A program made the position numbers and the translations under genes. Source: Papillibacter cinnamivorans DSM 12816 (lineage in GTDB: Bacteria > Bacillota > Clostridia > Oscillospirales > Oscillospiraceae). Taken from it: DNA of 64,000 nt. The DNA is taken from NCBI RefSeq assembly GCF_900176335.1, contig NZ_FWXW01000001.1:1-64000 (forward strand). Reading direction: 5' to 3'. The notes under the pieces are model-generated. The model made no database searches and was not told the origin of the DNA. It saw only the letters and a program-made list of their open reading frames with translations. Shown here one piece after another: positions 1 through 64,000 of this stretch. The stretch's first letter is position 1; every line of letters begins with the position of its first letter.

Positions 1-2
1 CC

Positions 3-506
3 GAATGGCTGATGAAAGGAATCGCAAAGTACGGCGACACGGTGACCGATCTGCTGCACGGCGCCGCGAAAAACGCGGATGACGCCGCCGAATGGGGCCT
101 TCTCGTCTCCGCCGTCCGGAAAGCGGAGGAATCCGCCGACATTCTCAAATCCGCCGCCAGGAACGCCGACGAAGCCCTGGACGCCGCCCAAAGCGCCGCC
201 AAGTCCGCCGATGAGCTCATTGAGGGCACGGGGAATGTAGTTACTGCTAAATCGTTTAAACTAACTCCCACGCACTCTAAAATGTTAAGCAACAAGGAAT
301 TCAGCGCTTTGATGGATAACATTAAAGTCAATGGCATTCAAGAATCCATAAAATATATAAAGTATAATGGTAACATGTATGTTGTCGATGGACATCACAG
401 ATTGCTGGCGGCAAAGAAGTTGGGTATCACGGAGGTCCCGATAGAAGAGGTTAAGCTACCCTACAAGAGTTATGGAACATTTGAAGATTTGTTCTGGGGC
501 AATTGA
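3..506 (+). CDS. C-terminal end of a polymorphic toxin, ParB-like nuclease tip (5' end outside window)
   Basis: The frame is open from the left edge, so this is the end of a longer protein; an internal Met lies at position 12. The first ~80 residues are an Ala/Asp-rich helical linker with repeats of the type SAAxxADE. The last ~85 residues are a ParB/sulfiredoxin-like domain: a region around MLSNKEFSALMDNI, then the signature VVDGHHRLLAAKKLG, in which GHHR is the family's conserved motif. ParB-fold nuclease tips are known toxin modules of Rhs/contact-dependent polymorphic toxins. The linker recurs almost unchanged at 1562-1790 in front of a different toxin tip, as expected for exchangeable C-terminal ends. 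Base composition drops sharply at the linker/toxin border (about position 236), a sign of an acquired module. Nuclease activity is inferred from the family. Confidence 0.72.
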   Translation, partial: EWLMKGIAKYGDTVTDLLHGAAKNADDAAEWGLLVSAVRKAEESADILKSAARNADEALDAAQSAAKSADELIEGTGNVVTAKSFKLTPTHSKMLSNKEFSALMDNIKVNGIQESIKYIKYNGNMYVVDGHHRLLAAKKLGITEVPIEEVKLPYKSYGTFEDLFWGN

Positions 507-522
507 AATCAAAAATATGAAC

Positions 523-572
523 CGGTTACCGATATGCCACAATATAGAGATATTGTGGCATATCGGTAACCG
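523..572. repeat. Perfect 23-bp inverted repeat with 4-nt loop
   Basis: The left arm (523-545) and right arm (550-572) are exact reverse complements around the loop AGAG; the arms begin CGGTTACCGATATG. It lies between the ParB-like toxin stop and the phosphoesterase start. It lacks a T-run on the + side (followed by AAAGAAAAGG), so it is not a textbook terminator. It could be a transcript-processing or attenuating hairpin, a protein-binding palindrome or a small palindromic repeat. Confidence 0.8.
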
Positions 573-594
573 AAAGAAAAGGAAGCAACAGATC

Positions 595-1275
595 ATGATG
601 TATATAACAGGAGATACCCATATACCGATAGATATAATTAAATTAGGCAACAAGAGATTCCCTACGCAAAAAAACCTGTCTGCCGAAGATTATGTAATTA
701 TCTGCGGGGACTTTGGGGGCGTCTGGGATAACAGTAATGAAGAACAGTATTGGCTAAAATGGTTAAAAGAAAAAAACTTTACAACATTATTTGTAGATGG
801 AAATCATGAAAATTACAGAATGCTGAATAAAGAATTTCCAATTATACAGTTCTGTGGTGGAAATGCTCATAGAATTAATGAGAAACTCTTCCATTTAATG
901 CGCGGACAAGTGTTTCATATAAATGATAAGAAAATATTTACAATGGGCGGAGCAAGTTCTCATGATAGAGAATTAAGAAAAGAAGAGAAAAATTGGTGGC
1001 CGCAAGAAATGCCATCTCCAGAAGAATATCAAATTGCTATGAATAATTTGAATACTGTTGATTGGGAAGTAGATTATATCGTTACCCACTGCGCACCCAA
1101 TTCTATCCAAAGACAAGTAAAACCCGAATATGAAGAAAATGAATTAACTTGTTTTTTTGAAAGCATAAATAAAATGTTGAATTTTAAAAAGTGGTTTTTT
1201 GGACATTATCATGTTGACAGAATAGTTGATAACAGATATTTTTGCCTCTTTGAAACAATGCAGGAAATTGTGTAA
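595..1275 (+). CDS. Calcineurin-like metallophosphoesterase
   Basis: A 226-residue protein. ATG 595 is chosen because AAAGGAAG lies about 8 bases upstream; the in-frame extension to 472 runs back through the palindrome. Metallophosphoesterase motifs are in order: ITGDTHIP (GDxH near the N-terminus), VIICGDFGG (GDxx), FVDGNHEN (GNH-E), IVTHCAP (TH) and FGHYHVD (GHxH). These are the metal ligands of the calcineurin-type phosphoesterase fold, so the active site looks intact. No signal peptide is seen, so it is probably cytosolic. It sits where an immunity gene normally follows a toxin tip, and is AT-rich like the toxin tip before it. Phosphoesterases are not a usual immunity family, so that role is only positional inference. 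The substrate is unknown. Confidence 0.75.
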   Translation: MMYITGDTHIPIDIIKLGNKRFPTQKNLSAEDYVIICGDFGGVWDNSNEEQYWLKWLKEKNFTTLFVDGNHENYRMLNKEFPIIQFCGGNAHRINEKLFHLMRGQVFHINDKKIFTMGGASSHDRELRKEEKNWWPQEMPSPEEYQIAMNNLNTVDWEVDYIVTHCAPNSIQRQVKPEYEENELTCFFESINKMLNFKKWFFGHYHVDRIVDNRYFCLFETMQEIV

Positions 1276-1334
1276 AAAATATGATTCTTTTTTGAAAAAA
1301 TTATACTCTATTATTGATCCCACTATATAAACTT

Positions 1335-1547
1335 TGACCCTGCTCGGGAGCGCCTTTCAGCCCGCACTGCGGGCTGATGTGCGTTGCGCCGGGGACGCTT
1401 GCGGCCCCGGCGCTTTATCCAGCTCCATTTTCGACGCAGTAGATTTGCCCGATTTGAGTGGAACAGGGTAAATCTAATTAAGCAAAGGCACAGTTCGTTT
1501 GCTTTCGCGGAGACACTGACCCCCGCCCTTGCCGCCGCGGCGAAGAT
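1335..1547 (+). repeat. Long direct repeat, copy 1, bounding toxin cassette
   Basis: About 212 bases beginning TGACCCTGCTCGGGAGCG recur at 2701-2912 with roughly 90 percent identity by eye. The repeat contains two hairpins: CAGCCCGC/GCGGGCTG and a GC-rich stem near 1386-1413 that is mismatched once here but perfect in copy 2. Its right part runs into toxin linker coding sequence (frame FAFAETLTPALAAAA). The arrangement suggests that recombination between repeats moves toxin-immunity cassettes. Confidence 0.8.
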
Positions 1548-1860
1548 AAGCCCCGAAGCCTCCGAATGGCTGATGAAAGGAATCGCAAAGTACGGCGACA
1601 CGGTGACCGATCTGCTGCACGGCGCCGCGAAAAACGCGGACGACGCCGCCGAGTGGGGCCTTCTCGTCTCCGCCGTCCGGAAAGCGGAAGACTCCGGCGG
1701 CATCCTCAAGTCCGCCGCCAGGTCCGCCGACGAGCTTCTTGAGAGCGCGGGGAAGACTTTTACCCAAGGGTCGAAAATACCGGACGATCTCCTAAATGCC
1801 AAGCCGTCAAATTCTCCAGCCGTCAACAAGTGGCTCAATGGTGGAGGAAAATTGAAATAA
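1384..1860 (+). CDS. Displaced polymorphic-toxin linker module (5' part of a frameshifted cassette)
   Basis: The meaningful coding part starts around 1498 (AETLTPALAAAA). From 1562 to about 1730 it is nearly identical to the linker at 3-170, including WLMKGIAKYGDTVTDLLHGA. The first 38 or so codons read through the hairpins of the direct repeat and begin at a TTG inside a stem, so this is probably not an independently started gene but an orphan cassette awaiting recombination with the upstream toxin. Compared with the left-edge copy it lacks one ~14-codon Ala-rich unit. The frame stops at 1860 just after KWLNGGGK; the continuation of the toxin is in the next frame from about 1845. Confidence 0.55.
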   Translation: MRRGRLRPRRFIQLHFRRSRFARFEWNRVNLIKQRHSSFAFAETLTPALAAAAKISPEASEWLMKGIAKYGDTVTDLLHGAAKNADDAAEWGLLVSAVRKAEDSGGILKSAARSADELLESAGKTFTQGSKIPDDLLNAKPSNSPAVNKWLNGGGKLK

Positions 1861-2147
1861 ATAATGGGACGTGGAAATATACCAACCCACAAGGTGTTTC
1901 AGTTACATACAAAAATGGCTATCCAGATTTCAAAGGCTCAGGACATGTTGTTCAGGAAGCGAATATTGGCGGGTTCACAGATTATTACAGAGATTTCAAA
2001 AATGCCGATATGATAACCGGAGGGCGCATGGACCCCATAAATAATGTATGGCACCATCTTGAGGATGGAAGAACATTGCAAGAAGTCAATAAGCAAATTC
2101 ATATGCAGTTTACCCACAGGGGTGGAATGTCAGCAATAAAAAGGTAA
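1830..2147 (+). CDS. WHH/HNH-EndoVII-family nuclease toxin tip (frameshifted from its linker)
   Basis: The reading frame carries a compact nuclease-like domain: GGRMDPINNVWHHLEDGRT and then HMQFTHRGGMSAIKR. The WHH signature followed by DGRT and a downstream HxxxxHxGG is typical of the HNH/EndoVII toxins found at the tips of polymorphic toxins. The first ~10 codons overlap the linker frame that ends at 1860. Adding one A to the run at 1850-1853 would join linker and toxin as GGGKIEINNGTW, so the locus has a single-base deletion, or depends on slippage. The ATG at 1830 has no convincing ribosome site. The SUKH gene immediately downstream supports its identity as a toxin. Confidence 0.65.
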   Translation: MAQWWRKIEINNGTWKYTNPQGVSVTYKNGYPDFKGSGHVVQEANIGGFTDYYRDFKNADMITGGRMDPINNVWHHLEDGRTLQEVNKQIHMQFTHRGGMSAIKR

Positions 2148-2159
2148 GAGGTGAGGCAA

Positions 2160-2600
2160 ATGACAATAGATAAATTTGGCACTGCGAAAATAGAAACAAT
2201 CAGAGCATTTGAAAACCAATATCATCTTCGACTGCCCAATGACTATATTAAATTCCTACTGGAATACAACGGAGGAATCATAGAAAAAGATGAGAAATGC
2301 CAAGTTTTCGTGAAAAGCCTTAAAGGAACGATTCATGTTGATGTTCTATATGGAATTGGCACGACTCATGAAAATGCGAACATTGATACATGGATGGCCA
2401 TGTTTAAGGACGACATGCTGGATGGGGCCGTCGTCATAGGCGATAGTATTGAACATGGATTCCTTGTTTTGATGTGCTCAGGTGATAATACCGGTATATG
2501 TTACTGGGATCACACCTATGAATTCCCGAGTTCAAATGATGAATCAAACATGTACTTTATCGCAGATACATTTTCCGATTTTGCAAAAGGTCTTTTGTAA
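2160..2600 (+). CDS. SMI1/KNR4 (SUKH) family immunity protein
   Basis: A 146-residue protein. ATG 2160 is preceded by AAGAGGTGAGG. The N-terminal half shows the SUKH pattern: helix AFENQYHLRLPNDYIKFLLE, then YNGG. It continues with GVVIGDS-like (GAVVIGDSIEHGFLVL) and CYWDHTYEF strands, and ends in a helix DTFSDFAKGLL. SUKH-superfamily proteins are the commonest immunity proteins of polymorphic nuclease toxins and bind the toxin tip in the cytosol. It follows the WHH toxin frame by 12 bases, the standard toxin-immunity order. Length and composition (AT-rich) match the cassette. Confidence 0.82.
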   Translation: MTIDKFGTAKIETIRAFENQYHLRLPNDYIKFLLEYNGGIIEKDEKCQVFVKSLKGTIHVDVLYGIGTTHENANIDTWMAMFKDDMLDGAVVIGDSIEHGFLVLMCSGDNTGICYWDHTYEFPSSNDESNMYFIADTFSDFAKGLL

Positions 2601-2700
2601 TTTTAATTGTATAGGGGCCGTTCACGACCCCTATCAAGCCCTTGACACATGCGGTTTTTCGCAAAGCACGACACCTAATGCGACTCCATCGCACGAAATC

Positions 2701-2912
2701 TGACCCTGCTCGGGAGCGCCTTTCAGCCCGCACTGCGGGCTGATGTGCGTTGCGCCGGGGCCGCTTGCGGCCCCGGCGCTTTATCCAGCTCCATTTTCGA
2801 CGCAGTAGATTTGCCCGATTTTATTGGAACAGGAAAATCTAATTAAACAAAGGCACAGTATGCTTGCTTCCGCGGACGTTCCTGACCCCCGCCCTTGCCG
2901 CAGCGGCGAAGA
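2701..2912 (+). repeat. Long direct repeat, copy 2, with no toxin module behind it
   Basis: Second copy of the repeat at 1335-1547. The frame after it (LASADVPDPRP) quickly loses similarity to the linker, so this copy is a bare end or the scar of a lost cassette. The whole stretch 2601-3080 holds no convincing gene: only this repeat, its terminator-like stem, and a promoter-like site at 2978. Confidence 0.8.
2752..2783 (+). terminator. GC-rich hairpin inside direct repeat, terminator-like
   Basis: Arms GCGCCGGGGCCGC (2752-2764) and its exact complement (2767-2779) around a 2-base loop are followed by TTTA. It lies 150 bases after the SUKH stop. The T-tract is short, so efficiency is uncertain. 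Confidence 0.5.
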
Positions 2913-2977
2913 CGGGCCTCGTGACAGCGTAGGAACGGCTCCAATCCCCTGGAATTGACAAAATAATTTTATACCGC

Positions 2978-3006
2978 TTGTTTTTAATGGATTGCATTTA
3001 TATAAT
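2978..3006 (+). promoter_or_regulatory. Candidate sigma-A promoter for the membrane-protein gene
   Basis: TTGTTT at 2978-2983 and a perfect TATAAT at 3001-3006, spaced by 17 bases. The -35 matches only in TTG. The nearest downstream start is at 3081. Confidence 0.45.
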
Positions 3007-3080
3007 ATCATACGAAAAGTAAATTATGGTATTATTAACAGAATCAAGAATCGGGCGGCGCGCCAATAGGGGATGACGGC

Positions 3081-3746
3081 TTGAATCGTTTGCGGAAAAC
3101 GAAACATGGCGGGAAGGACGCTGCGGAAGAATGGGATTCTCCCGACAAAGCGAATGGCTCCGCATTTTTTGATGCGGCTTTGCAGGATAAGGCAAAGGAG
3201 TCTCGAAAGGGACTGATCTTGTTTTCAATCGTGTTTTGCGCCGTGATGGCGTATTTCTATTTGAGTATGATGATATTGATTCTGCTTCTCGGAGCAATCC
3301 TGTATCTGATTCTGAAAAAGGGCCTCAAATGGAAGGGCAGAGAATTTGAAATATCCTATATCGTCATACTGAACTGTATTTTGATGTTATTTGTTCTGGT
3401 TTCAATCGCCATATTGAGCGTCTATTACGGGGATATCATCACAGATATGATAAGCTCCCCCCGGAATATATACCTGCTTGATTTTCCGCTGTGTGCCTCC
3501 CAGATCATCCTGGCCTCTGTTTTTTACGGAAAGAGGAACAAAGCCGTGCTCACCGCTCTTCTCTGTACCGAGACCGTATGCGTGGTCATGTACGGCTATA
3601 ACCTGGTATTTAATTCGCACGGTCCGAATCAAATCGGGATCCTCCTTTGTTATATTGCCTGGCGCATCCTGGCCATTTTCCTGATGATTCAATATCTGAC
3701 CGGAAGAGAACCTGCGCTGCAGCCGGAGGAATATGACGTACGGTAA
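3081..3746 (+). CDS. Integral membrane protein of unknown function
   Basis: A 221-residue protein with a TTG start preceded by AGGGGATG. The first ~45 residues are polar and lysine-rich. They are followed by about six hydrophobic segments (ILFSIVFCAVMAYF, LILLLGAILYLIL, VILNCILMLFVLVSIAIL, an amphipathic FPLCASQIILASVF, ALLCTETVCVVMYGY, IAWRILAIFLMIQYL) and a short acidic tail. No catalytic motif is recognised. It stands alone between the toxin-locus end and a strong hairpin at 3809, so it seems monocistronic. Confidence 0.65.
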   Translation: MNRLRKTKHGGKDAAEEWDSPDKANGSAFFDAALQDKAKESRKGLILFSIVFCAVMAYFYLSMMILILLLGAILYLILKKGLKWKGREFEISYIVILNCILMLFVLVSIAILSVYYGDIITDMISSPRNIYLLDFPLCASQIILASVFYGKRNKAVLTALLCTETVCVVMYGYNLVFNSHGPNQIGILLCYIAWRILAIFLMIQYLTGREPALQPEEYDVR

Positions 3747-3808
3747 AATGAAAAGCAGGCAGACAGATCAGAAGCGGCATGCCGCCGGATGAAATGATAA
3801 GATGAATG

Positions 3809-3862
3809 GCGGACCGGCCGGAGAAACCCTGAAAACGGGTTTTTCGGAACCGGTCCGCTTTT
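3809..3862 (+). terminator. Long hairpin terminator
   Basis: Outer arms GCGGACCGG (3809-3817) and CCGGTCCGC (3850-3858) are perfect. The inner arms around a GAAAAC loop are nearly perfect, and CTTTT follows. It separates the membrane-protein gene from the kinase-like gene. Confidence 0.65.
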
Positions 3863-3958
3863 GGAATGATCAATGGACACTCGTCATGGGAAAACGGAAA
3901 CCCGGCACTTCAAATTTTTCCGATACCAAGGTATAATGGAAAAAAGGTGGTGCCGCCG

Positions 3959-5071
3959 TTGGACTTCATGGATGTCTATACGCTCTACACCCTTTCCCAT
4001 ATCGCGGCGCTGACGGCCTGCGTGATTCTATCGGCCCTGATAAATGCTTTTTTAGCAGTGAGGGTCAGGAAGGACGCGCTGCTGGCCGTCTATCTTGCCG
4101 TACAGGCGCTCCTTCTTCTTTGGATTGTGGGCAAAATCCTGGAGCTGGTGGCGCCCGTATTGTCCGTGGCGCAGATCTGCGCGCAGGCGCAGTGGATTGT
4201 GAGACTTCTTCTGCTTCCGGTCCTGGCGCTGTTTTTTGCCTTCCTGCGCAGGAAAAACAAAGACGGCAAATTCACAGCGCTCTCCGCCGCGGTTTTCCTG
4301 GCTGATGCCGTGCTTACGCTTCTGCCGTTTTTTCCTGTCTCGTTTTGGGTTTCGGATCTGTCGCCCGAGCTTGCCTTTGCGGTTATTTCCACTTTCGCCT
4401 ATTGGGGGAGAAGGGATATCTTTACCGGGCTTTCCGATCTGTCCATAGACCTGTTTGCCGACCGCATCGAAGACGCCGTGATATTATTCGACAGCTCCGA
4501 CAGATTCATGGACAGCAATAAAAACGCCCTGAAGCTCTTTCCTTTCCTGGGGAAGAGGTCCTCCCTGCGGGAACTTTACGGGTATCTTGCCGGGCACTCC
4601 GGGCCCAACACCTCGCTTCCGACCCTGTTCCTGCCGGAATTTGAGCCTTTCGATCTGGCTCTGGAAAGCGGCTCCGGCCTTCGGTATTTCCGCGTCAGCG
4701 CCGCCCGGGCGGGGAACGAAACCCGCCCCTCCACCGTCATGACCTTCTCGGATGTCACCGAGAGGACGAAGCTTCTGCGGGACCTGGAGGGAAAAAACCG
4801 GGCTCTGAAGGAAAAGAACGAAGAATTGAAGCGGTATATCGATGCGACCTCCCGCCTGGAAAACGAGCAGGAGAAATACCGCGCCGCTATGGAGATTCAG
4901 CAGCGTATCGGGCAGAGCATCGCGGAGCTTTTAATCGGCCTGGAGGCGATGGAAACCGCGGCCGTACGCGGGGAGGACCCGGCTCTCGGCGAAAGGCTGG
5001 ATAGGATGATCGAAAGCTGCAGGATGGTAATGTCCGAGATCCGCAAGTCGGTGAGTGACCTCACAGACTGA
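3959..5071 (+). CDS. Degenerate sensor histidine kinase (no phospho-acceptor His, no ATPase domain)
   Basis: A 370-residue protein. TTG 3959 is chosen from the ribosome site AAAAAGGTGG; ATG 3968 is the alternative. The order is five or six membrane segments (about residues 8-160), a PAS-like segment (about 170-270, DAVILFDSSDRFMDSN), a coiled coil (about 275-305) and a HisKA_3-like helix pair to the end. The N-terminal part aligns by eye with the kinase encoded at 5754-7469 (LLxxYLxVQxxLLLWxxxKI, LFFAF). At the H-box the active paralog reads AREVHDILGHS, whereas this protein reads AMEIQQRIGQS with Gln314 in place of His; no HATPase domain follows. It cannot autophosphorylate by the normal route. 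A role as sensor partner or dimerisation modulator of the intact kinase is inference. A response regulator gene follows 27 bases later. Confidence 0.75.
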   Translation: MDFMDVYTLYTLSHIAALTACVILSALINAFLAVRVRKDALLAVYLAVQALLLLWIVGKILELVAPVLSVAQICAQAQWIVRLLLLPVLALFFAFLRRKNKDGKFTALSAAVFLADAVLTLLPFFPVSFWVSDLSPELAFAVISTFAYWGRRDIFTGLSDLSIDLFADRIEDAVILFDSSDRFMDSNKNALKLFPFLGKRSSLRELYGYLAGHSGPNTSLPTLFLPEFEPFDLALESGSGLRYFRVSAARAGNETRPSTVMTFSDVTERTKLLRDLEGKNRALKEKNEELKRYIDATSRLENEQEKYRAAMEIQQRIGQSIAELLIGLEAMETAAVRGEDPALGERLDRMIESCRMVMSEIRKSVSDLTD

Positions 5072-5098
5072 ACTAAGCCATGGAAAGGAGAAAGAGAT

Positions 5099-5761
5099 AT
5101 GATCAAGGTTGCCATTGCGGACGATCAGACGCTGATCCGGCAGATGCTGTCCATGATCCTTTCCCAGAACGGGGAATTTCTCGTTTCGGGCGAAGCCGCC
5201 GACGGAGAGGAGCTCCTCCGCCTGTGCCGGGAACATACTCCCGACGTGGTGCTTCTGGACATCAAAATGCCGTCCTACGACGGGATTTACGCCCTGAACG
5301 CCATTAAAAGCGAATTCCCTGAAACGAAGGTCATTCTTCTCACCACCTTCGGAGACGAAAAAAATATACTCCGCGCGTTTTCGGGCGGAGCGGACGGCTA
5401 TATTTTGAAGGACATCCGTCCTCAGATGCTGATTTCCGCCATTAAAAGCGTCTGCGACGGCATTTTCGTCGCCCATGAGAGCGTAGCCGCCGTGCTGCGC
5501 AGGCATGTGTGCGCGTCCGTCGCCGGCAGGTCGGCCCAGCTGGACATGGCCGACGAGATTTATGACGAGTATGGCCTGGACATCACCGACAGAAAGATTC
5601 TCAAATATGTCACCGCCGGGAAGAGCAACCGGGAAATCGCGGAGCTTCTCAATTTCTCCGAGGGCACCATCAAAAATCGGATCTCCCGCATTCTCAGCAT
5701 CACCGGCCAGAAGGACAGGACCCAGATGGCCGTTTTTGCCCTGAAAAACGAGCTTATATGA
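5099..5761 (+). CDS. NarL/FixJ-family response regulator
   Basis: A 220-residue protein; ATG follows GAAAGGAG. The receiver domain (1-120) has the acidic pair D9-D10, phospho-acceptor Asp54 in VVLLDIKMP, a Thr in LLTTFGDE and the Lys in ILKDI. A ~35-residue linker leads to a LuxR-type HTH (about 155-215, LDITDRKILKYVTAGKSNRE ... GTIKNRISRIL). It should bind DNA and control transcription once phosphorylated. Its 3' end overlaps the convergent kinase gene by 8 bases. Its upstream neighbour is a kinase-like protein unable to donate phosphate, so the opposite-strand kinase is the likely phosphodonor (inference). Confidence 0.9.
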   Translation: MIKVAIADDQTLIRQMLSMILSQNGEFLVSGEAADGEELLRLCREHTPDVVLLDIKMPSYDGIYALNAIKSEFPETKVILLTTFGDEKNILRAFSGGADGYILKDIRPQMLISAIKSVCDGIFVAHESVAAVLRRHVCASVAGRSAQLDMADEIYDEYGLDITDRKILKYVTAGKSNREIAELLNFSEGTIKNRISRILSITGQKDRTQMAVFALKNELI

Positions 5762-7469
5762 AGGGAAGAAAGGCCCGGAGGGAAAACCCTCCCTCCTCCG
5801 GGGAGCTGAACTCCAGTCTTCCCCCCAGGGGAGCAAGCCGCTCCTCCATTCCGGAAAGGCCCATTCCCTTGACGATCTTGCCGCAGCCGGAGCCGTTGTC
5901 CATGACGTAGATTTCCAATCCATGGCCTGCGTTCCTCAGGATGATGTCGACCCTGTCCGCGCCCCCGTGACGGATGGCGTTTGTCACTCCCTCGCGGCAG
6001 ACCTTGTAGGCCGCCTCCGCGCGCTCCGATGCAAGCTCGGGGAGTCTTCCTGAAATGGAGATCTCCACCGATACGGATGCCTTTTCGGCGTCCTCCTTCA
6101 GCGCGGAGAGCATATCCCGCAGGCCGCCAGAATTCTCCCCGTCCGGGGTTTCCCGGGCGGGATTTCTTTTTATGCTGTTTTTCAGAGGTTCCATGGCGTT
6201 TCGTATGGATTGCGCTAATTCGTCTCCTGCCGCGGGAGACATCCTGGCGGTTTCCAGGATGGTGATGGCCAGCACCACGGAGTGCCCCAGAATGTCGTGC
6301 ACCTCCCGGGCGATATAGTTTTTCCGCCTCGTCACAATGAGGGCTCTCTGTACGCCGGCCTCGTTTTCCAGGATCCGGTTGAGCCTGGAGAGCGCCTCGT
6401 TGCGCTTTTCCGATTCCTTCAGCAGCATTTGCCGGAGCGTCGCGTCGGAAAACTGAAGGAATGTGCCGATGTGCCGGCCGCGGTTTTCCACGGGACCGCA
6501 TTTCATCCGGATAAAGCCTCCCGTTTCTGTCTCGTAGACATGGCTCCCGAAGCAGGTTTTGCCTGCGGGGAACCCTGCTGTCTGAAACCGACGGACGGAT
6601 GCTTCCGATGGGCGCCGGGCAGAGTCCGAAGGATTCCTGGCGAAAAGCTGCCCGCCTTCGAAGAGGGTCTGAAACGTGCTGTTGTAATCCGAAACCCGCC
6701 CGGACCCGTCCAGAAGGAGGATCCCGTCCGGATGCAGATCCATCGCGGCCCGCCAGGTGATCTTCAGATCGTCGAAAAACCGGTATCGGAAGACGGCCAG
6801 GGCAAACATGAAAAGCGAGATGTTGCAGGCGATGGGCGTGATGTCGCAGGGGGGCGAGAACCCGAAGAGAGGCTCCACCCAGCCAAAGACGTACAGGATG
6901 TTGGCAATCAGGGGAACGAGGATCGCGACGGAAAACAGAACTGCCTGCAGCCGCTTTTCCCCGAACTGGTGAAAATAGTTTTTCCCGCACAGGAGGATTC
7001 CCCCCGCGATCAGTACGTAATGATACGCCTGATGCGCGTAAAAGGCCGGACCGAAGCTGTCGCCCCAGAAGTCAAAGCGGGAGTAAAACAGATGATGGAG
7101 AGGATTGGTGGAGAGAATCAGAAGGGTGATAAAAGGGAAAACGGAAAGCACGGCCAGGGTTCTTCCGGCAGGAAATCTCCCCTTGGCGTAATAAAACGCG
7201 AAGGCGAAAAATAAAACGCCCAGAGAGCAGATGCCGACATACTGGATTACGACAAATAGAAATTTAAGCTCCACAGTCGGGGAGACGTTTTTCAGAATCT
7301 TCGCCGTCATCCAGAGAAGCAAAGCTCCCTGCACTGAGAGGTAGGAATAAAGCAGAGGAATCTTCTTTGCTTTCATCCAGATTGCGGTGTTCACCGTCAC
7401 CAGCAGAAAGATGGACGCGATCTGCAGCTCAACCAGATAGTATGTCTCATAGGCGAATGTGAGATCCAT
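5754..7469 (-). CDS. 7TM sensor histidine kinase, HisKA_3 type
   Basis: A 571-residue protein. ATG 7469 is supported by GGAGGTGA 9 bases upstream; the longer frame to 7565 has no such site. Residues ~10-235 form seven membrane helices of the 7TM histidine-kinase sensor family (NPLHHLFYSRFDFWGDSFG, YHYVLIAGGILL). A PAS-like domain follows (~240-345), then a coiled coil, a HisKA_3 domain with His391 in AREVHDILGHS, and a HATPase domain with Asn497 (EGVTNAIRHGG), DNGSG near 524-528 and GMGLSGMEERL. It is a complete NarL-partner kinase and the intact paralog of the degenerate protein at 3959-5071. It is convergent with the response regulator and divergent from the lipoprotein at 7609. Confidence 0.88.
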   Translation of the reverse strand: MDLTFAYETYYLVELQIASIFLLVTVNTAIWMKAKKIPLLYSYLSVQGALLLWMTAKILKNVSPTVELKFLFVVIQYVGICSLGVLFFAFAFYYAKGRFPAGRTLAVLSVFPFITLLILSTNPLHHLFYSRFDFWGDSFGPAFYAHQAYHYVLIAGGILLCGKNYFHQFGEKRLQAVLFSVAILVPLIANILYVFGWVEPLFGFSPPCDITPIACNISLFMFALAVFRYRFFDDLKITWRAAMDLHPDGILLLDGSGRVSDYNSTFQTLFEGGQLFARNPSDSARRPSEASVRRFQTAGFPAGKTCFGSHVYETETGGFIRMKCGPVENRGRHIGTFLQFSDATLRQMLLKESEKRNEALSRLNRILENEAGVQRALIVTRRKNYIAREVHDILGHSVVLAITILETARMSPAAGDELAQSIRNAMEPLKNSIKRNPARETPDGENSGGLRDMLSALKEDAEKASVSVEISISGRLPELASERAEAAYKVCREGVTNAIRHGGADRVDIILRNAGHGLEIYVMDNGSGCGKIVKGMGLSGMEERLAPLGGRLEFSSPEEGGFSLRAFLPFI

Positions 7470-7514
7470 AGCGTAAATTTCACCTCCCGTGCTTACCGTA
7501 AAATGGAAGTATAT

Positions 7515-7543
7515 CCGCGAGTCATTCATGCAGTGACTCGCGG
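7515..7543. promoter_or_regulatory. Perfect 10-bp inverted repeat between divergent kinase and lipoprotein genes
   Basis: CCGCGAGTCA (7515-7524) and TGACTCGCGG (7534-7543) are exact complements around a 9-base loop, in the 139-base spacer between two divergent starts. A NarL-type regulator dimer site or an RNA hairpin in the kinase leader are both possible. Confidence 0.45.
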
Positions 7544-7608
7544 CACTGTTTCCTCCAAGTCCCATTTATTATAATAAAAGTACCGAATTTGAAAGAGGAG
7601 GTATACCC

Positions 7609-8163
7609 ATGCGCAAAAAGATGACAAAGCCGGGCCTGATCCTGTTGGCGGTATTGATGGCCATCTTTACCGCTTCCTGCGGCGGCAGTGCGGCGACGGC
7701 TGCTCCCACCGGGACGGAAGCCGCCGCGGAGACAACTCCTGCGCCCACGGAAACCCAGGATGTCCAGGTAAATTACAACGAGGATGAGCAGAAAGTGGAG
7801 TTTTCCAGCAAGGACGGAAGTATGCACTATGAAGTTGGCCTGGAAGGAGGCGTCACGATTCCCGACGGGTACCCGACGGAACTTGCGCCTTTGTACCCGG
7901 AAGGTCTTGTTACCCTGGCCGGCTATCAGGACAATGTCTATACCCTGGCCATTGAGACGGACGACGACTTGTCATCCATCTACGATTTTTACAAGGATAA
8001 TCTGACCTTTGACTCCGACGAGCTCTCCCAGAAATCTGACAATATGGTTCTTCTCTCAGGAAAATCGGAAGGCATGGAAATCAGCATGATGGCTAATATC
8101 AATCCCGACAGCGACTCGGAAGGGAATCTGATCACCATCGTCGTGGTAACTGCCGAAGAATAA
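7609..8163 (+). CDS. Secreted lipoprotein of unknown function
   Basis: A 184-residue protein; ATG follows GAAAGAGGAGG. The signal peptide ends in a lipobox (IFTASC), so Cys24 should be lipidated and membrane-anchored. A low-complexity Ala/Thr/Pro spacer (residues ~25-48) leads to a ~130-residue domain beginning VNYNEDEQKVEFSSKDG and containing IPDGYPTELAPLYPEG and a FYKDNL helix. This pattern is seen in uncharacterised Firmicutes lipoproteins whose structure is not known to me. It is divergent from the 7TM kinase, so it may be a target or signal-sensing partner of that system (inference). The SLH gene follows at once. Confidence 0.75.
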   Translation: MRKKMTKPGLILLAVLMAIFTASCGGSAATAAPTGTEAAAETTPAPTETQDVQVNYNEDEQKVEFSSKDGSMHYEVGLEGGVTIPDGYPTELAPLYPEGLVTLAGYQDNVYTLAIETDDDLSSIYDFYKDNLTFDSDELSQKSDNMVLLSGKSEGMEISMMANINPDSDSEGNLITIVVVTAEE

Positions 8164-8187
8164 AATCAAATGAAAAGAGGGAAAACG

Positions 8188-10377
8188 ATGACCGGAAAAC
8201 GGAGAAAGGTTTTTGCACAAAAATGGCTTTCCGCAGCTTTGGCCCTGGTTCTGTCCCTGTCGCTGCTGTCCGCCGGCTTCGCGGCAGCCGCGGTGGATGA
8301 GCCCAGCAGCTGGGCTCTGGCGGAAGTGGAGGAGGCGCGCGCAAACGGCCTTGTTACCCCCGCGGCGGACGGTAACTACCTTGGGAATATCACCAGAGTT
8401 CTCTTCTGCATGCAGATCGTGAATATGGTGGAGACGGCGACAGGCTCCTCTGTTGCCCTCACCATTACAAATCCATTCGGCGACGTGGATAACGTTTACG
8501 TGACCAAGGCATATCAGATGGGTATCGTCAACGGGAAAGCCGCCGGAGTTTTTGATCCCCTGGCTTTTATCACCCGTCAGGAGATCGCCGCCATGATGAT
8601 GCGCGCCGCCCGGGTGCTGGATTCCATGGAGGGGAAGTCCTATGCCGCCCTTTCCGGGACGGATTCCCTCGTTTTTGCCGACCAGGATCAGATCGGCTCC
8701 TGGGCCCTATCCGACGTACGGCTGTTAAACGGCCTGGAAATCATGAAAGGCGTTGGCGGGAATCGGATCAATCCTCTGGGAAACACCACGGTACAGGAGA
8801 GCATTCTCCTGGTAAACAGGCTCTATAAGGGCTTATTGGCATCTCCTGTAACAGGCGGTACGACGGAAAACACGGCGCCGGAAGCTTTGTCAAATCCTGT
8901 AGAATTCACTGTGCAGGAGCAGACGGAGTTGATCATCTCCGCCGATCAGCTGGCGTCCGACGTGGACGGGGATATCCTGGAGGTTGTGAAGATCAACGGA
9001 CAGATCAACCCTTATTCCACGGTCTACGGCACCGCGGAGCTCACGACGGACGGGAGGATCCGGTATGTTTCCGGCGACGTGTCCTCCAATTCCATAGACG
9101 ACTTTGTCGTCACCGTGTCCGACGGTACGGACCTGACCCATATCAACATCCGCGTCAACGTGACCTATAAGCTGGTGCTGGTTCTGACGCCCACCGTTTC
9201 CAGCGTGAGCGTCACCGGGGACGCAAAGCTGAACGGGACCCTGGCGGCAAGCATGATCGCCTATTTCGGAGGAGTGCCGACATCCCCGCCGACACTCTCC
9301 TATCAGTGGATGTCCTCCTCCGCGGCGGACGGAACCTACGCGGATATATCCGGTGCAACCTCGTCCTCCTATACGCTCTGCCTGGAGGATGTGGGGAAAT
9401 ACATCAAACTTCGGGTAACGGCTTCCGGTTCGGCCGGCGGCAGCGCACTGAGCGCTGCAGTCGGTCCCGCGACCTACGGGTTTGCGGGCGGCACCGGCAC
9501 CGCCTCGTCTCCCTATCAGATAGCCACGGAGGACCAGCTTCTTCTCCTGAACACGATCCCCACGGAAAATATGTACTTCGGCCTTGCATCGAACATCACT
9601 CTACCGCAAAACGCCTGGATCAGGACGGAGTTTGACGGAACCCTCTATGGCTACGGGAAAACCGTGACGCTGAACATCACATCCGCTCCCGGCAACTATG
9701 TGGGCCTCTTTTCCCAGACGGGAAGCGCTTCCCGGGTGGACCGCGTCGTGGTATCCGGCAGAATTGCCAGCGGATACCACTGCGTGGGTGGGATCGCCGG
9801 CAGAAATGACGGCATGATCTATATGTGCTTTTCGGAAGCGGAAATTTCAGGCGAAAACTATGTGGGAGGTCTGGCAGGACTCAACATCGGAGTCGTTACC
9901 CGCTCCTCCGGCACGTCCTCCGTAAGCGGGGGCATGTATGTCGGCGGCATCGCCGGTGAGAACAAGGGAACCGTTTCCCGCTGCGTCAGTGGTATGTCCG
10001 TAGCCGCCGACAATATGGCGGGCGGCGCCGTGGGGTACAATCACTCGGCTGGAACGGTGATTTACTGTAAATCCTTAACGGCGGTAACGGCAGACGGTAA
10101 CGAGGGCGGCCTCGTAGGCTGGAATGAGGGCACCGTAGCGGACAGTTACTCCGTCGGCCTCGTCTCAGGCACGGGAATTATGGGCGGCCTTGTGGGAAAC
10201 AACAGCGGCGGAAGCATTTCCCGTTGCTATTACGACAAGGAGACCTCCGGCCAGAGCGATGCGGGAAAAGGAATCCCCAAAACCACCGCGGAGATGAAGA
10301 CCCAGGCGACATTCTCCGGCTGGGATTTCTCAACCATCTGGGGCATCACCACCGGTAATTACCCATATGTGAGATAA
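8188..10377 (+). CDS. SLH-domain surface protein with cadherin-like, Ig-like and GLUG repeats
   Basis: A 729-residue protein. ATG 8188 is preferred over 8170 because AAAGAGGG precedes it. The signal peptide ends near SAGFAAAA. Three SLH units (about 30-80, 90-140, 150-205; for example AYQMGIVNGKAAGVFDPLAF) should bind pyruvylated secondary cell-wall polymer. Next come a cadherin/tandem-95-like domain (about 215-325, DVDGDILEV), an Ig-like domain (about 325-425, LSYQWMSSSAADGTY) and at least six GLUG repeats (about 505-680, GGIAGRNDG, GGLAGLN, GGLVGWNEG). The architecture is that of a cell-surface adhesin or matrix protein. A strong terminator follows at 10452. Confidence 0.85.
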   Translation: MTGKRRKVFAQKWLSAALALVLSLSLLSAGFAAAAVDEPSSWALAEVEEARANGLVTPAADGNYLGNITRVLFCMQIVNMVETATGSSVALTITNPFGDVDNVYVTKAYQMGIVNGKAAGVFDPLAFITRQEIAAMMMRAARVLDSMEGKSYAALSGTDSLVFADQDQIGSWALSDVRLLNGLEIMKGVGGNRINPLGNTTVQESILLVNRLYKGLLASPVTGGTTENTAPEALSNPVEFTVQEQTELIISADQLASDVDGDILEVVKINGQINPYSTVYGTAELTTDGRIRYVSGDVSSNSIDDFVVTVSDGTDLTHINIRVNVTYKLVLVLTPTVSSVSVTGDAKLNGTLAASMIAYFGGVPTSPPTLSYQWMSSSAADGTYADISGATSSSYTLCLEDVGKYIKLRVTASGSAGGSALSAAVGPATYGFAGGTGTASSPYQIATEDQLLLLNTIPTENMYFGLASNITLPQNAWIRTEFDGTLYGYGKTVTLNITSAPGNYVGLFSQTGSASRVDRVVVSGRIASGYHCVGGIAGRNDGMIYMCFSEAEISGENYVGGLAGLNIGVVTRSSGTSSVSGGMYVGGIAGENKGTVSRCVSGMSVAADNMAGGAVGYNHSAGTVIYCKSLTAVTADGNEGGLVGWNEGTVADSYSVGLVSGTGIMGGLVGNNSGGSISRCYYDKETSGQSDAGKGIPKTTAEMKTQATFSGWDFSTIWGITTGNYPYVR

Positions 10378-10451
10378 TTTGCGGTAAAGATGCTTTTTCT
10401 TTATAGAATATCGCATTTTTCTCTTTGCAGCAACCGATGATGAATCAATAG

Positions 10452-10487
10452 AAAAGCCCCGTGCAGCGGAAGCGGCACGGGGCTTTT
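10452..10487. terminator. Bidirectional rho-independent terminator
   Basis: AAAAGCCCCGTGC (10452-10464) and its exact complement ending in CTTTT, around a ~10-base loop, lie between two convergent SLH genes. T-runs on both strands suit termination both ways. Confidence 0.88.
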
Positions 10488-10503
10488 GCATTTCAGGAAT
10501 GAT

Positions 10504-13500
10504 TCAGCAGGTCCACTGCGCTCCCGGGGTTTCGGCCTTGAGCTTCAGCTCCCAGGTGATCTTTGCCGTTTGCTCGTTGGTTATATTGTTCTTCGGCAGG
10601 AATGTCCCATCCGTATAGCCATTGAAAAATCCGAGGCGGACAGCCTGCTCCAGTGTTGTTACAGCATAGGCGCTTACCGTTGCCCGGTCGCTGAACAGGG
10701 CAAGGGTCCCGGTTGTGTTCATCGGAATGAGACGCTTGTTTCCCAGGCCGAAAGCGCGCATCAGCATCGCGGCAGCGTCCTGCCGTGTGATGAGTGCTCC
10801 CGGCTGGAAGGTGGTGGCCGAAGTACCGTTGATAATGCCGCACTGATAGGCAATCTTCATACCCGTTAAGTTCGGATCGTCAGCCTTGACGTCGGTGAAA
10901 GGAAATCCTGTTTTCACCGTATCGAGAGCGGTTAATCCCAGAGCATTTACAATGGCGGCTGAGAACTCCGCGCGGGTTGTATATTTTCCCGCCGGGAAAT
11001 TTCCTTGTGCGTCCAGCCGGAGAATGCCGTTATTCACCGTTGCCGCGATATAACCCGCGGCCCATTTGGGAAGAGCCGCAGTGTTTCGGATGGTGACGGG
11101 AGCTCTTACCGATGTGTTTCGATATACCGCGGGGCTGGCCTTATATTGTCCCATAATTGACTCGTCCAGAGGGCTGACTACGAAACGGTCGCTGTGATTT
11201 TTCATGAGCTCCATCTGGAATTCGATATCGAATACACTCAAATCCTCATCCGTGAGTTCGTCCAGATTATATATGATGGGAGCGGGAGGGGAGTAAGGCG
11301 GGTTTTCCAGCGGAATTCCTTCCAGCGTAAGCCCTGAAACGATATGACGCATAGCGAAGATATCTCGGACTCCTGCGGTGTTCCCATTTTCCTCAATGAT
11401 GCTTTCCCCGGCGGATTCGCTGGTTACCGTGTAAGAAATGGGGATTCCCGAAAACGCGCTGATATCTGTTCCCGCCGGGAGGATATAGACCCGATTTGTC
11501 TTTACCACTGTTTCCGCACGGGAAACAGGTGCTCCCGTTGCATCCTGGGTGATATTGATCTCCTGCACAGACATGGTTTCCGGTACTCCGGGCTTAATTT
11601 CTTCCCAGCGCCAGCGGTATTCTCCGGAAGTGAAGGTCCCTTCGGACGTGCTGTATACGTCGGCTGCACCGATCTGAAGATCCGGCGCGTCTTTCTTTTC
11701 ATAGAGCAGAACAGGGAAAGGGTTGTCGGGATAGTACTCGAAATGGTTCGGATAACGCATATTGGCCGCGGGGAATTTGACATATCCCAGATCCTGAATG
11801 GGAAGTAACCCCTGCACAAAGTCGACCGGTACCGCTCCAAGTGCATAGTAGATCTTTGCCGATGCCTTATAAGCTCTGCTGCCGCCCTTATTCACAGCGA
11901 CAACCCGGAGCAGGACGTTGTGCTGAATGCCGATGGTGTTGCCGTTTAGGTCCTCGATTGCTACTTGCTGATCCTCCGTCATGCGCCGGACGAAAACGTG
12001 GTGCTCCGTTGCCCAGCCTCCTGCGCCCGTAGACTCGTAAGTGCCGTAGACAAAGCCGTCAACGTTGATTTGCCAGCGCAGCTCATTGTTGGGTTTGATG
12101 TTGTAATTCCCCATGTCGCCCATGAGGGAAGTCACAAAGTAGCCGGTCTTTTTCAGCGAATATTCTGTTATGTCCCGTTTTGCGCTGAACGTTGCCTTTT
12201 CCGTCGCTTTAGTACTGATATCCGTTGAATAAACCGTAACGTCGCCCTCGTAATAGATTCGCTTGGCGGTGTCGAACTGAACCTCGGTGTTTGGAACGTC
12301 AAGCACTGTGAGATCAGGCCCGGAAAGCGTGGTGAACTCTACGGTGTCCTCAAAGAAATCGCCCCGTATTTTGCTGTTGCCGTAAAAATCGCTTTGACCC
12401 GGTTCCTTGCTTCTGCCGAAGGGGGTAACGCTTTGGATCAGGTCTGTCTCCCCCTGAAATCCCGGCGCCCGTATCTTGATGCTATCACCTCGCTGAACAT
12501 CGATTCCGTTTGTATAGCCCAAATTCTTCAGCGCTGCGCTCAAAGTATTGTACTGGGAGGCTGGCACATAATTTAAGAAGTTCGCTAAATCCAGGGAAAT
12601 ACAGCCATTGGCGTCTGTTTTCAAGGGAATTTTCAGGTCTGGATTTTGGTTTTGGCCGCCAAGAGGATCATTCCCATTCCTATAATACCAGATTTCGAGG
12701 TCCCGGTTGGCGAAGGGCAGCTTGTCACTGAAGGGAAGTGCGTTGGGAGCCGAGGTTCCCGCCAGACGTTTTGTCATGGCGGCTATGTTGATTCTGTCCT
12801 GATAAACGCAGAGTCTGCTGAAGTAGAAAATGACGTCGTCAGATGCCCGAAAGCTTTTATTCCGCTCAATAATAGGTATCTGTATGTTAATGAGATTGGT
12901 TCTGTCGTCCATGATCGTAACGAATGCATTCACAACAAAGTCGACGCCGTAATTCATGGTGGTGTCTGTGATATCCGCGTAACCGTATAAACCCAGGCGG
13001 AGCTGGGCTCCGAAGACGTCAACGTCCAGAATTTCCAACCCAACCAGGGGTGTGATGTAAAGACCCGCGTGGATATACCCCATAGGGTCGCACTCTGCTC
13101 CGAAATATTTATCAAAGCCGGTATTCACATGAAAGGACGTGGGTATGCCGAATTTTGTTTTTCCATATACCGAAGCGTTTGCAACGATTCCTTCCTCGGC
13201 CCGGATCGTCAGCGTGATATTCCCATCCATATCCACCACAAGGAATACGCCCATGCGTACGTTTCCCAGTCCCGCAATAGGAACATTTACCGCGAAAACC
13301 GGCAGGTAAAGCTCCTCCTGGATAGCCACATCGAACATGATGTTCAGGTCAATGAACTGCGCTGCGTTTACAAATCCGAACTCATATCCGTCAAAAAGAG
13401 AATATTCCGCAACGATCCCCGGGCTGACGCCGATTGCGCCTGAAAGCGAAAGCTTCACCTTGCCGCTGCCGGGTTTTCCAAAGGGAGTGAATTCATAGAC

Positions 13501-14028
13501 TCCGTCGTATTCGTAAATCCTGCTTCCCCGGTCGCTGAAAATACCGTAGATCTGATTCATAAGGGTACTGTTGGTGCCGCTCATGATTTTAGTGCTTTCT
13601 CCGGAATTGGATTGTGAAATATACTGGGCCACGGAAATTCCCTTGACGGTATAATCCGTGATATTGGCTGCGTTTGGCAGAATCACCTGATGAGGAATGG
13701 TAAATTCGGAAAAAAGTTCGGCCATGGTGGGTTTTGTCGTAAGATAGGTTCCGTCCGGATTTACCTTCAGGATTTTAAGACTTCTTTGGTTTTCCCGGTC
13801 CACAAGTACGTCTCCCGCGGCAAGGCTTGTTCCGGGGATTTTTACGCCGCTTTCAGTTCCCGTAGCAACAGACAGATCCAAAAATTTAATACGGCTGTTG
13901 TATTGGTAGCTGACTCCATTGAGCGTTTCCGGAACTGTCTCAACGGCAGCGTCCGCCGTTGGTGCGAACCCAGGTGTTACCAAGATGAGAGCTAAGACGA
14001 TAATCAAAGCAATAATCCGTTTAACCAT
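10504..14028 (-). CDS. Large SLH-domain surface protein (C-terminal SLH)
   Basis: A 1174-residue protein. ATG 14028 has AGAAGG just upstream; upstream TTG/GTG codons to 14043 are less likely. The signal peptide is hydrophobic (IIALIIVLALILVTPGF) and ends near ADAA. Residues ~30-980 form beta-rich domains I cannot assign; they contain ordered beta strands, YGYADITDTTMNYGV-like segments and several presumed Ig-type modules. Three SLH units close the protein (about 985-1170, GIINGTSATTFQPGALITRQ, LGFFNGYTDGTFLPKNNIT). It is anchored from the C-terminus, opposite in polarity to its convergent neighbour. A structural S-layer or surface-display role is inferred. Confidence 0.82.
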   Translation of the reverse strand: MVKRIIALIIVLALILVTPGFAPTADAAVETVPETLNGVSYQYNSRIKFLDLSVATGTESGVKIPGTSLAAGDVLVDRENQRSLKILKVNPDGTYLTTKPTMAELFSEFTIPHQVILPNAANITDYTVKGISVAQYISQSNSGESTKIMSGTNSTLMNQIYGIFSDRGSRIYEYDGVYEFTPFGKPGSGKVKLSLSGAIGVSPGIVAEYSLFDGYEFGFVNAAQFIDLNIMFDVAIQEELYLPVFAVNVPIAGLGNVRMGVFLVVDMDGNITLTIRAEEGIVANASVYGKTKFGIPTSFHVNTGFDKYFGAECDPMGYIHAGLYITPLVGLEILDVDVFGAQLRLGLYGYADITDTTMNYGVDFVVNAFVTIMDDRTNLINIQIPIIERNKSFRASDDVIFYFSRLCVYQDRINIAAMTKRLAGTSAPNALPFSDKLPFANRDLEIWYYRNGNDPLGGQNQNPDLKIPLKTDANGCISLDLANFLNYVPASQYNTLSAALKNLGYTNGIDVQRGDSIKIRAPGFQGETDLIQSVTPFGRSKEPGQSDFYGNSKIRGDFFEDTVEFTTLSGPDLTVLDVPNTEVQFDTAKRIYYEGDVTVYSTDISTKATEKATFSAKRDITEYSLKKTGYFVTSLMGDMGNYNIKPNNELRWQINVDGFVYGTYESTGAGGWATEHHVFVRRMTEDQQVAIEDLNGNTIGIQHNVLLRVVAVNKGGSRAYKASAKIYYALGAVPVDFVQGLLPIQDLGYVKFPAANMRYPNHFEYYPDNPFPVLLYEKKDAPDLQIGAADVYSTSEGTFTSGEYRWRWEEIKPGVPETMSVQEINITQDATGAPVSRAETVVKTNRVYILPAGTDISAFSGIPISYTVTSESAGESIIEENGNTAGVRDIFAMRHIVSGLTLEGIPLENPPYSPPAPIIYNLDELTDEDLSVFDIEFQMELMKNHSDRFVVSPLDESIMGQYKASPAVYRNTSVRAPVTIRNTAALPKWAAGYIAATVNNGILRLDAQGNFPAGKYTTRAEFSAAIVNALGLTALDTVKTGFPFTDVKADDPNLTGMKIAYQCGIINGTSATTFQPGALITRQDAAAMLMRAFGLGNKRLIPMNTTGTLALFSDRATVSAYAVTTLEQAVRLGFFNGYTDGTFLPKNNITNEQTAKITWELKLKAETPGAQWTC

Positions 14029-14357
14029 AATCCTTCTCACCAACTTATTTTAAATTTATACCGCTTCCGGATCCAGATACCCATGCTCTCATTATATAAC
14101 GTGATCTGGGATTAGAGTAGACGCTGTTATATCCGCGATAGTAATGAAAATCATACTTTTTCATGAGAGGGAGCAAGTTAGATGATTTTATCAAATGGTT
14201 TTCAGAAGTTTCATGCATTGTTCAAAAAATATTCAACTTTTCCGAATATAGTTTGCTTAAACAAAAGGGATCTCGGCAAACCACTTCTTGCCGATAGATA
14301 TAACCGGCTGGCTCCCGTTTTCCGTATTCAGCCGGTGGAAGAACCAGAAAGGAGCGT
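14029..14357. other. Divergent intergenic region, no gene seen
   Basis: This 329-base AT-rich spacer between the large SLH gene (minus) and the glycosyltransferase gene (plus) holds promoter-like TATAAT on the minus strand near 14094 and a small perfect hairpin ACCGGCTG/CAGCCGGT at 14303-14336 close to the glycosyltransferase ribosome site. No ORF or known RNA was recognised. Confidence 0.5.
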
Positions 14358-15428
14358 ATGATGCAGAAGATTGCGCTGATACCGGCGTACGAGCCAGGGG
14401 AAGAACTCCCGGAAATAACGCGCAGGCTTTGCGTTTCCGGATTTTTGCCTGTCGTAGTGGATGACGGCAGCGGGGAAGCGTATCTTCCGGTATTCTGCCG
14501 TGCGGGATTCTATGCTTCTCTTCTCACCCACGAGAAAAACCGCGGAAAGGGCCGCGCTTTGAAAACGGGTCTTTCCTTCATCCGGGAGGAATACCCGGAT
14601 GCGGACGTGATCGTAACCCTGGACGCCGACGGGCAGCACAGCGTGGAGGACGCCCTGCGTGTGAGCGGGGAAGCCCTGCGCAGCAGGGGGGCTCTCGTAC
14701 TGGGCTGCCGCAATTTTGAAAACGGCGTTCCGGCCAGAAGCTTTCTGGGCAACAGCATCACAAGGCTGGTCTACCGCCTTTCCACCGGGCGCCGCGTCAG
14801 CGATACCCAGACGGGCCTGCGTGCCTTTACGCCGGACCTGATTCCCTTTCTTTTGAGTGTGGAAGGGGAACGGTATGAGTACGAAATGAATGTCCTGCTG
14901 GAATGCTCCCGCCGGGAGATTCCCATGAAAGAGGTTCCCATTCAGACGATATATTTGGACGGCAATTCCGCCTCCCATTTTAACACCCTCAGGGACTCCT
15001 TCCGCGTTTACCGGGAGATCTTCAAATTTGCCGCCTCCTCCTTCATCGGATTTATAACCGATTACGGCGTTTACAGCCTTCTTGCATATCTCACAACGGG
15101 TCTCGGTGCTCCCGGTATCCCCATTTCCAATATCTCGGCGCGCGCGGTCAGCGCTGCCGTGAATTTCACCATCAACCGAAAGCTGGTCTTTAAAAGCGAA
15201 GTTTCCCCGGTAAAAGCGGCGGCGCAGTATTTTACCCTGGCGGCCTGTATTTTGGCCGGAAACACACTGCTTCTGAGCTATCTTGTCAATGATTTGGGCG
15301 CCAATCGGTATCTGGCGAAGCTTTTAACCGAGGTCACCTTCTTTTCCGTCAGCTGGATCGTTCAGAAATTCGTGATCTTCCGAAAAAAAAGGCCCGCGGA
15401 CGGCAAAACCGGGGTCCGGACGGAATGA
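14358..15428 (+). CDS. Glycosyltransferase family 2 fused to a GtrA-type membrane domain
   Basis: A 356-residue protein; ATG follows AGAAAGGAG. Residues 1-220 are a GT-A fold transferase of the dolichol-phosphate mannosyltransferase group: PAYEPGEEL, VVVDDGSG, KNRGKGRALKTG, and the DxD nucleotide-metal site in VTLDADGQHS; SDTQTGLRAF is also typical. Residues ~225-345 are a GtrA-like domain of four membrane helices, ending ...WIVQKFVIFRKK. GtrA proteins flip or move polyprenyl-linked sugars, so the fusion probably makes and handles a lipid-linked sugar for wall or exopolysaccharide glycans. It is the first gene of a three-gene operon with the next two. Confidence 0.88.
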   Translation: MMQKIALIPAYEPGEELPEITRRLCVSGFLPVVVDDGSGEAYLPVFCRAGFYASLLTHEKNRGKGRALKTGLSFIREEYPDADVIVTLDADGQHSVEDALRVSGEALRSRGALVLGCRNFENGVPARSFLGNSITRLVYRLSTGRRVSDTQTGLRAFTPDLIPFLLSVEGERYEYEMNVLLECSRREIPMKEVPIQTIYLDGNSASHFNTLRDSFRVYREIFKFAASSFIGFITDYGVYSLLAYLTTGLGAPGIPISNISARAVSAAVNFTINRKLVFKSEVSPVKAAAQYFTLAACILAGNTLLLSYLVNDLGANRYLAKLLTEVTFFSVSWIVQKFVIFRKKRPADGKTGVRTE

Positions 15429-15444
15429 AAGAGAGGAAGCTTCC

Positions 15445-16392
15445 TTGAAAATATTAAAAAAGCCCTACGTATGGGCGGCTTTGTTTTCCGTTCTTCTGGC
15501 GGGCTTCACTCTTTTTGTTCTTTTGGACACTTTCGCCATTTCCAGGGTATATGTGGTGGTGGTGGGGGACAGCTCACAGGGTTCGGAGGATGCGGAGCTT
15601 TCGGTTACGGATGAGTCTTCCGCGCCCGTCTCCTCCGATGGATCGCAGGAGGACGCGGCGGTAACCGAAAATTCCTACTCCGACGGGAATATTACGATCA
15701 CCATCTCTGAATACAAAAAGTATAACACCACGATCTATGTGGCGGACGTGGTCCTCTCCGATCCCGACGCGCTTAAAACCGCCTTTGCGGAGAGCAGCTA
15801 CGGAAAGAACGTCACGGAAAAAACCTCCGCCGTCGCGGAGGAGACCGGCGCCATCCTCGCGATAAACGGAGACTTTTACGGCGCCAGAAATTCAGGCTAT
15901 GTGATCCGCAACGGCGTTTTGTACCGGGATACCTCCGCCGGTTCCTCCCAGGAGGATCTGGTGATTAATCAGGACGGGTCTTTTGAGATTGTGAAGGAAG
16001 GGTCCGTCTCCGCCGCGCAGCTTCTGGAAGATGGGGCGCAGCAGGTTCTGTCCTTCGGCCCGGGGCTTCTGCAGGACGGCGAGATAACCGTGACGAAAAG
16101 CGAAGAAGTGGATAAGGCCATGACCAGCAATCCCCGTACGGCCGTTGGGATCATTGACAGCCTGCATTACGTCTTCGTGGTATCCGACGGCAGGACAAGT
16201 GAGAGCGAAGGCCTTACCCTTTACGAGCTGGCCTCCTTTCTCCAGGGCCTCGGCGTTCAGACCGCCTATAACCTGGACGGCGGCGGCTCTTCCACCATGG
16301 TATTTTGCGGCTCCGTAATCAACAATCCCACCACGGACGGCAAAACCATCCGGGAAAGGAGCGTGAGCGATATTGTCTATATCGGGTACTGA
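15445..16392 (+). CDS. NAGPA-type phosphodiester glycosidase domain protein
   Basis: A 315-residue protein with a TTG start preceded by AGAGGAAG. One N-terminal membrane anchor (ALFSVLLAGFTLFVLL) is followed by a Ser/Asp-rich stalk. The extracellular domain (~80-315) has the hallmarks of the phosphodiester alpha-GlcNAcase (NAGPA) family: ILAINGDFYGARN, NPRTAVGI and NLDGGGSSTMVF. In Firmicutes, proteins of this family are linked with exopolysaccharide and wall glycan maturation. It is 16 bases after the glycosyltransferase, so its substrate is probably the glycan made there (inference). Confidence 0.85.
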   Translation: MKILKKPYVWAALFSVLLAGFTLFVLLDTFAISRVYVVVVGDSSQGSEDAELSVTDESSAPVSSDGSQEDAAVTENSYSDGNITITISEYKKYNTTIYVADVVLSDPDALKTAFAESSYGKNVTEKTSAVAEETGAILAINGDFYGARNSGYVIRNGVLYRDTSAGSSQEDLVINQDGSFEIVKEGSVSAAQLLEDGAQQVLSFGPGLLQDGEITVTKSEEVDKAMTSNPRTAVGIIDSLHYVFVVSDGRTSESEGLTLYELASFLQGLGVQTAYNLDGGGSSTMVFCGSVINNPTTDGKTIRERSVSDIVYIGY

Positions 16393-16777
16393 CAGAAAAC
16401 GTGCCTTTCGCTCCATGCGGAGCTATTTGATGCTCGCCCTGTTCTGCGCCTTTTTCAGCTTTGTCTATGAACGCTTCAGCCACGGCGTCTATTCGGATTT
16501 CATGGTGTACCTTTTCCTGCTTCCCCTCCTGGGCGGAGTCCTGCCCTTCGCCGGGATTGCCCTTCTCAAATCCCCGTATCCCGGCAGGGTCTCTCGGAAT
16601 CTTTACAACTCCGGCATAGCCGCCCTCACCGTGGGCAGCTGCATGAGCGGCGTCCTGGAGATATACGGCACTGACTCCCCGTATATCCCGGTCTACTGGA
16701 CAGCGGGTATCCTTCTGGCCATTTCGGGAACGGCCGCATATTTTTGGGCGGTTTTTCATCCTCAAAGGAAAACATGA
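16373..16777 (+). CDS. Small four-helix membrane protein
   Basis: A 134-residue frame from TTG 16373, overlapping the preceding gene by 20 bases; ATG 16415 is an alternative start. Four hydrophobic segments are visible: YLMLALFCAFFSFVYE, YLFLLPLLGGVLPFAGIALL, GIAALTVGSCMSGVL and WTAGILLAISGTAAYFWAV. No motif identifies a family. Its coupling to the glycosidase gene points to the same glycan pathway. A weak large-loop repeat (GACCCCGGAGC / GCTCTGGGGTC, 16799-16863) lies after it. Confidence 0.65.
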   Translation: MSISGTDRKRAFRSMRSYLMLALFCAFFSFVYERFSHGVYSDFMVYLFLLPLLGGVLPFAGIALLKSPYPGRVSRNLYNSGIAALTVGSCMSGVLEIYGTDSPYIPVYWTAGILLAISGTAAYFWAVFHPQRKT

Positions 16778-16955
16778 AGTGCAATTAATAGGAATAGGGA
16801 CCCCGGAGCGGGCATAGATGTGACAATTCACGCATTTATGCATAAAAAACAGCTCTGGGGTCTTTTCATATGCCGTTTTCTAGTTTATGATGTTCTGGAC
16901 GGCTAAAGATTCATCTTCACATTCCGGAAATTCCGGCGGGTAAGGAGGGCATATT

Positions 16956-17762
16956 TTGGAGAGACCCAACGAACACGACTTTGAAGCAATTTTCGATCTC
17001 CCCATTGACAATCGGATTTTTGCCAGTTTTCTTGATCATCTCCCGTTTCCCGTTCAGCTATATACCGCCGACGGAACCATGATCTTTGCCAACGAATCCT
17101 TTTTCCAGGAGTTTGAAATAGACGACCCCTCCAAAATTCTGGGGCAGTATAACCTCTTGAAGGATCCCAACGTGGCGGACGACGGCCTTCTGGAGACGGT
17201 GCGGCGCGCGCTTTCCGGGGAAACCGTTTTTACACCCGACGTTAAGGTACCCGTTCAGGCCATTAAACGTGTTCACAAGCTGGAAACGCGCTATATTGAG
17301 CAGATTGTGCAGGATATCCTGACATATCCCGTGAAAGACGCCGAAGGAAATATCCTGTTTCTCGCCAACATTCTTACCATCAAGGGGCGCTATCGCGAGA
17401 GAAGCGATATCACCAAAGCGGTGGAATACATAGAAAGCCATTGGAAAGAGGAATTTTCCGCGCAGGAAACGGCCCGGGAAGTCAGCATGAGCTATGCGTA
17501 CTTTTTCCGGCTTTTTAAAAAACATGTGGGAATGACGCCCCATGACTACTATATCAGCATTAAAATGAACAAGCTGAAGGAATTTCTCATGGATGCCAAT
17601 CTTTCCGTGGAAGAGGCGTTTTCTGCCTGCGGCATCAATTACCATGGGTATTACGCCGGCCTTTTTCGGGAAAAATCGGGCATGACTCCCTCGGAATACC
17701 GCCGCCGCTTCCTGCATTCGGACAGGAGAAACGGCAACCCGAAGGAGAAAACCGTCCTTTAA
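16956..17762 (+). CDS. PAS-domain AraC-family transcriptional regulator
   Basis: A 268-residue protein with a TTG start preceded by AAGGAGGGC. Residues ~25-135 are a PAS-like sensor domain (FPVQLYTADGTMIFANESFF, ... YPVKDAEGNILF). Residues ~150-250 are a double AraC HTH (AVEYIESHWKEEFSAQETAR, MSYAYFFRLFKKHVGMTPHDYY, ... GYYAGLFREKSGMTPSEYRR). It is a cytosolic one-component regulator. Next to the racemase-like, dehydrogenase and permease genes, it is a good candidate activator of those (inference). Confidence 0.87.
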   Translation: MERPNEHDFEAIFDLPIDNRIFASFLDHLPFPVQLYTADGTMIFANESFFQEFEIDDPSKILGQYNLLKDPNVADDGLLETVRRALSGETVFTPDVKVPVQAIKRVHKLETRYIEQIVQDILTYPVKDAEGNILFLANILTIKGRYRERSDITKAVEYIESHWKEEFSAQETAREVSMSYAYFFRLFKKHVGMTPHDYYISIKMNKLKEFLMDANLSVEEAFSACGINYHGYYAGLFREKSGMTPSEYRRRFLHSDRRNGNPKEKTVL

Positions 17763-17891
17763 CGAAAATCACCGCATTACGGACCGTATAGTAAAAAACC
17801 TTACGCAGGCAGGAATTTCTGAGAGAAATACCCAATGTATTTTTATAGCTGCTGCCGCAGCGGGAAATACGGTTAAATAAGGAGAGATCAA

Positions 17892-18554
17892 ATGAAACGG
17901 ACCATAGCAGTTATCAGCGCAACGCGCGTATCCCTTGCCCCCGTGGAGGAGACGGCCGCCGCACTGTTTCCGGATGTGGAGCTTTTTCATTTGATGGACG
18001 AGGGTATGTCCTATCTTGCGAAAAAGGAAGGCGGGATTTCCGGCGCCAACCTCCGGCGGATGGCTTCCCTGGTGGGAAAGGCGGAGGAACTGGGGGTGGA
18101 CGGAATTTTGCTCTCCTGTACCATTTTTTCGCCCCATATCGACCTCATTTCCGCAATGGCGGATGTTCCCGTGGTGGCGGCGGATGTCGCCATGTTCGAA
18201 ACCGCCGCAAGGGCCTATCATCGCCTGGGTGTTGTTGTGACCTTCGGCCCTACGGTGAAGAGCGTGTCCGCCGTTTTGGACCGCTGCCGGAATAATGGAA
18301 TGTCCTTTGAAGCCGAGATCCGTGTGGCGGAGGGAGCGTTTGACGCCTGCGCCAGGGGAGACGACGAGGAACACAACCGCCTGGTGGCCGCCTGCGCCAG
18401 ATCCATGGCGCCGCACAGCGATGTTATCGTTCTGTCCCAGATGTCCCAGATGCGCGCTGTGCCTTTGCTGAAGGATCTTTCCGTTCCTGTTCTCACAAGC
18501 CCTCCCGTAAGCATGGAGTTTCTCATGAAAAAGATAGAGGAAAGAGCGAAATAG
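17892..18554 (+). CDS. Aspartate/glutamate racemase-family protein
   Basis: A 220-residue cytosolic protein; ATG follows AAGGAGAG. The fold pattern matches the Asp/Glu/hydantoin racemase superfamily: N-terminal strand IAVISATRVS, the central GILLSCTIFSP with Cys76, and AADVAMFETA. The family's first catalytic Cys position reads Thr/Ser (SATRVS), and the C-terminal position reads VLSQMSQM. Only one of the usual cysteines is therefore evident, which argues against a classical two-base racemase and leaves a maleate isomerase/decarboxylase-like or other role open. Its substrate is unknown. Confidence 0.72.
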   Translation: MKRTIAVISATRVSLAPVEETAAALFPDVELFHLMDEGMSYLAKKEGGISGANLRRMASLVGKAEELGVDGILLSCTIFSPHIDLISAMADVPVVAADVAMFETAARAYHRLGVVVTFGPTVKSVSAVLDRCRNNGMSFEAEIRVAEGAFDACARGDDEEHNRLVAACARSMAPHSDVIVLSQMSQMRAVPLLKDLSVPVLTSPPVSMEFLMKKIEERAK

Positions 18555-18613
18555 GTTACCGGTTTTCTGCCGGTACCTTTGACCGTGATCGGCAGGGAAG
18601 GGAGCTCAGCCAA

Positions 18614-18650
18614 AAAAAGGCCGCGAAACAAATGTTTCGCGGCCTTTTCT
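18614..18650. terminator. Rho-independent terminator after the racemase-like gene
   Basis: AAAAGGCCGCGAAACA and its complement TGTTTCGCGGCCTTTT form a near-perfect stem with a small loop, with A-run and T-run at either side. Confidence 0.88.
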
Positions 18651-18728
18651 GTTACACAGATGTGTTTTTTTGAAAAATGAAAAGTATACTTGACATCAAT
18701 AAAAAATGCTGATACAACATGTGAAACA

Positions 18729-18767
18729 GTATGGCTGCTCTCCGCCGGAGGCGGGGGGCAGCCATAC
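18729..18767. repeat. GC-rich hairpin, family copy 1 (end of dehydrogenase operon)
   Basis: 18-base arms (18729-18746, 18750-18767) pair with two G-U positions around the loop GGA; the core reads TCCGCCGGAGGCGGGG. It is preceded by ACAGTAT, as in the copies at 23185 and 47643. It lies just past the minus-strand dehydrogenase stop, so it may act as terminator, although the T-tract is weak. Confidence 0.75.
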
Positions 18768-18799
18768 GTCTTGTTTAATCTATTTATTGGATATTAGTT

Positions 18800-19756
18800 T
18801 TACAGCTTGTTGTGCAGCTTGAGCAGGGCAATCAGCATGTCGTCGCGATATTCCGCAAGAGACGCGTCCGTGTTGCCGATTTCCTTCGGACGGGCGGCGA
18901 TGGACTTGTCCACTTCTTTGCGGCAATAGTCCCACCAGCCTGCGGGATAGCGCTTCCAGTCGGCCATGTCGTCCAGCCACATGTTGACGGAGCCTTCCAC
19001 CATTTTGAACAGTCCGTCGATGCCCTTTTCGCCTCCGCCCAGCTGGAAGATTTCGGCGGGGCCCATGATTGCCCAGCGGAGTGCGGGGCCGAAGGTGACT
19101 GCCTTGCCCGCGTCTTCCAGACTGCAGACTCCGCGCGTCACAAGCTCGGTTACCTCACGGAAAACAGCCTGCTGGATGCGGTTGCTGATGAAGCCCAGCG
19201 CCTCCTTGTTGAGGACCACCGGCTCCTTGCCAACGGATTTATAGAATGCTTTTCCGGCCTCAACGACTGCGTCGGTGGTCTTTTCTCCCTTGGTGATCTC
19301 CACCAGCGGGATGAGGTGTGGCGGATTGTAGGGATGCCCGCCGATGAAGCGCTCGGGGTGTTTGGCATACTTTGCGATTTCCGTAATCAGAAGTCCGGAA
19401 GTGGAGGAGGCGTAAATGGCGTCCGCGGGAGCGTATTTTTCGACTTCGGCGATGACCTTGTGCTTCGTATCGTAGTTTTCCAATACACTTTCCTGAATGA
19501 ACTGTACATCCCTGACAGCGGTTTCCATATCCGTGGTGTAGCTGACTCTGCCCATGATTTCCTTGATCTGCTCTTCAGTGATGACCTTATTCTTTGCAAG
19601 GTACTTCAGGTTCGCGGCGATGCGCTCTTTTGCCGTTTTCAGGAACTTCTCGTCGATGTCGTAAAGCATGACGGGATACCCCTTCAGAGCAAACCCCGTC
19701 GCCCAGCTGGATCCGATGACTCCTGAACCGATACATGCGACTTTTTTGATTTCCAT
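18800..19756 (-). CDS. 3-hydroxyacyl-CoA / L-carnitine dehydrogenase-like oxidoreductase
   Basis: A 318-residue protein; ATG 19756 follows AAGGAGGAAATAG. The N-terminal Rossmann domain has CIGSGVIGSSWATGFALKGY (GxGxxGxxxA) with the acidic residue of YDIDEK for NAD. SSTSG and FIGGHPYNPPHLIPLVEI carry the family's catalytic region with its His. The C-terminal helical domain ends in a lambda-crystallin-like tail. Members oxidise 3-hydroxyacyl-CoA, carnitine or L-gulonate. The permease gene lies 52 bases upstream in the same operon, so the pair probably imports and oxidises a small hydroxy acid. Confidence 0.85.
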   Translation of the reverse strand: MEIKKVACIGSGVIGSSWATGFALKGYPVMLYDIDEKFLKTAKERIAANLKYLAKNKVITEEQIKEIMGRVSYTTDMETAVRDVQFIQESVLENYDTKHKVIAEVEKYAPADAIYASSTSGLLITEIAKYAKHPERFIGGHPYNPPHLIPLVEITKGEKTTDAVVEAGKAFYKSVGKEPVVLNKEALGFISNRIQQAVFREVTELVTRGVCSLEDAGKAVTFGPALRWAIMGPAEIFQLGGGEKGIDGLFKMVEGSVNMWLDDMADWKRYPAGWWDYCRKEVDKSIAARPKEIGNTDASLAEYRDDMLIALLKLHNKL

Positions 19757-19808
19757 AGACCTATTTCCTCCTTATGTTAAAATGCCGGATTCCTTTTTTC
19801 GGGCCGTC

Positions 19809-21128
19809 TCAGCCGATGGGATAGATCGCATTAGCCATGAGAATGGCGATGATGGTGCCGATAATGGGGATCAGGCAGCAGAGAACAAACACGTGCTTAT
19901 AGGATTCCTTGTGGTTTGTTCCGAAAATAGCGAACATGGAGATAACGGCGCCGTTGTGCGGCAGGGTGTCAAGACCGCCGGAGGCGATAGCGGCGACACG
20001 GTGGAACGCCTCGGGATTGACGCCCTTGTCAAGATAGAACTGGCCCATAGCGTTTAAGAATATTTTCAGGCCGCCGGAAGAAGATCCGGTGACGCCGGCC
20101 AGAACGTTGACGCCGATACCGGTTGCCACATAGGCGTTCATATTCAGTGATTCCACCATGACAATCAGCTGCTGGAACGCGGGGGAAGCCTGTACCACGG
20201 TTCCGTAACCGATGATGGCGGCCGTGTTCATAAGGGGCATGATGCTGGAAGAGAAGCCTGTGTTGATGACCTTCTTGATATTCTTGACACGTTTTATGAA
20301 GAGCAGATAGCAGGAAAGGCATCCGAAAAATAGGGCGATGGTAACGCCCGCCAGAGCAACGACCACATTCTGGAGTGCGAAGATCAGCACGACAACGATG
20401 ATGATGGGAACAAGGGAGGCGAAGAAGCTCGGCACTTCTTCCCGTATGCCCTCTCCGTTATTTTTGAGAACGACGCTGTCCTGTGGAATCGGCACAAAAA
20501 CTTCGCCCCGTGCGGTGTATGCTTTTTGTTGCTGCGCGATATAAAGAAAGCCTGCCACGATAAAGAAGATCGAAACCACGATGCCGATGGCCGGCGCCGC
20601 GTATGCATTGGTCCCCAAAATAGAAGTAGGCACCAGGTTCTGAACCGAAGGAGTACCCGGCATGGCTGTCTGTGTGACGGTACCGGCGCCCAGCATCAGA
20701 CCTGCGGTCATCAGGGCGCGGGGAAGTTTAGCTTCGTTGAACATGATCACGGCAATGGGGTAAAGGGTAAAGGCGATAACGAAGGAGTTGATTCCGCCGT
20801 ATGTAAGAAGCAGAGTAATGATGGCAATCGCGAAAGGCGCTCTCTTGGCGCCGATCTTATCCGAAATGAAATACGCGATGGATGTGGCTGCTCCGGTGGC
20901 TGCCATGATTTCTCCGAACAGGGCGCCCAGGGCGAAGAGCAGAAAATAGGTTCCCGCCCAGCTCATCCATCCTGACGCGTAATTGGTCATCAGGGCGGTC
21001 CAGAGATTCATGCCGTTGAAAAGAGCCACGAGGATGCCGCCCACTACGGCGATGGGGAAGATATGCCAGCCCTTGTATGCACCGAAGATGATGAGAGCCA
21101 GGCTGATGATGATTCCTAAAATGCCCAT
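19809..21128 (-). CDS. GntP-family hydroxy-acid permease
   Basis: A 439-residue protein with about 12 membrane segments along the whole length (MGILGIIISLALIIFGAYKG, YGGINSFVIAFTLYPIAVIMF, TAGLMLGAGTVTQTAMPGTP, GVNVLAGVTGSSSGGLKIFL, GGLDTLPHNGAVI). These are GntP/hydroxybutyrate-permease features; the GGxDTLPHNGAV stretch is typical of that transporter group. It should import a carboxylate such as gluconate or 3-hydroxybutyrate by proton symport. It is the first gene of an operon with the dehydrogenase. Its leader contains the hairpin at 21331. Confidence 0.86.
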   Translation of the reverse strand: MGILGIIISLALIIFGAYKGWHIFPIAVVGGILVALFNGMNLWTALMTNYASGWMSWAGTYFLLFALGALFGEIMAATGAATSIAYFISDKIGAKRAPFAIAIITLLLTYGGINSFVIAFTLYPIAVIMFNEAKLPRALMTAGLMLGAGTVTQTAMPGTPSVQNLVPTSILGTNAYAAPAIGIVVSIFFIVAGFLYIAQQQKAYTARGEVFVPIPQDSVVLKNNGEGIREEVPSFFASLVPIIIVVVLIFALQNVVVALAGVTIALFFGCLSCYLLFIKRVKNIKKVINTGFSSSIMPLMNTAAIIGYGTVVQASPAFQQLIVMVESLNMNAYVATGIGVNVLAGVTGSSSGGLKIFLNAMGQFYLDKGVNPEAFHRVAAIASGGLDTLPHNGAVISMFAIFGTNHKESYKHVFVLCCLIPIIGTIIAILMANAIYPIG

Positions 21129-21330
21129 AATAATCTACCTCCCTATTATACAGTATTATCTTGAATATATAAAGCCCTTTTTCCTGCAGTGAGCCGCTCT
21201 CCTTTCTTTATTTTTGGAAATCAGGCAAAGTTAATTCATTCTGTAACGCTGTTAAAAAGCCGGAAGACTTTCTGGAACTGTTGGATTATAGTGCCGTCTG
21301 CCGTGAATCGGGTGATTAAAAAACCCGAAT

Positions 21331-21359
21331 AATTCCTCGGGCGAATCGCCCGAGGAATT
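21331..21359. promoter_or_regulatory. Perfect 13-bp inverted repeat in the permease/oxidoreductase spacer
   Basis: AATTCCTCGGGCG (21331-21343) and its exact complement (21347-21359) enclose a 3-base loop. Read on the minus strand, ATTCGGGTTTTTT follows, so it looks like an intrinsic terminator or attenuator about 200 bases ahead of the permease start. Alternatively it is an operator. The rest of the 460-base spacer 21129-21588 holds nothing else I recognise. Confidence 0.6.
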
Positions 21360-21588
21360 GAATTCTTTGGTATCCAGGATTACCATTATAACATATATGA
21401 ATTATATTTTCAAACAAATAATCTGACAAAAATGAACGGATTCCGCCATAGTAAAGGACGGAGCTTGCTGAGGTTCTTTTTAAAGATGAATGGTATGGAT
21501 TCCGCCTCCGTAATAGTAATCCGTCGGATATTGCGCATAATAATGGCAAATTCGGCCGATGGGAAGGCGGGTAAGGAGTGGAGATATC

Positions 21589-23121
21589 TTGGACCGTGAA
21601 AACGTGTCTTACTGGAATAAAACAGCGGAGCAAAGAATTTATCCGAGTCTTGAAAAAAACCTGGATACGGAAGTACTCATTTTGGGAGGCGGAATTACAG
21701 GCGTCACCTGCGCCTACTGTCTTGCCAAAGGCGGAATGCGCCCGGTGCTGATCGAGGCGGAAACCCTTTGTGCCGGTTCCACCGGGAACACAACGGGAAA
21801 AGTAACCATACAGCACGGAGTGATCTATAAAAATCTCACCGGAAAATACGGAAGGGATGCCGCCCGTCTTTTCGCGGAATCTCAGGCGGAAGCGGTGGAA
21901 TTTGTCGCCGAGCGTGTAAAGGAACACGCCATCCAATGCCAGTTTCAGAGAAATACCGCGATTCTGTTTGCCGCCTCGCCGGGGGAAAGGGAAGTGGTGG
22001 AAGCGGAATATAAGGCGGCCGCAGAGCTCGGGATACATGCGGAGCTTGCGGAAAACCCGGATTTTCCTCCCGGCTCCCTCCTTGCGCTGGGCTACGGGCA
22101 TCAGGCCGTTTTTCACCCCGTGCGGTATGTCGGGGCTCTTGCCGCCGCTGCCGTCGCCCTGGGAGCCGAAATTTACTGCGGCACGAAAGCGGAGCGTTTG
22201 GAAAACGGGGAGGCAAAGAGCGTATTTTGCGAAAACGGCGTCCGGATCCGGGCAAAGCACATCGTGATGGCCACCCAGTATCCCTTTTACGACGGGCCGA
22301 ATCTCTTTTTCACCCGCCTTTATGCAAAGCGGGCCTATGCTATAGCCGTGAAGGCTGAAAATGACTGGCCGGAGGGGGCTTATATCAGCGCAGGGGACCC
22401 CGTCCGTTCGGTCCGCTCCCACACGGAAAACGGCGAACGGCTTCTCATTGTGGCCGGGGAGAGCCATCCCACGGGGCGCGGGGAAGCGGACATGGAAAAG
22501 CATTACGCGGCGCTGGAAGAGTATGCCGGAAGGATTGCCGGCGTCGGGAAGGTCCTGGCCCGCTGGTCCGCCCAGGACTATGAGACTCCTGATCAGATCC
22601 CTTATATCGGCAGAATCTCGGAGAATTCCGATATCTACGTGGCCTCCGGCTTCGGCAAATGGGGCATGTCCAGCGGAACGCTGTCGGGCATGCTGATTTC
22701 GGAATGGATTCTGGAAGGGAAGTGCCGCTTCCAGGAGCTTTACTCCAGAAACCGTTCGGATTATATAAGCTCTCTGGGGAAAACCCTCTCCGGAGTATTT
22801 GTGCCGGTGGGAGAACTCATCCTGTCCAAGCTGGAAGGGACCGAGAGCATTGTGGGGCTGCGTCGGGGTGAGGGCCGCGTCGTCAATTTCCGGGGCAGGA
22901 AGGCGGGCGTCTACCGGGACGATAACGACGATGTGACGATTCTGGATATTAGCTGCACCCATATGGGCACCGAGCTGAACTTCAATTCCGCGGAAAAAAC
23001 CTGGGACTGCCCGGCACACGGAGGCCGGTTCGATACCTCGGGAAAACTGCTGGAGGGCCCTCCAAAGCACGACCTGAAGGTATATTACCGCGGCAAATTC
23101 TCCGACCTGGCGATAAAATAA
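21589..23121 (+). CDS. FAD-dependent oxidoreductase (DAO family) with C-terminal Rieske domain
   Basis: A 510-residue protein. TTG 21589 follows AAGGAG (21573); the in-frame ATG at 21559 lies before that site. The FAD-binding motif LILGGGITGVTCAYCLAKGG is near residue 27, and the DAO fold continues to about residue 370 (GKWGMSSGTLSGMLIS). The C-terminal ~90 residues form a Rieske [2Fe-2S] domain with CTHMG and CPAHGGRF supplying both Cys-His pairs. This fusion is widespread in bacteria as a predicted glycine/D-amino-acid or related amine oxidoreductase, but the substrate cannot be told from sequence. The protein is cytosolic, with no signal peptide. Confidence 0.87.
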   Translation: MDRENVSYWNKTAEQRIYPSLEKNLDTEVLILGGGITGVTCAYCLAKGGMRPVLIEAETLCAGSTGNTTGKVTIQHGVIYKNLTGKYGRDAARLFAESQAEAVEFVAERVKEHAIQCQFQRNTAILFAASPGEREVVEAEYKAAAELGIHAELAENPDFPPGSLLALGYGHQAVFHPVRYVGALAAAAVALGAEIYCGTKAERLENGEAKSVFCENGVRIRAKHIVMATQYPFYDGPNLFFTRLYAKRAYAIAVKAENDWPEGAYISAGDPVRSVRSHTENGERLLIVAGESHPTGRGEADMEKHYAALEEYAGRIAGVGKVLARWSAQDYETPDQIPYIGRISENSDIYVASGFGKWGMSSGTLSGMLISEWILEGKCRFQELYSRNRSDYISSLGKTLSGVFVPVGELILSKLEGTESIVGLRRGEGRVVNFRGRKAGVYRDDNDDVTILDISCTHMGTELNFNSAEKTWDCPAHGGRFDTSGKLLEGPPKHDLKVYYRGKFSDLAIK

Positions 23122-23184
23122 CAGTAAGGCTGTCGCATGATTCGCAAAATGCGCAAAAATACTGACAGTATAACTGACAGTATA

Positions 23185-23221
23185 AAGGTGTTCCCCCCGC
23201 CAACGGCGGGGGGAACACCTT
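23185..23221. repeat. GC-rich hairpin, family copy 2 (between convergent genes)
   Basis: Perfect 17-base arms (AAGGTGTTCCCCCCGCC, 23185-23201, and 23205-23221) lie around the loop AAC. They are preceded by a tandem 12-base repeat ACTGACAGTATA (23161-23184) that carries the family's ACAGTAT edge. It sits between convergent oxidoreductase and CapA-type genes, so it could terminate both. Confidence 0.8.
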
Positions 23222-23297
23222 ATAATTATGAAATATATGCGTTTTTCAGCGGCACATTGCGTAATGGTAAGTTCTTTTCAATTGAGTGCATGTCGCC

Positions 23298-24320
23298 TTA
23301 CGATTGGGTTATGCTCGAATATCGGATCAGATCCGATCGTATGGATTCGGCCTTCTGCTCGTCCGCGAACTGCGGCCGGCAGTCTTCTATAACAACGGGA
23401 AGCTCCTCGGTAAATACGATCCCTTTCTTGCTCACGGTGAATTGCAGGACCATGGCCTCGTCCGTCCCTTCCTCGGTCTGGCTGTCGAATACGAAATTGC
23501 CGATGCTGTAGTAGATGGGCGCGCCTCGGTAAGTCTCATTGCCCTGCAGCACATGAGGATGGGTCCCCACCACGGCGGAGGCTCCTGCGTCCACGGCCGC
23601 ATGGGCGATTTCCGCCTGCAAAGAGCTCGCTTCATGCGTAAATTCGGTGCCCCAGTGAAAAAAGACGATTAAAAAGTCGCACTGCTCCGCAGCTTTTGAG
23701 ATATCCCGCTTCATGCCGTCCAGATATCCCGCCCGCGCGTATGCGATGGTGGCGCTGCTGCCGTCGTAAACAAAGCCCTCCGGCGGGAGCGAGCTGTAGG
23801 ACAAGATCCCGATGCGTACGCCGTTTTTGGATAGAAAGCACGGCCGGATTTTCTCCTCGCTTACTCCGGCGCCCGCGTAGGAAAGCCCCGCGCCGTCCAG
23901 CGCCTTCATCGTGTCCGTAAGGCCGGCGCTGAGGTAATCCATCGTGTGGTTGTTTGCCAGCAGAAGAACTTCGAACCCCGCGGCTTTCAGGGCTTTGGCG
24001 TTGCCGGGGTCCGCCTTGAAGACAAAGCGCGGCGATTTCATGGCTCCGCCGCTCTGGTTCGTAAGCGGGCATTCCAGGTTGGCGACGGTGACGTCGTCCT
24101 TCAAAAACGCAGCGGAAACCTCCCCGTAGGGATAGTCCTCGCCGTTTTGTTCCAGTACCTCGGCCACTCCCCGGTCTAATAGGATGTCTCCGCAGACCGA
24201 TATCACGGCCTCTCCCCTGAAAAAGCGCGCCATGCGGGTATGAAATACGGAAAAAAGAATCGTAATCCCCAAGGCGGCGGCCGTAACAGCCGCCGCCTTG
24301 CGTTTTCTGTTGTTCAGCAT
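23298..24320 (-). CDS. CapA-family (poly-gamma-glutamate-type) metallophosphatase-like protein
   Basis: A 340-residue protein whose start overlaps the DUF3160 stop by 7 bases. An N-terminal membrane anchor (AAALGITILFSVF) is followed by a CapA fold: VCGDILLDRGV, VANLECPLTN, LLLANNHTMDY, FFHWGTEFTHEAS, VVGTHPHVLQG and YYSIGNFVFD, the metal-binding Asp/Asn/His set of the family. CapA proteins act at the outer membrane face, classically in poly-gamma-glutamate capsule production, but most family members are unassigned. No capB or capC gene is nearby, so a capsule role is not supported here. Confidence 0.87.
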   Translation of the reverse strand: MLNNRKRKAAAVTAAALGITILFSVFHTRMARFFRGEAVISVCGDILLDRGVAEVLEQNGEDYPYGEVSAAFLKDDVTVANLECPLTNQSGGAMKSPRFVFKADPGNAKALKAAGFEVLLLANNHTMDYLSAGLTDTMKALDGAGLSYAGAGVSEEKIRPCFLSKNGVRIGILSYSSLPPEGFVYDGSSATIAYARAGYLDGMKRDISKAAEQCDFLIVFFHWGTEFTHEASSLQAEIAHAAVDAGASAVVGTHPHVLQGNETYRGAPIYYSIGNFVFDSQTEEGTDEAMVLQFTVSKKGIVFTEELPVVIEDCRPQFADEQKAESIRSDLIRYSSITQS

Positions 24321-26506
24321 CCTGTGGAATAGGGCTCGTCGGGAGCCGGAACCTCCGTGGCCGCGCCCGCCGTAAAGCTGGAAACGAAGGGCGGCCGGTC
24401 GGGCGCGTCCGTCTTGAGCATCGACTGCCAGGCCTCGTCCGTCAGCCTCTCCTGGGATACGAATTCATAGTAGTCGAACATGGCGCCCCGTGTCAGGTAC
24501 AGCTCTCCGCCCATGGGCACGATGACATAAAGTTCCGCCGCCGACCCCACGCCTTCCTCCAGGTATCCGCCCGGAATCGCAGTATGGACGTCTGCGATGA
24601 CCGCCATGTTGCGGTCTGTCTCCGACTCGATCTGGAACCACTTGTAGCCGTTTTCCGTGCAGTTGGAGGTGAGGCTTTCCAGAAGGCCGCCGTAGGTGAG
24701 AAGGCTGTCGTATTCCTCGCTCGTCAGATCCTCTCCCTGAAGCTCCTTGACGGAGCAGTCCCGCAAAAAGGTCAGCATTTCCTCGAACCTCTGGCAGGTG
24801 TCCGCGATGTTGTCCGGCAGAACGCCCCGCGCCGATAGGTTCTCCCGGGAATAGGCCGTCAGCCAGAGGAGCCTGTTATACAGCTCCGCGTTTGGCTCCA
24901 CGTAAGCCCGCACCACCGGCGGCTCGTCGAAGCCGCCGCATTCCGCAGCGGAGCCCTTGGCGTAAAGGATCGTGTCATGGCGCATCTCCGCCCAGCTTCC
25001 CAGTGCGGTGGCAAGGGATTTGTCCTGCCATGCCGTGTTGCGCATAAACATGGGATACCCTTGACCGTATTCTCCCGTGAGGGAATTTTGGGTCCACAGC
25101 CACGCGTAGTACATGTTGGATCGCCAGGTGGAATCGGAAAGATTTGTGAACTTTTCCTTCATGCTGTTAAAATGCTCGGTGTACTCCGGCCAGGTTTCCG
25201 TGGGCTTGTAGATCTGCGCGATCAGGTCCGCCGCACGCTGGGAACCCAGGGCAGCAAACACGTCCAGCCCCGTGGGAAACGGCCGGACGACCGACTCGGT
25301 AAGCTCCTGCAAAATTTCGGAATCGGGGATGTAGCGCTGGCCCATGAACCTCATCTGAAGCCCCGACCGGACGTCTTCGCCGTTAGCGAGGGCAAGATCG
25401 TTCTTGGCGTTGATCTGCGGCTCCGGCAGCGCTTCCGCCTCCGTGTAGAAGGAATCCATTTTGCCCTCGTCCGCGATTTCGTTGAGATCCGGATTGTCCC
25501 CGTAAACCTTCTGTACGATTTCGGCGATCTGATAGGGGGTGACGTCGTCCGCCTCTCCCACGAAAAACGAAGTCGTGCTGTAGAGATTCTCCCACAGCGC
25601 TCCGCCGTCACTCTCCGGCAGGCGGCAAAGCGCCGTCGCCGCGATAATGGCGCGCATGGCGGATTCGGTGTCCCGCGTCTTCCCGTCGCTTTCATACAGC
25701 GGGAAGGGAACAACGCCGTACCAGCTCATGCCCAGAAAATACTGTTTGAGTTCATCGCTCCTTGTATAATGCCCCCGGGGAGTAAACAGAGAGTAATCAA
25801 TTTCATAGCCGAAAAGGGGAGAGGGATGCCTGCCGTCGGCAGCGTTCACCAGCTCCATTTCGCTTTCCACGAGATCCTTTACCTCGCTGGGAAAGTTCTC
25901 CGGCAGGGTCCCGCCGAAGGCAAGCTGCGCCGCGCCGAAATAACCCAGTACCTTCATCGCTTCCGCCTTGACCGCGGAATCGGTGATCCCCTCATACTCC
26001 TTTTGAAGCTGCGCGAGCATGTTTTCGTTTAGCGTCATGGCTTCCGGGATTAAAGACGTCCCTTCCGTGCTCCTCAGCGCGTAGTCGTAAAAAATGTGAT
26101 AGACCTGCAGGACAGAGTCGGTGGTCACAAAATTGGGGATCTTCTTATAGGTGTTGTCCTCGTAGATGTAAAAAAGCTGCTCCTGGCTGCCGGGGGCGGC
26201 GACAAATCCGTTGGCCGCGAGCTTCTCCTTCTGCTCGGCGGTGAGATTGGGGAACTGGTCAAGGTTCACAACGTTGGAGAGGTCCGGATTGACCGCATAG
26301 TCGGCGACGACGGGCGTGACCTCCACCGGGGTATAGTCCTCTCCCGCCTTGTTGAAATCCGGCTGAAAACTCAAGTTGATGGCGCCGTAAGCAGGCGTCG
26401 GCGTGGCCTGGACGGTGCTCTGGCCGCAGCCGGAAACGACGCCTGCCAGCAAAGCGGCGCACAGGGCCAGAGACGCCGTTCTGAGAATCCTTTTGGACGT
26501 ATTCAT
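24314..26506 (-). CDS. DUF3160-family lipoprotein
   Basis: A 730-residue protein; the start follows GAGGGA. The signal peptide has lipobox AGVVSGC, giving a membrane-anchored outer-face protein. After a Thr/Pro spacer, the sequence FVTTDSVLQVYHIFYDYALR and later MFMRNTAWQDKSLATALGSW and the aromatic-rich second half match the DUF3160 family. The function of that family is unknown. It is the middle gene of a three-gene operon (FG-GAP, DUF3160, CapA), 23 bases after the FG-GAP gene, so the three probably act together at the cell surface. Confidence 0.82.
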   Translation of the reverse strand: MNTSKRILRTASLALCAALLAGVVSGCGQSTVQATPTPAYGAINLSFQPDFNKAGEDYTPVEVTPVVADYAVNPDLSNVVNLDQFPNLTAEQKEKLAANGFVAAPGSQEQLFYIYEDNTYKKIPNFVTTDSVLQVYHIFYDYALRSTEGTSLIPEAMTLNENMLAQLQKEYEGITDSAVKAEAMKVLGYFGAAQLAFGGTLPENFPSEVKDLVESEMELVNAADGRHPSPLFGYEIDYSLFTPRGHYTRSDELKQYFLGMSWYGVVPFPLYESDGKTRDTESAMRAIIAATALCRLPESDGGALWENLYSTTSFFVGEADDVTPYQIAEIVQKVYGDNPDLNEIADEGKMDSFYTEAEALPEPQINAKNDLALANGEDVRSGLQMRFMGQRYIPDSEILQELTESVVRPFPTGLDVFAALGSQRAADLIAQIYKPTETWPEYTEHFNSMKEKFTNLSDSTWRSNMYYAWLWTQNSLTGEYGQGYPMFMRNTAWQDKSLATALGSWAEMRHDTILYAKGSAAECGGFDEPPVVRAYVEPNAELYNRLLWLTAYSRENLSARGVLPDNIADTCQRFEEMLTFLRDCSVKELQGEDLTSEEYDSLLTYGGLLESLTSNCTENGYKWFQIESETDRNMAVIADVHTAIPGGYLEEGVGSAAELYVIVPMGGELYLTRGAMFDYYEFVSQERLTDEAWQSMLKTDAPDRPPFVSSFTAGAATEVPAPDEPYSTGC

Positions 26507-26529
26507 CTGAAATCCCTCAATTCTGTATT

Positions 26530-27306
26530 TTACTCTGCAAAAATGAATCTTTCGTCTTTTAAACGAAAAACAAGTGCCTTTTGTTCCCCGTAGGAGGATA
26601 AAACCGCGCGGATTTCACCCTCTCCTGCTTGTTCGGCGGGATCGTAGGCAAAGCGCAGCGTGCCGTCATACTCCTTCGACTCAGTGAGCATTTCAAAACC
26701 GAATCCTCTCCAGTTGTAAAGGGCAAGCACCCGCCCGCCGTTCTCCAGTTCCTCGATGGAAATGATTTCGTCCGCTCCGTCGCCGTCTAAATCCCGCAGG
26801 ATATAGTCGTCGAACGGGCGGGAGAGCCGGGAGCCGAGCCAGAAGGGGATGAGGTTGCCGTTTTTCAAATCGAAAAAAAACGGACGTTTTGCCAATACGG
26901 GGTGGAATTTCGTCGTTTTGTAAACGCAGATGGAGACCTCGTTGATCCCGTCGCCATTGACGTCCCCCAGCTGGACCTTCATGGGTCGGATCGGGGCAAG
27001 GTCGATGCGGTTTCGTATCTTTTCCGGCGGGATGTAGCCCAGAGTGTCCAGATCTTCCTTGGCCGAGGCGTCGCAGATCAGCAGAAACTGGCCGTTCCGC
27101 TCCCCCTCGTCCGTTTTGCCGCTCCCGGATATCGCCAGCAGATCGTCCGTTCCGTTCCCGTTTGCGTCGCCCACGCAGAAGGAAACGATATCCCGAAGCT
27201 CGGCCGATCCTTCCGGAGCGGTTCTCTGCGAAAAAAGATGCGCCGAGATCAGCAGCAGCGCCGCCGCAAAGACGATCCCTATCCCGATATTTTTCCAGGC
27301 CTTCAT
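26530..27306 (-). CDS. Membrane-anchored FG-GAP/VCBS-type repeat protein
   Basis: A 258-residue protein with one N-terminal anchor (IGIGIVFAAALLLISAHLF). Outside the membrane are at least three Asp-rich calcium-type loops: GDANGNGTDDLLAI, GDVNGDGINEVSI and RDLDGDGADEIISI. These are FG-GAP/VCBS beta-propeller blades. Three blades are too few for a full propeller, so assembly with partners or further degenerate blades are possible. It is the first gene of the operon with DUF3160 and CapA-type genes. Confidence 0.8.
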   Translation of the reverse strand: MKAWKNIGIGIVFAAALLLISAHLFSQRTAPEGSAELRDIVSFCVGDANGNGTDDLLAISGSGKTDEGERNGQFLLICDASAKEDLDTLGYIPPEKIRNRIDLAPIRPMKVQLGDVNGDGINEVSICVYKTTKFHPVLAKRPFFFDLKNGNLIPFWLGSRLSRPFDDYILRDLDGDGADEIISIEELENGGRVLALYNWRGFGFEMLTESKEYDGTLRFAYDPAEQAGEGEIRAVLSSYGEQKALVFRLKDERFIFAE

Positions 27307-27542
27307 GCGGCAGTCCTTTCGCAGCGCTTAAAAACACGCCCCTTCTTTTCCTATATTCTAACATATCCTGTTTGAATTTGCCACTCGTGCGCTCCTGCAG
27401 AAGATGAGATCCTAACAAGCCTCATGAAAAAAACGGAGGAATGTAGCAATAGCATGAGATCCCTTCCGCAACAGGCTTTCAAAGCGCAGGGCCTCTGCTG
27501 TTTTGGCCCGTTTCCTGCGGAAGCTCTCTCCGCGCGCGGCAA

Positions 27543-27577
27543 CAAAAAAGCGCCGCGTGACAGCGGCGCCTTTTTGT
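27543..27577 (-). terminator. Terminator after the DUF378 gene
   Basis: AAAAAAGCGCCGC and GCGGCGCCTTTTTG pair with a short loop. On the minus strand the hairpin is followed by a T-run, right after the DUF378 stop. Nothing else is recognised in the rest of 27307-27576. Confidence 0.85.
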
Positions 27578-27792
27578 TATTCATGGTGCTCCGCCGTGAC
27601 TTCTTCCTCCCGGTCGCGGAAGAGAAGCATGATGCACCAGATACCCGCCAGACCCACGATGGTGTAGATTACCCTGCTGATGGTTGCCGTCTGTCCCCCG
27701 AAGATTGCTGCGATGAAATCGAAACGGAACAGTCCGATGCATCCCCAGTCCAATGCGCCGATGATGGCCAGGGTCAATGCCGTTTTACTCAA
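27577..27792 (-). CDS. DUF378 small membrane protein
   Basis: A 71-residue protein. TTG 27792 is chosen because AGGAGGAAACC lies just upstream; the longer frame to 27906 lacks a site and reads as non-protein-like. Two membrane segments are visible (LTLAIIGALDWGCIGLF, VIYTIVGLAGIWCIML), with the family's ALDWGxxGLFxFD motif, and an acidic tail. DUF378 proteins are common in Firmicutes, with unknown function. Confidence 0.85.
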   Translation of the reverse strand: MSKTALTLAIIGALDWGCIGLFRFDFIAAIFGGQTATISRVIYTIVGLAGIWCIMLLFRDREEEVTAEHHE

Positions 27793-28012
27793 TTGTGGTT
27801 TCCTCCTGTTGGTCCCTTTTTCCGGCGGGAAAAATAGATCGGTTCCCGTCCGGCGCAGGGGTATTTGAATAGTATCGCATCCTGTCGTATTTTTCCCGGT
27901 AATCATCGTTTTATCTATCCGGCGCCAATGGTAATCCTTCCGTATTTCGCCGGTTAGAAAATAAAAGCAGGTATTATATCAGGAAACGGGAGAAAAAAAT
28001 AAAAAATGATTA

Positions 28013-28071
28013 TTGACATATGTCAGTAATATGGTATACTGGACTTGTTAAATGACATATGTCAGTAATAT
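28013..28071 (+). promoter_or_regulatory. Sigma-A promoter with two TGACATATGTCA operators
   Basis: TTGACA (28013-28018) and TATACT (28035-28040) are spaced 16 bases. The palindrome TGACATATGTCA overlaps the -35 (28014-28025) and recurs at the start region (28053-28064), with centres 39 bases apart. The full unit TGACATATGTCAGTAATAT is a 19-base direct repeat. Placement is classical for a repressor. The first gene served is at 28152. The remainder of the 27793-28151 spacer shows nothing else. Confidence 0.8.
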
Positions 28072-28151
28072 CCGAATCTGTGACCGCCGCCGCATCCATG
28101 AAAATGCGGGATAAAAGGGCGGAAGACGATCTTTTGGGAGGTGAGAAGCGG

Positions 28152-28508
28152 ATGCGAATAGCGGTATCCTACGCTGAAGGAAAGGTATACCAGCATTTCG
28201 GCCATACGGTGCGCTTTAAAATCTACGACGTCGAAGGCGGGGAAGTGCGCCTTGCCACCACGGTGAACACCAACGGCAGCAGCGGCGGGGCTCTGCCCGA
28301 CATACTCCGGAAGCTGGAAGTGAACGCCCTGATCTGCGGCAGCCTTGGTACGGGGGCAAAACGCGCCCTTGCGGATGCCGGCATACGTCTGTACTCCGGC
28401 GTGACCGGCGAAGCGGACAAGGCGGTGGAAGCCCTCCTGAAAGGCAGTCTGGAGTTCGACCCCGATGCCGTATGTCGGCGTCAGGGGGAGCGCCGGAGCG
28501 GCAGCTGA
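28152..28508 (+). CDS. NifX/NifB-type (dinitrogenase iron-molybdenum cofactor) domain protein
   Basis: A 118-residue protein. ATG 28152 follows GGGAGGTGAG; a longer frame from 28059 would start inside the operator. The domain pattern is complete: RIAVSYAEGKVYQHFGHTVRFKIYD at the start, GGALPDILRKLEVNALICGSLGTGAKRAL in the middle, GEADKAVEALLKG near the end. The family binds metal-sulphur cofactors (NifX, NafY, orange protein ORP). It is the first of three such proteins in the cluster; no nitrogenase genes are present, so the cofactor is more likely of the ORP type (inference). Confidence 0.85.
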   Translation: MRIAVSYAEGKVYQHFGHTVRFKIYDVEGGEVRLATTVNTNGSSGGALPDILRKLEVNALICGSLGTGAKRALADAGIRLYSGVTGEADKAVEALLKGSLEFDPDAVCRRQGERRSGS

Positions 28509-28552
28509 CGTCAGATGCGCAAGCGGTTTGCTGCCCTTTTGTCATCGCGCGG

Positions 28553-28602
28553 TTGACAGCCGCCTGAAATCGGGTATAATAAAATGAAAATGTCATATGT
28601 CA
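28553..28602 (+). promoter_or_regulatory. Consensus sigma-A promoter with a third operator-like palindrome
   Basis: TTGACA (28553-28558) and TATAAT (28575-28580) match the consensus exactly, with a 16-base spacer. TGTCATATGTCA (28591-28602), one mismatch from the operators at 28014 and 28053, lies just downstream of the expected start site. The gene served starts at 28624. Confidence 0.8.
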
Positions 28603-28623
28603 GAAAAGAAAAGGAGGATAAAA

Positions 28624-28914
28624 ATGCCTGGAAGAGACGGTACCGGTCCTATGGGATACGGAGCTATGAGCGGAAGAGGAATGGGACCCTGCGCGGGTTC
28701 GGGCGCCTGGAAGTACGGCGCGGGTCTGGGTCTGGGTTTAGGCCTTGGGCTTGCGTGCAGACGCGGGTTCGGACGCGGCTTTGGCCGCGGATTCGGACGC
28801 AGTTTTTCTGCGGATCCCGTTTCTGACGATACGAAAAAGGAGTTCCTGCAGGAGCGGAGGAACGCTCTGAAGAATCAGTTGGATGCCGTTGAAAAACAGC
28901 TGGAAATTCTGTAA
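28624..28914 (+). CDS. DUF5320 family protein
   Basis: A 96-residue protein; ATG follows AAGGAGGATAAA. The N-terminus MPGRDGTGPMGYGAMSGRGM is the family signature, followed by GPCAG, a Gly/Leu run, a repeated Phe-Gly-Arg region (RRGFGRGFGRGFGRSF) and a C-terminal coiled coil (RNALKNQLDAVEKQLEIL). Such proteins regularly accompany NifX-type and Mrp proteins in anaerobes. The function is unknown; the Gly-rich part may be disordered or bind a cofactor. Confidence 0.8.
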   Translation: MPGRDGTGPMGYGAMSGRGMGPCAGSGAWKYGAGLGLGLGLGLACRRGFGRGFGRGFGRSFSADPVSDDTKKEFLQERRNALKNQLDAVEKQLEIL

Positions 28915-28984
28915 ACTGACAGCGGAAATTGCCGGGTGGTATCCCGGTAATTTCTGCTTACAATAGGGAAGTGAAGAAAATCGT

Positions 28985-29359
28985 ATGCCCAGACCGAGAA
29001 AATGGCGAAAAGTATGCTGTTTGCCTTCAAACCGCAGGTTTGGCCCTTTGGATTCCCCGGCGGACATGAATCGTTCGGTCAACATGACGGTGGACGAATA
29101 CGAGACCATCCGGCTCATAGACCTGGAGGGAATGACCCAGGAGGAGTGCGCCGAGAGGATGAACGTGGCGCGTACCACAGTCCAGGGTATTTATAACGAT
29201 GCCAGAAAAAAGCTTGCCGATTCTCTGGTAAACGGCAGGCCCCTCTGGATCGACGGAGGGGAATACCGCCTGTGCGACGGTCTTGGGACCGCCTGCGGCA
29301 GCTGCCGCAGGCACAGAGGAGGCCATGGCTTCGGGGAAGGCGGGCCGGAAGGCTTCTGA
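28985..29359 (+). CDS. DUF134 (UPF0251) HTH DNA-binding protein
   Basis: A 124-residue protein. It starts [16 protein letters not shown], the family signature. The middle shows an HTH of sigma-region-4 type: [49 protein letters not shown]. The tail carries cysteines ([13 protein letters not shown]) that could bind metal. It is the only DNA-binding protein in the cluster and so the best local candidate for the TGACATATGTCA sites; this is inference. Confidence 0.85.
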
Positions 29360-29455
29360 CACCGGCGATGCGTCTGCTTAGGAATGGGAGACCGGCCCGC
29401 TGATCAGAAAGGACTGCCGGATGAACTTTTTGCAGTACAGAAAATGGAGGACAAA

Positions 29456-29821
29456 ATGAAAATAGCGATACCAGTGGATGAAAACAAGCCTTCAACTGGC
29501 GTATGCGTATCCTTCGGACGCGCGCCGTATTTTATGATTTTCGATACCGTATCCGGAGAGAACGTTTTTATGGACAACTCCGCGGCTGCCAGCCAGGGCG
29601 GCGCCGGGATCAAGGCGGCCCAGTTCATTGTGGATGCCGGCGCGGAAGTTCTTCTGACTCCCCGCTGCGGGGAAAACGCCGCCCAGGTGCTCTCCGCCGC
29701 CGGGGTCCGGATGTATAAGACCACCGCCGGCTCCGCATCGGACAATGTCGCAGCCTTCCGGGCGGGAAACCTGCAGCCTCTCCTGGAGACGCATCCCGGG
29801 TTCCACGGACATGGCCGGTAA
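29456..29821 (+). CDS. NifX/ORP-type cofactor-binding protein, second copy
   Basis: A 121-residue protein. ATG 29456 follows ATGGAGG. The family pattern is clear: MKIAIPVDENKPSTGVCVSF, GRAPYFMIFD, GGAGIKAAQFIVDAGAEVLL, then a Gly/His-rich end (HPGFHGHGR). It overlaps the next ATPase gene by 11 bases, implying translational coupling and joint function. Confidence 0.86.
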   Translation: MKIAIPVDENKPSTGVCVSFGRAPYFMIFDTVSGENVFMDNSAAASQGGAGIKAAQFIVDAGAEVLLTPRCGENAAQVLSAAGVRMYKTTAGSASDNVAAFRAGNLQPLLETHPGFHGHGR

Positions 29822-30683
29822 CCGAAAGATCGCCGTTCTCAGCGGCAAGGGCGGCACCGGCAAAACCCTCATCTCGGTGAATCTCGCCGCCGTGGCGGGG
29901 AAAAGCCGCTATATCGACTGCGACGTGGAGGAACCCAACGGGCACCTGTTTTTGAAACCCTTCCCTCTTTCGGAAGAAACCGTTGCGGTGCGCATTCCCG
30001 TCCTGGAGGAAGCTAGGTGCGTGGGCTGCCGGAAATGCGCGGATTTCTGCCGGTTCAACGCCCTGGCGTTTTTAAAGGGAAAGCCGGTTCTCTTTGAAGA
30101 GGTCTGTCATTCCTGCGGAGGCTGCGTTCTTCTTTGCCCCGCCAAAGCTTTTTCGGAGCGCGGGAAGGAAATCGGCAGGATTCAGCGGGGTCCCTCCGGC
30201 AGCGTTTCCGTCACCACGGGGATCCTGAATCCGGGAGAGGCCTCCGGCGTTCCCATCATCCGGAAGCTTCTGGAGGACGCAGCCGGGGAGGAGAGTTTGC
30301 CCGTCTTTATCGACTGCCCGCCCGGCAGTGCCTGCACGGTGATGGAAAGCATCAAGGACGCCGATTACTGCATCCTGGTGGCGGAACCCTCGGTTTTCGG
30401 CGCGCATAACCTTGCCATGGTTCACCGCCTTGTGAAGCTTTTTCATAAGCCCTACGGCGTGGTTTTAAACAAATGCATGCCCGGTGAAAATCCCTCGGCT
30501 GCATACTGCCTGGAAAATGAAATACCCGTATTGGGGACGATTCCCTACGATAAGGAGCTTGGACTTCTCAATTCCGAGGGCAGCATTGCCTCGAGGGAAA
30601 ACTCCCGGTACGAATCTCTATTCTCCGATCTTCTCAGGACGGTTTACCTGGAGGTGTCAAATGAAGCAGCTTCTGATTCTTAG
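29811..30683 (+). CDS. MinD-like P-loop ATPase with inserted [4Fe-4S] ferredoxin domain (first)
   Basis: A 290-residue protein from ATG 29811. The deviant Walker A VLSGKGGTGKT is near residue 8; switch region IDCDVEEPNGHLF follows. An inserted 2x[4Fe-4S] module (CVGCRKCADFC ... CHSCGGCVLLCP) occupies residues ~65-110; FIDCPPGSACTV is the Walker B/DxxP region. Proteins of this kind occur as pairs in ORP/Mrp clusters (for example DVU2103-2104 of Desulfovibrio vulgaris) and are thought to couple ATP use to cluster or cofactor transfer. It overlaps the next gene by 23 bases. Confidence 0.88.
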   Translation: MAGNRKIAVLSGKGGTGKTLISVNLAAVAGKSRYIDCDVEEPNGHLFLKPFPLSEETVAVRIPVLEEARCVGCRKCADFCRFNALAFLKGKPVLFEEVCHSCGGCVLLCPAKAFSERGKEIGRIQRGPSGSVSVTTGILNPGEASGVPIIRKLLEDAAGEESLPVFIDCPPGSACTVMESIKDADYCILVAEPSVFGAHNLAMVHRLVKLFHKPYGVVLNKCMPGENPSAAYCLENEIPVLGTIPYDKELGLLNSEGSIASRENSRYESLFSDLLRTVYLEVSNEAASDS

Positions 30684-31521
30684 CGGCAAGGGCGGCACCG
30701 GCAAGACCACCGTGGCCGGGGCCTTTGTCCGTCTGTCCGCGGCGAAGGCATGTGCCGACTGCGATGTGGATGCTCCCAACTTACACCTGATTATAAATCG
30801 TGTGAATAATCCTGATATAACAGCATATTTTGGTCTTCCAAAAGCGATTATTGATGAAACCATGTGTTCATTGTGCGGCCAATGCAGGCTGCATTGCCGC
30901 TTTGGAGCCATCTCTCCTGATTTCAAAGTGGATCCTTTCGCCTGCGAAGGCTGCGCCGTCTGCGGCGAGGTCTGTCCCACAAAGGCGATTTCCATGGTCC
31001 CCGCCGAGGCCGGAAAGCGGATGCTGTATTCCGGCAAAGAGGGGGTTTTTTCCACCGCGGAACTGTATACGGGAAGCGGGACCTCGGGAAAACTGGTGAC
31101 CGAGGTGAAGCGCCGGATGACGGAATCGGCGCCGGAGGACGCCGATTTCGCGGTGGTGGACGGATCCCCCGGCATCGGGTGTCCCGTCATTGCGTCCCTG
31201 TCCGGGGCGGATATGGTGCTCATCGTCGCCGAGCCGTCGGTTTCGGGAATCAGCGACATGGAACGCATCCTGAAAACCGCCGGATTCTTTCAGGTGAAGA
31301 CGGCCGTCTGTGTAAACAAGGCGGACGTAAGTCTCTCGAATACAAAAAAGATTGAGTCCTTCTGCCGGGAAAACAGCATCCCTCTGGTGGGAAAGATTCC
31401 ATACGACCCGGCGGCCGTAGAAGCTGTCAACCGGGGCCTTACGGTGGCCGACGTGGACTGTCCGGCAGGCCTGGCTGTGAAGTCGGTGTTCTGGAACACC
31501 ATGGATCTGTTGTATTCCTGA
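30661..31521 (+). CDS. MinD-like P-loop ATPase with inserted [4Fe-4S] ferredoxin domain (second)
   Basis: A 286-residue protein; ATG 30661 follows GGAGGTG. Domain order is the same as in its neighbour: LLILSGKGGTGKTTVAGAF, DCDVDAPNLHL, ferredoxin insert with CSLCGQCRLHC and CEGCAVCGEVCP, FAVVDGSPGIGCP, then AEPSVSGISDMERIL. The two paralogs probably form a heterodimer. A longer in-frame extension to 30484 lies wholly within the previous gene and is not a credible start. Confidence 0.88.
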   Translation: MKQLLILSGKGGTGKTTVAGAFVRLSAAKACADCDVDAPNLHLIINRVNNPDITAYFGLPKAIIDETMCSLCGQCRLHCRFGAISPDFKVDPFACEGCAVCGEVCPTKAISMVPAEAGKRMLYSGKEGVFSTAELYTGSGTSGKLVTEVKRRMTESAPEDADFAVVDGSPGIGCPVIASLSGADMVLIVAEPSVSGISDMERILKTAGFFQVKTAVCVNKADVSLSNTKKIESFCRENSIPLVGKIPYDPAAVEAVNRGLTVADVDCPAGLAVKSVFWNTMDLLYS

Positions 31522-31626
31522 TGGAAATAATTAAGAAAACTTATGCCGGGCGCCGGTTTCCATCCGTGGGAAAAGCCGCTGCCCTGCTTGAGTCAATAGA
31601 TGAATGCATGTAAGGAGTTGTATGCT

Positions 31627-32463
31627 ATGAGCGAACAGTGCAGCGGCAATTGCGGCGCCTGCGGGGAAGAATGTGCGGAGCGGACAGAGTCCCAGGATCT
31701 CCATGAGAGTCCCCATGAGCTGAGCAAAATCAAAAAGGTGATCGCCGTCGTCAGCGGAAAGGGCGGCGTGGGCAAGTCTCTGGTCACCTCCATGCTGGCC
31801 GTCACCATGAACCGCAGGGGATACCATTCGGCCGTCCTGGATGCGGACGTGACGGGGCCTTCCATCCCCAAGATGTTCGGCCTGAAGGAAAAGGCCTCCG
31901 GCAGTGATGTGGGGATCTTCCCCGTCCGCACAAAGACGGGCATCGATATCATGTCCATCAACCTGCTTCTGCCCAATGACACCGACCCCGTGGTCTGGCG
32001 CGGCCCCCTCATCGCGGGCACCGTCAAGCAGTTCTGGACCGATGTCATCTGGGGGGATGTCGACTATATGTTTATCGACATGCCTCCCGGAACCGGCGAC
32101 GTGCCTCTTACCGTCTTCCAGTCCATTCCGGTGGATGGGATCATCGTTGTCACCTCTCCCCAGGAGCTCGTCTCCATGATCGTTGCCAAAGCCGTGAAGA
32201 TGGCGGAGATGATGAATATTCCCATACTGGGCCTGGTGGAGAATCTTTCGTATTTCAAGTGCCCGGACAACGGGAAGGAATACAGGATTTTCGGCGAAAG
32301 CCATATCGACGAAATCGCAAAAGAACACAATCTGCAGGTGCTGGCCAAGCTGCCCGTGGACCCAGACCTTTCCCTCAACTGCGACAAGGGACTTATCGAG
32401 CTCTTTGTAGGGTCCTGGCTGGATGAAGCGGCCGATCTGCTGGATAGCAAGGTGGAAAAATGA
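31627..32463 (+). CDS. mrp: Mrp/NBP35-family Fe-S cluster carrier ATPase
   Basis: A 278-residue protein; ATG 31627 follows AAGGAG. The N-terminus carries a Cys cluster (CSGNCGACGEEC) like NBP35 proteins. Walker A is VVSGKGGVGKSLV; the family motif GPSIPKMFG and FIDMPPGTGDVPLT follow; a single CPDNGK near the C-terminus replaces the usual CxxC. It should carry [4Fe-4S] clusters in the cytosol. Its stop overlaps the next NifX-type gene (ATGA), tying the two together. Confidence 0.9.
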   Translation: MSEQCSGNCGACGEECAERTESQDLHESPHELSKIKKVIAVVSGKGGVGKSLVTSMLAVTMNRRGYHSAVLDADVTGPSIPKMFGLKEKASGSDVGIFPVRTKTGIDIMSINLLLPNDTDPVVWRGPLIAGTVKQFWTDVIWGDVDYMFIDMPPGTGDVPLTVFQSIPVDGIIVVTSPQELVSMIVAKAVKMAEMMNIPILGLVENLSYFKCPDNGKEYRIFGESHIDEIAKEHNLQVLAKLPVDPDLSLNCDKGLIELFVGSWLDEAADLLDSKVEK

Positions 32464-32822
32464 ACATGAGAATCGCGGTTGCCAGCGAAGGCAATGCGGT
32501 GACCGGGCACTTCGGGCACTGCACCAATTTCAATCTTTACGACACGGAAAACGGCGCCGTCGTCCGGGAGGAGTCCGTTCCCAATCCCGGCCACAGGCCC
32601 GGCTTTCTGCCTAATTTTCTGGCCGACAGGGGCGTTAACGTCATCATCAGCGGCGGAATGGGCGGCGGAGCCGTGGATATTTTCAACGAACGGAACGTGG
32701 AGGTCGTGGTGGGCGCCTCGGGAGACGCGAAAGAAGCCGTCTTAAGCTACCTGAAAGGCGAGCTGAAGTCTACGGGGTCGGTCTGTCACGAGCATCAGCA
32801 CCACGGCGATTGCAACGGATAG
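32460..32822 (+). CDS. NifX/ORP-type cofactor-binding protein, third copy
   Basis: A 120-residue protein starting within the mrp stop. Pattern: MRIAVASEGNAVTGHFGHCT, NFNLYD, FLADRGVNVIISGGMGGGAV, GDAKEAVLSYLKGEL, ending in a metal-type tail CHEHQHHGDC. His-rich ends are common in the ORP-like branch. It is the last gene before a terminator-like stem at 32878. Confidence 0.88.
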   Translation: MNMRIAVASEGNAVTGHFGHCTNFNLYDTENGAVVREESVPNPGHRPGFLPNFLADRGVNVIISGGMGGGAVDIFNERNVEVVVGASGDAKEAVLSYLKGELKSTGSVCHEHQHHGDCNG

Positions 32823-32877
32823 GCGGACGGTCCGCTTATGATGTTTGTCAGCACGATCTAACGGTTTATATGATAGA

Positions 32878-32920
32878 AGGCATCGTTTAGGAAACTAATC
32901 GGTGCCTTTTTTATTTTTTT
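32878..32920 (+). terminator. Terminator-like stem after the ORP-like cluster
   Basis: AAGGCATCGTTT pairs imperfectly with AATCGGTGCCTT, and a long T-rich run follows (TTTTTTATTTTTTTT). The stem is modest but the U-tract is strong. Confidence 0.65.
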
Positions 32921-33091
32921 TGGTAAGGAGCGCCTCGCCGTAAGAGATTACCCATTAAACGGTATTATGTTCCCGTAAAAAGAGTTTGTCTGCAGAGAGA
33001 TTCTATCAGACCGCTGAATCAATCACCAAGCCATCTTAAGAACCATATTATGCAGAAAGGCTGTAAGCCTAAAAAATTTAGGAGAGTTAAT

Positions 33092-33949
33092 ATGTCTACA
33101 ATTGACAAGTATTATTTAAAAGCAAGTCCTCAGTTTCCTGTAAGCGGAACAGAGGAAATAACAGAGAATTTTCAGTTGATTGCCAGCACGGTCTCAGAAG
33201 AAGGCGTTATTTCGGGTACGGTAACTTCCGGTACGGTACCTATAGCCGGCGCAACCGTTAAGGTGTTTGATAGTTCCGATAACCCTGTAGCGCATACGAT
33301 CACAAACCCGGAGGGTAAATATACGATCTCATCGATTGTAAGGGGATCGTACAAGGTCACTGCGGCAAAGGACGGTTATTTTACTCCTCTTGTCATACCG
33401 GTAACCGTGTCTGCAAACCGCCCTACTACTGTCGATATATCTCTTGCAGTCGATCCGGACGCGGCGCTGAATACGCTGTATGGTATCATACGGGCCGCAG
33501 GAACATTGACGCCTCTTGAAAATGTAAACGTAAACACGTACTCGGTGGTTGGTACCACGCAGACTTTGGTCTCCACAACCCATACCAACAGGTCAGGACA
33601 ATACGTTTCGCCATATTTGGCTAACGGCGAATATATCATCGTGGCGAATCTGAACGGTTATAATCAAACAACGAGCGGTACGACCACTCTGTCCGACACG
33701 GAAATAGCTTCTCTTGACATGACGCTTGTCGCCAATGCGACTTCTAATACGGCAACGGTGAGCGGAATTATAACAGATAACAGCACCCTGCTCCCGATAG
33801 GAAGCGCAATCGTTGCACTGTATGGGATCACAGGCGCGACCGAAACACTTTTAAAATTAACCAAGTCAAACAGCGCAGGCAGGTATCTATTCGGGTCTGT
33901 AGCATCAGCAAATTATGTCGTAAAGGCTTTTGCTCAAAAGGCAGAGTAA
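33092..33949 (+). CDS. Cytosolic carboxypeptidase-regulatory-like repeat protein A
   Basis: A 285-residue protein; ATG 33092 follows AGGAGAG. There is no signal peptide or membrane segment. After an N-terminal lead (SPQFPVSGTEEITENF) come three CarboxypepD_reg/Cna-B-like beta domains: ISGTVTSGTVPIAGATVKVF ... EGKYTISSIVRGSYKVTAAK; LYGIIRAAGTLTPLENVNV ... SGQYVSPYLANGEYIIVAN; VSGIITDNSTLLPIGSAIVA ... AGRYLFGSVASANYVVKAF. Such domains are normally extracellular, so a leaderless protein is odd. A paralog follows 4 bases later. The function is unknown; a self-assembling or particle-associated role is possible. Confidence 0.72.
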   Translation: MSTIDKYYLKASPQFPVSGTEEITENFQLIASTVSEEGVISGTVTSGTVPIAGATVKVFDSSDNPVAHTITNPEGKYTISSIVRGSYKVTAAKDGYFTPLVIPVTVSANRPTTVDISLAVDPDAALNTLYGIIRAAGTLTPLENVNVNTYSVVGTTQTLVSTTHTNRSGQYVSPYLANGEYIIVANLNGYNQTTSGTTTLSDTEIASLDMTLVANATSNTATVSGIITDNSTLLPIGSAIVALYGITGATETLLKLTKSNSAGRYLFGSVASANYVVKAFAQKAE

Positions 33950-33953
33950 AAAC

Positions 33954-34820
33954 ATGGCTATCAAAGATATATACCTGCTGTGCAAGTCCGATGAGTTTTA
34001 TCTTAAATCAGGGCATGAAGCCTCGATAAACTTGTCATTAGAAAGAGCACCGCCCCTATTGTGCACGAAATTACACGGGAAGGTCGTAAGCGGCTGCAGG
34101 CCGGTCTCGGGAGCAACAGTTAAAGTATTTGATAAAAATTTCAATCCGCTGTATCACACCATTACGGATCATGATGGATATTACTCTTTCATTAACGCGC
34201 TTAAGCCCGGGGTTTACGAAATAATTGCGGCGGCCGACGGTTATTTGATTTCACAAAGCCGCTTAATATCTTTGCTGCCGCATAAAAGCATGTATGTCAC
34301 ACTTCAATTACAGCCAGATAAAAGCGTTGAATTAGCAACGGTCTATGGGGTTATACGCGATGAGAAAAATGAACCGCTGCCCGGTACGCTGGTTTATATT
34401 TTCAATTGTAACGATGCGGATTATCCTTCCGCGGTTACCATATCGAACGCAGACGGTGAATACCTGGTCAGCGGACTCAAACCGGGCCAATACTGGATCT
34501 CTGCTTTCCGGGAGGGGTTTTCATTCCCTGAGAAAATTCATCTTTCGGTCTTGCCAAAAGAAATGGTTTGCGCCGATCTTTACCTCTATATAGATTTATC
34601 TGCAACCGGTACGGTAAGTGGGAAAGTCGTTTTTAACGGATCTGCAGTTCCGCATGCATTGACTGCGCTTTATTTGACCGAGTACGGCAGAAGCCGTCTT
34701 ATCAAAATTCAAAAATCAAACCACATGGGGTTTTATCTATTTACAGGCTTGAAACCCGGAAAATACGTCGTTAAGGCAAAGCTTGAGTCTCACGGTCCGC
34801 CCCTGCCTGAAAAAGAATAA
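33954..34820 (+). CDS. Cytosolic carboxypeptidase-regulatory-like repeat protein B
   Basis: A 288-residue paralog of the preceding protein. ATG 33954 (MAIKDIYLLCKSDEFYLKSG) is preferred to 33930, which overlaps the upstream gene. It has the same N-terminal lead and three beta domains: LHGKVVSGCRPVSGATVKVF, VYGVIRDEKNEPLPGTLVYI and VSGKVVFNGSAVPHALTALY. Each closes with a GxYxxxxLxPGxYxVxA motif. No leader peptide is seen. Composition is less GC-rich than that of neighbouring regions, which may reflect transfer. Confidence 0.72.
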   Translation: MAIKDIYLLCKSDEFYLKSGHEASINLSLERAPPLLCTKLHGKVVSGCRPVSGATVKVFDKNFNPLYHTITDHDGYYSFINALKPGVYEIIAAADGYLISQSRLISLLPHKSMYVTLQLQPDKSVELATVYGVIRDEKNEPLPGTLVYIFNCNDADYPSAVTISNADGEYLVSGLKPGQYWISAFREGFSFPEKIHLSVLPKEMVCADLYLYIDLSATGTVSGKVVFNGSAVPHALTALYLTEYGRSRLIKIQKSNHMGFYLFTGLKPGKYVVKAKLESHGPPLPEKE

Positions 34821-34836
34821 AATCACAATCTGAAAT

Positions 34837-34870
34837 CGGCTGTCTCAATTCCCTTTGTTTGAGACAGCCG
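34837..34870 (+). terminator. Hairpin after repeat-protein pair
   Basis: CGGCTGTCTCAA (34837-34848) and its exact complement (34859-34870) enclose a 10-base loop, followed by CGTTATTCTTTT. It is a plausible terminator with an interrupted T-tract. Confidence 0.7.
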
Positions 34871-35150
34871 CGTTATTCTTTTCAAACAATATTTCCAGTA
34901 GCAGTGCCGCTTTTAAAGCATTTGATCAAGTATGTAATTCCGGCTTCGTTAATTTCCGTTAAAGCACGCCCGAAACGGACGGAGCTGATTGCGGATTCTG
35001 GTTTGCGCCGTTTTAATATTATCGTTTATTTTGCAATCTTCCGTTGCATTCCGCCGCCCGTGTGATACAATTCCAGATAACCGGGCCGATCTTCGTCCCT
35101 GATATAAGGATTATGCCCGGAATTTTCCTCGACGTACTGGGGATGGCGGT
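34871..35150. other. Intergenic stretch with no recognised gene
   Basis: Between the hairpin at 34837 and the MFS gene, six-frame reading gives only a short unconvincing + frame (34859-35065). It lacks a ribosome site and similarity I recognise. Confidence 0.4.
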
Positions 35151-36455
35151 ATGAAACTCAATTATGGAAAGACCGTGTTCATCGGCCTTGCGTTTCTTTC
35201 CATCTGTTCCTTCTGGCAGCTCTACGAGACCGTCGTTCCCCTGATCTTGACGAGGACCTTTCACCTGGGGGATACCCTGACGGGCGCCGTCATGGCCCTG
35301 GATAACATCCTTGGCATATTTTTGATCCCGTTTTTCGGTTCTCTGTCGGATAAAAGCACTCTTCGAATGGGAAGGCGCAGCCCCTTCATCCTGCTGGGAA
35401 CCGCCGTGACCGTGGTATCCATGCTCTTTCTTCCCTTTGCCGAAAGGATCGGCAGCTTCCCCCTGTTTTTCGGCGCACTCTGGGCGGTTTTACTCGCCTT
35501 GTCGTTTTACCGCTCTCCCGCCGCAGCCCTGATGCCGGACCTTACTCCCGCGCCTCTGCGGAGCAAGGCAAACGCCGTGGTCAACCTGATGGGCGCCTGC
35601 GGCAGCGTCATTACCCTGAGCCTTCTTGGCGTTTTGATTCCCGGGGAGGAACGCCCGGACTATACGCCCGCTTTTCTTGCGGTGGCTTTTGTCATGGCCG
35701 TGTCCGTCGGCCTTCTTGCCCTGAGGGTGCGGGAGACCCGCGCTTCGGAGCCTGCGGAGGAAGGCCGCGAGGCGGATTCCCCGGATGATTTGGAGATGGA
35801 AGACGGGAAAATCCTCACTCCGGCCGTAAAGCGGAGCCTCTATTTGGTTCTGCTCTCCGTCTTTTTCTGGTATTTTGCCTTCAACGCAGTCACCACCGCT
35901 TTTTCCCGGTACGCGGCCAACGTCTGGGGCCTGGAAGGGGGAAGCTTCGCGGTCCTTCTGATCTTTCCCTTCGGGGCCGCGGTGGTGAGCTACCTTCCGG
36001 CGGGTCATCTGGCCGCCCGGATCGGCAGAAAGAACACCATACTTGTGGGAGTGGTGATTCTCACCGCTTCCTATCTGGCGGAGGCTTTTTTAAGCCGCTA
36101 TTCTTTATTGGTGCCCCTGGGCCTCACCCTCATCGGCGCGGGCTGGGCATTCGTGAACGTGAACTCCTTTCCCATGGTGGTTGAGATGTGCAGCCGGTCG
36201 GAGATGGGGAAGTACTCGGGCCTATACTATTCCTTTTCCATGAGCGCCCAGATCATCACGCCCATCCTGTCGGGTTTTCTTTTTGAACGTCTTTCCTACA
36301 TGACCCTGTTCCCGTACGCCGCCGTTTTTTCTCTCTGCTCATTGCTCACCATGCTCTTTGTCCGGCACGGCGAGGCGTCTTCTGCTCCGCAGGGCCGGAC
36401 AAGGCTGACCTCCTCCCGGTCGCCGTCGGAGTATGGGTCGGAATTCAAGAAATGA
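35151..36455 (+). CDS. MFS transporter, SLC45/GPH-like
   Basis: A 434-residue protein with 12 predicted membrane helices and a central acidic cytosolic loop (residues ~200-222). Features: LTRTFHLGDTLTGAVMALDN, IPFFGSLSDKSTLRMGRRSP (the loop 2-3 DxxxxxxGRR signature), and PDLTPAPLRSKANAVVNLMG. This pattern is typical of the sugar/sucrose-type SLC45 branch of the MFS. The substrate is not identifiable. It is 57 bases ahead of the aldo/keto reductase gene, so the two may be co-transcribed. Confidence 0.85.
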   Translation: MKLNYGKTVFIGLAFLSICSFWQLYETVVPLILTRTFHLGDTLTGAVMALDNILGIFLIPFFGSLSDKSTLRMGRRSPFILLGTAVTVVSMLFLPFAERIGSFPLFFGALWAVLLALSFYRSPAAALMPDLTPAPLRSKANAVVNLMGACGSVITLSLLGVLIPGEERPDYTPAFLAVAFVMAVSVGLLALRVRETRASEPAEEGREADSPDDLEMEDGKILTPAVKRSLYLVLLSVFFWYFAFNAVTTAFSRYAANVWGLEGGSFAVLLIFPFGAAVVSYLPAGHLAARIGRKNTILVGVVILTASYLAEAFLSRYSLLVPLGLTLIGAGWAFVNVNSFPMVVEMCSRSEMGKYSGLYYSFSMSAQIITPILSGFLFERLSYMTLFPYAAVFSLCSLLTMLFVRHGEASSAPQGRTRLTSSRSPSEYGSEFKK

Positions 36456-36512
36456 TAAATTTGATTCGCGGCTTTTCAAGCTCTTGGAAAAGCCGCCGGA
36501 AAGGAGGACTTC

Positions 36513-37688
36513 ATGCAGTACAGACCCGCGAAAAACGGGGAACCCCTGTCCGTCCTGGGATACGGGTGCATGCGTTTTACCCGCAAAGGCTCCGGTATCG
36601 ATCTGGAAAAAGCCGAGGAGGAGGTCATGGAGGCCATCCGCCTCGGCGTCAACTATTTTGACACGGCATATGTCTATCCCGGAAACGAGGCTGCCCTCGG
36701 CGGGATCCTTCAAAGAAACGGCTGCCGCGGCCGGGTGAACATCGCCACAAAGCTTCCCCATTACCTGGTGCGCTCCAACCGCGGGATGGACCGGTATTTC
36801 GACGAGGAACTCCGGCGTCTGCAGACCGATCATGTGGACTTTTATCTCATGCATATGCTCACCGACATCGGTTCCTGGGAAAAACTCCGGGGATACGGCA
36901 TCGAGGAATGGATCCGCGGGAAAAAGCAGTCCGGTGAGATCCGCAATATCGGCTTTTCCTTTCATGGGAATACCGCCAGCTTTCTGGAGGTCCTGGGCGC
37001 TTACGACTGGGATTTCTGCCAGATTCAATACAACTACATGGACGAGACCAGCCAGGCGGGACGCCGTGGTCTGGAAGCCGCCGCGAAAAAGGGGATACCC
37101 GTCATCGTGATGGAACCTCTTCGTGGCGGCCGGCTGGCGGCGGGGCTTCCCGGAAGCGCCTTGAAAATCCTTGAGGAATCCGGCAGGGGCCGTTCCGCAG
37201 CCGAATGGGGCCTTCGCTGGCTGTGGGACCAGCCGGGCGTGACCTGCGTCCTCTCCGGGATGAACTCGCTGGAAATGGTGCGGGAAAACTGCGCCGTTGC
37301 CTCGGACGTTCGGGCCGGGGAATTTTCCGACGGGGACTTCCGCCTGATCGCGCGCCTGAAAGAGGAAATCTCCGGTGCCGTCCGTGTGGGCTGCACCGGC
37401 TGCGGCTACTGCCAGCCGTGCCCTCAGGGAGTGGATATTCCCGGCGTCTTCCGCTGCTGGAACGAAATTCCCGTGGATGGGCTCAAAAGGGCCAGGAAGG
37501 AATATATGATGACCACCGCCATGCGCAGGACGCCCAGCGGCGCCTCCCGCTGCATCGGCTGCGGGAAATGCGAGACCCACTGTCCCCAGGCGATCCCCAT
37601 CCGTGCGGAGCTGAAAAAAGCGGCCCGGGATATGGAAACCCCCGCCTATCAAATCGTGGGGCGGATCTATCGGCTGCTGAAAATCTGA
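36513..37688 (+). CDS. Aldo/keto reductase with two C-terminal [4Fe-4S] sites
   Basis: A 391-residue protein; ATG follows AAAGGAGG. The TIM-barrel part (1-285) has LGYGCMRF, NYFDTAYVYPGNE (catalytic Asp and Tyr), TKLPHY (Lys) and FYLMHML (His), the AKR tetrad. The C-terminal extension (~290-375) has CTGCGYCQPCPQGVDIP and CIGCGKCETHCPQAIPI, ligands for two [4Fe-4S] clusters. This ferredoxin-fused AKR type is common in anaerobes. The physiological aldehyde or ketone is unknown; the protein is cytosolic. Confidence 0.9.
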   Translation: MQYRPAKNGEPLSVLGYGCMRFTRKGSGIDLEKAEEEVMEAIRLGVNYFDTAYVYPGNEAALGGILQRNGCRGRVNIATKLPHYLVRSNRGMDRYFDEELRRLQTDHVDFYLMHMLTDIGSWEKLRGYGIEEWIRGKKQSGEIRNIGFSFHGNTASFLEVLGAYDWDFCQIQYNYMDETSQAGRRGLEAAAKKGIPVIVMEPLRGGRLAAGLPGSALKILEESGRGRSAAEWGLRWLWDQPGVTCVLSGMNSLEMVRENCAVASDVRAGEFSDGDFRLIARLKEEISGAVRVGCTGCGYCQPCPQGVDIPGVFRCWNEIPVDGLKRARKEYMMTTAMRRTPSGASRCIGCGKCETHCPQAIPIRAELKKAARDMETPAYQIVGRIYRLLKI

Positions 37689-37728
37689 ACGGATGTTCCG
37701 ATCGCACTTCAAGTATTCGGAGGAAACC

Positions 37729-38391
37729 ATGAAAGAAAAGAAACTTTTAAGCCTGCTCCTGTGCGCCGTGCTGGTGCTTTCGGGTATCTCATTTACAGCT
37801 GCTGCCGCGGAAAGCGGCGCTGAAAACTCCTGGGTCAATCCCTATTCCGACGTTGCGGAAGGCTCCTGGTATTACGACTCTGTCTCTTACCTTTCTTCCC
37901 GGGGCCTAATGAACGGCGTGGGAGGCGGCAGGTTCGTCCCCGGCGGCTCCATGACGAGAGGGATGGCCGTCACCGTTCTTAAAAGACTGTCCGGGGACGA
38001 CGGAAGCTACACCGGCGGCTTTGCCGACGTTCCTGCCGGCGCGTGGTATGAAAACGCCGTTTCCTGGGCCTCGGCAAAGGGGATCGTAAACGGTATCGGC
38101 GGAGGGAAATTTGCTCCCGAAAACCCCGTGACCAGGGAACAGCTGGCAATCATGCTGTGGAATTACGCAAAGTACATGGGATATGACGTTTCCGTTGGCG
38201 AGGACACCAATATTCTCTCCTACGACGACGCCTTCGATATCTCCGACTGCGCGTACCCCGCCCTTCAGTGGGCCTGCGGCGCGGGCATCATGGAAGGGGA
38301 CGGTTACGGCAATCTCAATCCCGGGGATCCTGCCTCCCGCGCCGAGGTCTCACAGCTCATCGCCGGATTTATTCAGATCATGGCGAAGTAA
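37729..38391 (+). CDS. Small SLH-only secreted protein
   Basis: A 220-residue protein. ATG 37729 follows GGAGGAAACC. The signal peptide ends near AAAAE. The mature protein is three SLH units and nothing else: DVAEGSWYYDSVSYLSSRGL, GAWYENAVSWASAKGIVNGI, and a looser third (YPALQWACGAGIMEGDGYGN). It can bind the wall polymer but has no cargo domain, so it may act as a wall-site competitor or spacer, or pair with another protein. A strong terminator follows. Confidence 0.87.
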   Translation: MKEKKLLSLLLCAVLVLSGISFTAAAAESGAENSWVNPYSDVAEGSWYYDSVSYLSSRGLMNGVGGGRFVPGGSMTRGMAVTVLKRLSGDDGSYTGGFADVPAGAWYENAVSWASAKGIVNGIGGGKFAPENPVTREQLAIMLWNYAKYMGYDVSVGEDTNILSYDDAFDISDCAYPALQWACGAGIMEGDGYGNLNPGDPASRAEVSQLIAGFIQIMAK

Positions 38392-38422
38392 CACGAAGCT
38401 TTTCAGTCACGCACAAATGAAT

Positions 38423-38463
38423 AAATAACGGGAGCACGCCAAACGGCGTGCTCCCGTTATTTT
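38423..38463. terminator. Strong bidirectional terminator
   Basis: Perfect 18-base arms (38423-38440 and 38445... to 38462) end in AAATAACGGG / CCCGTTATTT around the loop AAAC. They lie between the SLH gene and the convergent germination operon. Confidence 0.9.
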
Positions 38464-38487
38464 ACCCCCGGCATTCGGCTCAGGATA

Positions 38488-39597
38488 TTATAAGTCTGAC
38501 AGATCAAGCGGCGTTTTTGGATTTATTTTATTTAAAAAATTTTTAATTTCGGCGCCCAGCCAGATGATAACGGGTAAAATAACCTGAAACGGAGTGGCGT
38601 AATATCTGAATATTTCTAAAAACTCAACGGATTCGCTGATGCTGCTGTATATGATGGAAGCGAGCGTAAGCATGATGAGCCCGGCCGGAAACGCCATGCT
38701 TTTATAATTTTCAACGTTGAATAGTTTTGACATGCCGAAAGATACCGCAAAAAGGAACACGCTTGCTTTTACAAGCCCGCATAAAAGATAAACCGCAGCC
38801 ACCAGGATTTCCATCCGGGTAAAAAAATCTCCTAACGATAAAACACTGACCGTCGTATACGTGGGGAAATAAAGTAATTTTAAATTTTCGGGACCCAAAA
38901 CCGCTATGTTCCGGATAATGACAATCATCATTAAGACAACCGCGATCCCGGTTCCGTAAACGAGAATGGAATTTCGTTTTTGATCCGTTTTAACGGACCG
39001 GTATAGGGTCAGAAATATAACGGCTTCCGAGAAAGGCAGAATGAAAAGCGAATAAGCTTCGGACGCAATGCTTCCAAATCCGGAATGTCCGACCGGCATA
39101 AGATTGCTGAAATCCATATCCTTCAATGCGATGATAAAAGTGATTGCGATTTCAGCCAGAATGATCGGAAGGATAAACTTGCTGAACCGGCCAAGAATTT
39201 CCACGCCGCTTTTCACCATCCATGCTGAGAGAGACAGCATCAAAATCAGAAATACGACCTGCGGAGTTCCCGACATGGCTGCGATATGCATGAATTCCGT
39301 AAATTCCCTCAATACAAGGGCGCCTACATGGATGGCATAGAGGGTAAAGATGGCAACCATGATTTTACCTGTAATCTTTCCGAAGACAATAAGGATGATA
39401 TCATACAGATTTTTGCCCGGATACAGGTTTGTTATCCTCATATAAACCAGAGCGACCGGCGCGAAAAAAAGCGCTCCTAATAAAATGGACAGCCAGGTAT
39501 CTCTGGAATTGGAGCCTGCCCCCAAAACGGTGTTGGTTCCCATCAGGAACATGGCGAGAACGCTGACTGCCTGTTTCCGGTTAATGATCTCCTTCAT
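38488..39597 (-). CDS. gerAB: Spore germination permease GerB subunit (GerAB family)
   Basis: A 369-residue protein with ten hydrophobic helices throughout, of the APC-type spore permease family: MKEIINRKQAVSVLAMFLMG start, GAGSNSRDTWLS, LREFTEFMHIAAMSGTP, YFPTYTTVSVLSLGDFFTR. GerB subunits bind germinant in the spore inner membrane with GerA and GerC. It is the last gene of the operon, 21 bases after the 70-codon gene. The germinant cannot be deduced. Confidence 0.9.
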   Translation of the reverse strand: MKEIINRKQAVSVLAMFLMGTNTVLGAGSNSRDTWLSILLGALFFAPVALVYMRITNLYPGKNLYDIILIVFGKITGKIMVAIFTLYAIHVGALVLREFTEFMHIAAMSGTPQVVFLILMLSLSAWMVKSGVEILGRFSKFILPIILAEIAITFIIALKDMDFSNLMPVGHSGFGSIASEAYSLFILPFSEAVIFLTLYRSVKTDQKRNSILVYGTGIAVVLMMIVIIRNIAVLGPENLKLLYFPTYTTVSVLSLGDFFTRMEILVAAVYLLCGLVKASVFLFAVSFGMSKLFNVENYKSMAFPAGLIMLTLASIIYSSISESVEFLEIFRYYATPFQVILPVIIWLGAEIKNFLNKINPKTPLDLSDL

Positions 39598-39618
39598 TCT
39601 TTTATCCCAACTTTATAT

Positions 39619-39831
39619 TTAACTGAAAATGGATTGGATCAGATGCACGATGGGGGGCGCGGGACTGGGGATGTGAAAACCCAAGCCGTATAATACGTTG
39701 ACCGACAGCGTTGCGGCAAATACAACCGTATAAATTATCTTAAGCCTGATGCTCTTTTCTTTAAACGCGGGTATCATGTCCAGCAGTAAAACGAACAGGT
39801 AAAATACCAGACAGATAATGATATATGGCAT
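39619..39831 (-). CDS. Small two-helix membrane protein inside the germination operon
   Basis: A 70-residue protein with two membrane segments (IIICLVFYLFVLLLDMIPAF and LKIIYTVVFAATLSVNVLYGL) joined by a basic loop (KEKSIRLK). It is placed between gerC and gerB with 2- and 21-base spacers, so it is surely co-expressed. Small accessory D-type subunits of germinant receptors with two membrane helices are known in Bacillaceae; this may be an equivalent (inference). Confidence 0.75.
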   Translation of the reverse strand: MPYIIICLVFYLFVLLLDMIPAFKEKSIRLKIIYTVVFAATLSVNVLYGLGFHIPSPAPPIVHLIQSIFS

Positions 39832-39833
39832 TT

Positions 39834-40967
39834 TTACTCACCGACTTTGACTCTTGATTTATCTAAAGCGGAATTAATGATCTTAAATTGAGAATGAACC
39901 TCAACGGTTACGTCTTTGAACCGGGCGTCCCAGTCTCCCTTGATCCGGTCCCAATCATCCGGATATTTTGCGTTGATTTCAGATCCGAATCCGAAGATAT
40001 CGCCTTCATTATTTTTTTGCACATCCCGTACCAGTTCTCCGATGGAGTGTTCCAATTGCCCCGAAGCTGTGTTTGCCAGCTCGGCCCACTTCTCCGGCGT
40101 ATCGTAATACACATCAGAAAGATTCTCGGCCAGCGCGCATGTCGTTTCCGTCTCAATTTTTATGGTCACGCGATCCTGTTCAATGACCGGCGTGATTTTT
40201 GTGGAATTTTGGTATATCTCAAGGGTGATATTCGGATTTTCTGAATTGACGCTTACCAGGAAAAGTCCGGTTTTAACCTTGTTTTTAATATACATAAACG
40301 TCGATGAATCCTCAATCCGCATGGTCCCGATCATTTTATCCTTATGAAAAATAGCCATCCCGTTCAGCTGAGCGCACTGCTGCTCGTTCAGTGTGATCAG
40401 CGGCAATGCCAGGGACACCCCGTCGCTTGCTATCATGCCGTTTGCCTGATACAGCGTTACCATGGGGACCCTGGAAAGGATCCGGGATTCAGCGCTGAGA
40501 GAATTCTTGATTTTATAGGACGAGATTTCGTTGGAAGCTCCCTGCTGCATGATGATCGCCTTTGCCGTTTCCTGATCGGAGATAATCGGGAGCGTTGTGA
40601 TTCTGGCTTCGGCGTCTCTTGTCATTAAGTCCGTCGCCGGTGCTATTCCGCTTTCGGCAACCGTTTTGCTGATAACCAGAATGGAACAGTCTCCGAAATA
40701 CAGTCTTCGGTCGTATTGATTGATGGCATTCCGGACGGCGTCAAACACCGTTTTTCCGTCCGATTCGATGAACTTGGATTTAGTCGTTTTGTCTTTGCCT
40801 GCGGATTGCGTATCGGCAATGTCAAACGTCACATGATAATAGCCGTCCATATAATCTATGGCCATGCCGGTTACGATGCTCTCGTCGTCCAATTCTTTGT
40901 AGTCCCAGCATCCGGAAAGAAACAGGAGCTGCAGGATAAGAGAAAACAGGAACAGGCGCTTCTTCAT
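39834..40967 (-). CDS. gerAC: Spore germination lipoprotein GerC subunit
   Basis: A 377-residue lipoprotein: signal peptide with lipobox LFLSGC, then WDYKELDDESIVTGMAID, the GerAC N-terminal signature. YFGDCSILVISKTVA, the ...LPIISD and ...VPMVTLYQAN regions and a C-terminal Ger(x)C domain (MGxxFxxxxxx pattern around EINAKYPDDWDRIK) follow. It is anchored outside the spore inner membrane. Its start overlaps the gerA stop by 4 bases. Confidence 0.9.
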   Translation of the reverse strand: MKKRLFLFSLILQLLFLSGCWDYKELDDESIVTGMAIDYMDGYYHVTFDIADTQSAGKDKTTKSKFIESDGKTVFDAVRNAINQYDRRLYFGDCSILVISKTVAESGIAPATDLMTRDAEARITTLPIISDQETAKAIIMQQGASNEISSYKIKNSLSAESRILSRVPMVTLYQANGMIASDGVSLALPLITLNEQQCAQLNGMAIFHKDKMIGTMRIEDSSTFMYIKNKVKTGLFLVSVNSENPNITLEIYQNSTKITPVIEQDRVTIKIETETTCALAENLSDVYYDTPEKWAELANTASGQLEHSIGELVRDVQKNNEGDIFGFGSEINAKYPDDWDRIKGDWDARFKDVTVEVHSQFKIINSALDKSRVKVGE

Positions 40968-42469
40968 CCCGGATCACCGTCCGAAGCGCTTCTGACCGGA
41001 TCCTGCGACATGAATTTCGGGCGTTTGATCATGTACCACCAGGGAGCCCGGACAAAAGTATCCTTGTTGTCCTGAAAATCGTCTGCCACGGAGCTGTTCA
41101 TAAAGGGGATCCCAAAGGAACGCATATTGAAAAGATGGATCAGCAAACCCATCATGCCAAAAATAATACCGTATATGCCTATAAATGAGGCCAGGAATAA
41201 AAACATAAAACGCAATATGATGATGGAACCCTTCATTCGCATCAGCATAATGCCGGTGATGCCGGAAAAGGCCACGATGATGACCATAGGCGCGCTGATC
41301 AGCCTCGCTTCCACCGCGGCCTGCCCGATGACCAGGGCGCCCACGATGCTCAGCGCCTGCCCGATGCTGTTTGGAGCCCGCAGGCCCGTTTCCCGCAGGA
41401 TTTCAAACATAAGCAGCATTAATATTGCCTCCAGCCAGGTGGGCGCCGCTATGCTTGACCTTGCAACCGATATGCTCAGAGTCAGATCCGTGGGCAGCAA
41501 TTCGTGATGAAACGCGACCAGGGCAACATAGATGGCCGGAACGCTGATCGACACGGAGAAAGAAAAGATCCGCAGCAGCCGGCCGATGGACGAAAAATAA
41601 TAATTGGTATAGTAGTCGTCGTCGCTCTGGAAATTTTCAATAAAAAGAAAGGGGAGCGTCAGCACTTCCGGAGTTCCGTCCAAAAAAAGCGCGATCCTGC
41701 CTTCCAGAAGTTTGCCCGCGACGATATCCGGACGTTCCGTAGTGCCGATCGTTTTAAAAAACGAATACGGGGCGTCTTTTATATATTCGTTGATATAGTT
41801 GACATCCAGCGTACCGTCGATCTGGATCGTCTCGAGCCTTTTTTTTAATTCTTCAAGGATCTGCGGATTTGCAAGATTACCCAGATAACAGATACAGGCT
41901 CTGGTTTGCGACCTCGTTCCGAAGGTTTGAAACTCCATTTTCAATTCCTGCGTTCGCAGCCGCCGGCGAACCATGGTCAGGTTGATCAGCAATGCCTCGT
42001 TGAAGCCTTCCCGCGGTCCTCTGAGCACTTTTTCCCCTTCCGGTTCGGAAATGGAGCGGGTGATCCAGCCCTTCGTATTAAAAATGAGGGCTACGTCGCT
42101 GCCGTCTAAAAACAGGACTGTATCACCGTAGACTACGGACCGGATGATCTCTTCGATATCGTCGGTTTTTTCCACATTGTTTGAAAAAGTGATTTTATTG
42201 GCGATGTCGTCAATCATGCTGGCCGGTTTCCGCTCGAACGGGTATAGAAGGAGCGGACGGATAATATCTTCGTTCATCAGTTTATTGTCTATCATGCCGT
42301 CGATATAGAAAAGACAGCATTTGACTAACGGCCTGTACCGATTTTCAATATAGCGGTACCGCAGGGTCCCGTCGTTATGAAATAATATTTTCATAAGCTC
42401 TATATTTTCATCCAGCCGGTCGGATAATTTCGTCTTTTCCTGTTCCAAGTGATTCACATATCCTGTCAT
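40964..42469 (-). CDS. gerAA: Spore germination protein GerA subunit
   Basis: A 501-residue protein of the GerA family: a large soluble N-terminal domain (DENIELMKILFHND ... GDTVLFLDGSDVALIFNTKG), the signature PREGFNEALLINLTMVRRRL, PEVLTLPFLFIENFQSDDDYY and four to five C-terminal membrane helices. The Met at 42469 has a poor ribosome site; a nearby GTG (42457) is an alternative start. It is first in the operon order A-C-small-B. It should be expressed in the forespore, but no clear sigma-G site was identified. Confidence 0.9.
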   Translation of the reverse strand: MTGYVNHLEQEKTKLSDRLDENIELMKILFHNDGTLRYRYIENRYRPLVKCCLFYIDGMIDNKLMNEDIIRPLLLYPFERKPASMIDDIANKITFSNNVEKTDDIEEIIRSVVYGDTVLFLDGSDVALIFNTKGWITRSISEPEGEKVLRGPREGFNEALLINLTMVRRRLRTQELKMEFQTFGTRSQTRACICYLGNLANPQILEELKKRLETIQIDGTLDVNYINEYIKDAPYSFFKTIGTTERPDIVAGKLLEGRIALFLDGTPEVLTLPFLFIENFQSDDDYYTNYYFSSIGRLLRIFSFSVSISVPAIYVALVAFHHELLPTDLTLSISVARSSIAAPTWLEAILMLLMFEILRETGLRAPNSIGQALSIVGALVIGQAAVEARLISAPMVIIVAFSGITGIMLMRMKGSIIILRFMFLFLASFIGIYGIIFGMMGLLIHLFNMRSFGIPFMNSSVADDFQDNKDTFVRAPWWYMIKRPKFMSQDPVRSASDGDPG

Positions 42470-42682
42470 TATAATATCGGGACGAAAAGCGATCGCTCTT
42501 CGACGGAATTGGGCAGAGGGATGCAGGGAAAAAACTTAAAACGGGAAGCAGTGGAATGTCGCCGTCGCCGCTGCGAAGATAAATCCCGGGTGAAACGCAA
42601 CATCGAGCGATCCTTTGGTGAGAATTTCACTTTTTATATCATTTGTAGCAGAAAAAAGTTTATACTACCCGCCTTTGATTCA

Positions 42683-42702
42683 GAAAAGTCATATGACTTT
42701 TC
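42683..42702. promoter_or_regulatory. Perfect 20-bp palindrome upstream of SLH/cadherin gene
   Basis: GAAAAGTCATATGACTTTTC is fully self-complementary and lies 110 bases before the SLH gene start and 213 bases before gerA. With no loop it is more likely a protein-binding operator than an RNA hairpin. The rest of the 343-base spacer 42470-42812 shows only a TATACT box near 42661. Confidence 0.6.
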
Positions 42703-42812
42703 TTTCAGGAAGTAACTTCCAATGGATTTCCCCGCAAAATATAATCAAATTGTAGGATTGTCGGGGTTCCGTCCCGGCCTGCGGGCCGGGTGGATGTAAG
42801 GAGGAGGTTACC

Positions 42813-45446
42813 ATGAAACGAAGGCTTCTTGGCATATTGTTTTCGGCTGCGTTTGTCCTGACTCTGCTTCCTGTTTCCGCCCTCGGTGTGTTTTACGATG
42901 TGGAGGGGCACTGGGCGCAGCGGGAGATCGAAAATTGGAGTGATATGGAAATCCTGATGGGATGGAACGGCAGTTTCTATCCTGACGAACCCATCACACG
43001 GGGTGAAATGGCCATTGTGCTGGAGCGCATCATGGGATACGGTACGGCATCAGAAAACACCTTTGAGGACCTGAGTCAGGCATACTATACGCAGGCGGTC
43101 CTCAAAGCGAACGCCGCCGGGGTTTTGCTGGGAAGCGAAGGTTTCCTCCGCCCGGATGACAGCATGACCCGTGAAGAGACCGCCGTTCTCTTCTGCCGCG
43201 TGTTCGGCATCGGGGAGGATACCTCGGATTCCGGTTTCACAGACGCCGCGGAAATTTCCGTCTGGGCGCGGGGATATGTAAACGCTCTGGCCGACGATGG
43301 ATATATCCGGGGCCGTAACGGGAAATTCGATCCCCAAAGGCCCATCACCCGAGCGGAAACGGTGAAGATTCTGGACAATATTGTCTCGCTTATCTGTAAC
43401 CGTGCACAGGAATACTCCGAAGACGTTTCCGGCGTTGTCATCGTGAACACCTCCGGCGCGGTGCTCCGGGACATGACGATTGACGGGGATCTGATTTTAG
43501 CGGAAGGCATCGGAGACGGAGAAGTGACACTGGATCATGTTGTGGTCACCGGAAGAACCTTTATCCGCGGCGGCGGAGCCAATTCTGTATATATCGAAGG
43601 CGGCAGCGCCCTGTCGGATATCATCATAGAAAAGACCGAGGCGGGCGAGATCCGCGTCGTCACATCCGGCGGTGCCTCTGTCTTCGCGGTTTACGTGGAT
43701 GACGGCTGCGACGACGTGATTCTCACCGGTACTTTTACGGACGTTACTATCACATCCGGCGTTACCGTCCGCGCCGTCGGGGCCGCTGTGCAAAATATGA
43801 CCGTAAGCTGCGCAGACGCGGAGCTGTTCGTCGATTCCGCATCTTCAGTCGCCCTGCTGATGGTGGAAGCGCCGGCGTCGGTCACAAATGTCGGCCTGAT
43901 TACAACGGCTGTCATTGAATCGGACGGCGTCGTCATTGACGGGAACAGTCCTCTGACGGTGAGCCTCTCCTCGGGTGCTTCATATCCCACAAACTCTTTC
44001 GGCATCCCCGTGACCGGCGCTCCCGCAGCCGATAGTTCCCCCGAACCTCCCGCCGCGGTTCCTCTCACTTCCCTAGGCCCGATTCAGGGAATGGCCAGAA
44101 ACGGCGAAACGCTTTCAGCGGGCTCGGTCGTCCCGAAAGATGGAACGGCGGTATTCCAGTGGAGCCTTTCTTCAGACGGTGTGGATTTTGAAGATTTGGA
44201 AGGCGCGACCGGATATACCTATACCATTGGAACCACGGACACGGGAAAATGGATCCGCGTCACCGCCACGGGGACAGGCGGCTATTCCGGCTCCGTGACC
44301 AGCGACGCGGTATATGTGGCTGCACTGGGCAGCGACGCGTCGCTCTCCGCCCTGTCCTACAAAGTGGGCGGAGGATCTTCCGTAGCGCTTACGGGCTTTG
44401 ACCCCGATACCGGCACGTATTCTGTTACCCTGCCCTATGGGACGGGAAGCTCCGCCGTGATTACGCTGTCCGGCACCCTCTCGGATTCCTACGCGTCGAT
44501 TATCGAGAATGACGGCGTCACCCTCGATAGCGGGGAAGGCTCGGCCTCCATTCTGGTGATGTCGGAAAACGGCGTGTTCACCCGTAATTATGTCGTTAAT
44601 TTTGAAACGGCTGAGCCCAGTCACATAGCCACGCTGTCCTCCTCCATCGGCACGGTAGACGACGCCGCGGGCACCATTACCGGCATTCCCGGGTCCACGA
44701 CGCTATCCGCCTTTGAAGCGGCGCTTACCCCTGCCGCCGGCGCGGTCTTTGAAACCTACGAATTGGACGGAACCACGGTGGCGACAGACCTCAAAACGGG
44801 ATATCAGGTGATCGTCACCGCCCAGGACGGCGTGACCCATAAGACCTATACCCTCACGCTGCTTCCCAGCAGCGACGCGACGCTTTCCTATCTTACCTAC
44901 AGCGTGGACGGCGGCGCTCCTACGGGAAGGTACGTCTACATTGAAGAAACGACCCTGTACATCTTCCTGGATTACGGGACCAATACCGCGGCGCAGGTCG
45001 CCCTCACCGCAACGGCAGCGAACTCCGGCGCTCAGATCGCGTATGATCCGCAGACCGTAACCCTCTCCGGCGGAACGGGCTCCTCCTCTATCACGGTGAC
45101 GGCGGAAGACGGGATCACAAAAAGGACCTATCCCGTGAATATCATCATCAATAAAAATGACGACCCGACCCTTTCCTCCTTGTCCTACAGCGTGAACGGC
45201 GGTTCCTTTGTTTCCGTACCGGGCTTCTCGTCGAGTAACCACGATTATACGATTGTCCTGCCTGCCGGGACGAATCCTTCCTCGGTCATCGCTCTTTCCG
45301 GCACAACTAAGGACCCCAACGCGAGCATCACCCATAATCCGGGATTGACACTTAATTCCGGCGTCGGGATCACCAGCATCATCGTTCTGGCGGAAGACGG
45401 CGCCACCAGCTTGACCTACACCGTAAGATTCCTAACCGCCTCCTGA
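42813..45446 (+). CDS. SLH surface protein with cadherin-like beta-sandwich repeats
   Basis: An 877-residue protein; ATG follows AAGGAGGAGG. The signal peptide ends near SALG. Three N-terminal SLH units (about 27-195, for example YDVEGHWAQREIENW, DGYIRGRNGKFDPQRPITRA) are followed by a right-handed beta-helix-like region (about 205-400), an Ig-like domain (about 410-500, AVFQWSLSSDGVDFEDLEG) and at least four cadherin-like beta-sandwich domains (each starting D(A/P)xLSxLxYxVxGG and ending VTAEDGxTxxTYxVxF). It is anchored by wall polymer binding and displays a long beta stalk, as adhesins do. Confidence 0.85.
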   Translation: MKRRLLGILFSAAFVLTLLPVSALGVFYDVEGHWAQREIENWSDMEILMGWNGSFYPDEPITRGEMAIVLERIMGYGTASENTFEDLSQAYYTQAVLKANAAGVLLGSEGFLRPDDSMTREETAVLFCRVFGIGEDTSDSGFTDAAEISVWARGYVNALADDGYIRGRNGKFDPQRPITRAETVKILDNIVSLICNRAQEYSEDVSGVVIVNTSGAVLRDMTIDGDLILAEGIGDGEVTLDHVVVTGRTFIRGGGANSVYIEGGSALSDIIIEKTEAGEIRVVTSGGASVFAVYVDDGCDDVILTGTFTDVTITSGVTVRAVGAAVQNMTVSCADAELFVDSASSVALLMVEAPASVTNVGLITTAVIESDGVVIDGNSPLTVSLSSGASYPTNSFGIPVTGAPAADSSPEPPAAVPLTSLGPIQGMARNGETLSAGSVVPKDGTAVFQWSLSSDGVDFEDLEGATGYTYTIGTTDTGKWIRVTATGTGGYSGSVTSDAVYVAALGSDASLSALSYKVGGGSSVALTGFDPDTGTYSVTLPYGTGSSAVITLSGTLSDSYASIIENDGVTLDSGEGSASILVMSENGVFTRNYVVNFETAEPSHIATLSSSIGTVDDAAGTITGIPGSTTLSAFEAALTPAAGAVFETYELDGTTVATDLKTGYQVIVTAQDGVTHKTYTLTLLPSSDATLSYLTYSVDGGAPTGRYVYIEETTLYIFLDYGTNTAAQVALTATAANSGAQIAYDPQTVTLSGGTGSSSITVTAEDGITKRTYPVNIIINKNDDPTLSSLSYSVNGGSFVSVPGFSSSNHDYTIVLPAGTNPSSVIALSGTTKDPNASITHNPGLTLNSGVGITSIIVLAEDGATSLTYTVRFLTAS

Positions 45447-45473
45447 TCACGCCGCCCGGATCCGTGCGGCTCC

Positions 45474-45502
45474 TTTCCTGTGCGCCGGTAATCTGATATA
45501 AT
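45474..45502 (+). promoter_or_regulatory. Candidate sigma-A promoter of the second two-component pair
   Basis: A perfect TATAAT at 45497-45502, 17 bases after the poor -35 TTTCCT (45474-45479), about 97 bases before the kinase start. The -10 box alone carries the call. Confidence 0.35.
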
Positions 45503-45598
45503 AACTGCAGGGCAGTCCTTATATCCGGTGTCCGGGCCGGTTCCCGGGTCGGTATTCGGGCGGGTTTCCGGTTGTTATGCGCAGGGAAAGGAGACCGC

Positions 45599-46822
45599 AT
45601 GGACGATTCGACTCATCGTTTTTTCACCTGGGTTTTGTACATAGCCCTCATAGCGGGCGCCGTGCTGCTTTGGTTCAACGAGCAGAAATTCCCCGCCCTG
45701 GCGCTGTATGCTGTTTTCGCGGCGGTGGCCCTTTGGTTTCATCGGAGGTATTACACCCCGGAATACAAGGACCCCCGAGGAAAGTTCTTTCTTGCCGCAG
45801 AGCTGCTTCTGGCGCTTTGCATCCAGTACTTCGACAGTACCGGTTTTGTGGAGCTGTATCTCTTCATCGTGATCGGCGACGCCTTTCTGGCCTATGGGAT
45901 CTCCTTTTCTCTGGTCTTCACCGCGGTTTCCCTCTCCTGCTATACGGCGATGCTGTATATGAAAATCGCCCCCATTGGTATAGCTGACTTCTGGGCGGAG
46001 ATAGACGCCACGCTTTTAGCCTGCGCCGTCTATGTGGCGGTGCTCATAAACGCGCGGCATAACATTGCCGCCGGAAAAAAGAACCGTCTTCTCGCGGAAG
46101 ATTTGAGAAAAAAGACGGAGGAGCTGGAGGGTGCTAACGCGGAATTGAAGGCTTACGCCCTGGAGCTGGAAAAAACCGCAGACCTGCGGGCCAGGGAAAA
46201 GCTCCTGCAGGAGCTTCACGACAAGCTGGGGCACCTGCTGACGACTGCCTCAGTAGGCGTGCAGGCCGCCCGTGTGCAGGCGGGAATAGATCCCGCCGCC
46301 GCCAGGGAACGTCTGGATACGGTTACCCAGCAGCTTCAGACAGCCATGCAGTCCCTCCGGGATGTCATCCGGGGAGGGGAGACTGCCGCGGAAAATCTCA
46401 GCGGGTTTCCGGAATCCCTGCTGGGGCTCATCGGGGAGACGGAAAAACGCGCGGGGATCCGCATCGGGCGCAGCATTTCGGATTCGGCCGTCGGAGTTCT
46501 TTCCGAACTGGATGCCGCGCGTCAGACATTCCTTTACAATGCTCTGATGGAGGGCCTGACAAACGGCATCCGGCACGGCGGAGCGACGGAGTTTCAGTTC
46601 AGTCTTTCCCTGGAAGAGCCGTATCTCCGCTTTCTCCTTCGCGACAACGGGAAGGGTTTTTTAACCCTGTCCCCGGGCTTCGGTCTTATAAAAATGCGGA
46701 AAAACGCCCGGCGCCTCGAAGCGCGCGTCAGCCTGACTTCGCCCGGCGGAGGCGAGCTGGAGATCCTTCTGCCTGTCCGTTCCAGTGCCGAAGACTCCGC
46801 CGGTTTGTCCGAATCCCAGTAA
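45599..46822 (+). CDS. Membrane sensor histidine kinase, HisKA_3 type
   Basis: A 407-residue protein. ATG 45599 follows AAAGGAG. Five to six membrane helices fill residues ~8-155 with hardly any external loop, so it probably senses the membrane or an intramembrane ligand. A coiled coil (~160-200) leads to the H-box LLQELHDKLGHLL with His207, then an HATPase domain with Asn in EGLTNGIRHGG, a DNGKGF box and GFGLIKMRKNA. It is 28 bases from its response regulator; the two form a LiaSR/DesKR-like pair. Confidence 0.9.
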   Translation: MDDSTHRFFTWVLYIALIAGAVLLWFNEQKFPALALYAVFAAVALWFHRRYYTPEYKDPRGKFFLAAELLLALCIQYFDSTGFVELYLFIVIGDAFLAYGISFSLVFTAVSLSCYTAMLYMKIAPIGIADFWAEIDATLLACAVYVAVLINARHNIAAGKKNRLLAEDLRKKTEELEGANAELKAYALELEKTADLRAREKLLQELHDKLGHLLTTASVGVQAARVQAGIDPAAARERLDTVTQQLQTAMQSLRDVIRGGETAAENLSGFPESLLGLIGETEKRAGIRIGRSISDSAVGVLSELDAARQTFLYNALMEGLTNGIRHGGATEFQFSLSLEEPYLRFLLRDNGKGFLTLSPGFGLIKMRKNARRLEARVSLTSPGGGELEILLPVRSSAEDSAGLSESQ

Positions 46823-46850
46823 GGCTTCCATCGAAGAAGGGAGGCGCATT

Positions 46851-47498
46851 ATGTCCAACATACGCGTTCTCGTGGCGGACGACCAGATTCTGATTCGCGA
46901 CGGAATTCGCATCATTCTCGACTCCCAACCGGATATTGAGGTGGTGGCCGCCGCAGAAAGCGGTTCCGATGCTCTGAGGCTCACCCGGGAGCACCGGCCC
47001 GACGTCGTACTGCTGGATATCCAGATGCCGGACCTTTCCGGGATCGAGGTGCTCAAATCGATCAAGCGGGAACATCCGGAGACCATTGTGCTGATGCTCA
47101 CGACCTTCGATCCCGACGAATATATTTTCGGAGCCTTTGAAAACGGAGCCGACGGCTATCTGCTCAAGGATATGTCCGGAGAAAAGCTCATCGGCATGGT
47201 GCGGGAGGCGGTTTCCGGCAACATTCTGATCCCGGCGCCCATCGCCGCGCGCCTTATCGCCAGGATTCCCAGGGAAAAGCGCAGGCTTTGCCTGTCCGAT
47301 TACAACCTTACGGCGCGGGAAACGGAAATAGCCGGCCTCATCCGCAGCGGCTGCAGCAATGAAAAAATCTCGAGGCTTCTTGGCATAGGCCTCGGCACGG
47401 TTAAAAATTATGTCAGCACCCTGTATTCCAAGCTGGAGGTCAAAAATCGCCAGGAGGCCGTCCGCATGATCAGCAGTCTGGAAGGAAACGTGAAATAG
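46851..47498 (+). CDS. NarL/FixJ-family response regulator
   Basis: A 215-residue protein; ATG follows GAAGGGAGG. The receiver has D10-D11, phospho-acceptor Asp56 (VVLLDIQMP), LMLTTFD and YLLKDM. The C-terminal LuxR-type HTH (about 150-210) reads LTARETEIAGLIRSGCSNEK ... GTVKNYVSTLYSKL. It is the partner of the kinase just upstream. Both of its neighbours are surface or motility genes; no target is evident. A long terminator follows. Confidence 0.92.
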   Translation: MSNIRVLVADDQILIRDGIRIILDSQPDIEVVAAAESGSDALRLTREHRPDVVLLDIQMPDLSGIEVLKSIKREHPETIVLMLTTFDPDEYIFGAFENGADGYLLKDMSGEKLIGMVREAVSGNILIPAPIAARLIARIPREKRRLCLSDYNLTARETEIAGLIRSGCSNEKISRLLGIGLGTVKNYVSTLYSKLEVKNRQEAVRMISSLEGNVK

Positions 47499-47538
47499 AT
47501 TTCCTCTCCGGCCGCGGGACGGGGGAGAGGCTTTGTGT

Positions 47539-47589
47539 AATCAAAATAACGGGGCGCAGCGGTATCCGCTGTGCCCCGTTATTTTGATT
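47539..47589. terminator. Terminator after response regulator
   Basis: 24-base arms (47539-47562, 47566-47589) with a single mismatch around the loop TAT read AATCAAAATAACGGGG and its complement. A- and T-rich feet suit termination in both directions. Confidence 0.88.
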
Positions 47590-47642
47590 ACAGGATGTAT
47601 ATTCGCCTTTATATCATTATCCAATAGAAAGATTAAAAGGAC

Positions 47643-47683
47643 AGTATGGGTGCCCCCCACCGGAGGCGGGGGGCACCCATACT
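47643..47683. repeat. GC-rich hairpin, family copy 3 (end of chemotaxis operon)
   Basis: 19-base arms (47643-47661, 47665-47683) with one mismatch lie around the loop GGA. The core CCACCGGAGGCGGGG and the leading ACAGTATGG match the copy at 18729. It lies just beyond the cheA stop, on the minus-strand downstream side. Confidence 0.78.
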
Positions 47684-47722
47684 GCTTCATCTGTTATATC
47701 AAGATACTTATGGAAGTGAGTT

Positions 47723-49744
47723 TTAATTTACAGCCGTGAGGTTGTTGACATTCAGGATCAGGCTGATCCTGCCGTCCCCAAGGATGGTGCATCCGGAGAT
47801 CCCGTTTAAGTTTTTTGCGGTCTTCTGGACGTATTCCGGCAGAGGCTTCACCACCACCTGCTGTTCCCCGATGATGTGGTCCACCAAAATGCAGAAGGTC
47901 TTGCGTTCCGACTCGATCATCACCAGGATCCCGTCCGTAAGTTCCCGGACGTCGGACTGGATATGGAAAAATTCGTACAGACGCAGGATGGAGTAGCATT
48001 CCCCCCGGACCAGGATCATCTCGTTGCCCTCCGTGTCCAGAAAGACGTTTTTCATATCCGGCACGAAAAATTCCCGGATGGAGATCAGCGGCACGATGTA
48101 GTCCGTTTCCCCCACGGACAGGTGCATTCCGTCGATGATCGCCAGCGTCAGGGGGATCCGGATGGAGATGGTGGTGCCTTTTCCAATCTCGCTGTCCACG
48201 GAGACGGAGCCGCCCAGCTTTTCGATGCTCTTTCGCACCACGTCCATCCCGACGCCCCGGCCGGAGATCCCCGATACCGAGTCTTTTGTGGAAAATCCGG
48301 GGAGAAAGATGAAGTTGAAGATCTCCTTGTCGGTAAGCTCGCCCTCCGGGCGAAACAGCAGTCCCTTTTCTTTTGCTTTTTTCAGGATTTTATCCCTGTC
48401 CAGCCCCTGCCCGTCGTCCGAAACGAGGATAATGACATCCTCTCCGATGTTTTTCGCCTCCAGGGTAACCTGCCCCTGTCCCGGTTTTCCCGCCGCCGCG
48501 CGCTCTCCGGCGTCTTCGATTCCGTGGTCGATGGAGTTGCGGATGAGGTGCATCAGCGGATCGGAAAGACTGTCGATGATGTTTTTGTCCACCTCGGTTT
48601 CCTCGCCCACCAGTACGAGGTTCACGTCCTTGCCGATCTTTTTGCTGGTGTCCCGCGCGATCCGCTGCATCTTATGAAAGACGGTGGATACGGGCAGCAT
48701 GCGCACCGACATGACGATGCTCTGAAGCTCCGAGGTCAAAGAACGCAGCTGCCGCACGGCGGCCTCGAAATTGCTGAGGTGCAGGCCCGCGAGGTCCGGG
48801 TTTCTGGTCACCATCGCCTCGGTGGTCACCAGTTCGCCCACCAGGTCCATGAGGCTGTCCAGCTTATTGACGTTGACGCTGATAAAATTCTGCTTTGCTC
48901 CGCTTTCGGCGGGAGAGGCCGCCGCTGCCGCTTTGTTCTCTCCGGCGGACTTTGTCTCTTTTGCTTCCCGCATGGATTCCGGCAGCTCTTCGTTGTCTGC
49001 TTCCAGAGGTATCACGCTGAAGTTTTGAACGAATAGGGTGGTCTCCAGAAGCCGTTTCAGTTTGTCGGGGTTCTCAAAGGTCTGCACATAGAGCAAAAAT
49101 CCCTTTTCCACGATCTCCGCGCAGGCTTCCTCGCCGTCGAGATTTTCCGGGACATGGGAAATTCCGGGGCACAGCGGCCCCAGGGATGCTGCGATCCCCA
49201 GAGCCCGGATATGCTCCATTTTGCAGTCCGGCTCGAATTTTACCTTGATTTTATAAATCGGGCAGTGGGCCGGGACGGCTTCCGCCGCCGGCGGAACGCT
49301 GCCGGCTTCCGGCTGCTCCCCCGAGGTTTTCTCCGTTTGCGTCTCCTGCTGCGGAGCGTGAACCAGGCTCTCCATCCTGCCGATGAGAGCGGCCGGATCT
49401 CCGTCGCAGGCCTGGCCGGACTGGATTTTCACCAGCTCGGTCTTGATAAAATCGATGGTGCTCAATACGATGTCGAAAACCTCGCTCCAGTCGTCGCACC
49501 GGCCTCCGCCGTCGCGGATCTGGGAAAAGAGATCTTCCGCCGAGTGAGTGAGATGAAACAGGTTGTCGAAGGACATCATGGAGGAGGAACCCTTGATGGT
49601 GTGCATGATCCGGAAGACCTCGTCGATCTGTGGCGCCGAAAGGGATTTCTCCCTCTCTCCGATCAGCATGAGGTTTTCCAGCTTTTCCAGAAGCTGTTCG
49701 TTTTCATAAATATAGATATCCAGCATGGAATCGTCCGCGCTCAT
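47723..49744 (-). CDS. cheA: Chemotaxis histidine kinase CheA
   Basis: A 673-residue protein. P1 Hpt domain with phospho-acceptor His48 in IMHTIKGSSSMMSF; a P2-like CheY-binding segment (~165-250, YKIKVKFEPDCKMEHIRALG); P3 dimerisation helices (~280-345, LDSLMDLVGELVTTEAMV, SVRMLPVSTVFHKM); P4 ATPase (HLIRNSIDHGIED, SDDGQGLD, GRGVGMDVV); P5 CheW-like domain (~540-673, MHLSVGETDYIVPLISIREF). All catalytic boxes are intact. It sits in the cytosolic receptor array and phosphorylates CheY. It is last in the operon cheC-cheD-cheY-cheA, with no cheW or receptor gene nearby. Confidence 0.95.
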   Translation of the reverse strand: MSADDSMLDIYIYENEQLLEKLENLMLIGEREKSLSAPQIDEVFRIMHTIKGSSSMMSFDNLFHLTHSAEDLFSQIRDGGGRCDDWSEVFDIVLSTIDFIKTELVKIQSGQACDGDPAALIGRMESLVHAPQQETQTEKTSGEQPEAGSVPPAAEAVPAHCPIYKIKVKFEPDCKMEHIRALGIAASLGPLCPGISHVPENLDGEEACAEIVEKGFLLYVQTFENPDKLKRLLETTLFVQNFSVIPLEADNEELPESMREAKETKSAGENKAAAAASPAESGAKQNFISVNVNKLDSLMDLVGELVTTEAMVTRNPDLAGLHLSNFEAAVRQLRSLTSELQSIVMSVRMLPVSTVFHKMQRIARDTSKKIGKDVNLVLVGEETEVDKNIIDSLSDPLMHLIRNSIDHGIEDAGERAAAGKPGQGQVTLEAKNIGEDVIILVSDDGQGLDRDKILKKAKEKGLLFRPEGELTDKEIFNFIFLPGFSTKDSVSGISGRGVGMDVVRKSIEKLGGSVSVDSEIGKGTTISIRIPLTLAIIDGMHLSVGETDYIVPLISIREFFVPDMKNVFLDTEGNEMILVRGECYSILRLYEFFHIQSDVRELTDGILVMIESERKTFCILVDHIIGEQQVVVKPLPEYVQKTAKNLNGISGCTILGDGRISLILNVNNLTAVN

Positions 49745-49793
49745 GTCTTTTCACCCCGCAATTCAAAATGGCCGCGTTCGTAAGTGGCCGAAA

Positions 49794-50153
49794 CTACGCC
49801 TGAAATTTTTTCAGCGCCGAAAGAAGCCCTTCTTCCTTAAAGGGTTTCACAATGAATCCCTTGGCGCCAGACAATACGGCGTCCCGCACCATTGCCTCCT
49901 GCCCCATGGCGGAAACCATGATGATCTTCGCCGCGGAATCCATGCCCATGATGATTTTCAGAGCTTCCAGCCCTCCCATTTCCGGCATGGTGATATCCAT
50001 GGTGACCACGTCGGGTTTCAGCTGGGTGTATTTTTCAATCGCGACGGCTCCGTTCTCCGCCTCGCCCACCACTTCGAATCCGTTTTTGGTAAGCATGTTC
50101 TTGATGGAAATTCTCATGAAAGCGGCGTCGTCCACAACCATAACCTTCAACAT
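49794..50153 (-). CDS. cheY: Chemotaxis response regulator CheY
   Basis: A 119-residue single receiver domain: D8-D9, Asp53 in VVTMDITMPEMGG, VSAMGQE with the Ser/Thr switch residue, and FIVKPFKEEG with the conserved Lys. It has no output domain. It is phosphorylated by CheA and binds the flagellar switch. It sits between cheD and cheA. Confidence 0.93.
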   Translation of the reverse strand: MLKVMVVDDAAFMRISIKNMLTKNGFEVVGEAENGAVAIEKYTQLKPDVVTMDITMPEMGGLEALKIIMGMDSAAKIIMVSAMGQEAMVRDAVLSGAKGFIVKPFKEEGLLSALKKFQA

Positions 50154-50211
50154 GTACCTGTCCTCCTCAAATTCATGAAAATGGCTTTTTCCCGTTTTGC
50201 TTTATTCGCCG

Positions 50212-50691
50212 TCAGGCGTACCGGATTCCGTGGCCGATGGTCTTGATGAGAAGCCGCCCGGTCCCCGTGTCCAGCTCGATGGTCCTGCCGTAATTTCCTC
50301 CCGTATCCCGGAAAGCAAGGCGGATCTTCTGCTCCGCCAGAACTCTTGCGCAGGTTTCCGCGTTGCGCTCCCCGATTCTGAAAATATCGGACTTGCCCGT
50401 GGAATGGAACATATTGGCGCCTCCCGCGATTTTCGCGACCAGGGAGTTCCTGCTGCAGCCCATGCGCAGCAGCCTGTTCACAAGTTCCGGGATGCCGCTG
50501 TCCGCGTACTTGGCCGCAACGGATACCGGCTCGCCCCCGCTGGAGGGAAGCAGGACGTGGAGAAGCCCTCCCATCTGCAGCCTGGGATCGTAGAGCGTCA
50601 CGCCCACGCAGGAACCCAGACCTATCGTCGTGATGGTGTCGGGGCACTTAGCCACCTTCATTTCAGCGATACCTACAATAATTGACCCCAT
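50212..50691 (-). CDS. cheD: Chemoreceptor glutamine deamidase CheD
   Basis: A 159-residue protein with TIGLGSCVGVTLYD (catalytic Cys), GGLLHVLLPSS (catalytic His) and KIAGGANMF further on, the CheD fold. It deamidates receptor glutamines and is bound by CheC. It is adjacent to cheC (3-base spacer), consistent with the known CheC-CheD partnership in Gram-positive chemotaxis. Confidence 0.93.
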   Translation of the reverse strand: MGSIIVGIAEMKVAKCPDTITTIGLGSCVGVTLYDPRLQMGGLLHVLLPSSGGEPVSVAAKYADSGIPELVNRLLRMGCSRNSLVAKIAGGANMFHSTGKSDIFRIGERNAETCARVLAEQKIRLAFRDTGGNYGRTIELDTGTGRLLIKTIGHGIRYA

Positions 50692-50694
50692 CCT

Positions 50695-51324
50695 TCAGGA
50701 AACCCCCAGTGACGCCATGAGCCTCTTGTAGGACTCACGGTCCGGGAGCAGGAAGAAATGGCAGGCCATGGCGTCCTCCGCCTCCGAAAAGCAGGTTTCA
50801 AAAAACAGTGCGCAGTCGTTCGTTTTTCCGCATTCCACGGCGATGATGCTCAGCATCGCCCCCGCCATATCGATGCACATATAGGGAACCGACGGTGTGG
50901 TGTTGAGTCCGGAAAGCGAGGAGATGGCCGAAAGGTAGGAGCCGCAGAGGATGTTGGTGACCTCCTCCAGAGCGGAAATGTCCAGTTCCGTGAGATCGGA
51001 AATGCCGACGCTGTCGTTTTGTTCGCTTCTGCCGCACAGCAAAGACGCCACCGTGTAGGCCTCCCGGATCCCAAGGATCAGCATGACCTGACCCGTCATG
51101 TCCCCCGTCAGATCCACCATGCCGCCAACCACCGGATTTTCCGGAGAACCCAGGATATCCTGGACGCCGGACAGAGGGATGACCCTGATTTCCGGGACGG
51201 TCATTTCCACGGTCTTGCCCAGTATGCCGGACAGGGCCGTGGCGGCGTTTCCCGCTCCGATATTTCCGATTTCCCTCATCGCGTCGATCTGCGCAGGAGT
51301 GAGGGATTCGAATATGTTCTGCAA
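50695..51324 (-). CDS. cheC: CheY-P phosphatase CheC
   Basis: A 209-residue protein with a TTG start preceded by GGGAGGTGCGG. Two phosphatase motifs of the CheC/FliY type are intact: DAMREIGNIGAGNA near the N-terminus and LEEVTNILCGSYLSAIS in the middle. It removes phosphate from CheY-P and is controlled by CheD. It is first of the chemotaxis operon and divergent from the flagellar operon. Confidence 0.93.
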   Translation of the reverse strand: MQNIFESLTPAQIDAMREIGNIGAGNAATALSGILGKTVEMTVPEIRVIPLSGVQDILGSPENPVVGGMVDLTGDMTGQVMLILGIREAYTVASLLCGRSEQNDSVGISDLTELDISALEEVTNILCGSYLSAISSLSGLNTTPSVPYMCIDMAGAMLSIIAVECGKTNDCALFFETCFSEAEDAMACHFFLLPDRESYKRLMASLGVS

Positions 51325-51495
51325 AACCGCACCTCCCGTGTATTTCTATTAAAAAAACAATACGTTCCCGTCTGAATTCTAATTTACGGACGGAGCTTTC
51401 ATTTCAAAGTTGCCGCCCGGAAGAAACGGAAGCGGCGTGAACCGAAGCGTCTTCTTTTCTCGGTTCCTCCCGGTTTTGTTTGCTTCAGCGGACAT

Positions 51496-51522
51496 TAAGT
51501 ATTTCGTGATTTTTTCCGATAT
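51496..51522 (+). promoter_or_regulatory. Sigma-D (sigma-28) type flagellar promoter
   Basis: TAAG (51496-51499) and TCCGATAT (51515-51522) are separated by 15 bases, each one base from the consensus TAAA and GCCGATAT. It sits ~75 bases before the fliK-like start, on the correct strand. Confidence 0.7.
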
Positions 51523-51596
51523 ATTAACTGGAATCTGAAATTACTGTGACGCACCGGTGTTTGGCCGCCCCGGCCGATAGGTGCGCGGAGGCTGCC

Positions 51597-53195
51597 ATGG
51601 AGATGGATTACGGCGTTTTCCGTGCCGTTCCCCGCCCGGACGGGCTGCATATCGCTTCTCTTGCAAAAGAATCCGGGGAAACCGGCGCGATTCTTCCCCG
51701 GGGAGGCACCTTGGAGGCCACCGTCCTATTCGCCTCCCGGACAAACGCCAATGTTCTTCTGCAAAACGGCGCACTCGTAAGGGCAAGGCTGGACGACGGC
51801 GTTGTCCTTCGCGAAGGGGACACTGTTTTACTTACGGTGCTTCATAACGACGGGGAAAGCATCCTGCTGGAGGTATCCTCGCCGGAGAAGGAAATTCCAA
51901 TAGCATTTGCCGCGCTCGGTGTTTCTCTGCCCGTAACTGCGCCGGAGGAAGATATGAATATGCTTCTAAACGCTCTGTCGGAGGATTCGCTGAGCCCCGT
52001 CGCGGCTCTCCTGGAACAGGCGGAAACCGTCCGCTCTCGATATCCGTTTCTTTCTTTGCCCCCCGCCGCCTTCTCCGCCGCAAACGAAATTCCGCTGAGT
52101 CCGGAATCCGCCCGGATTCTGGATGCTTTGAGCCGTTCGGATTATAAGGTTGGCGCTTCGCTGCTCCGCCTGATCGGCCTGATGCGCCAGTCTGTTGAGG
52201 ATGCTCCCGGCGGTTTTGCTTTAGCCGAAAAAGCATCCTCGGAGCAACCGGAGCTTTCTGTAGAACCCGCGGTGCCGCGGTCTTCCTCCGCGGAAACGCC
52301 GGTGCCCCTGGAAGGGAAAGAAGGTTTTTCCCGGTTTCCGGGACCTGTTTCCGATAAAGACGGCGGGACGGATGCACCCGGGGACCTTTTAACTGCTTTA
52401 AAACAGGCGCTTATGGATTTTGAACGGTCCGACGGCGGCAGTCCCGCCCCGGCGGGTCCGGAAAAGGCTTCTGTAATTCCGGCTTCCGCCGCAAAGATAC
52501 TCTCCGGAGAAGATAGTAGAGCCGGCTCTGGGCGGTCTGACGGGGAAGCGCATCTGTTTCTGTCCCCGCCGGAGGGCGGTCTTCGGGGAGACGGCGGAAG
52601 GTCTCCCGTCCGGGCCGGGGAAGAGCTGTTTTTTGCCCGCGCGGAGGTTCCGGAGGCTTTGAAAAGAGCGGGCGAGGAACTTTCGGGGCGTCTTCTGCGG
52701 ATGATCTCCCAGGAAGAGATAAAAGTTCCGGGAAACGGGGAATTTTTCCGGGAAGCCGCCGGATTGCTGGAAGCGCAGTCGCTTTTTCGTTCCGTACGGC
52801 TGTTTACTTATCTGCAGATACCCATTATGATAAATGCGTACCGCGCCACCGCCGAGCTGTACGTTTTTCGGAAACGCAAGGGCCTGAAAAAGGAAAACCC
52901 GAAGGAAACCTCTCTGCTTTTAGTGCTGGACACGCAGCGGCTGGGCCGCGTGGAGGTTCTCGTCCGCGTGCGGGAAAGCGGCATTTCCTTCCGCTTCACT
53001 CTCCGCGATACCGCGGCGGCGCAGGCTATGAAAGAACGCACGGAGCGATTGTACCGGCTGGTTTCTCCCCTGGGATTCAAATATTCCGGGGCGGTCTTTC
53101 TCTCGGATGCGAAGCCCGTCACCCCGGTAAACGCCATACGGGAGCTGGCGGATACCGGGAATGGATGGCACGGAAAAATAAGTATCCGTGCATGA
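51597..53195 (+). CDS. FliK-like flagellar hook-length control protein
   Basis: A 532-residue protein. ATG 51597 follows GGAGG; upstream frame to 51546 is unlikely to be translated. The long middle is Pro/Ser/Ala/Glu-rich and likely disordered, as in FliK rulers. The C-terminal ~110 residues look like the Flg_hook domain: LLVLDTQRLGRVEVLVRVRE, SGISFRFTLRD, then a helix and YSGAVFLSD. It would be secreted through the flagellar export gate and switch its specificity. It leads the flagellar operon rather than being in its usual place after fliJ. Confidence 0.72.
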   Translation: MEMDYGVFRAVPRPDGLHIASLAKESGETGAILPRGGTLEATVLFASRTNANVLLQNGALVRARLDDGVVLREGDTVLLTVLHNDGESILLEVSSPEKEIPIAFAALGVSLPVTAPEEDMNMLLNALSEDSLSPVAALLEQAETVRSRYPFLSLPPAAFSAANEIPLSPESARILDALSRSDYKVGASLLRLIGLMRQSVEDAPGGFALAEKASSEQPELSVEPAVPRSSSAETPVPLEGKEGFSRFPGPVSDKDGGTDAPGDLLTALKQALMDFERSDGGSPAPAGPEKASVIPASAAKILSGEDSRAGSGRSDGEAHLFLSPPEGGLRGDGGRSPVRAGEELFFARAEVPEALKRAGEELSGRLLRMISQEEIKVPGNGEFFREAAGLLEAQSLFRSVRLFTYLQIPIMINAYRATAELYVFRKRKGLKKENPKETSLLLVLDTQRLGRVEVLVRVRESGISFRFTLRDTAAAQAMKERTERLYRLVSPLGFKYSGAVFLSDAKPVTPVNAIRELADTGNGWHGKISIRA

Positions 53196-53216
53196 CGGAA
53201 GAGGGAAGTGGAAAAA

Positions 53217-53378
53217 ATGAACGAAAAAGAGACCTCCCCGTCTGCTTCGCCCTTTTCGCCAGGCGAGCGGGAAAATAAACCGGATCTTCCTTTGGAGCTG
53301 TATGAAATCGCCTCCTGCGTGATGGAATTTGTCGCTGAAATCGACAGGGATTTCGAGAAAGAAAAGGAGACTCAATGA
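53217..53378 (+). CDS. Small 53-residue protein coupled to the flagellar hydrolase gene
   Basis: The frame MNEKETSPSASPFSPG ... ends in a helix with ELYEIASCVMEFVAEIDRDF and EKEKETQ. It begins 22 bases after the fliK-like stop, with GAGGGAAGTGG upstream, and its stop overlaps the next ATG (ATGA). The last codons also form that gene's ribosome site. The sequence is Ser/Pro-rich then helical and amphipathic. I do not recognise a family; a chaperone-like or regulatory role is inference from size and coupling. Confidence 0.6.
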   Translation: MNEKETSPSASPFSPGERENKPDLPLELYEIASCVMEFVAEIDRDFEKEKETQ

Positions 53379-54385
53379 TGGACGGAATCAATCAGGGAGG
53401 AATCGGAGCGTCGTCTGAAAGCTCCGGCCTGGAGGCGCAGAGTTCTTCCCGTTCGGAAAATGAAAACTCTTTGACGGAGGATAAAAACTTTGCGCTGCTC
53501 CTTTCGGCTCTCATTCAGGAGAAGGCGGCCTCTCAGCTTTCCTCCGCGCTGTCGTCGGACAACGCGGATTCCGGCGTTTTCCCCTCTCTCCAGGGTTCGG
53601 GTATTTCGGAAAGCGATTTTACCGCGTTTCTCACCGCCATGGAAAACGGCACGCTGGACCGCAGCGAGCTGGCTCTTATGCTTTTATCCGGCATGACGGG
53701 AGCCTCCTTCGGCTCCGGTTATTCCTCCGCTTCCGGATTATCCTCGCTTTCCGGCCTTTCCGTCTCCTCCGCGGGTGCTTCTGCGAAATCCCCGGTTTCT
53801 TCCGGCTCGGCGGTATTGCCGGCTAGTTCGTGGATGGCGGCGGTTCCCTCGGTGACGGGAGATGAGAGCTGCCGCAGCCCGGAGCTTTTAAACGCCGTTC
53901 TCTCCCAGTTTCAGGTGGAGACCGCCGAGCGCTACCGGCCCCATAAGAACGGAAGCGATACCTACTGCAATATTTACGTCTGGGATGTGACGGGCGCCAT
54001 GGGCGCCGAAATCCCCCACTATGTGGACCCGGAAACCGGAGCGCCCCGGGAGTATCCCGACGTGAAAGGCGCCTCGGAGCTCTCCGCCAACGGGATCAGC
54101 TCCTGGCTTACCCAATACGGAAGCCGGTACGGATGGACGGAGGTGGACGCAAAAACGGCCCAGGAGTACGCAAACCGCGGCTGCCCCGCGGTTACCGCCT
54201 GGAAGAATGAAAGCGGCGGCTCGGGCCATGTCCAGGTGGTCTGCCCCTCCCGGGACCAAAGCTATGCTCCCGAACTGGGAGTCACCGTCTCCCAGGCCGG
54301 GAGCAGCAATCTCTCCTATGCCTATATTTCCTCCGTTTACGGGGCCGGCCGGCTCTCCCAGGTGCGTTATTTCGTTCACGAATGA
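53375..54385 (+). CDS. Flagellar-operon protein with Cys/His hydrolase-like domain
   Basis: A 336-residue protein; start within the preceding ATGA. No signal peptide. The first ~165 residues are Ser/Ala/Gly-rich and presumably disordered, as in exported flagellar proteins. The C-terminal ~160 residues form a compact domain with YRPHKNGSDTYCNIYVWDVT (Cys), WLTQYGSRYGWTEVDAKTAQ and GGSGHVQVVCPS (His), an order like CHAP/NlpC-type thiol hydrolases. It may replace FlgJ-type muramidase in opening peptidoglycan for the rod (inference). Activity is not proven by sequence. Confidence 0.65.
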   Translation: MMDGINQGGIGASSESSGLEAQSSSRSENENSLTEDKNFALLLSALIQEKAASQLSSALSSDNADSGVFPSLQGSGISESDFTAFLTAMENGTLDRSELALMLLSGMTGASFGSGYSSASGLSSLSGLSVSSAGASAKSPVSSGSAVLPASSWMAAVPSVTGDESCRSPELLNAVLSQFQVETAERYRPHKNGSDTYCNIYVWDVTGAMGAEIPHYVDPETGAPREYPDVKGASELSANGISSWLTQYGSRYGWTEVDAKTAQEYANRGCPAVTAWKNESGGSGHVQVVCPSRDQSYAPELGVTVSQAGSSNLSYAYISSVYGAGRLSQVRYFVHE

Positions 54386-54464
54386 TAAATTCTTCTTTAG
54401 AAAAGGAGAATTCTTTCGATAGTATAGACAGGTGAACCCTTGGCGGGAAGGAGGCGAAATTGTC

Positions 54465-56360
54465 ATGTCGGATATCAGCTCGGTCTACAGCAGCACCTCC
54501 CGCATCACCGGTATCTATTCCAATTTGGACACCGACGCCATTGTGAAGGATTTGATGGAGGTCCAGCAGACCAAGGTGGACGCCAAGGATCAGGAAAAGA
54601 CTTCTCTGGAGTGGTACAACGATGCCCTGGGAAGCGTTTCGGATCTGGTGAAGGAGTTTAAAAGCACTTATCTTACCTCCTCGGGAAGCGGCAGCATGCT
54701 TTCTTCCACCGCCTATAAGAGCTTTCAGGTCGACTGCGGCGATGATTCCGCCGTTTCCGTCTCGGCGGGAACCGGCGCGACGACCGGAAGCTATACGGTA
54801 AACAGCGTGACGCAGCTTGCGAAAAACGCTTCCGTTTCCAGCTCCGGCAGAATATCCTCGGACGGAAAAAGTATTTCCGAATACAACACCACCGCGCTGA
54901 GCGGACTTAAATTTGCGGCAGGTCTGGAGTTCGACGCAGGAGGAAACATATCCTTTGAAATCAACGGCGCCGCCTTCACCTTTTCTTCCGACACCACGCT
55001 TCAGGCAATGATCAACACGGTAAACGCGGACGAGACCGCCTGCGTCACCATGAAATACAGCCGCCTCACCGATGCTTTCACGATTGCGGCGGATGACGGC
55101 GGAGCTTCCAGCTCCGTCACAATTAAAAACCTTTCCGGCAACGCATTCGGAGAAAACGGAGCCTTCGGGATCGCCGAAGGGACCACCGGGGATGCGTACG
55201 CCGCCTCGGTTGCCAGCTCCGGCGGCATTCTGGAAAACGGGGAGGGCATCACACGGTACTCCACCCTTGGAGAGCTGGACGCCGCGGTTTCCAACACCCT
55301 GCTGGACACCTCCGGGGAGCTGTCTTTTACCATCAACGGAAAATCCTTCACCTTCGGCTCCGACACGTCCATTCTGGACATGACCTTTGCCGTGAATTCC
55401 GGCGGAGCCGGCGTCAAAATGAGCTACGACGGCACGGCGGACACATTTTCCATCGTTTCCTCCGACTCCGGCGCCGATGCTTCCATCACGATCGAAAATA
55501 ATTCCGGAAACGCATTCGGGCCCGGCGGCGTGTTCGGCATTGACACGGGCACCGTTTTCGGCACGAGTTACGGAGAGGTCGGATCGGACTGCGTCTGCAC
55601 CATCGAGGGCGTCGAGGTGACGCGGGACAGCAATTGCTTTACCATCGACGGCCTTACCTATACCCTGAAAAAAGCCACGGACGAGCAGACGGATTTCACC
55701 GTCAGCCGGGACTTCACGGCCACGGTGGAAGCCGTCAAGACCTTTGTCGACGCTTACAATACCCTGACGGACAAATTGAACTCTCTCCTGGATGAGAAGG
55801 ACTATTCCGCCGATTACAAGCCCCTGACTTCCGAGCAGGAGGACGAAATGAGTGAAAATGAGATTGCATCCTGGAACGATAAGGCGAAATCCGGACTGCT
55901 GCGGAACAATAAGGATCTGGAGGGTTTTCTCAGGAATCTGAAGAATTCCTTTTTCTCCTCCCTGGCCGGGAGCGGAAAGACCATGGCGTCCCTCGGGATT
56001 ACGACCGCAAGCTATTATTCCGACGACGCCGGCAAAATCGTTCTGGACGAGGATGCCCTCACCGCCGCCCTGGAGAAAAACCCCGATCAGGCGGTGTCCA
56101 TGTTCACGGCCTCCGATAAAGACTCCAGGGGCTTTATTTATAAAATATCCGACGCGGTAAACAATTACCTGAATGTCGCAGGAGACGACGAGGACGCTAC
56201 CTCGGACAAAATCAGCGGTCTTGAGACCAAAATCAGCGACATGGAGGACGACCTGGACGACCTGGCGGACAGATACTATGAGAAATTTTCCGTTATGGAG
56301 CAGTCCCTCAGCCGTCTCAATTCCATTTCGAGCATGCTGTCTTCTCTCTTGTCCTCCTGA
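54465..56360 (+). CDS. fliD: Flagellar filament cap protein FliD (HAP2)
   Basis: A 631-residue protein. ATG 54465 follows AAGGAGG. FliD_N at the start (RITGIYSNLDTDAIVKDLME, QQTKVDAKDQEKTSLEW) and FliD_C in the second half (YNTLTDKLNSLLDEKDYSAD ... GLLRNNKDLEGFLRNL ... ENPDQAV-like EKNPDQAVSMFT) with C-terminal coiled coil (RYYEKFSVMEQSLSRL). In between are two repeated blocks (about 170-260 and 285-375) each containing FTFSSDT / FTFGSDT and a NNSGNAFG-type turn, resembling flagellin-hook motifs. It is exported and caps the growing filament. Confidence 0.92.
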   Translation: MSDISSVYSSTSRITGIYSNLDTDAIVKDLMEVQQTKVDAKDQEKTSLEWYNDALGSVSDLVKEFKSTYLTSSGSGSMLSSTAYKSFQVDCGDDSAVSVSAGTGATTGSYTVNSVTQLAKNASVSSSGRISSDGKSISEYNTTALSGLKFAAGLEFDAGGNISFEINGAAFTFSSDTTLQAMINTVNADETACVTMKYSRLTDAFTIAADDGGASSSVTIKNLSGNAFGENGAFGIAEGTTGDAYAASVASSGGILENGEGITRYSTLGELDAAVSNTLLDTSGELSFTINGKSFTFGSDTSILDMTFAVNSGGAGVKMSYDGTADTFSIVSSDSGADASITIENNSGNAFGPGGVFGIDTGTVFGTSYGEVGSDCVCTIEGVEVTRDSNCFTIDGLTYTLKKATDEQTDFTVSRDFTATVEAVKTFVDAYNTLTDKLNSLLDEKDYSADYKPLTSEQEDEMSENEIASWNDKAKSGLLRNNKDLEGFLRNLKNSFFSSLAGSGKTMASLGITTASYYSDDAGKIVLDEDALTAALEKNPDQAVSMFTASDKDSRGFIYKISDAVNNYLNVAGDDEDATSDKISGLETKISDMEDDLDDLADRYYEKFSVMEQSLSRLNSISSMLSSLLSS

Positions 56361-56460
56361 CAAAGTCACTGAATGATTCGGCGAGCCGCCCGCCTGGATT
56401 CGCGGCAGCCGCTTGGCTCCACCCTCCTCCAAGAGACGGGAGCGCGGCAATGGGAGTGTT

Positions 56461-56868
56461 ATGCAGTACTTCGGTTCCGACCCCCGCAAAGAATATTTGA
56501 GGCAGGAGGTTATGACGGCAAGTCCCGCCGAGCTCGTGACGATGCTGTTTGAATCCGCCATAAAAAACGTCCGTCTCGCCACAATCGCTTACGAGGATAA
56601 AAAGGACATCGGCGCTGTAAACAGTCATCTGCAGAAGGCGCAGAGGATAATCAGCGAGCTCATCGGCTGCCTGGACATGAGCCTCTCCATTTCCCCCCAG
56701 CTGCTGAAAATTTACGAGTTTATTCTGAAGGAACTTCGTATCGCAAACGCCCGCAAGGACATGGACCGGCTCGAGCCCGTGATCGGGATGCTCTATTCCA
56801 TGCGGGATACCTGGCAGGAGGTTGCCCGGCGTCAGAGGAACGGTATGGCGTCGAAAAGTCTGCAATGA
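56461..56868 (+). CDS. fliS: Flagellin chaperone FliS
   Basis: A 135-residue helical protein; ATG 56461 is chosen because upstream codons lie in a GC-rich spacer. Signatures: YLRQEVMTASPAELVTMLFE, AVNSHLQKAQRIISELIGCL, and YEFILKELRIANARKD. It binds flagellin C-termini in the cytosol to prevent early assembly. Overlap of 4 bases with the next gene indicates coupling. Confidence 0.92.
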   Translation: MQYFGSDPRKEYLRQEVMTASPAELVTMLFESAIKNVRLATIAYEDKKDIGAVNSHLQKAQRIISELIGCLDMSLSISPQLLKIYEFILKELRIANARKDMDRLEPVIGMLYSMRDTWQEVARRQRNGMASKSLQ

Positions 56869-57284
56869 TCGGCGTGGAGAATGAGGCGGTCCGCTTCGAG
56901 CGGCTGCGACGGAAAAAAGACGGCCTTGCCGGCCTGCTTTCCGTTATGCGGGAATTGGAGGATGCTGTGGATTCATACGATATGCCGCGCTTTCTGGAAG
57001 ATCTGCAACGATGCGAAAAAGCGGTGAAACGCCTGAAGGATTCAGACGGTGTTCACATGGAGCCGGAAATGCCTCCGACTCTCAGGGAAGCCTCTCTCGT
57101 CAAAGAAATCGAGGGGCTCGTGAAGCAGGCGGAGCTGCTCAATGCAAGAACGGTGCATCAGGTGGAAGAAAACATGAAGTTTTGCCTTTCAGAAACGAAG
57201 CGTCTTCGCCGCAGCGCAAAGGGAATGTATTATCTGAAAAGCGGCTTCGGTTTCCCGATGGTGGAATTTGATAAATCCGTCTGA
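56865..57284 (+). CDS. Helical protein after fliS, FliT/FlgN-like candidate
   Basis: A 139-residue protein, almost all charged helix (ERLRRKKDGLAGLLSVMREL, EASLVKEIEGLVKQAELLNA). The C-terminus reads GMYYLKSGFGFPMVEFDKSV, similar in style to FlgN-type chaperones that end in a Tyr/Phe-rich tail. Position between fliS and yaaR fits an export chaperone of FliT/FlgN kind, but identity is too low to assign by eye. Confidence 0.6.
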   Translation: MIGVENEAVRFERLRRKKDGLAGLLSVMRELEDAVDSYDMPRFLEDLQRCEKAVKRLKDSDGVHMEPEMPPTLREASLVKEIEGLVKQAELLNARTVHQVEENMKFCLSETKRLRRSAKGMYYLKSGFGFPMVEFDKSV

Positions 57285-57308
57285 CGCGGGAGCGGGGGAG
57301 ATGGAAGC

Positions 57309-57761
57309 TTGAAGGTAAAATACGCGGAAAGAACGGACCGCGGCATGGAAGCGGGGCCGACCGTCGTCCGGAAACGGGAAGCCTCCTTCCGGGAACCGTC
57401 GTTTGATCACCAGTACAGGGAAGAGGGCCGTCGGCAGCTGGAGGAGCATCTGGAAGACCTGAAAAACCGGCTGGAACAGCAGGGAAATATTCTCGCCCGG
57501 AAAGCGGACATTGGGGAGCTTTCCCGTTACCGTACCCTGATTTCCGAGATCCTCTGTGAAGTGGTGGGAAACGCGTACGCCTTTCAGAAGGAAAACGCCT
57601 TTGATAAAAGGGGAAGGCACTTTGTATACGCGACCGTACGAAAGATTGACGAAAAGCTGGAGGAACTTGGCCGGGAGATTCTGCGGGAAAACCGCGATGA
57701 GATCGAAATCCTTGCCAAAATAGACGATATCCGGGGCCTTTTACTGGATATTCTTTCGTAA
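57309..57761 (+). CDS. YaaR family (DUF327) protein
   Basis: A 150-residue protein with a TTG start after GGGGGAG. The DUF327 region runs from ~35 to the end: DLKNRLEQQGNILARKADIG, ELSRYRTLISEILCEVVGNA, and the closing DDIRGLLLDILS typical of YaaR. It is all helical and cytosolic. YaaR proteins are common in Firmicutes and have no defined function; here it lies within a flagellar operon. Confidence 0.82.
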   Translation: MKVKYAERTDRGMEAGPTVVRKREASFREPSFDHQYREEGRRQLEEHLEDLKNRLEQQGNILARKADIGELSRYRTLISEILCEVVGNAYAFQKENAFDKRGRHFVYATVRKIDEKLEELGREILRENRDEIEILAKIDDIRGLLLDILS

Positions 57762-57881
57762 AACGCGGTGGTATGAAACCATCGGATGGAACGGCTTTTC
57801 GGAAAAATCCGATTTTCTTCTGGACTGTGGGAATAAAACGTGCTAGATTGAAGGAAACCGTGAAGGAAGGGAGCTTTGTCC

Positions 57882-58289
57882 ATGTGGGGAAATTTATTTC
57901 AGACCGCGGATCTGCTGGAAAAGGGAATCGGCGCGGACTGGCTGCGAAACGAAGTGATCTCCAACAACATCTCCAACGCGGACACGCCGGGTTTCAAGGT
58001 TTCCGAAGTGGAGTTTGAGGACGTCCTGGCCTCCGCCATTTCCACCGGCGGCCTGGAGTTGAAAACCACCCGTGACGGGCATCTGAGCGGGGGCTCCGCC
58101 GGTCTTTCCTCTGCGGAACCTGTGATCACCACCTCCGAAACCACCGCTTACCGCACGGACGATAACAACGTGGACATTGAGGCACAGATGGTGGATCTTG
58201 CCCAGAACAGCCTGCATTACTATACTCTCGTGAGCAAGCTGAACTCGGAATTTCGCAGGCTGAACCTGGCGATTACCGGAGGCAATTGA
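57882..58289 (+). CDS. flgB: Flagellar basal-body rod protein FlgB
   Basis: A 135-residue protein. ATG 57882 lies ~9 bases after AAGGAAGGGA. Rod-protein motif NEVISNNISNADTPGFKVSE near residue 25 is the export/assembly signature; the C-terminal helix ends SKLNSEFRRLNLAITGGN. It forms the proximal rod with FlgC and FliE. It precedes the riboswitch region, so it belongs to the upstream transcript. Confidence 0.92.
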   Translation: MWGNLFQTADLLEKGIGADWLRNEVISNNISNADTPGFKVSEVEFEDVLASAISTGGLELKTTRDGHLSGGSAGLSSAEPVITTSETTAYRTDDNNVDIEAQMVDLAQNSLHYYTLVSKLNSEFRRLNLAITGGN

Positions 58290-58352
58290 AAAATGATTCG
58301 CCGAATTTTGTAAGTTTTTTGTTTAAAATGTAGAAATTTATCATAAAACATC

Positions 58353-58381
58353 TTGACGCCGGAAAAATAAACCAGTATTAT
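58353..58381 (+). promoter_or_regulatory. Sigma-A promoter ahead of the c-di-GMP riboswitch
   Basis: TTGACG (58353-58358) and TATTAT (58376-58381) are spaced exactly 17 bases. The predicted start (~58388) lies just before the riboswitch fold, so flgC and the following genes have their own regulated transcript. The 365-base spacer 58290-58654 is fully explained by this promoter, the riboswitch and the terminator. Confidence 0.8.
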
Positions 58382-58395
58382 GATGGTTGTAACAA

Positions 58396-58480
58396 TTGAT
58401 AAAGGCAAACCTGTTGAAAAGCAGGGACGCAAAATCAAGGGTCTAAAGCCGCAAGGCTATGACAGCCGGTTGCCAAAATG
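58396..58480 (+). ncRNA. Cyclic di-GMP-I (GEMM) riboswitch
   Basis: The core matches the GEMM-I consensus in order: AAAGGCAAACC (P1 and J1/2), CCTGTTGAAAAGCAGG as P2 with its GAAA tetraloop, GGGACGCAAA (ligand-binding G and A region), GGGTCTAA, AGCCGCAAGGCT as P3 hairpin, ATGACAGCC and GGTTGCC closing P1. It should bind c-di-GMP and control the downstream terminator. It lies between flgB and flgC; placement ahead of flagellar genes is known in Clostridioides difficile, where it represses motility at high c-di-GMP. Confidence 0.92.
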
Positions 58481-58504
58481 TTATTCAAATAATCGTGTTC
58501 TAAA

Positions 58505-58543
58505 CGGAGCAAGGGGGGATTATCTCCTTTTGCCGGTTTTTTT
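58505..58543 (+). terminator. Probable riboswitch-controlled terminator
   Basis: GCAAGGGGGGA (58509-58519) pairs with TCCTTTTGC (58525-58533), partly through G-U pairs, and CCGGTTTTTTT follows (T-run 58537-58543). It lies ~25-60 bases beyond the riboswitch and 110 before flgC, where an expression platform is expected. Confidence 0.6.
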
Positions 58544-58654
58544 CACTATGCGATGAATTCATTTAGGTAACTAAATGGATTTTTTTTATCCCTTTTTTCG
58601 CTGATAAAAATAACCGTACGCTTCGGCGCAGTAAAAAATGAAGGAGGCAGTGTC

Positions 58655-59089
58655 ATGGGTTTTTTAAGTTCGCTGGATATCAGCGCTTCCGGGCTCACCG
58701 CCCAGCGTCTGCGCATGGATGTGATCTCGGAAAATATCGCGAATATTGATACCACCAGGACGGACTCGGGAGAGCCGTATCGCAGGAAGTATATCGTTCT
58801 CAGCGAAAAAAACAAACCCTTTTCCTCCTATCTGGAAAACGGGGAGGCTGGAACATCCGCCGGCGGAGTATATGTATCACGTGTGGGGGAAGACCAGTCC
58901 GATTTTACGCTGAAATACGATCCGAACAACGTGGACGCGGATGAAAACGGGTACGTGAAAATGCCCAACGTGGATCTGTCCACGGAAATGGTGGACATGA
59001 TGTCGGCTTACCGCTCCTACGAGGCAAACGTTACCGCTTTCAACGCATCGAAGGACATGGCGGTCAAAGCCCTGGAAATAGGGGAATAG
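58655..59089 (+). CDS. flgC: Flagellar basal-body rod protein FlgC
   Basis: A 144-residue protein; ATG follows AAGGAGG. FLSSLDISASGLTAQRLRMD and VISENIANIDTTRTDSGEPYRRK form the rod motif; MMSAYRSYEANVTAFNASKD and the C-terminal MAVKALEIGE are typical of FlgC. Expression is likely controlled by the c-di-GMP riboswitch just upstream. It heads a run of closely spaced flagellar genes. Confidence 0.93.
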   Translation: MGFLSSLDISASGLTAQRLRMDVISENIANIDTTRTDSGEPYRRKYIVLSEKNKPFSSYLENGEAGTSAGGVYVSRVGEDQSDFTLKYDPNNVDADENGYVKMPNVDLSTEMVDMMSAYRSYEANVTAFNASKDMAVKALEIGE

Positions 59090-59155
59090 GGAAGTTCACG
59101 TTTTTCGGATTGCGGCTTCCGAACATATGCGCGATGAGGAAGGAGGAAAAGAGAA

Positions 59156-59464
59156 ATGTTGTACGACATGGATATTCAGGCGCTCAATTCTGCCACCAGG
59201 TTCATGAATTCTTCCGGAAACCTCTCCGGAAAAAGCGCCGGCGACAGCAATTTCTCCGAATTTTTAAGCGACGCTTACGATTTGGCCAAGAGCACGGATC
59301 TGCAGGATAAAAGCTCCGCTCTTTCACTTCTCACCGGCAGTGAGGACGATATCGCCTCCGCCATGGTTGATTCCGAGAAGGCGGAGCTGGCTTTGAGCCT
59401 CACCATCGAGATTCGCAACAAAGTGATGGACGCTTATAAGGAAATTCTGAACATGCAGGTCTGA
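59156..59464 (+). CDS. fliE: Flagellar hook-basal body protein FliE
   Basis: A 102-residue protein, with a variable N-terminus and the family C-terminus: SAMVDSEKAELALSLTIEIR, NKVMDAYKEILNMQV. FliE links the MS ring to the rod. In most genomes fliF-fliG-fliH-fliI follow; here fliO follows after 46 bases. Confidence 0.9.
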   Translation: MLYDMDIQALNSATRFMNSSGNLSGKSAGDSNFSEFLSDAYDLAKSTDLQDKSSALSLLTGSEDDIASAMVDSEKAELALSLTIEIRNKVMDAYKEILNMQV

Positions 59465-59510
59465 TTTTTCGCAGGACTCTGTTTTTGCTGGTCTGACTGG
59501 GGGAGAAGAG

Positions 59511-59942
59511 ATGTTTTTGCAGACGTTGGGCGCTCTGTCTGTTGTGCTTCTGGTGATATTCGCCTCTTATTACGCCACCAGATATCTGGCCGGACGCGTA
59601 AACGGAGGATTCCGCGAAACACGGTATCTGAAGGTACTGGACCGTTTTTCCCTGTCGAAGGACAAGATGCTGGTCCTATGCGCCATGGGAGGGCGGGCCT
59701 ATCTCATCTGCGTCACCAATCAAGGGATGGAGCTCATCGATCAGAAAGATCTTGAGGAGCTGGAACCTTTGAAGGAAAAAACCGGCGCTCTTTCGGATTC
59801 CGTCTCCGGCGCCGGCGCCTTCATGAAGGAATACCTCATGTCTAGGTTTGTGAAAAAACAGAAAAACGGGGATTCCGGCGCGTCTTTTTCTGATTTCTGG
59901 GAAAAGGCCCGGCGTTCCGCCGACGGGAAAAATCCCGATTAG
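59511..59942 (+). CDS. fliO: Flagellar biosynthesis protein FliO
   Basis: A 143-residue protein with one N-terminal membrane helix (LGALSVVLLVIFASYYATRYL), then a FliO domain: RETRYLKVLDRFSLSKDKML, VLCAMGGRAYLICVTNQGME, and an extended charged tail. FliO helps assemble the FliP ring. It precedes fliP, as usual. Confidence 0.85.
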   Translation: MFLQTLGALSVVLLVIFASYYATRYLAGRVNGGFRETRYLKVLDRFSLSKDKMLVLCAMGGRAYLICVTNQGMELIDQKDLEELEPLKEKTGALSDSVSGAGAFMKEYLMSRFVKKQKNGDSGASFSDFWEKARRSADGKNPD

Positions 59943-59999
59943 GGGAGTAGGTCGGCGGCAATTACAATTCGGGACTTGACCGGAAAGCGGGGATAGAGA

Positions 60000-60758
60000 T
60001 TGAAGCACAGCGGAAAATCCGTAAAAATATACCGATACGCCGCCATGTTCGCTCTGGTTTTTCTCGTCTGCTCCATGGCGGTTCCTCCGGCTCTGGGAGC
60101 GCCCGATGACGTTGTGAAATCTGTTTTCGGAGACAATACCCAGACTCTCGATATTGTGATTCTTCTGACGGTTCTGGCCCTGATTCCCACTCTGCTCGTC
60201 TGCCTCACCGCCTTTACGAGGATCGTGATCGTCCTGGGATTCATCAAAAGCGCCATCGGGATGCAGAACGTTCCTCCCACCCAGGTGATCATCAGCCTGG
60301 CTCTGATTCTGGATTTTTTCGTCATGAGCCCTGTGATTTCACAGATCAATCAGACGGCTTACGTGCCCTATTCCCAGGGCCAGATCACCCTGGAGGAATT
60401 CGGAAAACAGGCCATGGTGCCGGTCCGGGAGTTCATGCTCAAGCAGACCTATAAGTCGGATCTGGACTTTTTTGCCAAGCTGGACAAGCTGGAAAATGTG
60501 GAAGACGTTTCTCAGATCCCCGATCACGACGTCATTCCGGCCTTTATGACCAGCGAATTGAAGCGGGCCTTTCAGATCGGCTTTTTTCTCTATATCCCAT
60601 TTATCGTCATCGACATGGTGGTGGCCAGCACCCTTATGGCCATGGGTATGATGATGCTGCCTCCCGCCATGATATCCTTGCCCTTCAAGGTCCTTCTGTT
60701 TGTGCTGGTGGACGGCTGGACCCTTACCCTCGGGACCCTGATTCAAAGTTTCGGATAG
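60000..60758 (+). CDS. fliP: Flagellar export gate protein FliP
   Basis: A 252-residue protein with a TTG start preceded by GGGGAT. A signal-like N-terminus is followed by four membrane helices, with FTRIVIVLGFIKSAIGMQNV, PPTQVIISLALILDFFVMSP and VASTLMAMGMMMLPPAMISL. It forms the core of the export gate. Length and motifs are complete. Confidence 0.94.
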   Translation: MKHSGKSVKIYRYAAMFALVFLVCSMAVPPALGAPDDVVKSVFGDNTQTLDIVILLTVLALIPTLLVCLTAFTRIVIVLGFIKSAIGMQNVPPTQVIISLALILDFFVMSPVISQINQTAYVPYSQGQITLEEFGKQAMVPVREFMLKQTYKSDLDFFAKLDKLENVEDVSQIPDHDVIPAFMTSELKRAFQIGFFLYIPFIVIDMVVASTLMAMGMMMLPPAMISLPFKVLLFVLVDGWTLTLGTLIQSFG

Positions 60759-60810
60759 AGCAAATTGATAATAATCAGCAGCGGGCGGCGCAGTTCGCGG
60801 GGAGGTTAAT

Positions 60811-61083
60811 ATGATTAGTCAGGCCGAAGTGATATCCATTCTGCAGGACGCGATCGGAACGACCCTCAAGGCGGCGGCTCCCATGCTTCTGGTGGCCCTC
60901 GTCATCGGTCTTATCGTATCCGTTTTCCAGGCCACCACCCAGATAAACGAGCAGACCCTTTCCTTCGTCCCCAAAATCATAGGCATCCTTCTTGCCATCC
61001 TTATTTTCGGCGGCTGGATCCTCGGCTCCATGACGGACTTCACCGTCCGCCTCTACGAGTCAATCCTTCTCTATCTCAGCTGA
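60811..61083 (+). CDS. fliQ: Flagellar export gate protein FliQ
   Basis: A 90-residue protein with two membrane helices: the first in APMLLVALVIGLIVSVFQAT, then QINEQTLSFVPKIIGI, then ILIFGGWILGSMTDF. It matches the family along its length. It belongs to the FliP5Q4R1 gate, in the inner membrane. Confidence 0.93.
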   Translation: MISQAEVISILQDAIGTTLKAAAPMLLVALVIGLIVSVFQATTQINEQTLSFVPKIIGILLAILIFGGWILGSMTDFTVRLYESILLYLS

Positions 61084-61129
61084 CGGAGCTTACCGTCCGC
61101 GAAAATTCAACGGCAGAAGAAGGAGGCCC

Positions 61130-61927
61130 GTGATGTCGCAGATTCTGACTCAGGCCCTCGGGCATTGGGATTATACGCTCCTTCTTTTCCTCCGGGTGAG
61201 CTCTATTCTCCTGCCTTCTCCGATTTTCGGGAGAAAGCTGGTTCCCTCGCTCATCAAGACCTCCTTCTGCATCTTTTTGACCTATCTGTTTCTTCTGGCC
61301 TTTCCGTTTCCGGAGCAGGGCCTTGTATACGAAACGACGCTTGGTTATATCCTCCTGTGCGTCAGGGAACTGGCCTTCGGATTTGTTCTGAGCTTTGTCG
61401 TCACCATGTTTTTTGACCTGGTGTATATCGCAGGACATTTGATTGACACCCAGGTGGGCTTTGGCATCGTGAGCGTTTACGATATTCAGAACAACTCTCA
61501 GGTCCCCATGACCGGAAATCTCCTGAACGTCGTGTACCTGATCGTGTTTTTTTCCGTGAACGGGCATTTGAAATGGATCTCCATCCTGTATTCCACCTTT
61601 GCGAAAGTACCCGTCGGACACGTGCAGATTTCCGCGAACCTCGCCTCTGCCGCTGTGGAGGCCTTCTCGCTGTCCTTTCTGCTTGCGGTTATGATGGCTA
61701 TGCCCATCATCGCCTCCGGCCTCATCCTGGAGCTTGCCATGGGGGTCATGATCCGCTCCGTTCCTCAGATGAACATGTTTGTTATCGGCATTCCGGTGAA
61801 GATTCTCGTCTGCCTGCTGGTGCTGATCCTCACCGTTCCCGCCATGGTCGCATTCAGCAATACGGTTTTTACGGACATGTTCCAGTCGGTGGAACGGCTG
61901 TTTGACACGTTTGGAGTGCTGCAATGA
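61130..61927 (+). CDS. fliR: Flagellar export gate protein FliR
   Basis: A 265-residue protein with about six membrane helices. Signatures: LLFLRVSSILLPSPIFGRKL, AGHLIDTQVGFGIVSVYDIQ, and the C-terminal NMFVIGIPVKILVCLLVLIL. Its stop overlaps flhB by 4 bases. It completes the gate with FliP and FliQ. Confidence 0.93.
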   Translation: MMSQILTQALGHWDYTLLLFLRVSSILLPSPIFGRKLVPSLIKTSFCIFLTYLFLLAFPFPEQGLVYETTLGYILLCVRELAFGFVLSFVVTMFFDLVYIAGHLIDTQVGFGIVSVYDIQNNSQVPMTGNLLNVVYLIVFFSVNGHLKWISILYSTFAKVPVGHVQISANLASAAVEAFSLSFLLAVMMAMPIIASGLILELAMGVMIRSVPQMNMFVIGIPVKILVCLLVLILTVPAMVAFSNTVFTDMFQSVERLFDTFGVLQ

Positions 61928-63015
61928 GCGGGCAGGGCAGCGGTGAAAAGACTGAAAAAGCCACAAAGAAAAAGAAGGAAAAAGCCAGGGAAGAGGGCAA
62001 GGTTGTCCGCAGCAACGAGCTTAGCATTGCCGCTTCCGTGATCACCCTCTTTGCCGTAATCCTCGTCGGCTGGAAGCATTTCATGCAAAACGCTTCTTCC
62101 CTGATGGTCAAATATCTCTCCGAAAACTATCTGGTTTCAGCGTCGAAAAACCTGGACGCCGCCGCCGTGAGAAACGTGTTTCTGAGCGCCGCGCTGGACG
62201 GTCTGCGCATCGTCTGGCCGATTTTTGTCCTTGCGATGCTTGTGGGCGCGTTGGTTCAAATTCTTCAGACGGGTTTTCTCGTGACGGGAAAAACCTTGAT
62301 GCCCCAGCTCAACCGTTTGAATCCCATCGAGGGTTTCAAGCGGATCTTTTCCCTTCGCTCCGTGGTGGAGATGCTCAAAGCCGCCGCAAAAATCGCTTTT
62401 CTCTGCGTCGTCGTATACGGAGCGTTTCAAAGCCTCATGCCCGAGTTTCCCTCTCTCATGAGCATGGAGGTGTCCCAGTCCTTTCCGAAGCTCATGCAGA
62501 CCGCCCTGACCCTTGCGCTTAAAATGGGTGCGGTTCTCGCCGTCGTCGCCGCCGCGGATTATCTTTATCAGTGGTGGCGCAACGAAAAGGACCTCATGAT
62601 GACAAAGCAGGAGGTCAAAGAGGAATTCAAGCAGCTGGAGGGAGACCCCAAGATCAAGGGGCAGATCCGCGCCCGTCAGAGACAGATCAGCAGAAGGCGC
62701 ATGATGCAGCGCATGAAGGAAGCCGACGTCGTTATTACCAACCCCACGCACTTTGCCGTCGCCGTCCGTTATAAAGAGAAAGAGGACAAAGCGCCCCTGG
62801 TCCTTGCCAAAGGGCAGGATCTCGTGGCGCTGCGGATCCGGGAAAAGGCCGCCGAATACGGCATCGAAGTGGTGGAAAACCGTCCCGTCGCCCAGGCGCT
62901 TTATAAAAACTGCGAAATCGGGGAGGAGATCCCCAAAGACCTGTACCGCGCGGTGGCGGAGATTCTGGTCTATGTCTACCAGATGAAGAACAAGGCAAGG
63001 GGGGGAAGAGCGTGA
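61924..63015 (+). CDS. flhB: Flagellar export switch protein FlhB
   Basis: A 363-residue protein: a charged N-terminus (GEKTEKATKKKKEKAREEGK), four membrane helices and a cytosolic autocleavage domain with NPTH in VVITNPTHFAVAVRYKE. It switches substrate class from rod/hook to filament after cleavage between Asn and Pro, with FliK. It overlaps the flhA start by 4 bases. Confidence 0.95.
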   Translation: MSGQGSGEKTEKATKKKKEKAREEGKVVRSNELSIAASVITLFAVILVGWKHFMQNASSLMVKYLSENYLVSASKNLDAAAVRNVFLSAALDGLRIVWPIFVLAMLVGALVQILQTGFLVTGKTLMPQLNRLNPIEGFKRIFSLRSVVEMLKAAAKIAFLCVVVYGAFQSLMPEFPSLMSMEVSQSFPKLMQTALTLALKMGAVLAVVAAADYLYQWWRNEKDLMMTKQEVKEEFKQLEGDPKIKGQIRARQRQISRRRMMQRMKEADVVITNPTHFAVAVRYKEKEDKAPLVLAKGQDLVALRIREKAAEYGIEVVENRPVAQALYKNCEIGEEIPKDLYRAVAEILVYVYQMKNKARGGRA

Positions 63016-64000
63016 AAGCGGCCGATGTTTTTATTGCCGGGATAGTCCTCGCCGTGGTGATGCTGCTCATCATTCCTCTGTCAACTTCCGCCCTGGACGT
63101 CTTTCTGGTCATCAATATAACCGTCTCCATCTTCATCCTCATCACCACCCTTTACATCAAAGACCCTCTGGAGTTTTCCATCCTGCCAACGATCCTTCTT
63201 ATCGTGACCCTCTTCCGCCTGGCCCTGAACGTCGCCTCCACCAAGCTGATCCTGGGCAACGGCGGCGAGGCCGGGAGCGTGATCGCCACCTTCGGAAACT
63301 TCGTCACCAGGGGAAACCTCGTGGTGGGCTTCATCGTATTTATCGTCATTGTTGCCATTCAGTTTATCGTGATCACAAAAGGTTCCGAACGGGTTTCCGA
63401 GGTGGCCGCCCGCTTTACCCTGGACGCCATGCCCGGAAAGCAGATGGCCATCGACGCGGATTTGAATACCGGCGCCATTGACGAGGCCGCCGCCCGGAAA
63501 CGCAGGGAGGATATCCAGCGGGAAGCGGATTTCTACGGAGCCATGGACGGCGCCAGTAAATTCATCAAGGGCGACGCCATCATCGGCATCATCATCATGC
63601 TCATCAATCTCATCGGCGGTCTTGTGATCGGCGTCACCATGGGCGGAATGCAGATTACCGACGCTTTGAGCATCTACGCCGTGGCCACCGTGGGAGACGG
63701 CCTGGTAGGTCAGATTCCCGCGCTGCTGGTCTCCACCTCCACGGGCATCATGGTGACCCGCTCCACCTCCCAGGACAGCTTTGGCGTCAGCGTTTCCAAG
63801 CAGCTCTTCGACAAACCCTACGTCATGATCATATCCGCCGCCATTATCGCCATCATCAGCCTGATCCCGGGCTTTCCCAAGATCCCCGCCGCTCTTGTGG
63901 CGGTGAGCCTTGCCTTCTTCGGCTACCGCTCCATCAGCAAAACCAAAAAGAAGGAGGAGAAGAGCACCGAGGACAAGGCGAAGGAGCTTGCCAAGGAAAA
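63012..64000 (+). CDS. flhA: Flagellar export protein FlhA (3' end outside window)
   Basis: GTG 63012 overlaps the flhB stop; the frame remains open for 329 codons to the right edge. The N-terminal half has the FlhA membrane domain: FLVINITVSIFILITTLYIK, FSILPTILLIVTLFRLALNV, and the FHIPEP-type cytoplasmic loop region FTLDAMPGKQMAIDADLNTG, followed by EAAARKRREDIQREADFYGA. Further helices follow and then a Lys/Glu-rich linker at the break. FlhA is the ring-forming export component that docks chaperone-substrate complexes. Confidence 0.95.
   Translation, partial: MKAADVFIAGIVLAVVMLLIIPLSTSALDVFLVINITVSIFILITTLYIKDPLEFSILPTILLIVTLFRLALNVASTKLILGNGGEAGSVIATFGNFVTRGNLVVGFIVFIVIVAIQFIVITKGSERVSEVAARFTLDAMPGKQMAIDADLNTGAIDEAAARKRREDIQREADFYGAMDGASKFIKGDAIIGIIIMLINLIGGLVIGVTMGGMQITDALSIYAVATVGDGLVGQIPALLVSTSTGIMVTRSTSQDSFGVSVSKQLFDKPYVMIISAAIIAIISLIPGFPKIPAALVAVSLAFFGYRSISKTKKKEEKSTEDKAKELAKE

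Follow-up and report, generated by a model that had tools for sequence, protein, structure and literature searches.

A probable c-di-GMP-I transcriptional OFF switch between flgB and flgC in Papillibacter cinnamivorans, with a twin before fliF

The leader of flgC in Papillibacter cinnamivorans DSM 12816 contains an aptamer of the c-di-GMP-I (GEMM-I) class and is probably a transcriptional OFF switch built on the design of Cd1 of Clostridioides difficile, the predicted layout being of the Cd1 type in that the terminator lies wholly past the aptamer and the antiterminator takes the 3′ strand of the aptamer. The riboswitch class itself is known, and c-di-GMP switches before flgB are already known as well; what is new is the position between flgB and flgC, together with an arrangement in which a twin of the switch stands before fliF. 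The principal features are collected in Table 1, numbered as positions of the window, i.e. the whole stretch of 64,000 nucleotides that was analysed (positions 1 to 64,000 of the forward strand of contig NZ_FWXW01000001.1).

Table 1 Features of the flgC leader, its neighbouring genes and its twin (window positions unless a contig is named; d, terminator score).
Feature	Position	Strand	Basis or remark
Sigma-D-like site TAAG-N15-TCCGATAT	51496–51522	+	score reached by 1/200 region shuffles
fliK-like (PF02120 barely over cut-off), fliD, fliS and DUF327 genes before flgB	51546–57761	+	Pfam
flgB, upstream of switch	57876–58289	+	Pfam PF00460, 30.1 bits
Sigma-A-like promoter TTGACG-N17-TATTAT	58353–58381	+	10/12 matches; position fits
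P1 helix of aptamer, GUAACA (58389–58394) with UGUUAU (58479–58484)	58389–58484	+	folds of growing transcripts
Predicted antiterminator, 5′ arm: GGUUGCC of aptamer 3′ end and strand after it, including P1 3′ strand	58468–58487	+	minimum-energy fold
Hairpin T1 and U-run	58502–58539	+	d 6.9 in best form; −47.9 for compact stem alone
Predicted antiterminator, 3′ arm: T2 5′ arm, loop and start of T2 3′ arm	58554–58572	+	minimum-energy fold
Predicted terminator T2, hairpin (58555–58582) and U-run	58555–58590	+	d 15.4 in best form
Shine-Dalgarno-like AAGGAGG of flgC	58641–58647	+	sequence
flgC	58655–59089	+	Pfam PF06429, PF00460; FlgC by comparison with named records
fliE, fliO, fliP, fliQ, fliR, flhB	59156–63015	+	Pfam, ORFs
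Twin GEMM-I switch before fliF	contig C9 80565–80651 (L148:16565–16651)		fliF at 80898

Covariance-model search, which the original prediction had proposed as a check, gave a match to RF01051 (c-di-GMP-I) on the forward strand at 58394–58477 with 80.7 bits (E 2.8e-14, gathering score 35), aligned at full length (model positions 1–87 of 87); with cmscan applied to the whole window this was the sole RNA-family match over its gathering score, while none of 14 control genomes contained a match to the family. In the alignment G58404 (the base at model position 11) occupies the place of G20 of Vc2 and A58431 that of A47, following the equivalences described in PMC11218506, and a GAAA tetraloop is present at 58416–58419. 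By its covariance score, length and contact bases the element is a member of the c-di-GMP-I class, and ligand binding is predicted.

That a promoter, a GEMM-I core and a T-run hairpin lie between flgB and flgC, as originally claimed, is thus confirmed, the hairpin being that at 58509–58533. Over 3 kb and both strands, three sites with at least 9 of 12 sigma-A matches were observed as against 2.1 in shuffles, so that the promoter taken alone is weak evidence; its placement is supported by the P1 strand GUAACA, which starts after a 7-nt spacer past the −10 box. Judging from the −10 box and the position of P1, transcription likely starts at 58389. No other promoter with at least 9 of 12 matches was found between flgB and flgC in a scan that included the region 58290–58400, nor was any credible terminator found in the spacer from flgB to the switch (best d score −82.9), which is why flgB transcripts may read into the switch. 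Of the gene arrangement first proposed, it holds that flgC, fliE and the export gate lie behind the switch and that flgB, upstream, has no control in cis, but with no credible terminator in the spacer, flgB and flgC are not necessarily confined to separate transcripts. The ORF that starts at 63012 and runs past the end of the window we take to be flhA.

The check for dual terminators found two predicted hairpins in the leader, T1 and T2 (d scores are of the d'Aubenton-Carafa type). T1 has a strong stem with a run of 7 T, while T2 and its U-run lie past 58543, where the element had been thought to end, so that it is longer than was claimed. The stem pattern of T2, with one mismatch allowed, occurs at two sites in the 2.89-Mb genome, the flgC leader and the fliF leader, and in both it follows a GEMM-I aptamer. 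Folded at minimum energy, the flgC leader has a 17-bp helix joining 58468–58487 to 58554–58572, which as modelled is incompatible with the folded aptamer and with T2 alike; the duplex is worth −16.6 kcal/mol, and 5 of 2000 shuffles of the partner strand equal it. When growing transcripts were folded as free RNA, 17 antiterminator pairs were present by 58572 and zero T2 pairs at every length tested, while with the aptamer and P1 forced the T2 pairs rose from 5 at 58575 to 12 at 58584. Holding the aptamer folded in the full-length leader carries a price of 5.6 to 7.8 kcal/mol, ligand energy not counted. The analysis turned up no further genome of the genus in which covariation of T2 and antiterminator could be followed.

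In the mechanism proposed, RNA polymerase would begin near 58389 from the sigma-A promoter, or would enter by read-through from flgB. At low c-di-GMP, GGUUGCC and the strand following it would pair with the 5′ arm and loop of T2, and formation of this antiterminator would block T2 and allow flgC, fliE, fliOPQR and flhB to be transcribed. With c-di-GMP bound, the aptamer would retain its 3′ strand, T2 would fold before its U-run and transcription would end. T1 is expected to fold in both states; it is probably a spacer hairpin like the HP1 hairpin of Cd1, drawing the antiterminator arms together, and possibly adds a weak ligand-independent stop. At high c-di-GMP the flgC switch and its fliF twin would jointly shut off the MS ring, the export gate, FliE and FlgC. 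The OFF logic is favoured because Cd1 has been measured with the same logic and with HP1 between aptamer and terminator. It should be borne in mind that T1 comes first and scores 6.9, so that if most transcripts were to end there, control at T2 would matter little.

As originally predicted, the terminator of the switch was T1, and a reading in which regulation acts on T1 (ending near 58543) and T2 is incidental might draw on its strong stem, its T-run and its score, as well as on a precedent for two active hairpins in the Bc1 switch of Bacillus thuringiensis (PMC11218506). It is nonetheless unlikely: the arms of T1 pair with the aptamer 3′ strand at shuffle level (1913 of 2000 shuffles were as good for the 5′ arm, and 369 of 2000 for the 3′ arm), T1 folds both with the aptamer forced and in the free RNA, and the hairpin in its place in the fliF leader has no U-run. 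A pairing of the T1 3′ arm with the aptamer 5′ strand, spotted by eye, was also rejected, 671 of 2000 shuffles being its equal. Because its pairing is no better than chance, T1 would not be coupled to the aptamer, and the terminator that is coupled in these models is T2. Quite unlikely, too, is a decayed or ligand-blind switch, in which most transcripts stop at T1 or the two hairpins now serve mainly to terminate the flgB unit. The flgB–flgC interval contains no terminator besides these two, and Bc1 as described in PMC11218506 provides a precedent for a switch that binds and yet is unresponsive; against this, aptamer and antiterminator are both intact, and the promoter at 58353 is the only one of at least 9/12 found in the interval, so that transcription of flgC must cross both hairpins.

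The reverse direction, an ON switch whose ligand favours read-through, is very improbable, since T1 and T2 both begin past the aptamer, so that binding removes no terminator strand, since the strong competing helix opposes the aptamer, and since C. difficile switches of class I have been described as OFF switches (PMC6200980). In its favour may be set a short helix (58489–58494 with 58519–58524) that is possible before T1 closes, and the presence of leaders with an ON layout in the same genome. Among 24 GEMM-I leaders compared (9 from this genome and 15 from relatives), 13 have a terminator scoring over zero and 11 have none; 11 terminators lie wholly past the aptamer, and for all of them but T1 (10 of 11) the pairing with the 3′ strand of the aptamer exceeds the shuffle mean. 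The ON layout, in which the terminator starts within the aptamer, was seen in three of the 24, namely c12d and c15 of this genome and L107, which is the flgB leader of another genome and yet has the ON layout; this leader, like the 11 in which no terminator scores over zero, speaks against the OFF reading.

For the preferred reading, that of an OFF switch acting through T2, the twin before fliF has mixed implications. Its promoter (TTGACA-N17-TATACT) has 11 of 12 sigma-A matches and its leader carries the T2 motif, but its antiterminator pairing is weaker (272 of 2000 shuffles equal it) and in its fold antiterminator pairs and T2 can coexist, which counts against a Cd1-type reading. There are thus two blocks of basal-body genes, flgC-fliE-fliOPQR-flhB and the one that begins with fliF-fliG, and a switch stands before each. 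GEMM-I occurs nine times in this genome, and the selectivity base (the place of Vc2 G20) is G in the flgC switch and A in three of the nine copies: the fliF switch and, on contig C12, c12b and c12c. An A at this base accompanies cGAMP in Geobacter, as described in PMC6456294; cGAMP (GEMM-Ib) was considered as ligand of the flgC switch and rejected, the base there being G. Enzymes of the Hypr type are taken to have S at the place after the GHxxG motif, on the basis of S347 (PMC6456294). Nine GGDEF matches are present in this genome, and the GHxxG motif was found in eight of them, each time followed by the ordinary D, and was not found in the ninth. On this ground a cGAMP synthase of the Hypr type, and of that type only, was rejected, assuming S347 to occupy that place of the motif.

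The other GEMM-I copies of the genome include a group of five on contig C12 (L150:5542–9107), which occupy about 3.6 kb on both strands as two tandem pairs and a single copy; one tandem pair, whose selectivity bases are A and G, stands before a CAP-domain gene. Leaders with an ON layout, their terminator stem beginning within the aptamer, stand at L152:4060–4160 and L150:5735–5839, and the gene after the former presumably encodes a 961-aa repeat protein with an LPxTG-like end. From the layout of c12d and c15, a division of GEMM-I roles seems likely in which flagella are turned OFF and some surface proteins ON.

Among 80 named FlgC loci flgB is upstream in 77, with a gap of at most 60 nt in 75, and among 52 family stretches it is upstream in 49 and within 60 nt in 41; the three loci of each set with no recognised upstream flgB were excluded from the gap counts, and the gap of 148 at L046 is not real, there being Ns in flgB. 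The family stretches derive from 54 FlgC-positive genomes (G130 and G160 being left out), several of them stop at a contig end, and the counts are not independent because the locus sets overlap, L109 and L196 for instance being, judged by length and coordinates, the same contig. GEMM-I was found in the stretch of 11 of the 80 named loci, before flgB in all 11 (in L070 the flgB start of the longest ORF overlaps the match by 8 nt), and the present locus is the only one among those examined in which it lies between flgB and flgC. An order-level search gave a FlgC match in at least 75 and GEMM-I in at least 104 of 394 genomes; searches over 40 genomes used stricter filters, which weak matches may escape. 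Among the matches listed, the near neighbours G281 and G411 have the switch before flgB, while in G326 and G376 it lies between flgC and fliE, with the promoter TTGACA-N17-TATACT in both. Elsewhere, G255 has two GEMM-I copies before flgB, G003 has one between flgC and fliE (flgC and the switch being separated there by a flagellin-like gene of opposite orientation), and G007, in a longer stretch, has one before fliF. A survey of published work, mostly open-access and not exhaustive, found no c-di-GMP switch between flgB and flgC. An unusual flgB–flgC gap of 202 nt in a Sporobacter termitidis bin (L041, ~4800–4945) is filled by two copies of a palindromic repeat, with no Rfam match in the gap.

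As regards flgB itself, the gene ends a unit with the order fliK-like, 336-aa ORF, fliD, fliS, 139-aa ORF, DUF327, flgB, at the head of which, some 6.35 kb before flgB, lies the sigma-D-like site at 51496–51522; on sequence grounds this is the strongest candidate for a promoter of the unit. Immediately in front of flgB the top-scoring sigma-D-like site has 7.5, which 83 of 200 shuffles reach, and no sigma-A promoter of at least 9/12 was found at 51325–51560 or before flgB. Allowing three mismatches, the sigma-D pattern occurs 73 times in the window against 53 expected by chance, a count that is uninformative, and 18 times in L148 against 13. A stricter pattern gives 36 sites in the whole genome, against 26 for a reversed control, and seven of the 36 fall within 51000–104000 of contig C9, where 0.66 would be expected were they evenly spread (P 4e-6); that stretch was picked post hoc, and the count ignored strand and gene position, one of the seven lying within flhA on the other strand. 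A site of the same form as that at 51496 (TAAG-N15-CCCGATAT) is found at C9 96018–96044, 18 nt before an ORF that we take to be CheR-like, and a further sigma-D-like site (TAAA-N15-TACGATAA) at C9 80292–80318 on the reverse strand, about 230 nt before a flagellin-like gene that runs away from fliF.

The same order, fliD-fliS-(...)-flgB(-flgC), then switch, then early genes, is seen here and in G003, G326 and G376. In the last two, which belong to one genus, a sigma-D-like site stands right before the longest flgB ORF (TAAA-N15-TCCGATAA at 16 nt in G326 and TAAA-N15-GCCGATTA at 23 nt in G376; L194 ~2898–2924 and L195 ~1668–1694), its score being reached by 0 of 200 shuffles in either case, and G326 has in addition a terminator (d 27.5) between fliS and flgB. 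More widely, sigma-D sites scoring at least 9.5 within 150 nt before flgB were found at 4 of 142 flgB loci, as against 0 to 3 in 20 shuffled sets, the 142 including duplicates and two of the four sites being copies of one locus (G007, 118 nt away). FlgM was found in G326, G376 and the present genome. In C. difficile a late flagellar cluster lies near the early one (PMC7438776), and it would follow as a simple history that the boundary between early and late genes has shifted by one or two rod genes.

A bolder interpretation, that across the order proximal-rod genes have moved from the early, c-di-GMP-gated class to the late sigma-D class, with the switch marking the boundary and an AND gate as the outcome, is doubtful. 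If it were true, flgB (and in G003, G326 and G376 both flgB and flgC) would be made only under active sigma-D, and the MS ring, export gate and FliE only at low c-di-GMP, so that flagellation would need low c-di-GMP plus an already running sigma-D. In Bacillus, sigma-D is kept in check by FlgM until construction of the basal body is complete; if FlgM acts likewise here, sigma-D-dependent synthesis of a rod protein would set up positive feedback. It would be unusual for a rod gene to depend on sigma-D alone.

The original prediction also saw in the separation of flgB from flgC a checkpoint in rod assembly. This is not supported: fliE, fliPQR and flhB lie behind the flgC switch and fliF behind its twin, and because all of these are behind switches, assembly would stop before any FlgB step, so that leaving flgB outside the switch adds no checkpoint. 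In Salmonella, FliE on the FlhB-FliPQR core precedes FlgB (PMC9307174).

The wider interest of the arrangement is that, taking this locus and its relatives together, the switch is seen at four basal-body places (before flgB, between flgB and flgC, between flgC and fliE, and before fliF), and its position determines which of the rod genes are free of cis control by c-di-GMP. The flgC and fliF switches, differing as they do at the selectivity base, form a natural pair for comparing ligand and threshold, while the sigma-D-like promoters right before flgB in two relatives make the notion of a rod gene as a late gene testable.

The closest known system is Cd1 (Cdi-1-3), the OFF switch before flgB of C. 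difficile (PMC9262584, PMC6200980, PMC7438776), whose place before flgB had been rightly stated in the original prediction; here flgB lies 5′ of the switch, so that this arrangement is not the one found. In Cd1 the HP1 hairpin has been measured, together with an antiterminator in which the ligand-pairing C is engaged (PMC9262584). Common to Cd1 and the flgC switch are the aptamer class, a terminator past the aptamer, an in-between hairpin (T1 occupying the place of HP1), an antiterminator that draws on the 3′ strand of the aptamer along with the C that pairs with the ligand, and early flagellar genes downstream. The flgC switch differs in standing between flgB and flgC, in having a U-run behind its in-between hairpin, in its fliF twin and in being known by computation. 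The switches of G003, G326 and G376 share with it the genes on either side, fliD-fliS-flgB upstream and early basal-body genes downstream, but there the boundary lies one gene further on, and a sigma-D-like promoter of its own precedes flgB in G326 and G376.

Bc1, the dual-terminator c-di-GMP-I switch before mcpE of B. thuringiensis, resembles the flgC leader in having two terminator-like hairpins per platform, the second of which was judged the stronger in vivo (PMC11218506); it differs in preceding a chemoreceptor gene and, in the assays described there, in showing no response to c-di-GMP. The PD3 promoter of the fla/che operon of Bacillus subtilis, from which sigma-D reads into flgB with positive feedback, would in that respect resemble the proposed promoter of the flgB unit, but PD3 supplements a sigma-A promoter that is itself both necessary and sufficient, is by itself insufficient for motility, and belongs to an operon in which no riboswitch is described (PMC3874003).
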